This document shows positions 1-64,000 of a DNA stretch of 64,000 nt, piece after piece; the first letter of the stretch is position 1; each line of letters begins with the position of its first letter. The stretch is from Catenaria anguillulae PL171 (lineage: Eukaryota; Blastocladiomycota; Blastocladiomycetes; Blastocladiales; Catenariaceae), in assembly GCA_002102555.1 (NCBI GenBank), contig MCFL01000016.1, forward strand, positions 248,001-312,000. Direction: 5' to 3'. The position numbers and the translations under genes are program-made. The notes below the pieces were generated by a model. The model did no database searches, was not told the DNA's origin, and worked only from the letters and a program-made list of their open reading frames with translations.

Positions 1-254
1 TTGTCCAAGCTTGCCACGTTGGCGTCGATCCACGGGCATTGCATGATGACGGCGTATGAGAGTTCGGGGGCGCACGAGCGAGGGAGAGCGTTGAGATACG
101 GAGTAAGCATTTGGGCGGCCGAGTTGATGGTGATCCCTGGTTGGCACATGGCCGGCGAGGTGAGGCGGATGGCCCAGGTCAGTACACCCTTAACGACGGG
201 CTCGGGCAGCGTTTGCGGGTCGGTTGCATAGAGTTGTAACATGTCAAGCATCAT
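1..254 (-). CDS. Partial unrecognised protein at left edge
   Basis: On the minus strand an open frame of 84 codons runs from ATGATG at 254 out of the window with no stop. A stop lies just upstream of the ATG, so 254 is a possible start. The predicted peptide has a protein-like composition (TLPEPVVKGVLTWAIRL, then LNALPRSCAPELSYAV), and the plus-strand frame opposite it looks like a shadow. I do not recognise a family. It may be a first exon, because only 254 bases are visible. Confidence 0.4.
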   Translation of the reverse strand, partial: MMLDMLQLYATDPQTLPEPVVKGVLTWAIRLTSPAMCQPGITINSAAQMLTPYLNALPRSCAPELSYAVIMQCPWIDANVASLD

Positions 255-852
255 TCATTGATATCAAGTATTACTTGATTTCTGCACGAAGTTGTCCCCA
301 CGTCAAAGTTATTTATATACACTGCACCACCCTCCATGGGCCGCCGCTGCCGACTGCCCGATTTCACGGGGCGACAGTCGGGCTCGGGCGACAGCTTCTG
401 TAAGTTCAGTCATTCCTTTCCCTGGTGTGGTTCACTTGTCCTCCCGATTGGTAATCGAAGTCGTTGCTCCGGCTCCTGTTTCTGTTTCTGCCTGAAATTT
501 CTCAAATCTGGCAGCAGCTCGGCAGCCCGTCCAGCAAGAGCACCGAGAGTACTGTTCATATTCATAGCAGCGCTGCATCTCATTTCGATCCCCAGAAAGA
601 CATGCCCGTCCCTGTCCAGCAGCTTGCAAAACCGACAAAGCGCAAATGCATCCCACTTGAAGCCCACCAGCACCACTGGTGGCATTCAACGCGTTTGCTT
701 CTGTTTTGCCCACAACTCGTCCATTTCATGTGTTCTGAGCACACCGCCAACACGGGCGGGGTCACTGCTTTCAAATCGTGCTTCCAAGCCCCAAATAATC
801 ACTTTTTACGGTTTTTTAAACCAGTTCAATGATGATTTACATCGAATAATAA
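255..852. other. Intergenic, no supported gene
   Basis: Upstream flank of the tRNA. Short overlapping frames exist on both strands but none carries a recognisable domain or a convincing start. One minus-strand frame at 410-685 (91 codons) has a passable composition and is the only one worth re-testing. Confidence 0.4.
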
Positions 853-925
853 GGGGGTTTAGCTCAGATGGTAGAGCGCGCGCTTCGCATGCGTGAGGCC
901 AGGGGTTCGATTCCCCTAACCTCCA
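853..925 (+). tRNA. tRNA-Ala (CGC)
   Basis: A 73-nt cloverleaf with all parts visible. The acceptor GGGGGTT (853-859) pairs with AACCTCC (918-924) and includes the G3-U70 wobble that identifies alanine tRNAs. The D stem GCTC/GAGC lies at 862-877. The anticodon stem CGCGC/GCGTG holds the loop TTCGCAT (884-890) with anticodon CGC at 886-888. The T arm is AGGGG-TTCGATT-CCCCT at 901-917, and the discriminator is A925. There is no intron and CCA is not encoded, as expected for a eukaryotic nuclear tRNA. Confidence 0.95.
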
Positions 926-1582
926 TACTAGTTTTTGTTTCACTTGTGGCTGTATTTTGAGAGTGCTTACGTATGGCGGTCGATGAGCAGCACTTGAAAT
1001 GTATACTGCCGCGCTGCAGTTTTCAGCTTTCCCGTGCTGGATCCAGCCAACATATGTCCGAAACGCGACCAGGAACGAACAGACAGCGGCTGCCTCCTGA
1101 TGCGCCGGCGCAATGGGATAACCCAAGTGACCATAAACGGCATCGCAAGTGCATCGCCGAGTATACAAATGAGCCATTCTTGGCTGTTTACCAGCACGCC
1201 TCATCACGAAAGGACGCCATGATGGCTCAGGTCACTGTGAGAAACAGAGAAGGCGAGAGTACCCGTGCGAGACACGGTTTTTTTTCTCAATCATGAGCAC
1301 CCTTGCATCATGTCAGTTTCGCACGCAAGGTTGCATGTTGTATACCCGTATCCATGCAGCTGTATACCTCTTTGCCTGTTCATAATCGCTCACCTCACAT
1401 TTGATAAATGCGTCTGGAGCAAGCATTTGGTCATCCCCCTCCAATCTTCCCCAGCCTAGACTCTCTCCTTCACCACGAAACGGCCCGCCACACCTTACGC
1501 AAGAACCTGCTCATCGCCTCCATTTCTGTCGGATCCTAGGTCCAGCGCCCCGTCGACCCGTCCACGCGCGCGGTTTCGACTG
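926..1582. other. Intergenic, no supported gene
   Basis: Downstream of the tRNA. Apart from the T-run I see nothing that stands out. Frames here are short, overlap on both strands, and are partly antisense to the tRNA. Confidence 0.4.
932..936 (+). terminator. Pol III T-run terminator
   Basis: Five consecutive T residues six bases after the tRNA-Ala end, the usual RNA polymerase III stop signal. Confidence 0.6.
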
Positions 1583-1930
1583 ATGCCTCGTAGAACAGCA
1601 AAAGCAACGAGTGTCAGTGACTCACGAGCGGCGTCGTGATACTGCCAGACTCCTCAAAGCCGTCTTGAAGAGCAATGCCATAAAGGCGCACAAGTTGCCC
1701 GCGTCTTTGGCAAAGCATAGAGCAGGTTTGCAGCTGCCGTCACTCTCCAAGCGTGTGCATCCTTCACTGTCTCAAGCTCGTCTCAAAGAAATCAAGGCGA
1801 AGCATGTGTGGACAGTCGGTTCAGCCACTTGCACAGTTGCTGCAAGGTCCGGACTCGAGTTGGGAGATCAATCATGACTTGCATGTCTTTGGTCTTGTCG
1901 CGGACGGCGGACAATACCGGTTGTTGTGCC
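1583..1930 (+). CDS. Candidate coding fragment, unrecognised
   Basis: An ATG at 1583 opens a basic N-terminus (MPRRTAKATSVSDSRAAS). The protein-like signal then moves to another plus frame over about 1611-1877 (DTARLLKAVLKSN, then RLKEIKAKHVW) and to a third by about 1840-1930 (SWEINHDLHVFGLVADGG). The frame changes resemble the single-base losses seen in conserved genes elsewhere in the window, but no family is recognisable and no splice sites are convincing. It could be a broken gene or noise. Confidence 0.22.
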
Positions 1931-2045
1931 AATGTGGTATCTCATACCGGTGCCCTTTTCTGCTATTTTTTGTTATCCTTATTATTCTTTGTCTTATGTA
2001 TCGGGCTCGACCCTCTTTCCCAACATCTTCTCGTATATTTAGCAT

Positions 2046-2603
2046 TCACCCTCTGGTCTTGTCGACGATCACCTTCACTTGGTCCGCCGAGTCGGCGCCG
2101 TATCGGAATCTGAGAATCATCTGTGGACGCAGCCGCACGGACCTGCTCGCCGTTGAGGGGTTATTAATATCATGATCAGTATCAATGCTGCTCATCCATG
2201 ACGGAATCCACTTGCACCACCTCAAGCACTTCGTTCCAGTTGCCCATTCCAACCTTCCCACTACCCCTCCGCCGCAAAAGGGCCCCTCGCCCTCCCGTCG
2301 CCGTTGCTCTCGGCCGTGGGCACCTTCACACCAAGCAATCCGTGCGACCCCAATCCACGCCAGCGCGCCTCCCGTCAAGCAAACGCTCGCGCCAATACCA
2401 GTGTCAGTGTCCGGGGTCGTAGTTGTAGCCGGCATCGCCGCCGCCGTCGTCGCATCCATCTGGCCTCCTTCTGCCGCAATCCGATCAGCCAAACCGTGCT
2501 CGTCGACCGGCCCGCTGGCAACCCAGGTCAACGACATTGGTACTGTCACGCAACACCCTGACGGACTTGGCTCGTTCTCGTGTTTGGTTTCAGCATTGAA
2601 CAA
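2046..2603 (-). CDS. Candidate ORF, unrecognised
   Basis: A minus-strand frame of 185 codons without a good ATG at its 5' end. The C-terminal part (RPQMILRFRYGADSADQ, then VKVIVDKTRG) reads like protein, while the middle is low-complexity. A plus-strand frame covers much of the same DNA, so the strand is uncertain. It is listed only because it is the longest frame in this stretch. Confidence 0.18.
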   Translation of the reverse strand: MFNAETKHENEPSPSGCCVTVPMSLTWVASGPVDEHGLADRIAAEGGQMDATTAAAMPATTTTPDTDTGIGASVCLTGGALAWIGVARIAWCEGAHGREQRRREGEGPFCGGGVVGRLEWATGTKCLRWCKWIPSWMSSIDTDHDINNPSTASRSVRLRPQMILRFRYGADSADQVKVIVDKTRG

Positions 2604-2652
2604 TCAATGACTGAAATCGAACACATCAACTGCGCCTGCCTCATCCCACAAG

Positions 2653-3732
2653 ATGTCTCTTGTCAAAAGCAGCATCGTCGGTTCTTTTCGAGTGGCTGCC
2701 AGTTGCGTGGTCCAAGAAGATTGGTTTGCCCTTTGGCGAATCCAGCGATGCTGATGCAAAGGCATTAGTGTCGAGTTTACAAGGATTGGATGTGGCCATG
2801 AGTGTGGACTTTCAGTTGATTCTTTGCTTTTATTTGTTGCAAGACGGTATGCTATCACATCATGCGCTTATTTGCGCCGCTCATGCTGCTGTCGTACTTG
2901 GTTATCGCACCTGAGGCTGACATACCAGTCAATTCCTGCATCGACAAGGTCATCGTGTCGTCCCACGCGCACTGCGGCCAAGGTTTCGTCGCTGGTGACG
3001 AATGTGGTCGGCCCACCCAAGTCTCAAGATGTACTCGTTGGCCGTTGTCCAGCCGTGCATTCCGGGTGCGGTCAGCAAGACCATGCACAAGCGGCTGAGG
3101 ACAAGACAACCACCTTGCGTGCTGTTCAACGACATTGACCAGCGCATTTTCGGCAAGATCCCGTACGTGCAGCTGCGCAACCTCTTGCCCACGCCCCCAC
3201 GCCGTTCCAATTGGTGGCCAAGGCCAACGCCGAATCTGCCGCCAAGTACAAGCACAAGGACATGGAAACCAACGCCGACGTTCAAGCAATCGTCCGATTC
3301 CAGCAGCACCACCTTGTACCAGCTGGCCTGTCCGTTTCCAAACCGCTTCGCCCTCCATGACCATCAAGTGCAACGCTTGGGCAAGTTTGTCGATTCGGTG
3401 GCCAGCAACGACAGCGACCAACTGCTCAACGAAATTGAGTACTTGGACCGCAAGCTCAAGGTCAAGCTTCGGCCATGGAAGACCTTGGTCCACGTGTTGG
3501 ACTTGGTTAACGACGACCACCTTGCCCTTATCCATCAGCGTCTCCCCCCTCTCTAGACCAGCAAGGAAAGGTCATGGTCATACCTGTCTCCTTCTACTCC
3601 GAGTTGACGAGTCAAGGATATGATGCAGTCAAGCAGCGTTTTGCCACTAGCAAAGTTAGCTCGACTTTGCGCATGCAACTACTAGGAGCTGCTGTCGCTC
3701 AAAGTAAGTATGTAACCCGCTCAAAGTCATGA
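2653..3732 (+). CDS. Unrecognised two-exon gene with frame breaks
   Basis: Begins at ATG 2653 (MSLVKSSIVGSFRVAASC, a possible organelle-type leader). An intron fits well at 2847-2928: donor GTATGC, GGCTGAC branch-like element, acceptor ACCAG. It joins FQLILCFYLLQD to VNSCIDKVIVSSHAHC. After it the coding signal passes through all three frames in one direction, as if single bases were missing. Two changes fall at C-runs, in CCCCC near 3195 and CCCCCC near 3546. Later segments include FNDIDQRIFGKIPYVQLRN, LLNEIEYLDRKLKVKLRPWK and VMVIPVSFYSELTSQGYDAV, ending at TGA 3730-3732. I do not recognise the family. The consistent intron and shift direction argue for a real gene. Confidence 0.45.
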
Positions 3733-4121
3733 TGCTCCTGATTGTACCATATCGTACATAATACATCCAGGCATTAAATCGAGCTGAAGATGCGTTCTGT
3801 TCTGACTGTCGACAGAAACATGAAGTACAATAATACATGGAAAGACCTCTCTAATCGGCGAGTGCATGTCAAAACGGAAAAGGACGGAGAAACCACTGGC
3901 AGGCAAGCGATCGACTGCCAATCGACAGGTCGGAAAACATTGACACAATTGAAGGAACCAAGGGAAAGGATTGATAACGAGGGACACTTAATGGAAAACA
4001 AAAACAGGGGGAAACAAAAAACAGTGAGAATAATCAAAGTTCAACACACGAAAGCAAAGGCCGCGTGCGACGGGTCCAACATGAGCAAAATGCGTGAGGC
4101 GAGTAATATGGAGGTAGCGAG
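3733..4121. other. Short convergent intergenic spacer
   Basis: Lies between the 3' ends of two convergent genes and is AT-richer than its neighbours. No gene or repeat is seen. Confidence 0.5.
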
Positions 4122-7025
<2,904 letters not shown>

Positions 7026-8347
7026 GGTGGGCCTGGGCAAAAAAAAAAAGTCACGGAGGGAGGCGTTGATGAGTGGCGCTCGCTGCTTTGCGTCTGCGGT
7101 TGCGGTTACGATGGCGTTGGCGTTGGCGAATGCGTCGTCAGCAACAACAACTGCCGACCTTGTCCGTCAGATGGGGTTATGGCAGAGATGGAGAGCGAGT
7201 CTTTGCGTCTCGTCTCGTCCCGGATCCACGGCAAGTGGAGATAAGAGTTTTGGCGGCAGCAACGAGTGGCAATGCGGTCAACCCAACCAACGGTCACTGG
7301 ATGGATAGGATGGCGAGGGCACAGGAGCAGGAGCGTGCGGGTGTGATGATTCGTGACAAATACGGCTTCCGATCCAAGCAGACATGCGCTCGGTATGGAA
7401 TTGCATAGAGTCTTGTGCGGAATGATTTCCACGCTCAAGTCAGTGTCAAGAGCGTCATTGGGTGCGAGTCATCCTTCTTGCCAATAATGCATGGCAGCTG
7501 CGCACACGCGAAATAAAGGAAAAAAAAAAATGGTGGCGCGTTTTATGAAGGAGGCGCCTGGAAGTCGCCCCAAAATCAACATCCGTGAATTCGATAGAGG
7601 AGCCAGATTTGGATTTGGCGGCGCGCGAACAGGGACAAATGCTCAACATTCCCGGTTCTGGAAAAGAGTTCCATGTGCTTCTGCCTGCCGCCTGGCTGGC
7701 AAGTGCATGCATGCGCCCTGATGCACGCCCCTCCAATTCGCCCGCCCTGCTGCTCGCGCTGAGGCCATATATTGGCAACAAAATGAGGGACGTGGTACTA
7801 TTACTACTCAGCAGAGGTCCTCCATTGGAATCTGTGGATCACAAAAGGGCGACCCAACGGTATTTCCGTCCAGTTCCCTACCATAGCACCAAAGTGCCAA
7901 GAGAGTCCAGAACTTGATATATACCACAGCCAAGCCAGGAGCGGGCAAATCGGCGTCTTGTATGTGATGCATGGTGACTCGTGGGCGGTTATAGATGGCC
8001 AACAAGGAGTGTCTGCGGGAAAACACCACCATTTCAATGTAGAGGCAAAGATGGAGTGGGATCGAGCGGAGGAAAGGGAAAAAACAAATGGACGAATGAT
8101 AAAACTACATGTCAACAACCAAAAGACAAACATAAACAAAAAAAAAAGACAAAAGACAACTGTGGGCAGAGTGCAGAGAGAGTGGGGAAAAGCGACGAGA
8201 ACAGGAAAGCAATGGTAAAAAAAAAAAGAGGAATGAGACACACGCAAAGGCAAAGGGATGGAAAGACAAGTCACTGGGACAACTCGGCAACACGAGAACG
8301 GCACGGGGCGAAAAGGCAACCAAACACGCAAAAAGGAAAAAGGCAAA
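7026..8347. other. Intergenic region upstream of the kinase
   Basis: About 1.3 kb separating two minus-strand genes. It holds the kinase promoter (right of 7025) and the 3' flank of the membrane-protein gene, with several A-runs. An open frame crosses 7804-8347 only as the read-through extension of the frame-shifted membrane-protein gene. No independent gene is supported. Confidence 0.5.
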
Positions 8348-9896
8348 TCAGTACCGGCCCTGCTGGTACTGCGGCCGCTGCTGCTGCTGCTGTTGCTGTT
8401 GCTGATACTGCTGCTGCTGGCCATAGTACTGCTGCTGTTGCTGCTGGCCGTAGTACTGTTGCCCCTGTTGGTGCTGCTGCGCATACCCGCCACCTGCTGT
8501 TCATATCCGCCACCATACCCCTGTTGTTTGGCACCACCCTGAATCTGGGTTGGTTGTGGTGGCAGTGGCGATGCTACGGAAATGGGTTGCGGGGCCTCGC
8601 CCATTTCAGCAGATGCGCCACCAGCACCCGCACGTTCTTGCCGCCGGCGCATGGACGCTGACCGGCCCACGTGCGATTTCAAGCCCGTGCCAAAGTTGCG
8701 GTAGCAGATGAACGAGTTGACCAGCGTGAGGACCGCAAGCAAGAGACATGAGCCGATGGAGAATGTGATGGATGTTTGGACGGGAATGAATCGGTCGCTG
8801 GAAGAAGGGGCAAAATGTGTCAGCATGAATTTTGGGAGGGGGGGGGGGGGGGTTGATGCGATGGCAAGAAACGGAGGCGTACTCAAAGAAGGCTTGGTAC
8901 AGCTTCCAGCACAGGTAGCCCATGCACGCGACGGTGCCCGCCATGAACAAAAACATGAGCTTGTCATTTTCCTCGCGCGTGCCCTTGACGCACAGCACAA
9001 TGAGCACAACAATCATGGTGAGGGCAACCACCAGGTGGATGGCAATGTCGATGTTGGTCATTTTGCCTGAGACGAGGCCAATGACGAGGAACTGAAGCGA
9101 AAAGGTAAAGTAGAAGAAGACGTCGAGCTTGAGGCTATCGCATGATGGGCAAATACGGGATGGATGGTTAGAAAAAAAAAAGGGGACGGCAAAAAACAAA
9201 GGAATGGACGTACAGCATCATGAGGAAAAAGTAGTGCATCATCTGTCTCCTCAACCCAATGTCGGCACCGATCCGCTTGTAAATGGCCCATCCATACTCT
9301 TGATGCAGCTTGTACGACACACCCGCCGTGAGCAGCAAAAAGACGAGCGAAATCACAATGGACGGGTAATGGAACATGAAGGTGGATGCCAGTTGGTCCT
9401 TTGGCAACTGCGCGGCGACGGCCGGACTGAGCCTTGGAACCTTGCGGAGGTCTGCGAGGGTCGAGTTGATTTGGCCAAAGATGCTGCTGGATTGGGACAG
9501 TTGGACAATCGAGTAGCCAAAGAGGCCCAAGTTGATGACGTTGAGGGCAATGAGCTCGATCGAGTTTTGGTGGAGGACGGAATCCACGGTGATGTAGAGC
9601 TGCATGACGGTGGCGAGCATGTAAATGACGTGGTAGACGGTGACGGCCATGGCCAGGTTGTACTGCTTGGACAGGGCCTCGCGGAGGGAGCCCTTGAAGA
9701 TATCTTCCGAGAGGTCAACCAGAGGCTTGACGAGGTTGTACTCCTTGATGTGCATGTAGGCAACGCCGACCTCGAGGATGATTTGCACCACCATTTGCAG
9801 GACGGACGACATGAGGGCAATGCGGGCAACCTGCGAGTTGCCGACGACCGTCTTGAGCCTGGTTAGGCGGGACGGGTGTGATGCGTTGGATGACAT
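8348..9896 (-). CDS. Multi-pass membrane protein, UPF0658 Golgi-type
   Basis: Exons 9896-9214, 9134-8883 and 8797-8348, about 461 residues once one missing base is allowed. The body has about seven hydrophobic segments (for example IALMSSVLQMVVQIILEVGV and MIVVLIVLCVKG) and ends its membrane part with LVNSFICYRNFGTGLK. This general layout, with a cytosolic Gln-rich tail, fits the fungal UPF0658 Golgi membrane family, but I give that name from memory of the family and not from a search. The tail is a Gln/Tyr/Gly repeat in one frame. Reaching it needs one more G at 8493-8494; otherwise the frame runs on as Ser/Asn-rich sequence to 7804. Upstream in-frame codons extend to 10256, but 9896 is the best ATG. 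Confidence 0.6.
8838..8852 (+). repeat. G15 homopolymer in an intron
   Basis: Fifteen consecutive G residues inside the second intron of the membrane-protein gene. The same run length occurs twice more in the window, once in each arm of the inverted repeat. Confidence 0.9.
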
Positions 9897-10991
9897 TGTG
9901 CCTGGGCCGCAAAGGAGAAGGTTGGGTATGGCTTGCAATGTTGGCCAGGGGAGACGGCGCCGGGTTATTGTCGGTTTGGGCTTTGGGCAACAAGGCGAAC
10001 GGAGGTATCTGGGATAAGTAGGTTGACCGAACAGCTGGCGGCTCGTTTGAGAGTCCTTGTGCGCGAGTACCAGAGTGCAGAGTGCAGAGTGCAGAGTGCA
10101 GAGTGCAGAGTGCGGTGGTGGTGCGGGACAGGCGAACGGTGGACAGCCAATGTGCGGCGCTGAGCGTGGATGGTGGATGGATGGGGCGGCCTTGGGTGGT
10201 TGGTGCGGTCCGCGGGGAATGGAAAGGAATGGATTGGCGGGCAGACAGGCGGCCAATGCGATGCTCCAGGCTTTGCTTGGGATGATAGAGTAGATTCGTT
10301 GCGTAGAATCTGGAGAATGGCTGTCCGTCTACCTCCACTACACTTGTTTGTGTTGGTCAACATTTACGTAGTCGAGAAGTCAAGAGTGGCGTGGCGGCAC
10401 AACTTCAAGTAAGTCCTTGACTTGGCACTTGACTTGATTCATTCCACTCACATTTCAACACGGAACAGCAAGCGGTGATTGGCTGGGAAGTCGCGCGGAA
10501 CACATGGAACATGGAAGGTTTCATTGGCCTGCACGTGCTTTTCGAGGCCAAGGTTCCCCATCAAATCAATCCATGCATATGGCCACCATTGCAAAAAAAA
10601 AATCAATATGCCATCTCGAGCTCGCTCGCGTTCACTGGCATGCATCGCAGCTACAGCCCCAGCCCCCCCCCAGCCCCTTCAACGCTAGCCAGCCCACGAT
10701 CCTGGTCCTGGTATGCCCTTGCCCAACCTCAAGCGCAAAGAAGTTTGCACGGCTCGACATGATTCCCACGCCGCCCGCCCGTCATGTGACGTGACGACCT
10801 GCAGAGCCTTGACGTGTCCACTTCCCCGCCGTCGTTGACTGTCCTTCATTGTCGTCGCCAACAGGATTTACCGTCAATGTACGAATACTCTGCCCCCTCT
10901 CAACCTCTCAACGGCACAAGTCAAAGTAAACACATGGTCAGTCAGTCAGTCAACAGTGAATGCAAACGTAACACACATCTTCGAGTCAGCC
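9897..10991. other. Divergent promoter region with 7-bp tandem repeat
   Basis: Space between the minus-strand membrane protein and the plus-strand RING ligase, so it should contain both promoters. It carries a 7-bp tandem repeat at 10071-10112. Other frames are short and lack domains. Confidence 0.5.
10071..10112 (+). repeat. Six copies of a 7-bp unit (CAGAGTG)
   Basis: Six perfect head-to-tail copies of CAGAGTG over 42 bases, located about 175 bases upstream of the membrane-protein start codon. Confidence 0.95.
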
Positions 10992-12336
10992 ATGGACCAC
11001 CGTCTCACCTCCACGTCCACGTCCACGTCCACTTTATCCGCACGGTCCCTCCTTGACCCGGACCCGCCTGTCTCGACCCCATCTGCCGCCGACGCCGACA
11101 CTGACATCGACACACACACCTACGCCGCACGGACTCGGAATATTGACGACCCACAACTCGTCCCGTTGACGGCCAAGCACCCGACCCATGCAGCGCAATC
11201 CCATGATCTCGCTGATTCTGCTTCCGACTCCTCCGTTTCCCACACCGCCGACTCTGGGCCGCCCGAGCACCATTCCGCCAGCACGATGTCCACAGAGTCA
11301 GACTCGGGCACGGATCCGGCCGACCGCACTCCAAGATCATCGGCCACAGCCTACTCGCTCGACGCCACACATTTGCGTGAACGTGTCACTTCCGTCGGCC
11401 GCTTACCCAGGGGCTCGGCATCGTCGCGCCGGCTGGCTGCACTCTTTGGCGACTTGCCATCGTCGTCTCGCTCGTCCCCGTACTCGGCATCAACTGCCGC
11501 ATCGACACCATCGCATGCATCACGCGAGCCCCCTCCTGCCCAACCTAGGCCTCGTTCCCCATCCCCATCCCGCACAACCTCGCCCCAACCAACGCCAACT
11601 TCAGCATCCACCACAACGCCAACCGGAACCACAACTTTGCCACCGACCTATCCCTCCACCGAGCAACCCACGCCCGTCTCTGGGCTCTTTGAATGCAACA
11701 TTTGCCTCGACACGGCCTCGCACCCAGTCGTAACGCTCTGCGGCCACCTGTTCTGCTGGCCATGTCTCGACCCATGGTTCAAATCATGTACGGCGCGCCA
11801 CTCGGCCGTCACCTGTCCCGTGTGCAAATCCGGGTGTGGGCCCGATAAGACCATTCCCATCTTTGCCCGCGGCCGCGAGGCCATTGATCCGCGGACCTCG
11901 GTCTCGTCATCTGGAGCAGCAAGTAGCAGTGGTGCCGCAGGAGCAAATGACGCGGCATCGCCTAGGCCGGAGGCGCAGCGGTCCGAGCCCGTGCCGCCGC
12001 CGCGCACCTGGCGCAACGTCTGGGGACTTGGCGCTGGAGCCGGCGGCGGTTTTGGTGGGGGCGCCGGAGCAAGGGCCAATGTCCAGTTTGGCGTGTTTCC
12101 TGGGCTATTTGGCATGACAATCAATTTGGGAGACGGTGGAGCAGGTGCGCCAGAGGCCATGCGCGGAGGTACGTTGTGTCCCTGTTGTCTTGCTTGCGAG
12201 CACAGAGAGGGCTTGGTTAGCTTACCCTTGGACTGTGTGAAATAGATCCCAAGAGAATCAAAACATTGCCAGTGCGCTCACGCTCATGGGCGTCATGATC
12301 CTCATGAACTTGTTCTTTGGACTCTTCTTGTTTTGA
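10992..12336 (+). CDS. ER-anchored RING-finger E3 ubiquitin ligase (RNF5/RNF185-like)
   Basis: Two exons, 10992-12168 and 12254-12336, about 419 residues, no frame break. The ATG sits in CAGCCATGG. The first half is Ser/Thr/Pro-rich and disordered. The RING is C3HC4: CNICLDTASHPVVTLCGHLF, then CWPCLDPWF and CPVC. A Gly-rich stretch follows, then exon 2 encodes a short C-terminal hydrophobic anchor (LTLMGVMILMNLFFGLFLF) ending at the stop. The donor GTACGT at 12169 is clear; the acceptor at 12252-12253 was chosen because it keeps the anchor in frame. The RING plus tail anchor matches RNF5/RNF185/RMA1 ligases of ER-associated degradation. The long N-terminal extension is unusual compared with the roughly 190-residue animal proteins. 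Confidence 0.85.
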
Positions 12337-13196
12337 TGATCATTGCAGCTTCCGATTCATGTGTGTCCGTGGATCCTTCTTTGCTTGTCGATTTGTCTTT
12401 ATCCATTCACTCATTCCCCTCTCAAGGCTTGTATACTCTGCTCTCTCGCCTTCTTCAATATGCAATAGACTTGGTTTCGCTTACTCGAGTCACCATGACT
12501 TGTGTTGGATCAGGTGCTTGTTGGATATCCCGGCACGCTAGCTTAGTGCCTCTTTAGCGGAAACTTAGGAGCACGCAAGATCAGAGAGCAAGAGAAGCGT
12601 TATCTGGTGGTTTTGCACAGGTTTTTGCTCCGTGAAAGCTTGAACGTTTGGCTGTGTAGTTGGAACAACAATGATGCAGTCGCATTCACGTTTCCCATTG
12701 CCAGAAACGCTCAGCACTACTCTCAGCACTGTCTACTCGATGCATTGCACCTCAATTCATTCTCAGTGCAAAGGCGTCAAGCCATGGCAACGATGTCTAC
12801 AATGATCCATTGCATTCAAAAGACGTCAAGGGTCAACGTTTCGTCCCAGACACATACTCCATGTGTGCTCCAACATGCCAATCACCTAAAGTGCGCGTCA
12901 TCACGTCAATACCTCATCGCCCACAGCCACACCATACCGTCTCTGCCAAATCCTGTCGAGTCGCCTGCTCACCACCTCCCACGACCCAGACCACACTGCG
13001 CCAACACAACCTCCCCATTCATAACCCCAACAACCCTGCACGTGAATATCCACCATCGCAAGCGTGAATTTACCACTGGCTCCCTTGACCCTAGTAGCAG
13101 GTCGTGGCGTGGGAACTGGTAAGGATCGGATGGGTACTCGTTCCATTGGAAAGTCACCTCCATCTAACTTCCATCTCAGCTCTCTGGTAGATACAC
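12337..13196. other. Unassigned stretch between RING gene and next gene
   Basis: Contains a 171-codon plus frame (12607-13122) with no recognisable domain. A possible splice donor (GTAAGG) at about 13119 and an acceptor (TCTCAG) at about 13180 may belong to a 5' leader exon of the next gene. No supported gene. Confidence 0.35.
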
Positions 13197-16170
13197 ATGA
13201 CAGTCTATGCATTAATTCCATACTACTCGCCAGTCATCCCGCTTTTCTCCCGCATTGCTTCATCGATTGGAACCTTTGCCGCACCTCAAACCGCCGCTTC
13301 ATGTCTCGCCGAAAGTCATTGACGTCGACCCCACTTGGCCATGCGCCGCCTCAACCCACAGGCGTACGCCTCGGATGGTTGTGCTCCTGCCGCCGCCGCT
13401 CCCATGGTGTCGACAGCCCCGCCATCTTTCCAGCCCCAATATGCCAATGCTACATTCAAGTGGGCTGTATGTCGTGATATGTGCTGATCATCGACTCGAA
13501 AGCTATCAGCCACCAAACGTCAAATGGTCATGGATCCCCATTGCTCGTGAATGGTCCCGATTCCTGTGGACCTTTTTTTTCGCGCCATATGTAAGAAGAC
13601 ATGGTCATGGCCGGACTTTCATTTCTCAAGCCTTCGCCCCTTGGCCAGTCGTTCCCACCAGCGACCTCATGCAACCCGGTTTATCCTCGAGTGGATCCCG
13701 GTCTCATTGCTCATGGATGCGGATGCGCCAATTCTCCGGACAGCTACTGCAACATTTGGTCACACATCCGTCACCGAGTTCCAAGACTGGAGCAAGATCC
13801 GTTTTGCTGTGTGGAGGCTCTAAAGGAAACAAAGTGCTCGGGTTTCATGACCCAGGTACGCAACTAGTGACGTTGATTCTGCACTTGGCGTCTCCACTCT
13901 AACCTATTTCTGTGTGCATTGGCTCAATAGTTGGCCTGGGTGTCAGCAAGGTGTATGTTTACCTCACTCGTGAATTGAGACCTGCCAAGGTCGTGGTATT
14001 TTGGTGCAAAAGGAGTGTAACTCCCATTGCAGCAAAGAATTTTTTTTTTCCAGCGTACGTGACGCTCAGCCTCCTCTCCAAGCGTTTCGCTTTGTGAGTC
14101 GTCTGACGTCTTCTCGTTGCACTTGCTTTCTTACTTAGCATGTTGCATCGTAACCGTGCATCCACACTTTGGTCCGACAGCGAGTCCGACAGCAAGTCCA
14201 ACAGCGTCCGACAGCAAGTCCAACAGCGTCCGACAGCGAGTCCGACAGCGAGTCCGACAGCGAGTCCGATAGCGAGTCCGACAGCGAGTCCGATCACGAG
14301 TCTGACGATAACAGCTTCAACAGTTACCACACGCCCAGCTTCAAGAGCGATGACGACCGCGCAGGCTCCTTGAGTCATCTGAGACGACGATATTCAACAG
14401 ATCCAGTACCCGCGACACATGCTCGTTTCCGATCACAGGCTCAAGTCCAGATTTGATGGTTGTGTTCGACTTGCCGTGTTTGGTTGGTTTGTCTTTACGC
14501 CAATTTACGATGTTGACTTGCTTTGCAGGGGACTCACACTCGTATCGCGCTCAACGTGCCCGTCCAACACATGCTGGCTCGAACAAGAATAAGCCCTCTC
14601 ACAACGCCAGTCTTTCCGCATGCAACCGCATTGACCATCGCGAGCGGGAACCGCAGTCTGTTGTCCATCCAAAGAGACGCGGCTATGAAGCAAGTTCCGC
14701 CTCGCTTAGCTTTCCATCGTCCGGCGTGGCCAAAGGACATGGTGCATCACCAAGCACGAGCCAGGGCAGTCTGTCTACGTTACCTATGTCGCTTCCATCG
14801 ACGTTAACAGCTCAACACCACGCCTTTAGCTCGCGATATCAAGTATTCGGATCGTTCCAGTAGCACAAAGAGCTTCGTTATGCCAGTCTATGGTGACTAC
14901 ATTTCCGACTTTGGTTTTTAATGCAAAAGATTCGTCGCCGTGGCACTGGTCCGGGTGATGTAGCGACCACAGGACACAATTTGAGTTGTCCCAATTGGTG
15001 GGTCTTGGCTCCACCAAGCATTTGGCCGCTTGACGTGACCTTGCCTGATTCTTTATCACTACCTTGGATACCGAACCAATTCAAGTACCCCAGCGCCCAG
15101 CAGCGCCCAGAATCCGACCGGCACTTCAGCAACCCTAGGCGCGACGTGTCTCGCGCCACTTGCCCTTCCCATTGACATGGCGGGTATCGGTATGCCAGGG
15201 CCATTGTTCTCCTGACCCACTGTCCTCTCAACATCGACTTCGACAGACGTGGACATTGAGCCATCATTCGGCAACGTTTCGGAACAGCTACGAAAGGTCA
15301 ATGTTACCATCTACGACACCAAGCAAGCATTGAGTGGTCTGCAGTCAAGCACGGGCCCGTACTCATGCTCAATGCTTGCAACTGCAATCAAGCAATTCCT
15401 CGATCAGATGACATGTGACCTTTGCTGTATGTTCCCATTGTGCTCTGTGTATTCCTCTGTGTTCTCACGGTTTCCATCATGCCATGAACAGTTGATTCAA
15501 CGACTTGTCCCGCTGGAGTTCCGCCCCTTGTCATGGGTCTCGTGCACAATATGGCTGCACACGCCGGCTTTGCCCCAATCACCGACTAATCCAGGTTGCG
15601 GACAACCTATTCCGATGCTGCCAAGAATGCCCCGGCAGCCCAAGTGCGTTGAATCTCAAAGAGAGGAACTTCCAGGTCCGTTCTTGTTCAAGCTGAATTC
15701 ACTTGCAATTGTCCCATGCCCTGTTCCTCATGTTTATGATGTGAATGGGTAGTCAAACGTGCTCTTAGCCAGTTGTTTTCTCTCGGACGCTCTCATGGCG
15801 AGTGGTGCGGATTTCATGCTGAAGGCAATTGACATCGACCCATCCACATTTGAAGATTTCGAAAGCCAAGCCATGCACGAGGCAAACAGGTTACTTTCCA
15901 CAGTTTTCGGGAGCACCGTGCTGTGCGCATTCCTGTCAACTTGTCTTTTCCCCTTTTGACCCTGGGCTTTTTTTGGATGGCTGCACTGTGGCCGCTCGCC
16001 GTTATTTGACGCTCACATTCACCTGCCTTTGCTTGAGCTGTGGTCTTTTTATCCTCAACATAGTCGCCTGTACCTTCCTTTCCGGCCGTCTCTGTTTCTT
16101 CCTGTCAGTAAAAGACCACCATAGTATTTCTCTGTCATCAGGATTTGAAGCACAGGTCGGCCCTACCTAG
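13197..16170 (+). CDS. Unrecognised cysteine-rich, intron-rich membrane protein
   Basis: Coding signal is spread over many short exons in different plus frames from an ATG at 13197 (MTVYALIPYYSPVIPLFSRI, a plausible signal peptide). It includes a Cys-rich segment near 13700-13850 (CNPVYPRV, HGCGCANSPDSYCNIWSH, FCCVEALKETKC). Next come an acidic Ser-Asp repeat at about 14173-14300 and a Ser-rich stretch. Further blocks are EPSFGNVSEQLRKVNVTIYD, MTCDLC, VADNLFRCCQECPGSPS and IDIDPSTFEDFESQAMHEAN. Hydrophobic stretches close the gene (VFGSTVLCAFLSTCLF, then LTFTCLCLSCGLFILNIV). Introns such as 13857-13931 and 14094-14139 are good. Other frame changes look like missing bases. The outline suggests a secreted or surface protein with disulphides and a C-terminal membrane part. 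I cannot name a family, and it could be two genes. Confidence 0.4.
14173..14300 (+). repeat. 12-bp tandem repeat encoding Ser-Asp-Ser-Glu
   Basis: Eleven units of the 12-mer TCCGACAGCGAG or close variants. Two units (at about 14197 and 14219) are only 10 bases long. All three frames stay open, reading Ser-Asp-Ser-Glu, Val-Arg-Gln-Arg or Pro-Thr-Ala-Ser. The 10-base units move the reading from one repeat peptide to another. Confidence 0.85.
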
Positions 16171-16638
16171 CGTTGGGGACACACACGCTCACAGCATACG
16201 TTTTCCATTATTGTTTGTTCCCAGTCCATTATCTGTGTTTTGTCATGCTCATCATCAGCGATTTAGCAAGACACTGGCATGCGTCGCGTTCCGTTTCTCA
16301 GCAAGGTCACTCCTCTGTGCCTATGAATTCTATTTGCTTACTCAGCAAACATGAGTCAACTCGAGGCTCAGCAGGTGTTCATTTCGGAGACATTGCCACC
16401 GTACCGGCGGGATACCGCCCGCACAAGTCTTCAGCTGCGGCCCCCTGCGGCCGGAACTGCCGTATGTAAACTTGAAGGCTGCGGCTTGGTCGGCCCATCG
16501 CGGGTCCGACTCTGTCCATCGAATCAGATTTGGGCGATGATGGCGCGATGTGATGCGCGATTATTCATTCGAGCGGATGATTCAAATAAGTATCGGCGGG
16601 GCCCGTCAACCTTGTGCCGATACAATGGACATGCCACC
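16171..16638. other. Spacer upstream of ATM1
   Basis: Probable promoter and leader of the ABC transporter. An ATG at 16351 is in frame with the chosen ATM1 start at 16639 with no stop between, so a longer N-terminus is possible. Otherwise nothing is recognised. Confidence 0.4.
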
Positions 16639-19151
16639 ATGAGCACTCGCATGTACAACATGATTGCTTCAAGATACTGCGCACATTTGAGCCGGCCGCG
16701 CCCGTCGCCGGCGCTCAGCGCTACCGCCGCCGTTGCTGCGCCGGCTTGAGATCCCAACCTCTGCTTCGACAACGGCAACTACTCAGCACCTCGGCCGCCC
16801 GCCCACCCACTCCGGCAAAGCCTCTCGCATCGACAGCGCTGCTGCCGTACTCGCGCGCATCTGCCGCTCTCATTGCATACTCAAGCCCTCACCTCGCCCT
16901 GCGATCCTTCCACTCATCGTCTCCGCACGGACACGGCCTCCCCGGCCCCACAAGTGGCGGCAGCGCAACACCCGACACCACAGCGGCCAACGCTGGACTG
17001 CGCGTCACCACCACCGACACCCAAGCCGACATTGCCATCCTGAAAAACCTGACGCAATACATTTGGCCAAAGCACGACTGGCGGCTGCGTGCGCGCGTGG
17101 TGATTGCCATGACGCTGCTCGTGTCGGGCAAGCTGCTCAACGTGCAAGTGCCCTACTACTTCAAAGCCGCCGTCGATGCACTCACCCAGATGGGCCCGTG
17201 GTCCCCGGAACTGAGCTCGGCGTCATGGCTGTGTGTGGCTCGGTGCTCTTGGGGTATGGTGCCGCGAGGGTTGGTGCAACTGCGTTTTCTGAACTCCGGT
17301 CGGCTGTGTTTGGCGCGGTGGCTCAGCGTGCGATTCGGCGCGTGTCGAAAAACATCTTTGAACACTTGCTCGCTCAAGATGTCGGGTTTCATTTGGCACG
17401 GCAAACGGGCGCGCTCACAAGGGCCATTGACCGTGGAACCAAGGGATTGCATTTGTCCTGTCGTCCATGGTGTTCCATGTTGTGCCAACGGCGCTCGAAA
17501 TTGCGCTCGTGTGCGGTATTCTCACCCACACTTATGGATTGTCGTACGCTGGCGTGACGCTGGCCACCATGGTCGCCTACACCTGGTTCACCGTGTCCAC
17601 AACGACCTGGCGCACCCAGTTCCGCAAGCAAATGAATGCCGCCGACAACAAGGCTGCCGCGCGCGCCGTCGACTCGCTCGTCAACATTGAGGCTGTCAAG
17701 TACTTTGGCGCGGCCAAGCGCGAGGCCGACATGTACGACACGTCCTTGGCGGCCTACGAAAAGGCCGCCGTCAAGACCACCACGTCGCTCGCCATGCTCA
17801 ATGCTGGTCAGGCTGGCGTCTTTGCCGTATCATTGACCACCATGATGTGGATGGCGACTGAGGGCATTCTGGCGGGCGCGCTGACTGTGGGCGATTTGGT
17901 CATGATCAATGGACTTGTGTTTCAGCTGTCCATGCCGCTCAATTTCTTGGGTACCGTGTACCGCGAGCAGCGTCAGGCATTGACGGATATGCAGACCATG
18001 TTTGCTCTTCAGGGCGTGCGGCCAAAGCTCGAGGAAAAGGACGATGCACCTGAGCTCAAGTGGGATCAGGGCCTGGTCAAGTTTGACAATGTCCGGTTTG
18101 GGTACAATGACAGTCGCGAGATCTTGCGTGGCGTCAGTTTGGAATTGAAGCCCGGTGAGAAGGTTGCGTTTGTCGGTCCCTCTGGGTATGCTTGAAGCAC
18201 TTTTCCGACATATGTTTGCTTGGTAGCCCGACTTGACTGGACTCGATTCTTGGTTGATGCAGATGCGGCAAATCAACCCTTGTCAAGCTGCTCTTCCGCT
18301 GTATGATCCGACCCACGGCTGTATCACCATCGACAATCAGCCCATCTCCTCGGTCAACTCTAAATCGCTCCGTCAGCACTTGAGCATCGTCCCTCAAGAC
18401 ACGTACGTCCAACTTGTACCGCTCAATCTCGCAACTGAACGCCCTGACTCATTCATTCTGTGAATCCTTTAGTGCTCTCTTCAACAATACTATCTCATAC
18501 AACCTCAAATACGGCCGCCCCGACGCGACCGATGACCAAATGAAACATGCAGCCCAGCAAGCGCAAATCCATGACACGATCATGCGCACGCCCAACGGGT
18601 ACGACTCGCACGTTGGCGAACGCGGCCTGCTGCTTTCGGGCGGCGAGCGCCAACGCCTGGCACTTGCCCGTGCGCTCATTCGTAACCCGCGCTTGCTCGT
18701 GATTGACGAGGGCACGTCGGCGCTCGATTCAAAGACCGAGGCTGCATTGCTGGCGGCTGTCGACGAGCATTTGGGCTGCCCGGATGCACGAGGGGTAAGG
18801 CCGGCGGCCGTGTTTATTGCACATCGGCTGGCGACGGTCAAGGGGTGTGATCGCATTTATGTGCTCAAGGAGGGCAGGGTGGTGGAGGTTGGGACGCATG
18901 AGGAGCTGTTGACGGTGCCGGGTGGATTGTATCGGGAAATGTGGTGGACGCAGCAAGCGGGCAAGGATGGGGAGACGGCGACCAAGGCTGACGAGGGCCA
19001 AGTTGATGAGGAAGGGGAAATTGTTGATGCCGTGGCCAATGACGGTGCAATTATGGGCGAGGAAGCAAAGCAGGCGCTGAAGATTGTCGGCCCACATGGC
19101 CCGCGGGTTGTGGCACCGACAGGCGACAAGCAGCCAATGGCCGCCGAGTGA
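16639..19151 (+). CDS. ATM1: Mitochondrial half-size ABC transporter, ATM1/ABCB7 type
   Basis: Exports a glutathione-linked sulphur or iron-sulphur precursor from mitochondria for cytosolic Fe/S protein assembly. Exons 16639-18185, 18263-18402 and 18473-19151, about 789 residues. The N-terminus is basic and Ser/Ala-rich, as expected for a mitochondrial leader. The membrane half has family motifs [51 protein letters not shown] and [20 protein letters not shown]. The nucleotide-binding half has Walker A split by the first intron (GPSG/CGKST), signature [16 protein letters not shown], Walker [12 protein letters not shown] and the H-loop IAHRLA. The frame breaks four times, each by one missing base, near 16740, 17198, 17445 and 18298. 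Because the interrupted motifs are otherwise well preserved, I read these as sequence errors before gene death. Confidence 0.9.
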
Positions 19152-19498
19152 GGTAATGTGACCAGGGCCGCTTGTGTGTGTGTTTTGCGCGTTCCCGCAT
19201 GTGCGCTAGTGACTCGATTTTGTGCTTCAAGACTCTTGTTTCGTTTAGCATTGTCGTAATCAAACCGAATGGAATTTGCATCAGTAGTCACTAGTCAGTC
19301 CTACGAAAATGCATCGGTCTCGCCGACCCTCCTTGGTGTGTGTTCTGTTCCTTGCCCCGCAGCACACGGCGCGGTCCTTATTGACCACGACTCGCAGTGA
19401 CACCATGGACGCCGAACTCGTGCTGCTCGGTTCTCACTCTGAGCTCTTCTGAGGGAACATCAAGCAAACCCAACACTCCATGAAATCTATGCAAATCC
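19152..19498. other. Intergenic spacer
   Basis: Between ATM1 and the WW-solenoid gene, same direction. No gene or repeat recognised. Confidence 0.5.
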
Positions 19499-20833
19499 AT
19501 GATGATGCCCTCTAGCCGCTCAACATCCGTCCATCTCCCGCGGGAACTCATCGACGACATCCTGCACGTGGCCATCGCCAGTCTGCCAAAAGAATCGGCG
19601 GGGGCCGAACGCCACTCGGTCGTCAACACGTTACTTCCCGTCGTGTCGCCCTCCACACAACTCTTGCGTGCCGTCGTCGGCCGTCTCGACTTTGACCGGT
19701 TGGCTCTGGTTTGTTGGAATGGCGACCTGCCCAAAGTGCAAGCGCTCTTCAATACGCCAGCCCGGCCGCTGCAGATTCGGCCGGCAGGGATTCCAATGAA
19801 CTGGCGTCCATTGCCCTGGCGGCGGCTGCAGAGCAAGGCCATGTCGATGTATTGGAATGGTGGTTTACAGCGGCAAGTTCGGGCAATCACAGCAACAGAG
19901 GCGGTACGGGTGTCGTACCGCCCATGCCACGGCTGGCGTCGTTGCTCCCCATGATTTGTAAGGGGCGTTCAAGGACAGCGCAGGATCGAATCATGGTGTC
20001 GCTCGACTGGCTCAAGGCACACGGCCACTTGCCCAGTTTGCAAGAATTAGGGCCCGGGTACTCGGACCTGTTTTCGACGTGTACAATGATGACTGCACAC
20101 GGATCATGCATTTCTTGCTCGAGACTTACGGCGTGATTGAGGCATCGAGTTGGGTAATGCAATGGTTTCGACGGCTGCAAGCCAGGGCGATGTTGGGTTG
20201 CTCGCTTTGTTGCCCAATATCGACTTGGGTTGGACGACATTGACGACGCTCTTGAACTTCATTCGGTTGTTTTACCAGGCGTCGGCCATTGTCATTGCCA
20301 TGTCCTTGAATGGTGGAGCGAATACGTTGACGCTCATCCGCAAGTGGTTGACAACTTGCGTCAGGCTGTCGATGCCAATCTCATGCTCCGCGAGTGTGAT
20401 CTTAAACCTCACAGGATCCTCGCTCATGTACTGCAACATTATGACGGGGCCGTTGCGACGGCATTGAGCTCGGCGAGCCACAGCGCCCATGTAGACGTCC
20501 TCAACTGGTTCCAGGATCATTTGCTATTGGGATGTATCAAGAAGACTCAAGACGGTTGGTTTTCGAGTATTGTTCGAAGCGCAGTATTGAACAAGAACTT
20601 GCCAGTGCTGGATTGGTGGTTGAGAGCGGATACTCTCGGAACAGTCAAGAGTGTCAGCTTCAAAGTCATTCGCGAGTGCATCACCAAAGTATTGCTTTCC
20701 GGGACTGGTGGCGCTGTGCGGGTTGAAGCCCACCTTGCCTGTCGGTGCACGCCTTTCCGAGATTTTGGCACTGCTTCCCGATCCAGAGACAAGTCTTGAC
20801 TTTGACTTTTCGTTGAGAGCTCGGTTTACCTAA
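19499..20833 (+). CDS. WW-solenoid (ankyrin-like repeat) protein, frame-broken copy
   Basis: Starts at ATG 19499 with an F-box-like N-terminus (HLPRELIDDILHVAIASLP). Helical repeats follow, marked by a Trp-Trp signature: HVDVLEWWF, then HVLEWWSEYVDAHPQVV, HVDVLNWF, LPVLDWWLRADT and FRDWW. The layout and several segments (MVSLDWLKAHGHLPSLQELG) match the intact 523-residue protein at 46348-47919, so the two are paralogues. About 446 residues after allowing six single-base losses near 19757, 20071, 20147, 20228, 20675 and 20720. A duplicated 3' fragment at 23.7 kb retains bases that are missing here near 20675 and 20720. The likely role is protein-protein recognition, possibly as a ubiquitin-ligase adaptor; that is inference from fold type only. 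Confidence 0.6.
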
Positions 20834-20902
20834 AACTTTGTTGCATTCTTTCTTCATGCGGTTGTCATTTCCTACATACACCGTTGCTCGCTCAATCTTG
20901 TA

Positions 20903-21721
20903 AAGGTGCACACCACCTTCATACGAAACGAGTGGAGCGGGGAGATACATGTAATATACAATGGAGGGGGGGGGGGGGGGAAGCAGCAGCACAAGTACAA
21001 TCACGGACGACCGACCTTACTCATTGTCTCGCACATCGGCAACAGCAGCCAAGCCATCAACCCCAATGCCCGACTGCTCGGCATTCAAGCGCAACCTCAG
21101 CTCGCCAACAAGTTCACTCCATGAAGAAACACCGTCACGAGCAAACACAACTTGCCCGTCGTTGGTGACTGACAACCCACACACCGAATCCACCACTGTG
21201 CGAGTCACCACGCGGCCGGCAAGCGTCTCGTCCCTCTGGGCCAGAACCAGCGCGCAATCCGCAAACACGCACTTGGCCGGCTGGCTTGACGCGACCTTCC
21301 GGTACAGCGTCAAAGTACCCGGCGCGAGCGCGCGACAACGGCGACGTCGCGGGCAAACACAGCAGACGTTGGCGTGGGATGATCGAGCATGTAGCCGACC
21401 ATCTGAACGGCGTACAACCACACTTTGCTCGTGAGATCGGCAAAGTCGACCAGTTGCGCCAATGCTTGGGCGACTTTGGGGTCCGGCGACTTGAGACGTG
21501 GGTGCTTGCCAACGCTGCGCCTGGCCCAGTACTCGGGCAACGTCCGGTCCGTCCTTCCCAGTGGCAAAGAGATCGCACACGGCACCGCGCGAAACAAAGA
21601 CGGCGGACCGTGGCTTCTTGCGGCGACCAGAGTCATATCCGCCCCACGTATCGTCGTAAAGGGCGCGGAGGAAGTGCACGTGAAAGGGACCGTGCGGGTG
21701 GTGAGTTGGTCGTCGAGTGTG
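20903..21721 (-). repeat. Inverted repeat, left arm, conserved block A
   Basis: About 820 bases nearly identical to the reverse complement of 29023-29847. It covers the 3' half of the arm gene plus about 115 bases of 3' flank, including a G15 run at 20966-20980. Homology ends abruptly at the AAGG of 20903. Confidence 0.9.
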
Positions 21722-22555
21722 AGGCGGGCGGAGATGGCGGCGGCGTTCCGACATTGTTGTCACTTTGGCGCTCGATAATGACTTTGAGGTAATCGGCCGA
21801 AGAACTCGATCCATCATTGGCATCGATGTCACGACCTTAGTTGCAGCGGTGGTCGCAGTCGTTGAACCAACAGAAAAAATGGGAAGGTCGCGGGCATTTT
21901 GCTTGACCACTTGCGTAAACATATGACGCAGAATCGCGAGTTTGGAATTCCGGTCAGAGGCATTCACTCGGGCGAAAACTCGCGGAGAAATAGGCCCAGG
22001 ACTGGTCATTTTGGGTGGTTTTTTCAATGGTTTGGCTTTCAAAGTAGTCTAGGGCCGGCCAGCGAAAACTCCCAATTGCCGCTTTGCAAGCTCTTGGGTT
22101 GTCGGGTTCTGGGCCAGCGGGTTTGAAATGCGTGTCACGGGTAATTGCAATGTATTTCGTGAAGTCGAATGGCCTTCGCCAACAACTGAGAGCCATGGAA
22201 TAAGTCACCCGGAGCTGAAGTAGACTGCACAAAAGCCGGCGACGACTGTTTTTCTGGAAGCGGTGTTTGAATGGCATCACTTGGAGGAGACGATCTCCGT
22301 CGTGGGTTGATGGCGTAGACGAAGACGACGTTGATTCCTGTAATGCGATTTGCTTGCGAAAATGAGCCTTCCATGATGAAACCCCATAAATAATGCACGG
22401 TCCGCACCTGCGCTCGACGCTTTTGATCCATGTCATCAAGTTCTTGACTCGCCCTCCGCTTGCGTCGGCCGCCTGATTGCTTGTGCTCTGCTTGCCATCG
22501 TGATTGCCACTACTCGAACCCCTCCACTGTGGCCGCCGCCGTGCTGAGAGTTCAT
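21017..22555 (-). CDS. Unrecognised arm gene, left copy
   Basis: Runs from ATG 22555 (MNSQHGGGHSGG) to TAA at 21017, with several frame changes. The N-terminal half resembles the right-arm copy only moderately (DDMDQKRRAQVRTVHYLW versus DDMDQKRQAQVRTVHGLW). The C-terminal half is almost the same protein (YDDTWGGYDSGRRKKPRSAV, KHPRLKSPDPKVAQALAQLV, VSSWSELVGELRLRLNAEQS). Compared with the right copy it has one extra base near 21542, a short deletion near 21330 and two single-base losses near 21270-21310. The right copy is open through this half. It could be a decayed paralogue or a mis-sequenced functional gene. No domain recognised. Confidence 0.45.
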
Positions 22556-23151
22556 GATGAATCGAGTGATTTTGAAGGGGTTGGGGAATTGTCTTTTCGG
22601 AGCTGTATGGGGTCGCTGACATGGACTGGTGTAGGGACTCGGGCCGACGTTGTTCCCCGTGGAGTGCGATTGGCAAGCACGTCGGACTTGGAGGCGCGCA
22701 GAGCGGATCCAGTGCGGCGGAAACGTGCAGAGGATTGGACGCTGGATTGGACGATTGCTTTGTGTTGCCAAAGTTTGCGCTTGAAATGGATTCAGTATCT
22801 GCAAGTCTTCATTGCCGAGGAGCTGTATTGGCAATTCCGGGTGTGAACGTTTTTCAGGACACGACGCGTCTGTGCTTTGGTGCAAACATGGACAAACTAT
22901 TATGTATTCAGCGCAGGCGAAGAAGCACGGCACGTCCTAAAACACATGCTGGACCATACATAAGTTACATTTCATCTGCAAGCAATACCAATTCTCTACA
23001 ACTACTCACGGCACTATTGCATCAAACGGCCATGCAGCTTGACTCAGGTACTGTATCCGTGAAACCCAAGGATGCCTTGTCCGCACATCAGCTATCATTT
23101 CCCGTCGAATGCAACCGTGAATTCGACTCTGACGTGTTCCTATTCTTCTTT
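22556..23151. other. Upstream region of the left arm gene
   Basis: Presumed promoter of the left arm gene. Weak homology to the right arm may continue here, but I could not align it by eye. No gene supported. Confidence 0.3.
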
Positions 23152-23707
23152 CTTGACCGAAATGTACCGCCTTCGTCGCCTGGTGTCACTCTGCCGGCTG
23201 GCGCGAGAGCACTTTCCCCATGTTGGCTTCCGTGACAGGTTTCTGCTCTACGACCAATTGACGTTTCGTCGTCTTGATTACCTCCTTTGTGAGGTTCCAT
23301 AGCATGCCTGATGATTGATGCCCTGCGGGAGCAGCTTCATTACGGCCCGGAACTACCCCATAGTAGACCTCTGGTTATTGGTTGTGTTTCTGAGAATGGC
23401 GATTAGGCTGGATACATTTCATCGCTTCCTTCCCCACACTCACTTCTCCTTTCCATTTCCCTCTACTGCCCTTCAGCCTTGCACTCCATTTCAAAACTCG
23501 ATCTCACGGACCATACTAACATGACTTGCATTGTGTTTGTGTAGTGTGCGTGGTTGGGGTTATACTGTCGTCAAAAAGATGGAGCGCACGGTCATTCTGT
23601 ACTCGTACACAAACGCGCATGTAAATATAATATGATGCAAACAAGATGTTTTTTCTTTGTCCTGAGCCTGGACTGCAGCGAGGTAATGTCTGACTGTTCC
23701 AGTTTTG
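23152..23707 (+). repeat. Inverted repeat, left arm, conserved block C
   Basis: About 555 bases that match the reverse complement of 27076-27608, with scattered substitutions and small gaps. The match runs from CTTGACCGAAATGTACCG at the left end to CCAGTTTTG at the right end. It lies upstream of both arm genes. No transposase, terminal repeats or coding domain was recognised in it. Confidence 0.85.
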
Positions 23708-23932
23708 AGTGTCAGCTTCAAACTCATTCGCGAGTGCATCATCCAAAGTATTGCTTTTCGGGAATGGTGGCGCTGTGCTGGGGTTGAAGCCCACCTTGCC
23801 TCTCGATGCACGCCTTTCCGAGTTTTTAGCACCGCTTTCCGGATCCAAAGACGAGTGAGATCTCGTTGTAGCTAAAATTTTGTCTTATTCTTTCTTCATG
23901 TGGTTGTCAGTTCCTACATGTTTACCGTCGCC
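23706..23932 (+). pseudogene. Duplicated 3' fragment of the WW-solenoid gene
   Basis: Direct copy of about 20649-20885, that is the last coding part and 3' flank of the gene at 19.5 kb. It begins where block C ends, so the junction is sharp. It has no start and no N-terminal part. It reads FKLIRECIIQSIAFREWWRC without a break, where the parent has lost a base, and reaches its own stop at 23856-23858 in a shifted frame. It is a gene fragment left by segmental duplication. Confidence 0.8.
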
Positions 23933-24280
23933 CGCTTGGCACTCGTCGCCATTGGGGGCAGCAACGAAATCGCCTACGGGCGACGTGGCGGCAAAGCACC
24001 CGTTCATGCGCTGGTCGAACTTGGCGCGCCAGTCCGGGTCGTCCATGCATTTTTTCCTACGCCTCTCTTGGGTATGCCAATGAACCAAATGAAACCATGC
24101 GAGCGGAGCGTCGGCCTCGCGACGTCCAGGTAGCCAACCAAAAGAGAGTCGATAAGCGGCTCTTGTGCGGAAATACGCCAACCCGGGCAGGCTCTGTAAA
24201 GGAACTTGACCCGAGGTGGAAGTACGGCGCGTGTCTGAGCGACAGCTTGACGGGAAGGAACACCTTAGCCGTTGATTCAT
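23885..24280 (-). CDS. Candidate small protein, unrecognised
   Basis: Minus-strand frame of 131 codons from ATG 24280. Its second half reads like a real protein (LAWFHLVHWHTQERRRKKCM, then DDPDWRAKFDQRMNGCFAAT). The Glu-Arg-Arg-Arg followed by DPDW spacing faintly recalls the end of NIPSNAP-type domains, but this is weak. Its 3' end overlaps the 3' flank of the duplicated WW-gene fragment. It could equally be an exon of a larger gene or a chance frame. Confidence 0.25.
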   Translation of the reverse strand: MNQRLRCSFPSSCRSDTRRTSTSGQVPLQSLPGLAYFRTRAAYRLSFGWLPGRREADAPLAWFHLVHWHTQERRRKKCMDDPDWRAKFDQRMNGCFAATSPVGDFVAAPNGDECQAGDGKHVGTDNHMKKE

Positions 24281-24545
24281 GTCCCGCAAGTTCCGCGGTC
24301 TGTGCTGGCGTATTGGATCGGAATACAACAGAATACAACTGGAACACCAATACCGCTTGTGCCGTCCTGCCATCTAGCTGGTCAGCAACGCTCCAACAAC
24401 AACAACAACAGCCCGCCCGGCACGCTTAACCCGAACGAGACCGGAGCAGGAACCAGAGCAATGTTGCACATTCCAACCCTACACATATTGTACTTCAGAC
24501 AAAACTACACCTTGTGTTGCCCCTCGTCCACCTAACCAACACACG

Positions 24546-26594
24546 TCACATACGCACGGCAGCCAACTCCCTCACAACCTTTTTGCCCATCTCCCTGACC
24601 TTTTCTTCCCTGCCCATCAACACCTTTGCCGCCTCCAACCCCTTATCCAACGCCTCGCTGCTGCTGGACTGGCCACGCCGGCCAGCAACCGATCCACCGC
24701 CTCGCAAACGGTATCCACGCGCTCGACCGCCAAATCAATCGCCTTATCCACGAGCTGGACAGCACGCACCTGGCCAGGTGTACTTCCCGGCTCCTTGGCC
24801 GCCATACGCATTTGCGCAAGCTGCTTGTTGACGGCCACCAAGTTTGCATCCAAAACCTTGACGGCCAACGCCCTTGCATCCTTCAACGCTTGCGGGTCGC
24901 GCGCCGTTGCCGACACAAACTTGTCCATGGCCGCGCGCAACTTTGCCAAAGCGCGATCGCGCTCATTGAGCAGGCCAACCACACGCTTGATGGGCGCGTC
25001 GCGCTTGACAATGGACAGATCCAAGCCTGCAAGCGCCACGATGCCGGCAACAAGCAGCACGACAAACGAGGTGGCGGCAAGGGGCTTTTGCAAGCGACGC
25101 AGAGGATGCAGCACATACGACACATTGACTTCCTCCCACGCCTCTTCACCCACAACATTGGTGCGACGAATCACGACGGTGGGCCTGCCCGTTGTGTCAA
25201 AGTAGTAGTACGTCATGTCCATGGCCCAGTCGTCGAGGGGCTTGCCTGTGCCAGCATCTTCAACGCGCACATCGTGTGCGCCCTCGGGCAACACCAGTTT
25301 GAACTCGAGGTCGCGGATCGCCACGGTAGGAATGCCTTGCACGATCGGCACACGAACTTGAGACCGTCCGTCGGCCAAGGTGGAGACGGCCTCTGCGCCG
25401 TCCATGGCATACCCGTGGAACCAGTTGTACGTCCATCCACCAACCAGAGGGAACCGTGGCTGCAGCTCGAGCAGGCGCTGGCGCGTTCCGGGCAAGGTGT
25501 AGGTACGCGACGTGGACACGTTGCCGATTTCGTCCTTGAAGTAGATTTCGCGGGCTGTGCGCGGGATGGGCACGGGGAAGCGCGGGATGATGGTAGTTTC
25601 CGACAGTTGCATGTAGGATTGCATGTACTGGAGGCGAGAGAAGTGGCCGTTGAGACTAGATGGTTGATGAATCATGGGTGTGCGGACGTGACGTGAGCAA
25701 TTCAAGGCAATGCGGTCGGTACTGAGTAAAAAAAAAAAACAGGGCATGCAATACGTACCGAGCACCGTCGTGCGTCACCTTGACATGCTCTTCCACTTCG
25801 ATGCTCGCGCCAAACATGCGAACCCACACTTCGCGCTTCCAATCGTCCACCACAAGCCCGACCTTGGGCGAATCGAAATGAACACGAATGGCCTTGCCCT
25901 CTTTTTCAAACTTGCCCGCTTCTGCAGGCCCATAGATGACCAAATCGCCACTTAGTTTTGTGCCAGCCTGCGTCAACTGCGTGTAACTGGTAGGCGTGCG
26001 CGCATTGGGCAACTTGACCTTGATTTGCATGTTGTCCGTCTTGTACGCTGTCGTGCGCGTCGCCGGTGCCGAAGCCGAAGCCGCCCAGGGGTCCACGTAC
26101 ACCATGCGCTGGCGCTCCGTCTGGTCAATGGCCTCGGGCAGGGCGTGCATGGCGTCCATGAAGGCAACCTTGATTTCGACCTTTGTCGATGCGCCTGCAG
26201 CCAGTGGCGTCGGCAACGTGAATGTAAACACTTGGGCTTGCGGCTGCTCTGATTCTTCAATCAGGGTCATGGCGGCCGGATCGCTGCCGCCAGACGATGG
26301 GTACTGGTAGCCGGCAATCCATGCGAGCGAGGAGACGTGCGACAGGGGCACATTGAAGTCGTAGGTAGTGGCCGGGGCCGACGAGTCGGCTGGGTTGGTG
26401 ACGGTGGCGACGAACGAGTCGCGGACCACACGCGAGCCTGCAGATGACAGGTCAATTGTGCGGACCAGGTTGGGTTGGACCAAAGAGGCGGCGGCGGCAC
26501 ATGATGCAATGAGCAGCATGGAAATGAGGCCGAGGACGAGCGCTCGGGCAGGGCGGGCGGCGGCCATTGGCGGGCTGGCATTCGATGAGGTCAT
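24546..26594 (-). CDS. OST1: Ribophorin I, oligosaccharyltransferase subunit OST1
   Basis: Subunit of the ER complex that transfers the glycan from dolichol to Asn of nascent proteins. Exons 26594-25759 and 25655-24546, about 648 residues with one missing base allowed. A cleavable signal peptide (ALVLGLISMLLIASCAAAAS) precedes the lumenal domain. Family motifs include TRTYTLPGTRQRLLELQPRF, PLVGGWTYNWFHGY and YYYFDTTGRPTVVIRRTNVV. One membrane segment lies near the C-terminus (FVVLLVAGIVALAGLDL), followed by a cytosolic helical tail, longer than in yeast Ost1. The frame breaks once near 24673, after which the tail continues as EALDKGLEAAKVLMGREEKV to TGA at 24546-24548. The gene lies inside the spacer of the inverted repeat. 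Confidence 0.9.
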
Positions 26595-27075
26595 GATGGC
26601 GGCGGATCACGGCACGAGCAATTGGAGGCGGCGGAAGGCGATCACGGCAAAAGTGGCAAATGGGGATTTCAGGGCCAGGAGGCTGTGGAGATTACGAGTG
26701 CAAGCGGAATGCTATGGGTCGCCGTCAACAAATCCATGGAAATGCGGTTTCGTTTTACATACTGCGACTCGTATATATACGTAGGCGATGAGTATTGCAA
26801 GCTCAAAAGTGGGCGTCCGATCGCTTTTGGCCAGTTTCAGCACCGACGTGCTGAGCTCGATCACCCTTCATCGCTGCACTCATCGCGCTGACTTGGCCCA
26901 AGAGTCGCCAGGTGGACAACAAGAGGAGAATTGGCGGATGGTGACATGGAATCATGTAACACCAAATTCCTGCCCAACGTATGTACCCACGACTGACCGA
27001 CGCCCGTGGATACTGCTCGCTGCTCATCGTGAGATTTCTCTTCTTCTCATTTCGCATGATGGAGCGAGCACTCGC
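26595..27075. other. OST1 promoter region
   Basis: Upstream of OST1, up to the start of the right arm. A TATATATA-like stretch occurs near 26772-26780. No gene supported. Confidence 0.4.
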
Positions 27076-27608
27076 CAAAACTGGAACAGTCAGACATTAC
27101 CTCGATACAGTCTAGGCTCAGGACAAAAACATCTTGTTTGCATTTTTATATTATACTTGCGGGTATGTGTACGAGTAATGCCAGGAAATGACCCAACCAC
27201 GCACACTACACAAACACAATGTCAGGAATGTTAGTATGGTCCGTGAGATCGTGAGATCGAGTTTTGAAATGGATTGAAAAGGTGAAGGGCAGTAGATGGA
27301 AATGGAAAGGAGGAGTGAGCTCGGGGAAGGAAGCGATGAAATGTATCCAGCCTAATCGCCATTCTCAGAAACACAACCAATAACCAGAGGTCTACTATGG
27401 CGGTAGTTCCGGGCCGTAATGAAGCTGCTCCCGCAGGGCATCAATCATCAGGCATGCTATGGAACCTCACAAAGGAGGTAATCAAGACGACGAAACGTCA
27501 ATTGGTCGTAGAGCAGAAACCTGTCACGGAAGCCAACATGGGGAAAGTGCTCTCGCGCCAGCCGGCAAAGTGACACCAGGCGACGACAGGCGGTACATTT
27601 CGGTCAAG
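27076..27608 (-). repeat. Inverted repeat, right arm, conserved block C
   Basis: Reverse complement of block C at 23152-23707, with scattered differences and small gaps. Unlike the left arm, its outer end is not joined to a WW-gene fragment. Confidence 0.85.
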
Positions 27609-28189
27609 TAATAAGGAAGAAAAAAATGAAAATGAAAATGAAAAAGGTGCACAGTCCAAATCGCGGTTGAAGTGGACGAGAAAGTGACGACAGATGCGCG
27701 GACATGGGCCACGTTGGGTTGTGTGAGTGTGGACTGAGTTGAAGGGGATGGTTGACTGATTGCAAATAGTACCGTGAGAAACTAACGAGTGTTAACATGG
27801 CTTGCTTATGCGATACAGCAGATGCCCTGGCATGTGATAGGATGGAGTCAAAATGCTTCTCTGTTTGCACCTCCCACAGCAGACGAGACTCTGAACGCGT
27901 CACATCCGCACTTGAATGTCAGTGAGCTGTATCTTGAACGCATCATGACAGACTATACACCGATGAAGAATTGTAGATGATGAACTCAGTTCAAGCTTAA
28001 ACCTTCATCATAAACACAAGGCAATCGTCGAATACAGCGCCCAAGCATCGGCACATTTGCGCTGCACTGAATCTTCGCTGTGTCCATTCAAGTCCAACTC
28101 GGACGACCTGACAGCGACAGTCAGCAAGGCAACATCTGTTCCCTAGTTACAGCTCGTCGTTGCACAGTTCCCTTCATTCTCGCTTGATC
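27609..28189. other. Upstream region of the right arm gene
   Basis: Presumed promoter of the right arm gene. No gene supported. Confidence 0.3.
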
Positions 28190-29733
28190 ATGAAACCTCA
28201 GCACCTCCAGGGCGCAAGCGGCAATCGGGATGGCAAGCAGAAACACAAGCAAGTAGGCAGCCGACACAAGCGGAGGGCGAGTCAAGAACTTGATGACATG
28301 GATCAAAAGCGCCAAGCGCAGGTGCGGACGGTGCATGGTTTATGGGATTGCATCATGGAAGACTCATGCTCTCATATCGCATCCACAGGACTTGAAATCG
28401 GAGCCGACTACTTCAGCATTGTTGTCCACTGCTCATCAGAAGTTGTCATTGTCCGCATCCGCAAGCTCGGAGCTACAAAGTGATTTCGCATCAGATTCAT
28501 TGCCTATTACACCGTCTCCGACAAGCAATTCGTCCCAGCTCGGACTTGCAACGCCTACAATTTCATTTACTGCGAGCGAACTGATTCACGGTTCGCAATT
28601 GCTTGAGAATGCTGTTCATGCCCACGAAACAGCGTCAAAAGGTTCGGTAGTATCGCAAATCACAAGCCCATTGGCTTCAAACTTGACCTCAAGTACGCAT
28701 ACAACACGGCTACTCGGTGTCTATGCCGGCCGGGCGCTCGACTCTCTTGAGCGTGAATCCGCTGGCCAGTTGGCGTTAGATCAACAAGCCTCGTCGCTGT
28801 ATCCATTCTTCCACAATCTGTTCCTGCGGACCAACGCGTCCGATCGCGCGACCAAGCTCGCAGTTTTGCGTCAAATCTTTGCCCGGATCATCAAGCAGCA
28901 GAAGCATGCTCAAAGTGCTTCCGGTCGTCACTCTGCCACCCTTACTCGCACGCCGGTTCCTCTTGTCGCCCAGGATGGTGGTGCTCTTGAAAAGTCAACG
29001 TCACGGTGGGCTACCGTGCCACACTCGACGACAACTCACCACCCGCACGGTCCCTTTCACGTGCACTTCCTCCGCGCCCCTTTACGACGATACGTGGGGC
29101 GGATATGACTCTGGCAGCCGCAAGAAGCCACGGTCCGCCGTGTTTGTTTCGCGCGGCGCCGTGTGCGATCTCTTTGCCACTGGGAAGGACGGACGGACGT
29201 TGCCCGAGTACTGGGCCAAGCGCAGCGTTGGCAAGCACCCACGTCTGAAGTCGCCGGACCCCAAAGTCGCCCAAGCATTGGCGCAACTGGTCGACTTTGC
29301 CGACCTCACGAGCAAAGTGTGGTTGTACGCCGTTCAGATGGTCGGCTACATGCTCGATCATCCCACGCCAACGTCTGCTGTGTTTGCCCGCGACGTAGCC
29401 GTTGTCGCGCGCATTCGCGACAATTCCGGGTATTTTGACGCTGTACCGGAAGCGTCGCGTCAAGCCAGCCGCGCCAAGTGCGTGTTTGCGGATTGCGCGC
29501 TGGTTCTGGCCCAGAGGGACGAGACGCTTGCCGTCCGCGTGGTGACTCGCACAGTGGTGAATTCGGTGTGTGGGTTGTCAGTCACCAACGACGGGCAAGT
29601 GGTGTTTGCTCGTGACGGTGTTTCTTCATGGAGTGAACTTGTTGGCGAGCTGAGGTTGCGCTTGAATGCCGAGCAGTCGGGCATTGAGGTTGATGGCTTG
29701 GCTGCTGTTGCCGATGTGCGAGACAATGAGTAA
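28190..29733 (+). CDS. Unrecognised arm gene, right copy
   Basis: From ATG 28190 (MKPQHLQGASGNRDGKQKHK) to TAA at 29731-29733, about 515 residues. The N-terminus is basic and polar. The middle carries TTRLLGVYAGRALDSLERES and LAVLRQIFARIIKQQ, and the C-terminal half YDDTWGGYDSGSRKKPRSAV, LPEYWAKRSVGKHPRLKSPD, VWLYAVQMVGYMLDHPTPTS and VSSWSELVGELRLRLNAEQS. Frame changes occur near 28330 and 29010-29030 in the direction of missing bases; the last 680 bases are fully open. I know no family with this pattern. It is the better preserved of the two outward-facing copies. Confidence 0.55.
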
Positions 29734-29847
29734 GGCCGGTCGTCCGCGATTGTACTTGTGCTGCTGCTTCCCCCCCCCCCCCCCTCCATTGTATATTACA
29801 TGTATCTCCCCGCTCCACTCGTTTCGTATGAAGGTGGTGTGCACCTT
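29023..29847 (+). repeat. Inverted repeat, right arm, conserved block A
   Basis: Reverse complement of 20903-21721 with very few differences, several of them single C or G bases. Contains a C15 run at 29770-29784. The two arms face each other across about 7.3 kb. Confidence 0.9.
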
Positions 29848-29924
29848 GACTCTTTTTCGACAGGCCCAATGTGGTATCTTGTCTGGCTTTCCCTTTCTAT
29901 ACAGCTCATCAGTCGTGACGCCGA

Positions 29925-30202
29925 TTGTACCGAGGACGACGAGGTATCGCAGCAGCTGACGGGCGTCACGGAGCATTCAGGGCGTGGTTGCTCTCAGGAT
30001 TGTCCTTGGCTGATGGTTGCGACGAGCTGCTTGCTTGCCCATCTCGCACATTTACGACCATATCTCGCGTTCCAAGAAGCTGCCGCCGCTCGTTGGGGCT
30101 TGCACCCATCTGTTCTTTTGTGTGCATCAGATTCCAGCTCGTCGTCCGACCCGAGTGACAATGACAATGTTGATGCGTCTACTCCACCAGTCTCTTCGTT
30201 AA
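29925..30202 (+). CDS. Candidate coding fragment, unrecognised
   Basis: Plus-strand protein-like signal (RAWLLSGLSLADGCDELLAC, then CPSRTFTTISR) that passes by one missing base into KKLPPLVGACTHLFFCVHQI and ends at a stop near 30202. No start or domain identified. It may be the 3' end of a gene truncated by the segmental duplication. Confidence 0.22.
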
Positions 30203-30733
30203 TTGACTTCTCCCTCGTTGACTGCCTCAGGGAGACTTGTACATTGTGAGGTTGCTGGTGTAGGCCGATAGTAGTCGCGCGAACGACTCGAGTGACTCAG
30301 GCGAAACCAGGGATGTTGGCAGATGGGGGAAGGAAGCCAAGTCAGGAGCTTGAAAGCAACACGGCCCCGTTTGTTACTGAACTGGTGAACATGAGACATG
30401 ACAAAGATGATGAATGATCAGAGACAACCTGAAACAGGGGTGCCTCTGGTCACGCAAGTTAACTTTGCTGTGGCCACGGCCAGCCAACTGGCTCGTCGCA
30501 GGCCAGCCGTCGCCGATGCGGTCATGCGGTGAATTGCTTGCCTGCTATGAACCGACACTCAATGAAAAAATGGAATTGTAGAGTCACACCGTCGATTCCG
30601 CAAGCGAAGCACGGAACCCGATGGCTCGGGCACAAGTCTCTTCTGCCATACATACAAATGGCGTGCAGTCCCAACGTCTTTTGAGTTGCGCCAACAAGAT
30701 TCATAGACGCAAGACGAATCAAAAGCCATCATC
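30203..30733. other. Intergenic spacer
   Basis: Upstream flank of the long gene at 30.7 kb. No gene or repeat recognised. Confidence 0.4.
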
Positions 30734-33700
30734 ATGACGCCCGATCCGTCACCCGCTGTCCCGGCGATCGTGCCGCCCACATATCCCGGCGGCCTCAACG
30801 ACAAACCGCTGCCGCCACCGCCGCCTCGCCGGTCCAGCCTCAGCAGCCGATCATTTGTCCTCTCCACCGCCTCACCAGGCTCTTCGACGGCGGCATCGTC
30901 CTCGTCATCGTCTCCTTCAACATCCGCTCCTCCATCGCCCGCCGCTCCACTGCCAGCCAATGTCGATGTCCCTGCTGTCGCAGCAGTGTCCGTCACACCG
31001 CTGCCCGCAGAGGCGGACATGGTCCATCCGGTCGAGACGGAAAGCAAGATCGAGAATGGTTTGGCCAAAGCGACCGAGTTGTACGACAAGGCCACGGCAA
31101 TCGCCGAGCAGGTTGACACCATTTCATCCAACCTGGGCGGGGCAAAGCTCGTGGCCGAGTTTCTCGAGTCGGTCGTGTCATCGTTGCCCATGGGTGGTGT
31201 CGTGTGCAAGTGTTTCTCGGTGCGCATGCATTTTGTTTCTCCTACCTTCTCGCGAGCGTTGCATTTCACTGATCCACTCCATCCGGTGACTTTACACGCA
31301 AAACAGATCATGTACGAAGCCCAGCAAACCGCATCCGCCAATGCCGATCTTGCCTCGACCTTGTTCGACCGTGTCACATTTGTCCTCAATACGCTTCGAA
31401 CTCTCTACACCATTGGCAAATGGCAAGTCTCGACGGCTCCGCAAGTCCTGACCACCATCTCGACTGTTATTCAAGACGCGGCCAAATTCTTCCAAGCGTA
31501 CCGAGCCAAATCCTGGTTTCAGAAGCGGTTCTACGGGTCCGACATCCGCAACACCTTCACCTCGCTTGACACGCGCTTGTCCGCGGCCCTCTCTGACCTG
31601 CAACTCGTGCTTCAAATCGAGACGGTTGCCCGGCTCGACCCGCCCGCGCCGTCGCAACTCGCGTCGCGCGAAGATGTGGTGGCCGACCGGTTCATCGCCA
31701 CCCACGGTGGCGCAAAGGCCGTGCAAGCCAACCCGGAGCTCGTCAAGCAACTGGCCGCCGCAGTCGGCACCGAGTTTTCCCCCAAGCTCATGGCCGACAT
31801 TTCGCTCGAATTTGACCAGCTCGAGGCACAGCTCACGGCCGGGTTTCAAAAGACGCTGGATGCAATTGCGGATGTCAGCAGGCAGGTTGCGCAGGTGCAG
31901 GGCGGTGTGGACGAGCTCAAGCGCCGCAACCGCACGTACATGGATATCAAGTGTGCCGAGTTGCGCGACCTGTGGGCGGGCGCTGGGTGGGGGCTGAGGG
32001 TGGATAAGGATTTGTTTGCCGAGACGCTGGTGGCGCAGGTCCGGGCGAGCATTAAGGCGGGCGAGTTGGAGGAACAGTTTGAAGGGTGGGACGATTATAC
32101 CATGGACACGGCGGTCGATTATTGGATCACGTCTATGTCGTACTTGGATTTTGATGGGGTACTGGCGGCTGCTGACTTCACCTCGGTCCATCGACAATCT
32201 AGAAGGCTAACCAGATGTTGATGTAGACATCCGAAGTGTCCGTGGAAGAGCTCAACTCGGGCTTCCCGTTCGACTTGCCGCTCAAGGACTACTTTATGTT
32301 GTGCACATTCTACATGGACAGCTACTCGCGGGAAGCGTACGTCCGTTCCCATGTCTTATGCGTGTTCCACTGACCGACCAAACAGCCGATCAACTCACCT
32401 TGCTCCTCTGCTTGCTGTATATTAGCATCGAATCGCCCGTCTCGACCATTCGCTCGGCCATCCACCTGATCCTGACCATGCCGCCCGCCACGCCTTTTCC
32501 ACGTTTTTGCACCAACTCGTCCCGCACCTGCGGTCGCTGGCCGACTATTGCATCATGCACATGGACTCGCACATGCGCGAGCTCGACGAGGATCTCTATG
32601 AGGCGTGCGTCCAGTATGCCAACGAGCGCCTTGAGCGCGAATGTGAAAAGAATTGGGCGGGCAAAGAGGAAGAGTTTCAAGAGTCCAAGGACGATTTCAC
32701 CAATTATTTCACGTCAAGTGCGACCAATTGGATTGATTGGGGGTTGGGCGATGTGATTGATGAGTTGACTGAGATTGTCAATCAGTTGACGGGGAGGGAG
32801 GACGAGGAAGACGAGTCGGACGAAGAGGAAGAAGAGGGTCCGATGAAGAGGGGTCCGATGAAGAGAAGTCGGATGACGAGGAAGAGCAAGACGAGGAGGT
32901 GGGGGAGAGGCCGAGTCGCCAGCCCAAGGCACGACCGACGAGTCGGAGGAATCGACGGCGCCAGTTGAGGTAGTTGACGAGGAAGATGCTCAAAAAGACG
33001 CGGACGAGTACGAGGACGTCACTGAGGATGAGAATGACGACGAAGACGAATCGTACGTGGGCGAAAAGAAGGCTGTTACGTGGGATCGGCTCAAGCAGTG
33101 CGTCCTCAACCTGCGCTCATTGACACTCAAGTTTGACGAAAAGGTGGTGACACGCTTTGGTGACACTGCCGCCGAGGGCGAGTCTTGGTATGGGTATCTC
33201 GCCACGTTGGGATCCGACGACTGGACCTATCGCGGTACGTCAACCTCTTCCTTGTATCCTCCCATCTGCATGTCCTCACAAGCCCTTGACTCACGATTGA
33301 TCGATCCACCACAGTTGACTTTTGCAATGCCGACTTCAACGTCCCTTTTGCCCTCGCCTCGTGGATGCCGCTCATCAAAAACGCTGGCCCGCCCGAAAAT
33401 GCTATCGTTGGCGGCGTGCTCAATGGCGAGCCCATTTACGTTGCCCGCGCTCACGTCCTGCGCGGAATCGCGACCGATGTGGTGCCCACGTTTGCGTACA
33501 AGGACGGCAAGTCGGGCGAGTGGATCGCCCATGCATCGTGCAAAGGCGTGCATGCGGCGCGCAAAATTGAATGGCTTGTCCGCGGGCGCAACGTGCATGT
33601 GCCGTCGACGGTCGAGGAGCCGGCGAATCGGGTGCTCGAGTGGCACAAGACGACGCTCCAGGAGGCCCCACATCCGCTTGCTGGCTCGGTACGTTTTCGC

Positions 33701-34682
33701 ACTTGATGCAACTTGGTGTGACTGGAGACCTGTGCTGACCCTCGGAATCGCATAGGCTGGTCTCGAGTACTTGTCGCACGAGACTTGGGTCGTCCGCTAC
33801 CGCTTTTCTCCCACCACCATTCTTCCCGGCAAGCTCGTCGTTGTCCGCGGCGAACTGCATGCTTCGTTTGCATACCCTCAACCCGATGGATCTGTCCACG
33901 AGTACTCCACCTTTGTCTTTGCTGAGCAAGAATCATCCACCCGCAAGCACCTGCCCCGCACCATTGAACTCGAGATCCTCATGGGCGTCAAGCAGAACGT
34001 TGCCTTCTTTGACTTGTTTGACTGGCTCACGCCGGAGCAGGTGCGACGGACCAAGCAGTACAAGCCCGTGATTCTCGGCGGATCCTCGTCTCAGCCCGTG
34101 CATTTGTCGTGGCTGGTGGCCGGCCACGGCGTGCGAACGGGAGTTGTGGTCAACGGCGAGGACTTTGCACTGTACGGCCCGCGGCCGATTCGCGACCGCA
34201 CCAGCACGCTCACGTACCGCGTGTTGGTGGCCCGAGCGTGGGCTCGCGACGAAAAGCGCAAATCCACCATCTTGCTTGAACCGTCGGTTTACAACCCCCA
34301 CGATCAGCTGCGCTGGCGGCCATACAATCCCGACAACAAGTCCGCCGACAAGGCAAAGAGCTACGAGCGGATGGTCAACATTGGTGGACGGTTGCGTGCG
34401 GATACCTTTATTGTGCGCCGCATGATTCATAAGGGTGTCGAGGGTAAGCCCGAATTGGGCCAGCAGTCGTTTTGCGTTGGCCAGCTGCTCGTGTCGGACG
34501 GCGACCCAGTGTGTGCGCTGACGTTTGACGACGGCAGCCACCCGACATATGTGGAAAAGCTTGAGGTGCTGACGTATAGCTTGGCCTCGTACGAGCACAC
34601 ATTTGATTCATGCCCGAACGACGACGAGTTGAGCCACTTGTACTGGTACAAGGATGGGGTCGAGATGAGGATGGGGTCATGA
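30734..34682 (+). CDS. Helical-bundle plus DM9-domain protein
   Basis: Exons 30734-32158, 32227-32336, 32426-33234, 33315-33688 and 33756-34682, about 1,215 residues. A Ser/Pro-rich leader precedes an all-helical region. That region includes FFQAYRAKSWFQKRFYGSDI and TRLSAALSDLQLVLQI, and resembles the N-terminal four-helix bundles of MLKL-like and fungal HeLo-like proteins. A second helical region (DLYEACVQYANERLERECEK) and a long Asp/Glu-rich linker follow. The C-terminal part has a DM9/DUF3421-like segment: NAIVGGVLNGEPIYVARAHV, then GEWIAHASCKGVHAARKIEW. An 87-nt stretch at 31219-31305 has donor, branch and CAG and may be an in-frame intron. Three single-base losses fall near 32470, 32848 and 32915. 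Both domain names rest on visual similarity only. The two halves could be separate genes, but introns and linker favour one. Confidence 0.55.
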
Positions 34683-35630
34683 CGGGTAACCACTTGATGC
34701 ACTTGTCGCCGCCGCAGCACAACTAGCAGCAGACTGACAGGGGTATCGAATTGTGCGGTTGAAGGTTGCTTGTTGCTTTTTCGTCAAACTGTTTGCTCAA
34801 TGTACATTTCGATTGCATCGTCTCCAGGCTCGGTAGTAAGTTGAATCTGGCTTGCGTGTTCTTCGTTCCCACATCACGCGACCCGACATCGTTAAGGTTC
34901 GATCACTGCCAATACGGGCTACACATAATAGAATGCGGAGTAAATTCCGCATATATTGTAGCAGAAGTACGCATGCATACGTGAGCCCGATCACCGCAAC
35001 CAATCGGCAGCGGATTTGCAGGGACAGTTAACCTTTCTCCCACAGGAATACTTCCAAGTGACCAGGTTGGCATTCAAATACTGGAGCTTCGTCCCACGGG
35101 CCTACGGCCTAGCGCTCGTGACCAGTGCGTCAGTCAGCTCTCGGCAAGTTTGTACTCGTCCCGAAGACAATGAACACTGAGCACTTGGCCAATACCCATC
35201 CTATCCTGTCACCTCCATAAAAGACTTCGAAACCTCAACCGTCCAAGACTGTACGTCCATTATATGGCTCTTCAGCTGCGCCGATCTCCGCACTCCTCAC
35301 GTCGACTCGGACGGAACGTGTCCTTCTTGCTACTCACGCTCGGCGCCGTACATGTACTGTGAATTCTCACCATATGCTAGCGTGAAATCGCTGTACCACT
35401 GTCTCCAGACCAATCCAACTCTCAACTCTCGTTTTTAACTATCACCTGCACCCGATTGCAATTGCGGTCAGCTTCAAACCAGCCGATCGAACGCGTCACG
35501 CACTCGGCAATCCATGCGACACCCTGCTGCCACCACGCCGAATCATCATCATCAATCATCAATTCAAGTATTTCTCGCTTTAAGACCAAAGAAGACGACC
35601 ACCTCATCCATACCATCAGTATCGGCAACA
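34683..35630. other. Intergenic, no supported gene
   Basis: About 950 bases between two plus-strand genes, presumably including the histidine-kinase promoter. A TAAAAG element lies near 35217. No gene or repeat recognised. Confidence 0.45.
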
Positions 35631-38600
35631 ATGTCCGTGTCAACAACGCGGTCAGCGGGCGAGCTGACGGCCATCGTATCCGACGCCCTGATTGCAATTG
35701 CCTACTTTGCCATCCCTTGGTGTGTATCGACTGATACCCGACACTTCTATGCCAGCTTACTTCTGGTCAAAACTTTGTGCATTTCACACTCTAACTCCAC
35801 CCGGACCGATGGTTTCTCTTCCATCATGTGCACAGTCAAATCTTTTACTTTTCGCGACACATTCGCCTTGACGGGCTTCGTGGATCTCCCATGTTTATCG
35901 TGTGGCTCTTCATGGCATTCATCTTGCTTTGTGGCATGACCCACTTCTTCGGCGTATGGCTTGGTGGAGCTTCGACGACCATGACCGTTGCCAAGGCGCT
36001 CACGTACGCATGAAGCATGAAAATCCAACGCTCGCTGGCCGCAAATGTTGAACCCTTATTCCCACACTTACGTGTACAACTTATCTAGTGCTGCTGTCTC
36101 GGTTGCCACCGCTCTCGTACTCGTCCGGCTCATGCCACTCGTCCTCAACCTTCCCGCACGACTGTTTGTTCTTGAAGAAGAACTCGGGCTCCGCATCCAG
36201 AACGAGCGTCTACTTCAACTGGAAAACTCCAACCTGCACAAGCTCCGATCGGTCACGCAATCCATTCGCCGGTCCATGACCTACCAGACTATTTGCGATG
36301 TCGCCACGGTGCAACTTACCAATCACTTTGATTTGGCGGGTTGCTTCATGTTTGCCGTGGACGCACACCATTTGAATCGGGCCACTTGTGTCGCCGAGTA
36401 CGCCAAGGTGCCACATTTGCGGGTGGCCAGCGGTCAGTTGGGTCAGACGAGCTATTCGGGATTGCCATCCAATGTTGGAGCCACGGGCGGGCCTGTTCCC
36501 ATGCAGCAAGTCTCGTTGGCATCCATACGTCGGGGCACACGGATTGATTTGGCACAACTTCTTGCACGGCAGCCAGGTGCCGTTCTTGGTGAAGGTTTCC
36601 CGGACCTAACGCACTTGCTCAAGCGATCCTCCTCGTCCCGACAACGCAAATCATCTTCCCTGTCGTCGTCGTCATCAGCAGCGCCCATGCCTCACTCATC
36701 GTCCACGGATCCCATCCACCCTCCACCAGATTGCATCATGGACATTGAAGACGAGCAACAAAATTCTTCCACTGGGAACGTTCGCTACTGCTCGCAACCA
36801 CCGCTCATGCATGTAATCGGCGGAACGGAAATGACGGCTGCCTCGACTGATCATGCACATTGGGTCCATTTGGATCCGCACTTGATTGAGTCTGTATTTG
36901 GCATTCCCATGTCCCGCGTTGGACCCGGACTGGTCGGCACTCTGGTGCAGGTGTTTGACGGATCCAACATTACGCCATGACCACGCCATGGCCACGCCCA
37001 TGAATGCACCCTTGTCTCCCAACAATGGCACGGCGACCCGTGACAACATGACGGCGAATTTGTCGCAAGATCAGCTTCCCTCTCGTCGGCAACGCACCGA
37101 TACAATCCCTACGACTACAACCACTGGCACAGTACCTAGTCTCTCGTCTGGTTCGGGTACTTCCTTGTACCAAGCCTCGGCCGAGGGCAAACGTACAATC
37201 ATGCTCTTGCTTCATGAGCCCGACACGGTCCGTACGCAAGGTCCGGTCTTGGCCGATGCCGTTGGCCAAGTCGAAATTGCTCTTGATCAATCGGTGCAAA
37301 TCGAACGGGACTTGGGGCGACGTGCTCAAGTATCGGTGCTGGAGCGCGAAAAGCGCGAGGCTGAGGCACTGAATGGCATGAAGACAGTGTTTCTGGCCAC
37401 CATTTCCCACGAGCTGCGCACGCCCATGAATGCCATTATCGGATTTGTGGATCTCTTGTTGTCGCAGCATGAGCTGTCAAGAGACATGCGCGACATTTTG
37501 GAAATTGTGGCCGTGTCGTCCAACTCGCTCTTGAACCTGGTCAACGACATTTTGGATTTGAGCAAGCTCGAGTTTCACGGCAACCAGTTTGCGCTCGAAG
37601 AGGCACCCATTTCCATCACCGATGTTGTGGAGCAATCAATCGAGGTAGTATACCCGGTCGCAGAGCGCAAGGGAATCCAAGTTGCTGCCGTCTTGAATCA
37701 TGCCGTTGACGCTGTCCTCGGTGACAAGCTTCGCGTCCGTCAAGTCCTCGTCAATCTCTTATCGAATGCCATCAAGTTTACTCCTAACGGATGCGTATCG
37801 TTGACCGTCACGTCGGCCGAGCCCGAAACGTACTATGTGACGGCCGAAGGTGCAAAGCAACGAAAGCAGCGGATCTTGGACTTTTATGCGCCGCGGCAGG
37901 CCAGTGGGTCCATTCCCGAGACGGTCACAACCATGGCCACGGTCGGGTCAGTTCCGTCGCCGCCGTCCATGCGCATTTTTTTCCAGGTCCGCGATTCTGG
38001 GATCGGTATTGCACAGGACAAGATCCACTTGCTGTTTGAAAAGTTCCAGCAGCTTGATGCCACTATTGCGCGACGATTCCAGGGCACGGGGTTGGGGTTG
38101 GCCATCACATCTCGGCTCGTGGAGCTACACCGTGGAAGGATCATTGTCGATTCGGTGCCTGGCGTCGGGACGCTCTTTACCATTATGTTGTGTTTCCCAC
38201 CAAACTTGGACTTGACTCAGCAACAAGGACCCGCTTCACCAGGTTCGAGCTTGTTTGCCGCACCGAGCAGCCCGACCAAGCCGAGTGCCCTTCAGTTGAC
38301 GCATCTCGAAGGCGGCGTGTCATTGCCCTCGTCGGCTGAGGTGACGCCCGTGAATGATGTCCCAGTTGTTCTCACTGGATTGCGCGTCGGCGTGATTTCA
38401 GCGCCCAATGTCGAAATGGCCGCACTCAAGTCGATGCTCCGCCGGCTCCAATGCATTCCCATTGAGCTCTTGTCTGTTCCTGCGCCGCCGCCTACAGAAC
38501 CACTTTCACAAGTCGCGGCCACAGCGGCGATCCGCCCCGCACACTCCACGGCTCCCTTGGCATACGACGTGCTCATTGTCAACGAACCGATTGCCACTGA

Positions 38601-39834
38601 CGCCATGACGTCGGACGACTACTCGGCGCTTTGCAAATGGGCTCGGCACTTGCCCGTCGTGGGAATCGCCAAGCTCAAGGCCGCCGTGGCTACTGGGAAC
38701 AACTCTCTACCATCGTCTCCTCAGGCCCAGTCGGCTCGGTCACTCAAGAACGACTGTGCCTGTGGTGGTTTCAACATCACCAAACCCGTGCGCCTTCGCG
38801 TTCTCGAATCCACCTTGCGAACGGCCATTCAAGAGTTCCGGAAACCTCGACCGATTACCGTTCCTTCGCCTCATCGTGACCTCAATACTCCACCACCTCT
38901 TACCACGAACGAAATCACGGTTGATGGCGGCAGCAGTAACACGCCGCTTCTGACGCTCAACGACAAGTTGCTTCCAACGCCTTCATCGTCAGTAGAGCCT
39001 CACACGCTGGCACCGCAGTCGCCCAGCCGCCCTTCGCGCTCGGCCTCGCCAACGCCCAACTCGTCGCCCATATCGGCCAACATTGATCCGCGGTACAGCC
39101 ATCTCAAGGTGCTCATTGTCGACGACAACAACATCAACCAAATGGTCGCCGTTCGTACGTTGCGCTCAATTGGCGTGACCAACGTCAACACGGCCAACAA
39201 TGGCGCCGAAGCCGTCGCCTACGTCGAGGCGCACCCGGACGTAGATGTTGTCTTCATGGACGTGTCCATGCCCGTCATGGATGGGCTGGAGGCCACGCGC
39301 GCAATCTTGGCCAATGCAGCGGCCAAAGTGGTGATGTTTGGTGTCAAGCCCGTCCTGTTGGGTCGCAGGACAAGCAACTCAACAGCCGTCAGTCGGTCAC
39401 CAAGTCATTCCAACCTGGGTGTTCCTGGTTCCATTCCGCCCGTGTTTGATGGATCAGACGGAATACACGGCAAGGGACTTCCATTCATTTGCGCCATGAC
39501 GGCGAGCGCATTACCGGAGGAGCGGACAACGTGTTTGAATACGGGCATGCATGACTTTGTGCCCAAGCCGATCCGCAGGAACGATTTGTTGGAGGTATTG
39601 GGGAGGTATTGCGTGTGGCGGGATGCACGTCCGGTTCCCACACCAGCACAAGAGGCCGCCGTGGCCGCGGCGTTAGCTGCAGCCAACGGAACGACTAGAT
39701 TAGGGCCAGCTGCTGCTGGTGCTGTAACGCAGCCGTCGTCGCTTTCCCCAACAGCAGCGCTTGTCAATGGGGCGCTACCGTCGCCACCCGCAGAGGGCTC
39801 AAGACAACCCGATCCGCGGGCGCCAAGCCCATAA
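35631..39834 (+). CDS. Hybrid histidine kinase with ethylene-receptor-like sensor
   Basis: Exons 35631-35719, 35836-36003 and 36089-39834, about 1,334 residues with two missing bases allowed near 36978 and 36987. Three membrane helices at residues 14-115 match plant ethylene receptors: SDALIAIAYFAIP, then LLCGMTHFFGVW, then ALTAAVSVATALVLV. Asp18, Tyr25, Pro29, Cys62 and His66 correspond to Asp25, Tyr32, Pro36, Cys65 and His69 of Arabidopsis ETR1, the copper and ethylene site. A GAF domain follows, then a coiled coil, HisKA (FLATISHELRTPMNAIIGF), HATPase with LVNLLSNAIKFTP, DSGIGIA and GTGLGLA, a degenerate receiver, and a true receiver (VLIVDDNNINQ, phospho-acceptor in VVFMDVSMPVMDG, lysine in FVPKPI). 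It should autophosphorylate and relay through an HPt protein in response to a membrane-sensed ligand. Ethylene binding itself is inference. Confidence 0.9.
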
Positions 39835-40464
39835 GTGCCGCTGGCCAAGTGATTGAATGATTGGCCGTGATCAGCCGAGAGGTTCCCTTTGGGTCGGTCC
39901 TTTCCCTTTTATTACACCGACATTCACACGACTTGACTGCCTTTCGTTTTCCTCCTCTAGTATTTGTCCATTTTGCCTCCACCTCGACTCCTCCTGAGAA
40001 ACCTTGCACTTGCGTTGCTAGCCTGCTTCCTTCCACGTGTCATCTTGACACCCCTGTCCAACTCGTTTAGCGCCTTTGCCTTGCACCTCCATTTGAGTCT
40101 CGATGCACCGCACCGATTGTCCCCAGTGTCCTTTACTTTTGCTTTGCCACATGTACCCATCTTTTGTTCATCCTTTTGAGGCTCGGCCATTGTGTTATGG
40201 TTCCCAAACCTCAAATGACACTTGAACGATGTCGAGACTGTCTCATTTGCCGCTGAGCCCTCCTGACCCTGCATGATATACAAAACTTCCTTCTTGTACA
40301 GCCCGCCTCGCGGTCAACCCGCGCTCGGCGCAAAAAAAAAAAAAGAAGTCTTTGATCAAGGACGAACTTGAATCAATGTGGTCGGTAGTATCGCTTCACC
40401 TCCATGATGACGGTGTCAGAAGGCGTGGTGCAACGCCAAATAGATGCGCGAAGCAAAAGGGTTT

Positions 40465-40509
40465 GGGGCCTACGCCCCGCACAAATAGCAAGAGGTTATC
40501 TTGCTATTT
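40465..40509. other. Two adjacent perfect hairpins
   Basis: GGGGC-CTAC-GCCCC at 40465-40478 (5-bp stem) is followed five bases later by AAATAGCAAG-AGGTTAT-CTTGCTATTT at 40483-40509 (10-bp perfect stem, 7-base loop). They lie just beyond the 3' end of the tRNA-like element on the minus strand. Confidence 0.8.
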
Positions 40510-40515
40510 ATGTAC

Positions 40516-40590
40516 AGCAACACCCAGGAATCGAACCCAGGCCGTTGAGACCGGCACATGCACGCCTAACGTGTGGACCACCACGACTGC
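40516..40590 (-). tRNA. tRNA-like sequence, possibly a pseudogene or SINE head
   Basis: 75 bases on the minus strand with a perfect Pol III B box (GGTTCGATTCC at 40537-40527) and a T arm CTGGG-TTCGATT-CCTGG. The acceptor pairs only partly (GCAGTCG with GTGTTGC). The D and anticodon arms do not fold into a standard cloverleaf, so no anticodon can be assigned. It is best read as a decayed tRNA or tRNA-derived repeat. Confidence 0.3.
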
Positions 40591-40738
40591 TTACCAATTG
40601 TAACTTTTGATCAGCTTTGTTCCACAATTGCCATGACTCGTAACCAAAACCGAAATCGACGATGTACGGAAAAACTCCATGGGCACGCTTGAACATGAAA
40701 ATTATACACATCAAAACCCATCCAGCCATCCACGAACA

Positions 40739-42415
40739 TTACTTGCTCTCGACCTTGATTGCCGCAACGTCCTGGTCCACATGCACCGAGTCCTCATGCC
40801 ACCCCTTTGCCTTGAGCTGGACCATGAACGCATCAAAGTCGTCCATGACTTTGCCAGAATCCGCCATGGACGCAGCAAAGTACCCTCGCAATATGGCCCG
40901 AGGTTCAGCGCCATGCACCATCCACACTCGCTTGTTGCCGCCCAAGACAAATCCTTGCTTGCCCACCAAGCTCGCCTCCCATGCAACTGCATTCTGACTT
41001 GACGTTGCCACATGCACGAGTTCGGTCAATGGCGGATTCACACGCACAGGCGACACATACTGCGTGACAAACCGTTCTTGCACCGCCACCGCCTCTGGCG
41101 TCGGAACCTGCCTCGCACGGCTCCACTTTTGCAAAATCAAATCGAGCCGTTGGGCGTTGAGCGTGCGCGTGACAACGGCATTGTTGGACTGAACTACAGA
41201 CCACAGCGTGAGTGCCGAGAAAGGTACAAATGTGGCGAGAATCGGCAGAAAGTCGTGGCCGACTTGTGAGCTGATGATGACGCCGAGACCCGTGCCAACG
41301 ACGCCTGCAGCCGTTGCTTGCGACCCGGCCTTGCCCGTGATGTCCCCGAGGTTGTCGTGCAGGGCAAAGGTTTGGTTGATTTGTGCGCGGGTTGCCGACG
41401 AGGCAAGCCAGGCCACGTTTTTCCCTGGGACAGCGGGAGTTAGCAAATGTATAAGTGTGGGTGACACTCATAGATGAGGAAGAAAACGATCAGTACGAAC
41501 CGACATTGGAAATACTCGCAATTGGAAGAAAAAGGTGTGGAAAGAGTGGGGTCAAGAGTTCAAGAAACGATGCGGCTTGCATGGCGGCTGCAGCCGTGAG
41601 CCGGAGGCGCTTTGGCTCGCTGTCAAACTTTTCGCCCATGAAGCTGGCGTACAGGACGCCACCGAGTTGGCCCAGCCCGTCCTTGATGATCCAATTGAGG
41701 GCCGCGGCTGAGCAGAGGCGACAAGGGAGGGGGTCGTGTGTGTGTGAGCACTCGTGTTTCGAACAATAACTTGAGCAGGTCAGTCCGACATACCAAGCGG
41801 GATCGACCCCGCACCAAGTCCAATGGCGAAAAGAAGTGATTGCATCGATAGAACTGTTGCATTTTCAAGTCGCAGTCAGCCTCAGCCCGCCATTCATCCC
41901 TCATTCGAAAAGCAGACCGTTTGTGTACCCCCGGTCACAGTTCCCGCCACGGAATGTATAAATGACCACTGCGTATATCTCAAGTATCCCGGGGCGACAC
42001 TGAGCGGATAATTGGCAGGGAAGAATGTAGCCACGATCGTCTTTTTCGACCGCCGAATCAACCCTTCTCGCGACACGAGCTGCGTTGTGGGTGGGTGCTG
42101 GCCGTTGCGTCACCACCAGCGGGCGAGCCTCTGCTGACGTTGTTGCACCGGTGGAAGGAATCGTAGCTTGGAGGATCGTCTTGGATCGGATCGTCGACAG
42201 GCGAATCGGGCCCAAAGTGACGGGCGGCGCCTGCGTAATGATCACCTCCGCACTCGCACTCGACAGCGGCTGGCCGTCGGTGCGTGACGGTTGAGAGGGC
42301 GCATGGGTGACTGATGTGTATGGCCGCGGGTTCCATGCTCGTTGCGCCAGCCGCGGTTGGGGTACGGGCGCGCGCCAAGCAACCGCCTGCTCGAAAAAGG
42401 ACTGCTGCCGGACAT
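40739..42415 (-). CDS. RUS1/DUF647 (root UV-B sensitive-like) protein
   Basis: Exons about 42415-41929, 41853-41794, 41707-41501 and 41424-40739, about 480 residues. Family landmarks: FFPANYPLSVAPGYLRYTQW, SMQSLLFAIGLG, ALNWIIKDGLGQLGGVLYAS, MGEKFDSEPKRLRL and LTPLFPHLFLPIASISNVGK, followed by ATRAQINQTFALHDNLGDIT and KAGSQATAAGVVGTGLGV. RUS proteins are conserved membrane-associated proteins of plants, fungi and animals (human RUSF1). Plant members affect UV-B response, auxin and vitamin B6-linked processes; the fungal role is not established. Splice phases agree across all three introns. The N-terminal exon has about three single-base losses at 42070-42400, so the start is uncertain: 42415 (MSGSSPFSSRRLLGARPYPN, leader-like) or 42489. 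Confidence 0.85.
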
Positions 42416-43153
42416 GTTGGCCACAAATCCACGGCGAACGATGCAATGATGGGCGAGGCGATACATTGCAGGAAATTGGCAAATGTCATGACGGCGGAAC
42501 CTGCGAACCAAGAGAAGATCTTGGCGGCTATAGCGGCGCCGGCAGGCGGCCCGTCTCCTGCGTCTGTGGCTGTGGGGATTCATCACGTGCCTCGAATATC
42601 TGTGCCTTGATCGCCCGGCGCGAAACCTACCGCGAGACAGGGAACGCGCCCGCTTCGCCAACCAGGGTGGGCGGCTTAGCACGGAAATGAGGCCATTGTC
42701 GGGTAGCCGGAGCACAGGGAAAACGAGGATGATACCAGGAGAAGCAGGGAGGTCCATCGCTCGCATGCGTTCGCAGGCCCTTCATCCTGAAAATATCGTC
42801 GAAGGCCGTTTCGCCGGTCACGCGTTCACGGCATTGTTGTTGGCACCCTGAAACACCACACCACGATTCTTGTCGCAAAGGTCCGTGCGTGCGCCAACGA
42901 GCTCGAGGCAAAATGGAAGCCCAAGCGCCAATGCCGACGCACCCTCGCAGCAGGCGCCGACAGTTGCTTCTTGCTGGTGTTCCAGAAGCTCGCTCTTCCT
43001 CCTGCGCATGTCGGTGATAAGGGGCGACCCTCCCCCGGCCCGTATTTTCTTTCGGTCGCTGTGACTCCATCCATCCTTGCAAACTGCCTCCATCCTCATC
43101 CCAAGCGCGCCTTGTCAACAACGAGACAACCAGCAACCGTGCACAGACAGACC
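42416..43153. other. Divergent promoter region
   Basis: Between the minus-strand RUS1-like gene and the plus-strand gene at 43154. Frames here are open on several strands but show no domain. Confidence 0.4.
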
Positions 43154-43762
43154 ATGACTGTTCCCACTGTCTCCAAGCAACTCCAAACTCGCTGCACGCC
43201 CAAGTCCTACTCGGACCTCGCCGCCATCATCCCAAGCTTGTCCACTTTTGCCGCGTACGATGTCCAGGTCGTGATTTCTCCGAAACGTGCTCCAGCGGGC
43301 TCCAAGGAAACCAGCAAGAAGACCCGCGTTGTTGTGTCACTCTACCATTCCGACTACCTCCCCAAGGAACTCCAAGTGACGAGCCCAACGGTTTTCGAAA
43401 CCGACAATGATGCCGCTTTCCGGTCTGCCTTGATTGTCCAAGTGGTCTTTATTGGTCCAGCGGCGGTTGACGCACGCTTACAGTATGGTGCCTCTGCGCC
43501 GAAACGGCTGCGTGATGGGGATGCGAGCTACGAAAAGCTGTCGTTTGAGGAGCAGGCGCAAGTGGTGAATCGCCTGTACCACTGGGTTTCAAGGCAGGTC
43601 AAGGAAGTTGCCGAGGTGAGCTTGCCATGGGAACCATTGAACGAAGAGTTGACCGACGGGGATATTGGGATGCTCCAGCTGCTGGCTAAGGCAGCCAAAG
43701 AGAAGGAGACAAAGATTCGGGCATCGGATGTGGCAATGGCTGCCGCATGCACGATCATGTAG
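43154..43762 (+). CDS. Unrecognised 202-residue protein
   Basis: Single uninterrupted frame from ATG 43154 (CAGACCATGA context) to the stop at 43760-43762. The composition is that of a soluble globular protein: SYSDLAAIIPSLSTFAAYDV, VVVSLYHSDYLPKELQV, SALIVQVVFIGPAAVDARLQ and FEEQAQVVNRLYHWVSRQVK. It has no signal peptide or membrane segment. The frame is open further upstream to 42971, but the ATG is well placed. I do not recognise a family. The good codon pattern and absence of a competing frame make it likely real. Confidence 0.6.
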   Translation: MTVPTVSKQLQTRCTPKSYSDLAAIIPSLSTFAAYDVQVVISPKRAPAGSKETSKKTRVVVSLYHSDYLPKELQVTSPTVFETDNDAAFRSALIVQVVFIGPAAVDARLQYGASAPKRLRDGDASYEKLSFEEQAQVVNRLYHWVSRQVKEVAEVSLPWEPLNEELTDGDIGMLQLLAKAAKEKETKIRASDVAMAAACTIM

Positions 43763-44459
43763 AGCTTCGATGTTTGTCGATGTTTGTTTTGTTTCTCTTC
43801 TCTTTTTCATTCAGGCCTGACATTTACGCTCACGTTGTCTGCCATATCATGCATTCCAACCAGCTGCATTGCATTGACGAGGACACCATGCATGGTTCCT
43901 GCCATGGGCCAATAGCCAATATCCTATCGCTGCTCCAGGTGGGTCAGCTGGACTGTCATTGTCCGTGTCAAAAGTGTCAAAAGTATACCTGTCTCACACT
44001 CACTCAGAGAGACAAATCCACGAGATCATTTTGGGCGTGCCACCAGCTCGCGCCCTCGCCACACAACCGATATGAAACGTCATCACGGGAGCTGGACGAT
44101 AAAAGTATCCCCATGCAAATCAACTGGCACATGTGAAAAGCTCGAGTTTTGACACTGCAAACAGAATGATGCGGCCTCACTGAGATTGCTTGCTGGGCCA
44201 ACCGGCCGGACCCGGCCCATGGCTCACGGCTCACGGCTCACGGCTCATGGCGAAGGCCACAGTGTCCGCGAGCCTGCGTGTGGTCAGTTTCTCTCCTTTC
44301 CTCCCAGCAAACCAAGCGATGGATTCTTGACTCAAGTATTTAGACTGTGTGTGCCCCCTCACTCGAGATTGCTTGGACCCTTGACCCGCCGCCTTCCGTG
44401 TGGCCTGACCGCTTCACTCCTCCTCCTCCAAACAACCATCCACCTGCAGCCGAGCCGCC
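43763..44459. other. Intergenic spacer with 7-bp repeat
   Basis: Upstream of the permease. Contains four head-to-tail copies of GGCTCAC (the last ending in T) at 44221-44248. No gene supported. Confidence 0.5.
44221..44248 (+). repeat. Four copies of a 7-bp unit (GGCTCAC)
   Basis: GGCTCAC three times, then GGCTCAT, about 210 bases upstream of the permease start codon. Confidence 0.9.
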
Positions 44460-45904
44460 ATGACTGGTACCAGTGCGCCAACAACACCAGCGCCTCATTC
44501 CCACCGATTCGCCAAGGCACCTCACCTCTGGGCTCTCGGCGTGGGTGCCGTCATCAGCGGCGACTTCTTTGGGTGGCAAAGCGCCCTCATTGCCGGTTTC
44601 AACGGCTTGCTCGTCACCCTGGCCATCACGACCCTCCTCTTTGTGCTCTTGTCGTTTTCCATTGCCGAGCTGTCGACCACGGTCCCTTCCGGGGCGGCCC
44701 TTACGTCTTTGCACTGCACGGTATCGGCCGTCGCGCCGCCTTCTTTGCTGGCCTCGCCGAATCCCTCAAGGTCGTCGTCACTTGCGCCGTCATTGTCACG
44801 GGTATCGGCTCGTACATCAACCAGTTGCTTGGCTTCAGCTCAACTGTTGGCCCGCTCTGGTGGGTGTTGTTCTATGTCATTTTCGTTGTCCTCAACGTCC
44901 TTGGCGTTGAGCTGTCGTTCCGCATTCAGCTCGGGACCACGCTCTTGTCGGTGATTCTGCTGCTCGTCTTTTACGCGGCCGCCATCCCACAAATCTCGTA
45001 CGAGCAATGGGTTGTCCAACAAAATTGGCAATGGCAAGGTGGCCTCGACGGCATCATCAAGGGCCTCTCGTTCACTTTGTGGTTCTACTTGGGCATTGAG
45101 GAGCTGCCGCTCGCCGTCGAGGACACGATCGAGCCCGAAAAGAACATGCCCTTGGGCCTGCTCTCGTCCATCGTCACGCTCGTCATCCTTTCCTTCTGTA
45201 CCGTCGTCTTCAACTCCATGATCAGCCCCGGCGCCGCACAAATCGCTCTGTCGACGTCGCCCTTGCTCGATGGATACAAGTCCGTGTTTGGAGACAACAG
45301 CACCACCGCCGCCTTTTCGTGGCTCTTGATTGTCGGCCTGATTGCCTCCTTCCACTCGTTCATCTACGTGTGCGGTCGGTTGCTCTACGCCATTGCCCGC
45401 GACGGCTACCTGCCCTCGATCCTCACCAAGACGCACGCCTCGCGCGATACCGCATACGTTGCCCTGATTTCGGGCAGCTTTATCGGCCTTGCCATTGCCC
45501 TGCTCTTGCACTTTATCATTGGCGATGCCCGCCTGGGCGCCGTGCTCATCAACCTGGCCCTCATTGGCGCGCTCGTCTCGTACACGTTCCAGCTCGTGGC
45601 TTTCATTCGCCTGCGCATCAAGGAGCCCCACCGCCACCGCCCGTACCGGTCGCCGTTTGGCGTGGCTGGCGCCGTGATTTGCCTTGGCTTGTGTGCGCTC
45701 GCCCTCTTTTCAATTATCTACTCGGGCGTCCAATCGATGGACTTTTTGTGGTCGATTATCGGTGGCGTCGTGTACTTTGGCCTGGGTGCAGTCTACTTTT
45801 TCTACAGCGTCAAGCCCAGGGTCCATGGTGTGCCCAAGGCGATTGGTGAGGCCGAGCCGGCGTCGGTCGAGTCTGTGACGGCAAATGCGAATGAGGCGGC
45901 GTAA
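44460..45904 (+). CDS. APC-superfamily permease, ethanolamine/amino-acid type
   Basis: About 481 residues and 12 hydrophobic segments. It begins at ATG 44460 (CCGCCATGA context). The first helices carry WALGVGAVISGDFFGWQSAL. After the third helix comes the substrate motif GGPYVFALHGIGRRAAFFAG, which with AESLKVVVTCAVIVTGIGSY is typical of the ethanolamine-permease branch of APC carriers. Later landmarks are FYLGIEELPLAVEDTIEPEK and YAIARDGYLPSILTKTHASR. The C-terminus is a short cytosolic tail. One missing base in the GGGGCGG run near 44691-44695 separates the first 78 residues from the rest. A substrate of ethanolamine is inference from family resemblance; other amines or amino acids are possible. 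No intron is needed. Confidence 0.82.
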
Positions 45905-46347
45905 ACAGGGTGTGCAATTTCTTGTTGAGCATTGTATTTTTTTTTCTCTCTATTTGCATTCTTGCAATACTCCATGCACTCTTTCCTTTCTTTTTCCATT
46001 CATTTGACGTTGTCGCGTCGAATCTCAATCTACCATTCGTGTTGACCTGGTTCAGCATCCGCGTCGCGCCGTGCCGTACTGATTCATTCTGAATATCGCA
46101 ACGACCGTGATTATGAATGCTTCTGAATGCTTCAACATGGATCGGACGGGTTGCGGGCAATTGAATGCCACCTACTCCATGGCAAACACTCGATGGCAAA
46201 CTGATAAGTCAAAGCTCAATGAACGCCCGAGCATTATTACATGCACCCAAGTGAAGAAAAAAAAATAAGTTCACACACAAAACAATCATAGAGGAGCAAC
46301 AGAACATCAAGTCACAAGAACTGCCAGCATCGGCAAGACTGCCAGAC
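45905..46347. other. Convergent intergenic spacer
   Basis: Between two convergent 3' ends, with T- and A-runs near 45940 and 46257. No gene supported. Confidence 0.5.
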
Positions 46348-47919
46348 TCAAGGGTTGGTTGCAGACGACACACTAGCAAAGTCAAACTCGCCTTCAATCG
46401 GGAACACAATCTCGCTGCTCGCATGATCCATAGGCAACTCCGGGTGCAATCCCGCATGGTGCCACCATTCTTGCATCTGCTCGTCCTGTTGAATCCCATA
46501 CCTGACGTGAGAATACTTGACCCGCTTGTCCAGCCCAGGCACGACGACGGACAGCCACCAGCTGAGCACACGCGCGTATTTGCGCAGCACAAGACGGGCA
46601 ATCATGTGCGAGAAGTTGTCCTGCAATCGGTGGCCTTGGGCGATATCAACCATTCCCATGTGCAGGAACCAATCAAGAATGGCGACGCGGGCTTGCTCGG
46701 GTTGGACCGGTACCGTATCCACCACCGTATGCTCCACACGCCATCCCCAAGCCGCTGCACGGGCGTCGTCGTCTGCTGGAATCTGGGATGCATCGATAAC
46801 GAATGACGAGGAAGCGGAAATCAATGCTTCGGCGATGATGCCATCCTCGTGCTCCAAAAAGTACGCCACAATCATCTCGGGGCACGCCGGATCGAACGCA
46901 GGCAACCTTTTGTACTTGGTTGGGTCCGCAGACAAGAATCGATGCAGGCCAACCACCCATTGCGGGCGAGCGCGAACATGATCGACCCACCAATGCAAAA
47001 CGTGCGCCTTACCCGCGGCCGAGGCCTTGGTCAAAATGACCCCGTACGTATCCAAAGGGACATAGTGGTCGGGAAACTGCTCCATCAAGTGTGCAAGAAG
47101 GCGCGTGTTGCCAAGACAAGCGGCAGTAGGGATGAGAATCTCGTCGTCGTTGCAGACAATCGCATCGTTTGCGCCATACTTGTCAACCAAAAAGCACGCA
47201 ATGCGAAAACATCTTGCCGCGACCACGCTAAAGAAGAGCTCGTTGAGTTCTTGCTCGTCACCCAGCTGCTCGAGCGTGGGCAGGCGGCCGTGGTCCGCCA
47301 GCCAGTCGAGTGCCACCAAAGTTGAATCCTCCAACCGCTCGTTCGACATTGCGTCCCACTGATCCAAGTCCCCCAATTCATCTTCAAGCGCGGTGCACAC
47401 CTCGGACAGCAGCGTTTTGAGATGAGGCATGAACGGCCCGCGCAGCTTACCGGCTTCGGCCTGGGCCGCAAGCGTAAACCACCACTCGAGGATGTGAGTG
47501 TGGCCATGGACAACAGCAGGTGCCAACATTTCGGCTGCCTCGAACGATCGCCTGTCCTCGTTCGTATCTTGATAACCGCCGTGCACGAAAAATGCTTCGA
47601 TTGTAGGCAGATCGCCTTGGGCACAAAATTCGACAATGTCGCCAAGGTTGTACCGATTGACGATCATGCGCAGGAGGGTTTTCGACGGCTTGAAGGCGGG
47701 GAGTACAGAGTCGACAGCAAACACACCAAGCATGTGCTCCCGGAGGGACCGGCGCCAAACCTTCAGCGTCATGCACAGCACGTCTTCTATGAGGTTTTCG
47801 GTGAGTGCGACGACAGCGTCGGGGTTGACAGTGTCCGGGTTGACGGCGTCGGGGTTGACAGCGTTAGGGTTGATAGTGTCGGGTTCACTCGTAGGGATTG
47901 TGGGAGGCGGTGAATTCAT
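46348..47919 (-). CDS. WW-solenoid (ankyrin-like repeat) protein, intact copy
   Basis: Single open frame of 523 residues from ATG 47919. After a tandem Asn-Pro-Asp-Ala-Val leader comes an F-box-like helix pair (TENLIEDVLCMTLKVWRRSL). It is followed by helical repeats with Trp-Trp or Trp-Phe marks: HTHILEWWFTLAAQ, DSTLVALDWLADHGRLPTLE, HVLHWWVDHVRARPQWVV, VAILDWFLHMGMV, ARVLSWWLSVVV and MQEWWHHAGLHPELPMDH. Repeat spacing is ankyrin-like, but the Trp pairs are a lineage-specific feature. It is a clear paralogue of the gene at 19.5 kb (DWLADHGRLPTLEQLG versus DWLKAHGHLPSLQELG). Such families are often large and fast-evolving. A recognition or substrate-adaptor role is inferred, not shown. Confidence 0.75.
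   Translation of the reverse strand: MNSPPPTIPTSEPDTINPNAVNPDAVNPDTVNPDAVVALTENLIEDVLCMTLKVWRRSLREHMLGVFAVDSVLPAFKPSKTLLRMIVNRYNLGDIVEFCAQGDLPTIEAFFVHGGYQDTNEDRRSFEAAEMLAPAVVHGHTHILEWWFTLAAQAEAGKLRGPFMPHLKTLLSEVCTALEDELGDLDQWDAMSNERLEDSTLVALDWLADHGRLPTLEQLGDEQELNELFFSVVAARCFRIACFLVDKYGANDAIVCNDDEILIPTAACLGNTRLLAHLMEQFPDHYVPLDTYGVILTKASAAGKAHVLHWWVDHVRARPQWVVGLHRFLSADPTKYKRLPAFDPACPEMIVAYFLEHEDGIIAEALISASSSFVIDASQIPADDDARAAAWGWRVEHTVVDTVPVQPEQARVAILDWFLHMGMVDIAQGHRLQDNFSHMIARLVLRKYARVLSWWLSVVVPGLDKRVKYSHVRYGIQQDEQMQEWWHHAGLHPELPMDHASSEIVFPIEGEFDFASVSSATNP
47816..47875 (-). repeat. Four 15-bp units encoding Asn-Pro-Asp-Ala-Val
   Basis: In-frame 15-base tandem repeat at the N-terminus of the WW-solenoid gene, four near-identical units. 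Confidence 0.85.
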
Positions 47920-48804
47920 GTCGGATCTTTTGATGGATTAGTGACTGGGAGATTATTGGCCAGGGAGCGACAAGGAAATGGTTGTGACCGATGCCGCGAG
48001 GTTGGGGAGGGGGGAATGGGTTTTTATACCATGAGCAACGGTGCAATGTACATTTCCCCTTCGTTGGCGTTTTCTTTGCTCGGACACTTTCCGTGATCAT
48101 GGACACCAGGGGATTGCTTGTGGACACACGTTGGACATGCGGCCAAGTCCACATGGACACCTCTTGGACATGAAAGTTCGACGTATAGCTGCAACTGAAC
48201 GCACGACGGCTCAATAGAGTGTCCACCCTATCCGAAACGCTTTGCAACACCTCGATTTTACGTGCCAGCCGCTGCGGCTCCAATGAGAGTCTCGGTAAAT
48301 GAATGGCAGGTCTGGGTCAAAGCGGGCGGGCGAGTAATGGTGATGTGGATGTTTCAGAGGGTTGGTGCACGGGCAAGGAATGGGAGCAGTTCCGGTGTCG
48401 GCAGGAAAAGATTGCATCAACTGCCTCTTGGCGCTCGTATCATGGCAATTTCTGATCATCTAAAGACGTATACTACAATTCGAGATCATTCGATCACGAA
48501 GTGCGGCAGCTCCGCCAGTGAGGGAAACAGGGTCAAAGGGGGTTATTGGTGGCGGCCGTCCCTCGAGAATCCAGTATGGAGATTGGAGAGACGCACAAGG
48601 ATGGAGGGGAATGCAAATGCTGAATGACTGTATACGCAAACAAGATAGAGAGAAAAACAAACAAGATCAAAACTAGTCCAGAAAACACTGAGCAAAAACT
48701 CAAGCCACCTGCTACTGCTGCTCAATAATCGACAAGCTACCACATACCCCCTGGCTCTGATGCCCCTGTACACAATACGCTCGTCGACAACGTCATCATC
48801 ACCA
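47920..48804. other. Intergenic, no supported gene
   Basis: Upstream of the WW-solenoid gene and 3' flank of the mitochondrial carrier. A run of near-repeats with TGGACA cores lies at 48099-48170. No gene supported. Confidence 0.45.
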
Positions 48805-49925
48805 TCAAGCCGACTTGGACATCTCCTTGGCATCCCTTGCGGCCTGCTCGCGATCGCCCAAAAAGCTCTTGAAAAACTCATACGTGGTCCAACACACGGC
48901 GGTCGCCGGCATATGGCTCAAGACGCGCGGCGTGAGGCCCTTCCAAAACCCGCTGGCGCCCTCGCGCTGCCACACCAACCGCATAGCATCCCGCATCCCC
49001 CTGGCCTGGCGAATCTCCACGTCGGTCACCTCGCCCTTGGTCTGCAACAAGGTCTTTGCCACATCCAATGGGGTTGTCACTGCACTTGCCAAGGCGCCGG
49101 CCATGGCACCGGCAACAATGTGTGATTTGGGATCGTAGTTGCGCGACGGGTTGAGCGACGCGCTCACGGCCTCGTACACGGCAAAGTGAACGCTTTGAAA
49201 GGGAATCGACATGCTGAGCGTCGTCGGGTAGGAAATGTAAAACGCACGAACACCTTCGTTCTTGAGCACACTGCGTGCACAGTGCGCGAGCGACGAGTAT
49301 TGCGACCCCGAGTAGGCTTGCATGCGCTGCTTGATCACATCAAACGGGTTCATGATGGCATCTTGGACCACGGTGGCCGTGGCACCCGCGGCGGCCGCCC
49401 ACATGGGTGCAATGTTGCGCTCGTCCTCGGCTTTGCTCAGGCGCATGGCTACGGCCTTGCATTGTTCATAAGTCGCAAAGTACAAGGCGTGCGCGGGGCC
49501 GGCACCAACAACCACGGACGATACGCCGCGCCAAAGGGCACGTGCGCCCTCCGTGGAGGTGATGCGTGAGAAGGCTTGATAGGTGGAGGTGTAAGGGCTT
49601 GCGGCGATGACGGCGACAGGATTTGCAGCCGGGTTTTCAGTGAGTCGACCGGGTACATGACCGTGTGTTCCGTGATGCCGGCAAGCGCGCCAGCAATCAT
49701 GTGTGCGATTGGGCCCGCGGTTGGCGGCAGGGCTTCGTAGTCTGGGTCGATTTCCACCGGGTTTGGGTTGAGGGCCGGGGTCGGAGCGGTGGCGCTGGCG
49801 GCGGCGGCGGCAGACGGTGAGAATGTTGGCGTGGACATGGCGGAGACGGCGGCGGATGCGGCTGGGATGGTCGTGGGTGTCGAGCTTGTGTTTGCGTGTG
49901 TAGTGGCAGTGGATAATGAGTGCAT
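48805..49925 (-). CDS. Mitochondrial carrier, mitoferrin (MRS3/4) type
   Basis: Inner-membrane carrier of ferrous iron for Fe/S and haem synthesis. About 373 residues from ATG 49925; an Ala/Pro/Thr-rich leader precedes three tandem carrier repeats. Repeat 1 has [20 protein letters not shown] and LKTR, repeat 2 [12 protein letters not shown], and repeat 3 [20 protein letters not shown]. These are the PxDxxK signatures of the family. [12 protein letters not shown] and the [12 protein letters not shown] segment point to mitoferrin rather than to metabolite carriers. One base is missing near 49596, between repeat-1 helices. With ATM1 it forms a mitochondrial iron-handling pair in this window, though they are 30 kb apart and there is no sign of co-regulation. 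Confidence 0.85.
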
Positions 49926-51331
49926 GGCGCGGATGAGCGATTTCCGAGATGTGGGCAAGAGGAAAAAGAGAAAGGGGTGATCGATTGCTTTTGTTTGTGT
50001 GCGTCCAGAATGGAAAAAAGTTCTCGAAGCGGGTCAAGATCGGATCGGATATCACTAATGTTTTGCAGTCAAGCCATTTGATGACAGTCAGCATGAAATC
50101 TAATGACCTCCATGTCCAGTTCGCGCAAGGCGGTTGAAGTGATGCCATGAAGTTGCAGAATAGCCGACAGTATTATTGAAGAAAGGATTCGGGCTCATAC
50201 CGAGTATTGATACAGTACGGGAAATAGTATTTACGCTTGATTTCCGAAGCACGCCCAGTTGCGGAATGGTCTAAGAAGTCACTTGACAATTCCATCAGCA
50301 TTTGGTCAGCATCTTAGGTATTCGTTTAGGTAGGGAAGAGGTCAGATCCATGTTGCGGTTCGCCATTAGCCGGCCGTGCAGGTGGTGGGTAGTGCTATGG
50401 CATATGGCATATACATTTGAGAGGCCGAGAAACGGTTCAACAAGTGCTAGGATTGCGGGAGAGAACAAGTGCATGCGTGGAGGCATCAACTTGATGTCCT
50501 CAGAGTCGTCCGAGAGGGAAAGCTCTTGTATTTATCACACCTTGATGCACTCATGCAATGCAGGTCAAGTACACAGTCCCCATGTTCCACTCAAGCTCAG
50601 CTGAATCTGATAAGATGACGGTGGTGGCTGATCTTGCGCCCACGAGCGTCAACTTCTCATTAATTGTCAACGCAACGCGTCTGATCGGTGACCGCGCACA
50701 ACGCCTCCGATTTTCCACTGGGCGACAACTCCTGTCCGCCTCCAAAGTCCAATGCATTTGAGCCAAGCGACCACGGTCCCCATCGATTCCACTCTATTCC
50801 TCATCATTTTTCTTGCCATTACGTGGCCTCTACATAATTTTCCAATGCTCTGACTGGGATACCATGCAACGTTAACGCTCAATCAGCCAGCTTATGATGC
50901 CAGTGTTGCATGGCGAGCCGAGGATGGACTGGTATGGCTGCTGGTGAAAAAGACTTGACAGGGCATGACGATGGCGCCGGATCGAGTCCAATACGGATGA
51001 TGTGGGCACGAGTTGAAGTTGGAATAGAGTATCGCATGACAATGATGCGCACGTTTTAAGAAACCTGAAGGAAACTAATGAGAGAGTGACACCCTCGATG
51101 CGCGTATAAATGTATGGGAAACGTGAAAGAAAGAAAGCGAGGTGTGTGTGTGGAACCACGGCCAAACGACGAGAAAAAAAAAGACATAGGGGGCAGACAA
51201 ACTGCGTGCGGGCGACAAAGGGCGAGGAAGGCAGCTCGGCATGCCTCCAGGGCAAAATGAAAAAGAACAGTATACAAAAAAAAACTTACACAGTGGCCCC
51301 TGCCCATTTCGCAAGAGAAGCATCATATCAC
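49926..51331. other. Intergenic, no supported gene
   Basis: About 1.4 kb between two minus-strand genes. Only short overlapping frames on both strands. No repeat or RNA recognised. Confidence 0.45.
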
Positions 51332-51784
51332 TTAGAGTCCAACCTTGGCAAACGCCGACACGGTACTATCCTCCTCAACGGCCATGATGCCCGTCTTTGT
51401 GCGCTGCAACGTTTTGAGGCGATCGGCGACATTGGCGGGGACCGAAAGCGCCACAGCATCAATGATGGAGTACTCGTATTTGACCTTGCCGCCGGCCTGC
51501 TTGATGGCATCCGACAGGGTGGAGGCGTCGAGGAAGGCGCCGGCGCGGGATTGCAAGCCAACGCCCGATTCGGAGGTGAGCATGCTGGCGAGGTCGGCGG
51601 CGGTGAGTGTGTTGGCGGTGGAGGCGGGAGCGGCAGAGCCGTGCGAGGAGGAGGAACCCGGCTTGTAGTAGGAGACAATGAGGTCGACCATGGGCGAGTC
51701 GGCCAGAGTTGGGGTGGCGAAGAGCGAGGCAAGTGCGGCGATGGCCAGGAGGAGAGCCACAAGGAAGGAGCGGGTGGCGATCAT
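51332..51784 (-). CDS. Small secreted protein with inhibitor I9-like domain
   Basis: 150 residues from ATG 51784, no frame break. A strong signal peptide (FLVALLLAIAALASLFATPT, then LADS) is followed by a Ser/Ala linker and a domain ending KYEYSIIDAVALSVPANVAD and MAVEEDSTVSAF. This resembles the subtilisin propeptide/I9 inhibitor fold (a central Tyr-x-x-Ile-x-Ala-Val-Ala-Leu strand, and a C-terminal Val-Glu-Glu-Asp strand as in yeast Pbi2 and propeptides). There is no protease domain next to it, so it is a free-standing inhibitor-like protein. The likely role is to restrain a secreted or vacuolar subtilase; that is inference from the domain. A trans-acting chaperone role is the alternative. 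Confidence 0.6.
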   Translation of the reverse strand: MIATRSFLVALLLAIAALASLFATPTLADSPMVDLIVSYYKPGSSSSHGSAAPASTANTLTAADLASMLTSESGVGLQSRAGAFLDASTLSDAIKQAGGKVKYEYSIIDAVALSVPANVADRLKTLQRTKTGIMAVEEDSTVSAFAKVGL

Positions 51785-52556
51785 TGTTGCTGTTGCTGGT
51801 ACTGGTGGATGCGTTGTGGTTGAAATGTTGAAATATCGAATGGTCTAAGCATGAGAAAAAAGGACGTCGTTAGGTACTGCTTGACTGCCTCGTGCAGAGT
51901 CAGTGTGAAAACGAGGGCAAGGCGAGGGCACGGCCGGGTGTGCGTAGGAAAAGGGCAGTGCCACCGTATGGGGTAAGTGTGTGGGGAGGCGATGCGTTGA
52001 GTGGCATTGCATGGTGCATGAATACATACCTTACATATGTATCAATGATGAGTGACTTACGACGCACGACACATGTCCGATGGAAAGGGCATGCCAGGAA
52101 GAAGGAGAGTCGAAGCCACTTCTAGAATGGTTGATGGAAGCTAGATAGAAGCATTAGCGGAAATCACGTGTTGCTCGCACAGAGAGAGTGAGTGATGGTG
52201 ATGATCAATCATCTTTGATCGTGATGTGATGAGGTGATGGTTTGACAGCAGCAGATGAGTCGTGTTGGATGTGGTTTCGGATGGCGAGGGCAAGGTCGAT
52301 TGGGCGCTGGTGACGGCGACGGCGACGGCAACGGCCATGATGAATCCATCATCAGTCGGTTCGAATTCCTTTCAGTCCAAATGTTATGAATGAATACAAA
52401 TAAAGCAGAGTCAATGCCCGTCGTCTTTCGTCTGTGATCTGTCGCCAGTCGCCAACCACAAGTCCGCGTCCACTGTGATCCCACTTGACGTTGATTCCCA
52501 TTCCCATTCGCATTCCCACACGGCCCAACACTTGTATTTATTGATGCCAATCGAAA
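51785..52556. other. Divergent promoter region
   Basis: Between the minus-strand I9-like gene and plus-strand LYS2, so it should hold both promoters. No gene supported. Confidence 0.5.
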
Positions 52557-55500
52557 ATGGTCAGCACCACCACCACTTCAATTGAAAGCCAGCACACAAT
52601 GCATTCCACTGCCGCTGCTCATGACGAAAATGACATTGACAAGGTCCTCGATCGCTGGCGCCAGCACCTGCACGACCTCACCGACCTCAAGCTGCCCACC
52701 GACTACCCGCTGCCCGCCGGCGCAAACCGCACCAACGCCGCCGTCGACGCGTGCCACGAGGTCCTGCTCCCCTCGCCACCTCGCGCGCTGTCCTCCGCCT
52801 CGCCCTCCACCCGGACGCACACCCCAGCACCTCCCCCTTCCACGTCCTGCTCGCCGCCTTTGCCGTTCTCCTCCACCGCTTCTCTGGCGAGCACGATCTC
52901 ACGGTTGGATCCGCCGTTTCCTCTCCTGAAGGCCCCGCCGGCACAAACGCAAACAACCTCGTCTTGCGCCTCAACATTGATGGTGATGCGCCATTCACCT
53001 CCGTCATGAATCAGGTCGTGGACGTAGAGCATCACGCCGCCACAGTCGACCCGATCCCATTTGCACGCCTCGTGTCGGCACTGGCGACGACATCCTCATC
53101 GCAGCACGGCCATGGCCCGCATCATCACCAGCCGCTCTTCAAAGTCCGCTTCTTCAACACCACAGACACAAACCCGGCTTTACTTTCAACCCAGGGCACC
53201 GCCACCGACCTGACCATCTTCATCACCACGTCCCCATCGCTCCGCACGCTGCTGCCCATCCACGTGCGCATCGCTTACAACGCATGCCTCTTTTCGCCCC
53301 AGCGCATGGCCGACATGGCCGATCAGCTTACCCAAGTCCTCGAGGCTGCCACGTCGGATGCTTCCACGCCCATTGGCTCCATTTCACTCGTCACGCCCTC
53401 GATGCGCGCCCGATTGCCTGACCCGACTCTCGATTTGCACTGGGACCAGTGGCCCGGCGCCATTTGTGATGTGTTTGAAGCCAATGCACTGCGCAATCCG
53501 GACGCAACATGCGTGGTGGATCAAGTCGAGGATGGATCCAACAAGAGGCGCGTGTTTACCTACCAACAAATCAACAATGCTGCCAGTCGCGTTGCAAATG
53601 CCTTGATTCAGGGCGGCATTCAGCGCGAGGATGTCGTCATGTTGTACAGCGCACGGTGTGTCGAGCTTGTGGTTGCCATCATGGGCGTCTTGAGGGCAGG
53701 CGCAACGTTTTCCGTCATTGGTACATTGACGCATCTTCTCATCTTTGCAATTCAAAGTTCTTTTCGAGCTAACATTACACACACTTCCGTTTTGATAAAA
53801 ATACATAGACCCAGCCTACCCGCCACAACGCCAATGCATCTACCTGTCCGTGGCGCAACCTCGCGGCCTCATCATTTTGTCGCGCGCAGGCCAACTCGAC
53901 GCAAGCGTCCGCGAGTACATTTCCACTCAACTCCACATTGTCTGTGAACTGTCGCCGCTGCACCTCGAATCGGACGGGTCAGTGCCGCTGCTCGCGCACG
54001 TACCCGCCTCCAACCCGGGCATTGTGCTTGGCCCCGACTCGATCGGAACATTGTCGTTTACCTCTGGGTCCACGGGCGTGCCCAAGGTCCGCGTGCCCGC
54101 GTCTCCCCATGTACTGCATGCACGCAAACACACCAAACTGACGCATTTGATTGCTTAGGGAGTCAAAGGCCGGCACTTTTCGCTCACGCACTACTACCCA
54201 TGGCTCGCCTCCCACTTTGGCCTGACGTCACGCGACCGCTTCACCATGCTTTCAGGCATTGCCCACGACCCGATCCAGCGCGACATCTTTACCCCGCTGT
54301 TTCTTGGTGCAGCCTTGCACATTCCCACGGCCGACGACATTGGCACCCCCGGTGCGCTGGCTCGTTGGATGCACAGCGAGCAAGTCTCGGTGACGCACTT
54401 GACGCCCGCCATGGGCCAGCTCGTCACGTCAGGCGTGGCGGCGGCGGCCGCTGATGGCGGCGCCATGATGGACACGCTCCGCAATGCGTTTTTCGTCGGC
54501 GACATCTTGACCAAGCGCGACGTTGCAAGGCTCCAGTTGCTTGCACCAAATTGTGCCGTGGTCAACATGTATGGCACAACCGAGACGCAACGCGCTGTGT
54601 CGTATTTGCGCGTACCCCCACGGGCACTAGACCCAGAGTGGTTGAGCACGCGGTGCAAGGAAGTGGTGCCTGCAGGCCAAGGTATGATCAATGTGCAGTT
54701 GCTCGTGGTTAACAAGGCCGGCAAGTTGGCGGGCGTGGGCGAGATTGGCGAGTTGTATGTGCGTGCGGGCGGATTGGCTGAAGGGTATTTGGGTTTGCCC
54801 GAGGCCACGGCCGAAAAGTTTCTGGCCAACCCGTTTGCACCCGCACCCGAGGCCACAACAAGCACACCGGCAAGCATTCCGTACTTCAAGGGCCCCCGCG
54901 ACCGCATGTATCGGACCGGCGACCTAGGCCGGTTTCTGCCCACGGGCCACGTGGAGTGTTCGGGCCGTGCCGACGACCAGATCAAGATTCGAGGGTTCCG
55001 CATCGAGCTTGGCGAAATCGACATGTACCTGAGCCAGCACGCACGCGTGCGCGAAAACGTGACGCTGGTGCGCAGGGACAAGGATGAGGAAATGACGCTG
55101 GTGAGCTACCTCGTGCTCAACGCGCCCGAGACCAACGAGGCCGATGCCGCGGGAAAAGAAATTGGGGTCGGCAAAGTTCATTACGTTGTCCCACAGGACT
55201 GGGCATCGGTTCAATCCGACATTCGGGCGTGGCTAAGGTCCAAACTGCCGGCTTATGCCGTGCCGGCCGTCATTTGCCCGCTCCGTGCCATGCCGCTGAC
55301 GCCCAATGGCAAGGTCGACAAGAATGCCTTGCCGTTTCCTGATACCGGCCGGCTCATGTCACTTGCGGCCGCGAATCCCACGGCGGCGGCTGCCCACGCA
55401 GACACGAGCGATGACCGGTCGCGCGTTGCGCGCGATCTGCGCGGCGTTTGGGCCAAAGTGCTGCGCGTGCCCGAGGATGCGGTTCAATGGCAAGACAACT

Positions 55501-57154
55501 TTTTTGACATTGGTGGGCACTCGGTGCTTGCCACGCGGCTCGTGTTGCTTGTGCGGCGCGAGTTTGGGTTGCCGGATGCCCCGCTCGCGCTCGTGTTTGA
55601 TACGCCCGTGCTTGGTGATATGGCCACGCGGGTCGAGGCGTGGGTTGACGAGCAGGCGTTGGATGTGACGGCCGCGGTCGCAGCACCTGCGGCGGGCGGT
55701 GTGGAGGCCGAGGGCGACAAGGAAAACGTGGAGTTTGATTATGCGCAGTTTGCAGATGCGCCGCTGCCTGACGAGATTTGCGTGCGTGCGGGTGCAAGGC
55801 TCATGGTGGACGAGCGGCCAAGGCATGTGGTGGTGACAGGCGCAACGGGGTTTTTGGGCGCGTTTATTGTTGCGCAGCTTCTCGGTGCAGACAGTCAAGT
55901 CAAGGTGACGTGTGTTGCGCGTGCAAAGTCGGACGCGGACGCACGTGCGCGCGTCGTGCGCAATCTTGCACTTCATGCGTGCGGCCTCTCGGACTCGTCG
56001 TTGGCTCGGCTCGAGGCGGTCGCAGGAGACCTGGCGCAGCCGCAGTGGGGGCTATCGGAAGCGACGTGGACAAGGCTTGCAGCGGACGCGGACGCCATTG
56101 TGCACAATGGCGCCATGGTTCATTGGGTGTACCCGTACGCCAAGCTCGCGCCGGCCAACGTCGCCGGCACTCTGGAAGCACTCAAGCTCGCCACCGCCGG
56201 CAATCGCATCAAGCCCGTGCACTTTGTCTCATCCACCTCGGTCCTCGACACGCCTCACTTTACGCAACATTTGGGCGGCGCGGCCGTGCATGAATCGGAT
56301 CCTCTCCACGGGTCAAGGTCCGGGCTGCGGTCCGGATACGCACAGACCAAATGGGTGGCCGAGCGGCTGTGTGCACGTGCCAGCAAGGAGCGTGGCGTGC
56401 CCGTGACGGTCGTGCGACCAGGATACATTGTGGGCCACTCGCAGTCGGGCGTGACCAACGCCGACGATTTCATTTGGCGGCTCGTCAAGGGGTGCATTGA
56501 GCTTGGCGCGTGCCCGGACGTGACCAATGTCGTCAACATGTGCCCCGTCGATTATGTGGCCAGTGTGGTTGTTGCATTGACGCTTGGTGCGGGCGACGCG
56601 CAAGTCTCGGCGCCGGCCATTGCCGTCAACGACGGCGGCGAATGTGAATCAGTGTGGGCTCCGCCGCACGCTCGCATCTACGGTCGCGTTTACCACACGT
56701 TCAACCCAGAAAACTTTCGTTTTGTCGACCTGCTCGCCGGCTCGCTCACGAGCGCGTGGCCAAGTGTCAAGCAAGTCCCCTACTTGGACTGGCGCGCACA
56801 GTTGCTTGAGCGGACCATGGCCGATGGACCCGCATCGGCCTTGTTCCCCTTGCTGCACTTTGTCTTGGACGATTTGCCGACAGCGACGCGCGCACCGGCG
56901 CTGGATACGAGCAACACGCGGGCTGTGCTGGGAGAGGGAAAGGGAAGGTGCCGAGCATGCGCGAGGGAGTACCGAGGGCGTTGGCGTATTTGGTGGAGAG
57001 CGGGTTTTTGCCGCAGCCAGAGGTCAAGGTGGTGGAAGGGTGGCCGAGTGTTGGTGAGGAGGTGAGGTGGGCGATTGGCGAGGGCAAGAGAGTGGGGGGT
57101 GGTGCGGGAAGGACGTCGGCAGCAGTTGAGGTGAATGTGAATGGGTCGGCGTGA
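52557..57154 (+). CDS. LYS2: L-aminoadipate-semialdehyde dehydrogenase (alpha-aminoadipate reductase)
   Basis: Fungal lysine-pathway enzyme that activates alpha-aminoadipate with ATP, loads it on a carrier and reduces it with NADPH to the semialdehyde. Exons 52557-53720, 53809-54086 and 54159-57154, about 1,479 residues. Order: condensation-like N-terminus (SPFHVLLAAFAVLLHRFSGE), adenylation domain (LSFTSGSTGVPK split by intron 2, MYGTTETQRAVSY, YRTGDLGRFLPTGHVECSGR, NGKVDKNAL), carrier domain (DNFFDIGGHSVLATRL with the phosphopantetheine Ser), and reductase domain (VVVTGATGFLGAFIVAQLLG, SGYAQTKWVAERL). The carrier serine must be modified by a LYS5-type transferase, not seen here. Two single-base losses fall near 52770 and 56945. 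The stop is at 57152-57154. An alternative ATG at 52599 would remove 14 residues. Confidence 0.95.
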
Positions 57155-57503
57155 GGTATATGCCGATGAATGAGGTGTGTTTGATCCTAGTCACTTTTAC
57201 CGGCAGTTTGTACATAGTTTGCGCGTCATATGTTTATACAGTCGCTGTAAGGACCACATCCTCTCTTTTACTTTGCGGTCCCCCTGTAACCATGACGGCT
57301 GGCACGTTGAGCCGCCTGAGTTCGATCATGTGAATGATAACAGGTCACAATGTTTACATAACTTGAATAAATACAGGGCGGTTGAGCATGGCCAAAAGGA
57401 AATTGTCAAGCGAAAGCGAGCAAAGAGTCTGGAGGCTAAACAGAATGCACACAAAACTACACATCAAGTGGGGTGTGTGGGTCTATGTACCAAACTAAAG
57501 CGC
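57155..57503. other. Convergent intergenic spacer
   Basis: Between the 3' ends of LYS2 and SNF5. Nothing recognised. Confidence 0.5.
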
Positions 57504-60500
57504 TCAATAATCGTCGTCACTGCTGCTACTGCTCTCTGATTCGTCGTCGCTCCGCAGATACATATCCACACCCGTCGGAGCCGCCCATCCACCAACGGCG
57601 GCGGTGGCACCGCCTACTGGCTGCCGCGGCTGCGGCGATGGCGGTGATGGCGACTTTTGCTTGGGCAACGGTGTCACTTTCAACCGCAAAATGGGAGCAC
57701 GGACCTCTGGCTCGGCCGTATCCACGTCGCTTTCGTCGGAAAACCCGCGAATCCGTAGCGTCGTTGCGCCGGGCGCTGCTGCCCGCGGTGGGGGCCGCAT
57801 GGGCGACTGGGAAGGCGACATGGACGATGACATGGCACTTGCGTCGTCATCAATCACGACACGTGGCCGCGAACCCTTGCCTTTCTTACCGCCACCTTTA
57901 CCGCCGCTATGCCGGCTGCTGCTGCCTCCACTGCCCGCGCCAATTCCCTTGCCGCCAACGTACGGCCGCTGGGATCCCATGACTGGCAAATGTTCTTCAT
58001 CGTCGTCCGCGTCGTCATCATCCCCATCACTCTCACCGAACTCGCCATTTGACATTGCCTGAAGGGGCATATCACTTTGCCCCAGCTTCGACTCTGGTTC
58101 AGGGCTCGCAACCACCAGCCGCCGAGAATGATGGTGATGGTACAGATCGGCCGTTGCCATTGCGTCCTGTCGGGCCTGAACACGCTGAACGTGCCCGTTG
58201 GTCCGCAAATGCACCTCAAAGTTCACGAGTGACAACCCGGGGCCAACAGCATACGTCTTGCCGGGGCAGTCGTGGCACTCGATCCGGTACTGCCCCGTCG
58301 ATCCGTGAAGCTGCACAATGGAAAAGATCGAGTCGGAAAACTTGGCGGCCGTGTCAATGAATCGGTGGTGCATCCATTCTGGTGCATGCGGCGGTACACG
58401 GTCTTCGGGCGCAATCGGGACGGCAGGCGGGACGAGCTGGGCCGAGTTGGCGGCACTTGATGACGATGAATAATGGTGGCGGGCTGGTGGTGCGTGTGAA
58501 TGGTTGCGATGATGGTGGTCGTGCGCGTGCAAATGCGAAACCGTCGACGATGGTGGACTAGCTGCATTTGCAGGCGCCGCGGTCGAGTCGGAGATAGGAG
58601 CGCATGTGTCGGCATGACTTGTTTCCCAGCCATCGGGCGAAGCGCGCGAATCAGGGCGACAGCGGCCTTTGCTCGCCACGGGAAATGAAATAGAGACCAC
58701 AATGGTTGCACAGCCATGTGCCGCCTGGACCACGGCGGCGCACAGGGGTTGCGTCGGCGGGACACATGCAATTGGCGCACCACCACAACCGCTTGATACC
58801 GTCGGATGCTTGATTGGGCGGGTCCTTGAGCAACGCATACGAAGTGTTGGAACACGGTTCTTGGCAATGGTTTCGATAAACTTGTTGAGATCCGATTCGA
58901 GGATCCATTGCTGCTCGTCGTCTGCGTCCGCGGCCTTGCTCGCCTCCTTGACATCCACAGCCATGACATCCGACCAAGGTTCCTTCTTGATCTCATCTTC
59001 CTTGTGTTGCTCTAAGTCCCGCTTGACAAGCACCTTTTCGGCCTCTGCCATCAAGTCCTCGACATGGTTGTGAACCACGGGCACGGGCACCCGCTCCCGC
59101 CAGACAGGAACTTGCGCTGACGGGAAATGCGACCGCTTGGTGCGCAAAGGCTCGCCATCCACCATAACCACGCCGGCTGCCCCAACACCTGAGCGCCTTG
59201 GCATGCTACGACCCGTCCGTCGCTTGCGACGGGTGTCGCGATCGTTGCCCTTTTCGACACGCTCGGCTTCCTCCTCGGTCATTTCCACAAACATGGGCGA
59301 GAAGCGATCATGGAGCGTAAGGTGCCGGTGGACCATGGATGCGTCGAGCGGAACCAAAAAATGTTCGGCAAGGTCGGGCGAGATGCTGGCAATCGCCGAG
59401 TTGTCGAACTGGTAGCCAGCGAGGACCAAGGAGCGGATGTGCAGTTGAGCTTGCTCGCGAATGCTGTGAGCAATCGATGTCCTGAATGTACAATGTGGAA
59501 AAAAAAAGGATGAGCGGCCTTGAAAGAAAAGGAAATCAGAACAGGAGTAACAGAAAACCATGGAGGCTCACGTACCGATATTCGCCATCCAATCCAAGCT
59601 CGGCACAGTACTTTGCCGCAAACATCTCTGGCGAGTTCTTGGGCCCCAACAAGTCCCATTCAAACTCGTCCACCAGCGCCGAATTTTGAAAAGTAATGTG
59701 CAGCTTGACCAGAAACCGTAAGTCTTCCATTCCGTCGCGCGTCACCCACCCACCCTTTTCGCTCGGGACGACCGGGGCCGCCAACAATTGCCTTTCCTGG
59801 GGAGCGTCCTCGCCATCGGCACCCGCACTCGGCGGCGGTGTTGGCAAGTACTGAGCAATTGCTTGCCTCACCAACTCTGCCGTCGTCTCTGGCGGGCCAG
59901 TATTCACCACGGGCGCCGCCACGGCAACCTGCGGTACCGACGATGCGCGCCACGCCTGATAATCGGCGACTTGATCGGCAACGGCTTGCGCAATGTCCTT
60001 GCGAAACACGTCAGAGAGACCCAGGTCCGCGACCGTGGCGGCCGCAAACGTCTCGGGAGTAATGTACTGCTCGTTGACATTCCACGTCAAGGTATCCCGA
60101 AACCGCACCCCGTCGTGCTCGACATCAATCCTCACTGACACCAACTCCTCGTCGCTCCCACTTGGCCCGCCGCCCATTCCTGATACTCTTCGCGCGAGAA
60201 ATCAAAGTCGCGCAACGCATACCACCCGCGCTTTGCCTTGATGCGATCGCCCGCCTTGAGTACCCGCAACGGCGGCGGATCCTCAACCACTCTCCTTGCC
60301 GACGCCCGCGTCTGCACCGCGGCCTGCTCGGGCGGCAAGTTGCGAAGCACCTTGGCCAAGGGCCCCAATCGACTGCCGTGCTGCGCAACCTGCATCTTTT
60401 CGTACTCGACACCGCGCGTCACATCGGACCGCCGCTGATCGAGCAGCGCAATTGTACGGCGCTTGTCGTTGTCGAGAGCGCGCTCGTGCAGCTTTTCGCG

Positions 60501-62788
60501 GCCAACATAGGCACGCATGTCGTCGTAGGTGACAATGGTTTTGAACTGGCGCGGGAGCCGCTCGTACGGGAAAAACGGCGCGGGTTTCGGTGGCGGGAGC
60601 ACGGGCGGGGCGGCGCTTGCTTCGCGCTTGGCAGGCGTTGGTGACGGGGATGAGGTTGCTGTGGATGACGAGTGCGGTGTTGCTTGAGTTGTTGCCTCGG
60701 CGGCATTGGTGCCATCGGTTGGCGCAGGAGTTCCGGGCTTGGAGTCCACGTCCATGGTGTCATCGGCACCCGTCACAGCGTCGCCGGCTTTTTTCGAAAC
60801 CGACTTTTTGCGCGTGGCTGCACGCTTCTTTTTCGCGCGGCCCATCTCGGACGTCTCCGGCTGCGCTTTCCGAATCGTCCACGCCTGCCTTGCGCTTTTT
60901 GGAATTGGTGGATGCAGACGCAGCCGACACGTCGGACGGTGCCGGCGACATGGGCACGGCGGACGCTGCATCTGAATGCTGCGCCACCGGCGCTTGATGC
61001 ACTGAGTGTGTGTTGCCGCCATGGGTGCCGGTGTGGACGCTGCCTCGCCCGCCTCTTGCTTGACCGCATCCTGGCCGTGTCCCGTCATCGTCATGGGTGC
61101 CTGCATTGGACTCTGCACGGGTGTTCCATCGCCCGCCGCGCCCGATCCCGGGCCAGCTGTGCTGGGCGTATTCACACCACTCAGTCCTCCACCCCCGACT
61201 GCCCCTCCCTGCGCAGCCGATGCCGATCCGGGCGGAATCACACCCCGGCTTGCAACGCCTCAATCTGCATGCGCGAATACACTTGCATCAGGACACGTTG
61301 AAACTGCTCGTTGATTTGGCGGCTCTGGATCGCGGCCACAAGCCGCTCTTGCAGCGTGCGCAGATTGTTTTTCGCAATGTTGACGTTGGTTGGAACGGGC
61401 GCGTCGCGCATCAGGTTGGATTGCAGGATGGTGCGAATTTGGTCGAGCGTGAATGGTGGATTGAAGGGTTGTTGCGTTGGAGGGACTGTAGCACCAGATT
61501 GTGCGGAAGGCTGAGTCGAATCTGAAGGTAATGCTGCCCCTGCCCCTGCCCCAGCTCCTCCAGCCGCGACTGCTGCCGCCGCAGCTTGCGAGTTGAGCTG
61601 TTGTTGGTGCATGAGGTGCATTTGCGCCTGCTGCATGCCTTGCTGGACATTGTCTGCGCTTGCCGGCTGTGATGAGGTTGAGGCGCCACACTCGGCGCGC
61701 GCGACGAATGCCTCGACATGGTGCCTGTGCCGTCTTGCTGGACCAAAGTTGGAACGGGCGTTGCGCTTGGCGCACGCATGTCCGGCGCAGGTGTTGATCC
61801 GCCGCCGGTTGGGGCCTGTTGAGGAGGTTGCGAGCCGAGCTGTGTTGTTGGGATGCAGGGTTTGGATCTGCCGATTGCGATTGCGATTGCTGAGCAAGTT
61901 GCTGCTGCCGCAGCTGAGCGATCTGCTGCTGCAGCAGCCCGTTGATTTGCATAGCCGACAATCTGCCGACGCGAGCAAGAGTTGCGCCCGTTGTTGGACG
62001 TGCGGAGGGCATTGTGCAAGAAGTTGCGGGTTGATGCCAGCACCAATGGCGGCAGCTGCAGGGTTTGCGAGTGCAGGTTGCGCGACAGGCGATGGTGGGA
62101 CGGGCTGTTGAAGCGGTTGTTGCTGCGACAGTTGCTGCTGAGGAACCATGCCAGCTCCAACCATTCCGCCTTGACTCATTTGCTGCATGAGCCGCTGCTG
62201 GTGTAACATCTGCAACTGCTGCGCCGTCAATTGCACATTCGCCATGGGTCCTTGCGCCGCCATTGCCGCCTGCGGCTGCGATCCGCTCACTGCGGCCGAC
62301 GCGGCCGTTGCCGCCGATGCAAGCGCGTTTTGTTGCTGTTGCTGGAGCTGAGCCAGTCGCTGCTGCTGCAACTGGGCGAGATGCTGTGGGTTAAACTGCT
62401 GTTGTTGTTGTTGCTGCTGCTGCTGCTGAAGCGCGATCGCCGACGTTGGTATGCCCATCGCAGCCGCTTGTTGCATGAACCGTTGCTGAAGCGCGGCCTG
62501 CTGGAGCTGCTGCAGTTGCTGAGCAGAGAAGCCACCAACTGCGCCGGCACCGCCCATCAAGGCCGCTTGCTGCTGCTGCTGATGGGCAAACATTGCCTGT
62601 TGAGTTGCGGCGGTTGCGACATTGCCAGGCAGTGGCTGCTGCTGGTGTTGTTGCGGCTGCATGCCGCTTCCGAGAAGCGCGGATTGGAAGTTGGCAGGCA
62701 GGTTCGGGCGGGCTATTGGGTTGCCGGCGGCGGGTGCGGCGCCAGCGGCTGCGGCATTTGCGGGCGCGCCCGAGTTGGGTTGTTGCAT
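57504..62788 (-). CDS. SNF5: SWI/SNF chromatin-remodelling subunit SNF5 (SMARCB1)
   Basis: Exons 62788-59576 and 59481-57504, about 1,730 residues if about 11 missing bases are allowed. A long Gln-rich activation-like region comes first, with CAG runs near 62400-62430. It is followed by a basic linker and a SNF5 N-terminal block (PFFPYERLPRQFKTIVTYDD). The two SNF5 repeats are next: ELVSVRIDVEHDGVRFRDTL and FLVKLHITFQNSALVDEFEW, then MFAAKYCAELGLDGEYR joined by the intron to TSIAHSIREQAQLHIRSL. After KNRVPTLRYALLKDPPNQ comes a GATA-like zinc finger (WWCANCMCPADATPVRRRGP, LCNHCGLYF), as in many fungal SNF5 proteins. Later a Cys-x2-Cys plus His-x5-His motif occurs (CHDCPGKTY, FEVHLRTNGH), then an acidic and Ser-rich tail. 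It acts in the nucleus as a core scaffold subunit. Confidence 0.88.
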
Positions 62789-64000
62789 GGAAATCGTGTG
62801 GACTTGGGGAGTAGTCCGCCGAAGGAATCGATCCAGTATTGGGCGAAGATGTGGCGGGGCGGTCGGTGGGAATACTGATACCCTGGACAGTAAATGGTGT
62901 GAGGTGAATAAGTGGGTCGATACGAACTGAGGGAAATAGTTGAACGCGATCAGAAAGACTCACGGACGGATACGGGTTCACCAAGTGTCAACGACAACGC
63001 TGGGTAAAACTATGATACCGACAGTCCAGTCGGCAGGGGAGGGTTATGGTGGACAATGTCGATAGCTAGAACCTGGATAACGCATGATGATCTGGTCAGT
63101 CGCTTGGTCTGCTGTGAAAATGCAAAGGGATTGATTGAGGTATAGAGAAGCAAAGGTATAAGGCCCCAAAGAGTAACAAGGAGGCGCAATCAGTTGGAGC
63201 TAAGGCCGAGTGTGAGACTATATGCGATCACACTTTTCCTCTGAGCGGCCAAGTGAAGCACGAAGGCAAGGCAAGGGAAAGTGGAGCAAGTCGGGTGAGT
63301 TGACGCAAACGTACCTCCGCAAGTCAGGCAGGCAGGTTGCCAAGTGGGTGGCGGCGCAAACAGCAACGGAATAAGCTCGAGGGGTAATTGCAGATGCGGA
63401 TAAAGGCCGGCGAATATATGCAGGCCGAGTGCGTCGGGTGCGAAAAAAAGAATGTAATCAGGGTCCTTGGTTCGGGTGTGACTGCTGTTGGCCGGCTGCC
63501 TGCTGGCGTTGCGTGGCCCGTGAGAAAATGACATGACGAGTTGGCTCTGCGCCGCCAAAGAAGCTTTGCCGAACATGGGAACACGGAGGCCGCATCGAGC
63601 GGCGGCCCAACGGCGGCTTGGCTTTTCTAGATCAAGCCATCTTGCCTGCGTGACAGTCACGTGTTTGACCTGTCACTTCCATCATGCGCCACTCGCCGAT
63701 CCCTCACGGTTGAAGACGCGTTCAAGCAAGCGACGCGCCTCACCACACCCATCCCACAAGACCTGGCCATCGTTCGCCCGCCTCTCTCCCAGTCCCAGCC
63801 GCTGAGCGCAGACTGTGCACGCTGGGCTAAGCTATGCCCGGCCCCTGCTTTTCGCACTCTGGGCAATATGCCTCTATGTGCGCGTGAGTTAGGCATCGGT
63901 ACGGTCACTCAGATCATTTTGCAGCCGCTGGACCGCCCACCAAGTGTCCTGATCGCGGCCGAGTCACACTAACGGAAGTTTCATGCTCCAGTGTAGCACT
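62789..64000. other. SNF5 upstream region and right edge
   Basis: Presumed SNF5 promoter and leader. A minus-strand stretch at about 63540-63315 has an ATG (MSFSHGPRNASRQPANSSHT) and ends at a good GTACGT donor (63314-63309), so it may be a 5' exon of SNF5 or of another transcript. A CACGTG palindrome lies at 63658-63663. A plus frame (about 63661-63972) has no ATG of its own and no domain. No protein gene is firmly supported. Confidence 0.35.

What the first reader, a model, noticed from the sequence alone, without database searches (positions are those of the whole stretch)
35631..39834. Ethylene-receptor-like hybrid histidine kinase in a fungal genome
Seen: three N-terminal helices with Asp18, Tyr25, Pro29, Cys62 and His66, which keep the Asp-to-Tyr, Asp-to-Pro and Cys-to-His spacing of plant ETR1 (25/32/36/65/69), followed by GAF, HisKA, HATPase and receiver. 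Known: Cys65 and His69 hold copper in ETR1, and ethylene-receptor homologues have been reported in early-diverging fungi. Inferred: this fungus may sense ethylene or a related small molecule. The copper ligands are intact, so binding is plausible.
Basis: partly seen in the sequence, partly recalled or inferred. Interest (0 to 1): 0.8.

Follow-up and report, generated by a model that had tools for sequence, protein, structure and literature searches.

The report
Fungal ethylene-receptor-like hybrid kinase, already catalogued
This gene of the swimming-spore fungus Catenaria anguillulae encodes a membrane sensor kinase built like the plant ethylene receptor, with the copper- and ethylene-binding residues intact; such fungal receptors were described in print in 2017, and whether this one really senses ethylene is untested.

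Summary
Window 35631-39834 encodes a hybrid histidine kinase whose residues 14-107 match Pfam ETR1_N at E 2.3e-22. The seven residues needed for ethylene binding in ETR1 have counterparts (D18, Y25, I28, P29, I59, C62, H66), as has K91 (K83). HisKA, HATPase and receiver signatures are intact. The organism is Catenaria anguillulae PL171 (protein BCR44DRAFT_1525761). Herivaux et al. 2017 (PMC5285503) already name two ethylene-receptor homologues of this strain, CaHHK1 and CaHHK2; a genome search finds two loci, so this gene is almost certainly one of them.

Added or corrected: the GAF is not recognised by Pfam; a degenerate receiver lies between kinase and true receiver; the public gene model leaves out two stretches that relatives keep, and the splice near 36950-37075 is unresolved; a paralogue keeps the key residues. 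Likeliest mechanism: Cu(I)-dependent binding of ethylene or a similar small ligand controls a His-Asp phosphorelay. Ethylene binding is inferred, not shown.

The parts
35631..35719 (+). Exon 1 of the model: N-terminus and transmembrane helix 1 (D18, Y25, I28, P29). The annotated protein starts 39 residues further up, at 35514.
35720..35835 (+). Intron 1 (GT-AG, 116 nt), same as in the annotated model
35836..36003 (+). Exon 2: helix 2 with the copper-ligand pair C62 (35930-35932) and H66 (35942-35944), start of helix 3 with K83 (35993-35995)
36004..36088 (+). Intron 2 (GT-AG, 85 nt); an inferred intron of the paralogue on C57 sits at the same place, in the Thr codon of K-x-x-T-A
35670..36152 (+). 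Ethylene-receptor sensor domain, Pfam ETR1_N, residues 14-107 (span includes introns 1 and 2)
36243..37348 (+). GAF-like region, about residues 138-465, with a long low-complexity insert; below Pfam detection
36951..37074 (+). Assumed intron 3, one of 22 GT-AG choices listed that keep the frame. The annotated model instead leaves out about 36435-36578 and 36891-36951, both with coding counterparts in relatives. Unresolved.
37381..37572 (+). HisKA (residues 476-539) with phospho-acceptor H485
37753..38193 (+). HATPase_c from the N box on: NLLSNAIKF, DSGIGI, LFEKF, GTGLGL present
38341..38865 (+). Degenerate receiver: predicted receiver fold, no acidic pair after strand 1, Asn at the strand 3 phospho-acceptor position (Asp there in P0002 and P0003), Lys kept
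   Evidence: Receiver_CRE1 matches 3 of 10 members of A1 weakly, best E 0.01
39109..39600 (+). True receiver: D1056, D1057, phospho-acceptor D1102, T1182, K1204; long insert ahead of T1182

Best explanation
A hybrid histidine kinase of the ethylene-receptor type in the zoosporic fungus Catenaria anguillulae. Three membrane helices form a copper site from C62 and H66 (with D18 and K83 nearby), which most likely binds ethylene or a very similar small molecule. Binding changes the helix-linker-GAF-like dimer and alters autophosphorylation of H485. The phosphate passes to D1102 of the C-terminal receiver and on to an HPt protein. The degenerate receiver in between probably acts as a spacer or allosteric element. 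Shown here: sequence family of the sensor, intact ligand residues, intact kinase and receiver residues. Inferred: copper loading, ethylene binding, dimer motion, direction of the response, downstream partner.
Against: I found no assay of any early-diverging fungal member (paper searches); a 2022 paper says that it is unknown whether they sense ethylene (PMC9603746, passages). The pocket residues are conserved over very different bacteria, so other ligands are possible. The GAF is not recognised by Pfam. The frame between 36951 and 37074 needs an unproven intron, or there is a frameshift in the assembly or the gene. AlphaFold confidence in the membrane helices is moderate at best (block means 56-78 mostly).
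Confidence: 0.7

Rival explanations
1. The fold and copper site are kept, but the ligand is not ethylene: the receptor senses another small olefin or volatile, or copper or redox state itself.
For: The same residues are conserved over bacteria, plants and fungi with very different lives. By the residue numbers the stretch between helix 1 Pro and helix 2 Ile is 4 residues longer here (29 to 59) than in ETR1 (36 to 62). The species is described as a saprotroph on decaying plant material and facultative parasite of nematodes (PMC5285503, passage).
Against: All seven residues needed for ethylene binding in ETR1 have counterparts, and a bacterial member with the same seven binds ethylene (PMC11819568).
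Confidence: 0.2
2. A decaying or non-functional receptor: the reading-frame break at 36951-37074 is real and no full-length kinase is made.
For: Reading on past 36950 in frame gives VFDG, resembling VYDG of Blastocladiella P0002 and P0003, then a stop at 36978-36980. No GT lies between VFDG and that stop (sequence).
Against: Kinase and receiver signature residues are intact over 37075-39834. 22 GT-AG introns in the range scanned restore the frame, and the depositors' model also gives an open 1304 aa protein.
Confidence: 0.07

Closest known systems
CaHHK1 / CaHHK2 of Catenaria anguillulae PL171 (Herivaux et al. 2017, PMC5285503)
   Same: Same strain; two ethylene-receptor homologues named there, two ETR1_N loci here. 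This gene is almost certainly one of them.
   Different: I could not tell which of the two; figures and supplements were not readable here.
Allomyces macrogynus AMAG_07058 (P0006), named among the ethylene-receptor homologues in PMC5285503
   Same: Same domain order, 65% identity over the sensor; in one starred clade of six with this gene.
   Different: Different low-complexity inserts in the GAF-like region and the linkers.
Arabidopsis ETR1 and plant ethylene receptors
   Same: ETR1_N sensor, kinase core, C-terminal receiver; seven binding residues and K91.
   Different: An extra degenerate receiver (ETR1 is described with one receiver), a larger protein, and a GAF below detection, whereas the ten named plant rows carry Pfam GAF.
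AHK4/CRE1 cytokinin-receptor first receiver (Pfam Receiver_CRE1)
   Same: A degenerate receiver ahead of the true one; 3 of 10 members of A1 match it weakly, best E 0.01.
   Different: The sensor is ETR1_N, not CHASE.

Membership tests
Ethylene receptor (ETR1 type) | N-terminal three-helix ethylene-binding domain (ETR1_N) | tested here: met
   Pfam E 2.3e-22, above cut-off; three hydrophobic stretches; helices 11-45, 52-78, 83-111 in the model of relative P0003
Ethylene receptor (ETR1 type) | Seven residues needed for ethylene binding in ETR1, with the Cu(I) ligands Cys and His | tested here: met
   D18, Y25, I28, P29, I59, C62, H66 present; conserved in most of 134 sensors. That there are seven is from PMC11819568. 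Of their names D25, C65 and H69 (and K91) are, Y32 and P36 in the finding; I35 and I62 are recalled.
Ethylene receptor (ETR1 type) | GAF domain after the sensor | tested here: inconclusive
   No Pfam match; PF01590 in 1 of 10 members of A1 at E 0.12, GAF_2 in 1 at 0.19; hhalign to a plant region over 55 columns, E 8e-4 but probability 24%; helix-strand order of the P0003 model fits a GAF
Ethylene receptor (ETR1 type), subfamily 1 | Histidine kinase core with intact H, N, G1, F, G2 boxes | tested here: met
Ethylene receptor (ETR1 type) | Copper-dependent, saturable ethylene binding | not testable with these tools
   needs a binding assay
Hybrid histidine kinase | Receiver with Asp pair, phospho-acceptor Asp, Thr and Lys | tested here: met
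   D1056, D1057, D1102, T1182, K1204

The most novel reading that the evidence does not exclude
Blastocladiomycota use a true high-affinity ethylene receptor, with a working kinase and an added degenerate receiver, to steer swimming zoospores towards decaying plant matter or other ethylene sources; the hormone's receptor would then serve as a chemotaxis sensor in a flagellated fungus.
Probability: 0.15. Interest if true: 0.65.

Novelty: already known. Interest (0 to 1): 0.25.

Why it matters
If the fungal receptors bind ethylene, ethylene sensing would be shared by bacteria, plants and early fungal branches, and would bear on how early fungi found plants. That hypothesis was published in 2017 (PMC5285503). 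What I did not find in the searches is a binding assay for an early-diverging fungal member; this gene, with an intact-looking kinase and the key residues kept, is a good candidate for one.

Tried and rejected
PDB sequence search with residues 1-144: no related chain, only two antibody chains at E 0.35 and 1.2, so no overlay on a solved sensor was possible. PMC12643061 states that full-length ETR1, membrane part included, has not been crystallised (passages).

Sensor tree: fungi, plants and the remaining (bacterial or unnamed) rows are each one side of a branch. It is unrooted, 123 columns, and the tool warns that long branches meet, so it says nothing firm on whether the fungal genes came from plants or bacteria. 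Of 134 sensors I used 94: P0007, P0008 and P0014 were dropped for broken or odd sensors, and 37 of the 112 other non-plant, non-fungal or unnamed rows were left out by list order. The 134 come from two searches: 14 hits and the 120 listed of 146 hits.

Neighbours: no two-component or ethylene gene recognised among 20 ORFs scanned with Pfam of the 42 listed, two of which are this gene.

Rfam at gathering threshold on the window: one tRNA only.

Papers: searches. PMC5285503 is the only held paper with both 'ethylene receptor' and 'Catenaria anguillulae'. Of it I saw outline and abstract, passages and section 6 in full, not figures or supplements. PMC9603746, PMC11819568, PMC12643061 and PMC12988820: passages only. 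Other listed papers: search listing only.

Full report
What the sequence holds. Exons 35631-35719 and 35836-36003 splice through GT-AG introns to an exon beginning at 36089. With an assumed third intron at 36951-37074 the gene encodes 1292 residues. Residues 14-107 match Pfam ETR1_N at 79.5 bits, E 2.3e-22; HisKA, HATPase_c and Response_reg also exceed their cut-offs.

Identity. The protein search returned the annotated protein itself: BCR44DRAFT_1525761 of Catenaria anguillulae PL171, 1304 aa, on a contig of 504426 bases, the length of contig C68 on which the window lies. Of the 14 hits, nine more are proteins of Blastocladiella, Allomyces and Sorochytrium and four are bacterial or unnamed PAS-type kinases. 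All 10 members of alignment A1 (the annotated protein and the nine) match the same four Pfam families at E <= 1.

Prior knowledge. Herivaux et al. 2017 (PMC5285503; outline and abstract, passages, section 6) list Catenaria CaHHK1 and CaHHK2 and Allomyces AMAG_07058 among ethylene-receptor homologues of early-diverging fungi and state that the homologues display the three helices with the crucial residues. A six-frame search of the window's genome with ETR1_N finds two places, this gene and G000:C57:356553-356690, matching the two names; the tool calls its counts lower bounds for large families. The finding is a rediscovery. A 2022 paper says that it is unknown whether these fungal proteins sense ethylene, and itself reports ethylene binding by two hybrid kinases of the mushroom Agaricus bisporus (PMC9603746, passages).

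Conservation. In 134 sensors (this gene, its paralogue and 132 retrieved proteins, all picked by similarity, so conservation is favoured) D is kept in 133, Y in 133, first I in 132, P in 125, second I in 132, C in 132, H in 134 and K in 105; 38 of 134 differ from this gene at one or more of the eight, most often K to R or Q. The two without Cys are P0008, whose sensor is broken in its gene model, and P0014. Sensor identity of this gene is 67-68% to Blastocladiella P0002 and P0003, 65% to Allomyces P0006, 45% to its own paralogue and 36-44% to ten named plant proteins.

Paralogue. On C57 a sensor spliced by GT-AG and homology reads through with D, Y, I, P, I, C, H and K kept. It groups with Blastocladiella P0010 at 100/98, while this gene falls with P0002-P0006 at 99/86. 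One inferred intron sits at the same place in both paralogues, in the Thr codon of K-x-x-T-A; the other sensor intron of each is not shared. That fits an old duplication, but no RNA evidence was used.

A gene-model problem. The annotated protein leaves out about 36435-36578 and about 36891-36951. Relatives have similar sequence at both places (around RIDL in Allomyces, and VFGI...GTL.QV.DG in Blastocladiella), so both look coding. But reading on past 36950 meets a stop at 36978-36980. Either an intron starts near 36951, or there is a one-base difference in assembly or gene, or the depositors' splicing is right. RNA evidence is needed.

Mechanism. The kinase boxes and receiver residues are intact, so an active phosphorelay is likely. 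The genome has HPt matches at two places, HisKA at ten, CHASE at eight, and pieces of heavy-metal or other P-type ATPases, none over the family cut-off and only 13 of 97 candidates scored. Several places come in pairs with near-equal scores on two contigs and may be two haplotypes; I did not test that. Ethylene as ligand rests on the conserved residues and on the bacterial precedent AzoEtr1 (PMC11819568, passages).

Verdict. Confirmed observation, sound interpretation, already in print for this strain. The open question, ethylene binding by an early-diverging fungal receptor, needs a bench assay.

Noticed in passing
window 30707-32218, + strand: ORF with a match to the MLKL N-terminal helical domain (PF22215, E 1.6e-8, 34.6 bits against a cut-off of 27); unexpected to me in a fungus.
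   Followed up: no
window 40742-41467, - strand: RUS / UVB-sensitive family protein (PF04884, E 6.2e-23), tail-to-tail with the receptor gene.
   Followed up: no
window 40515-40600, - strand: Looks by eye like a tRNA relic; neither ARAGORN nor Rfam at gathering threshold calls it.
   Followed up: partly
G000 contig pairs C8/C273, C131/C412, C27/C430, C69/C413, C81/C201, C13/C418: HPt, HisKA or CHASE matches come in pairs with equal or near-equal scores on two contigs, as if two haplotypes were assembled in part; the two ETR1_N loci show no such twin.
   Followed up: no
P0008 (Allomyces arbusculus) and P0007 (Allomyces javanicus) sensors: Their deposited models carry extra residues inside the sensor, at places that look like unspliced introns.
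   Followed up: no
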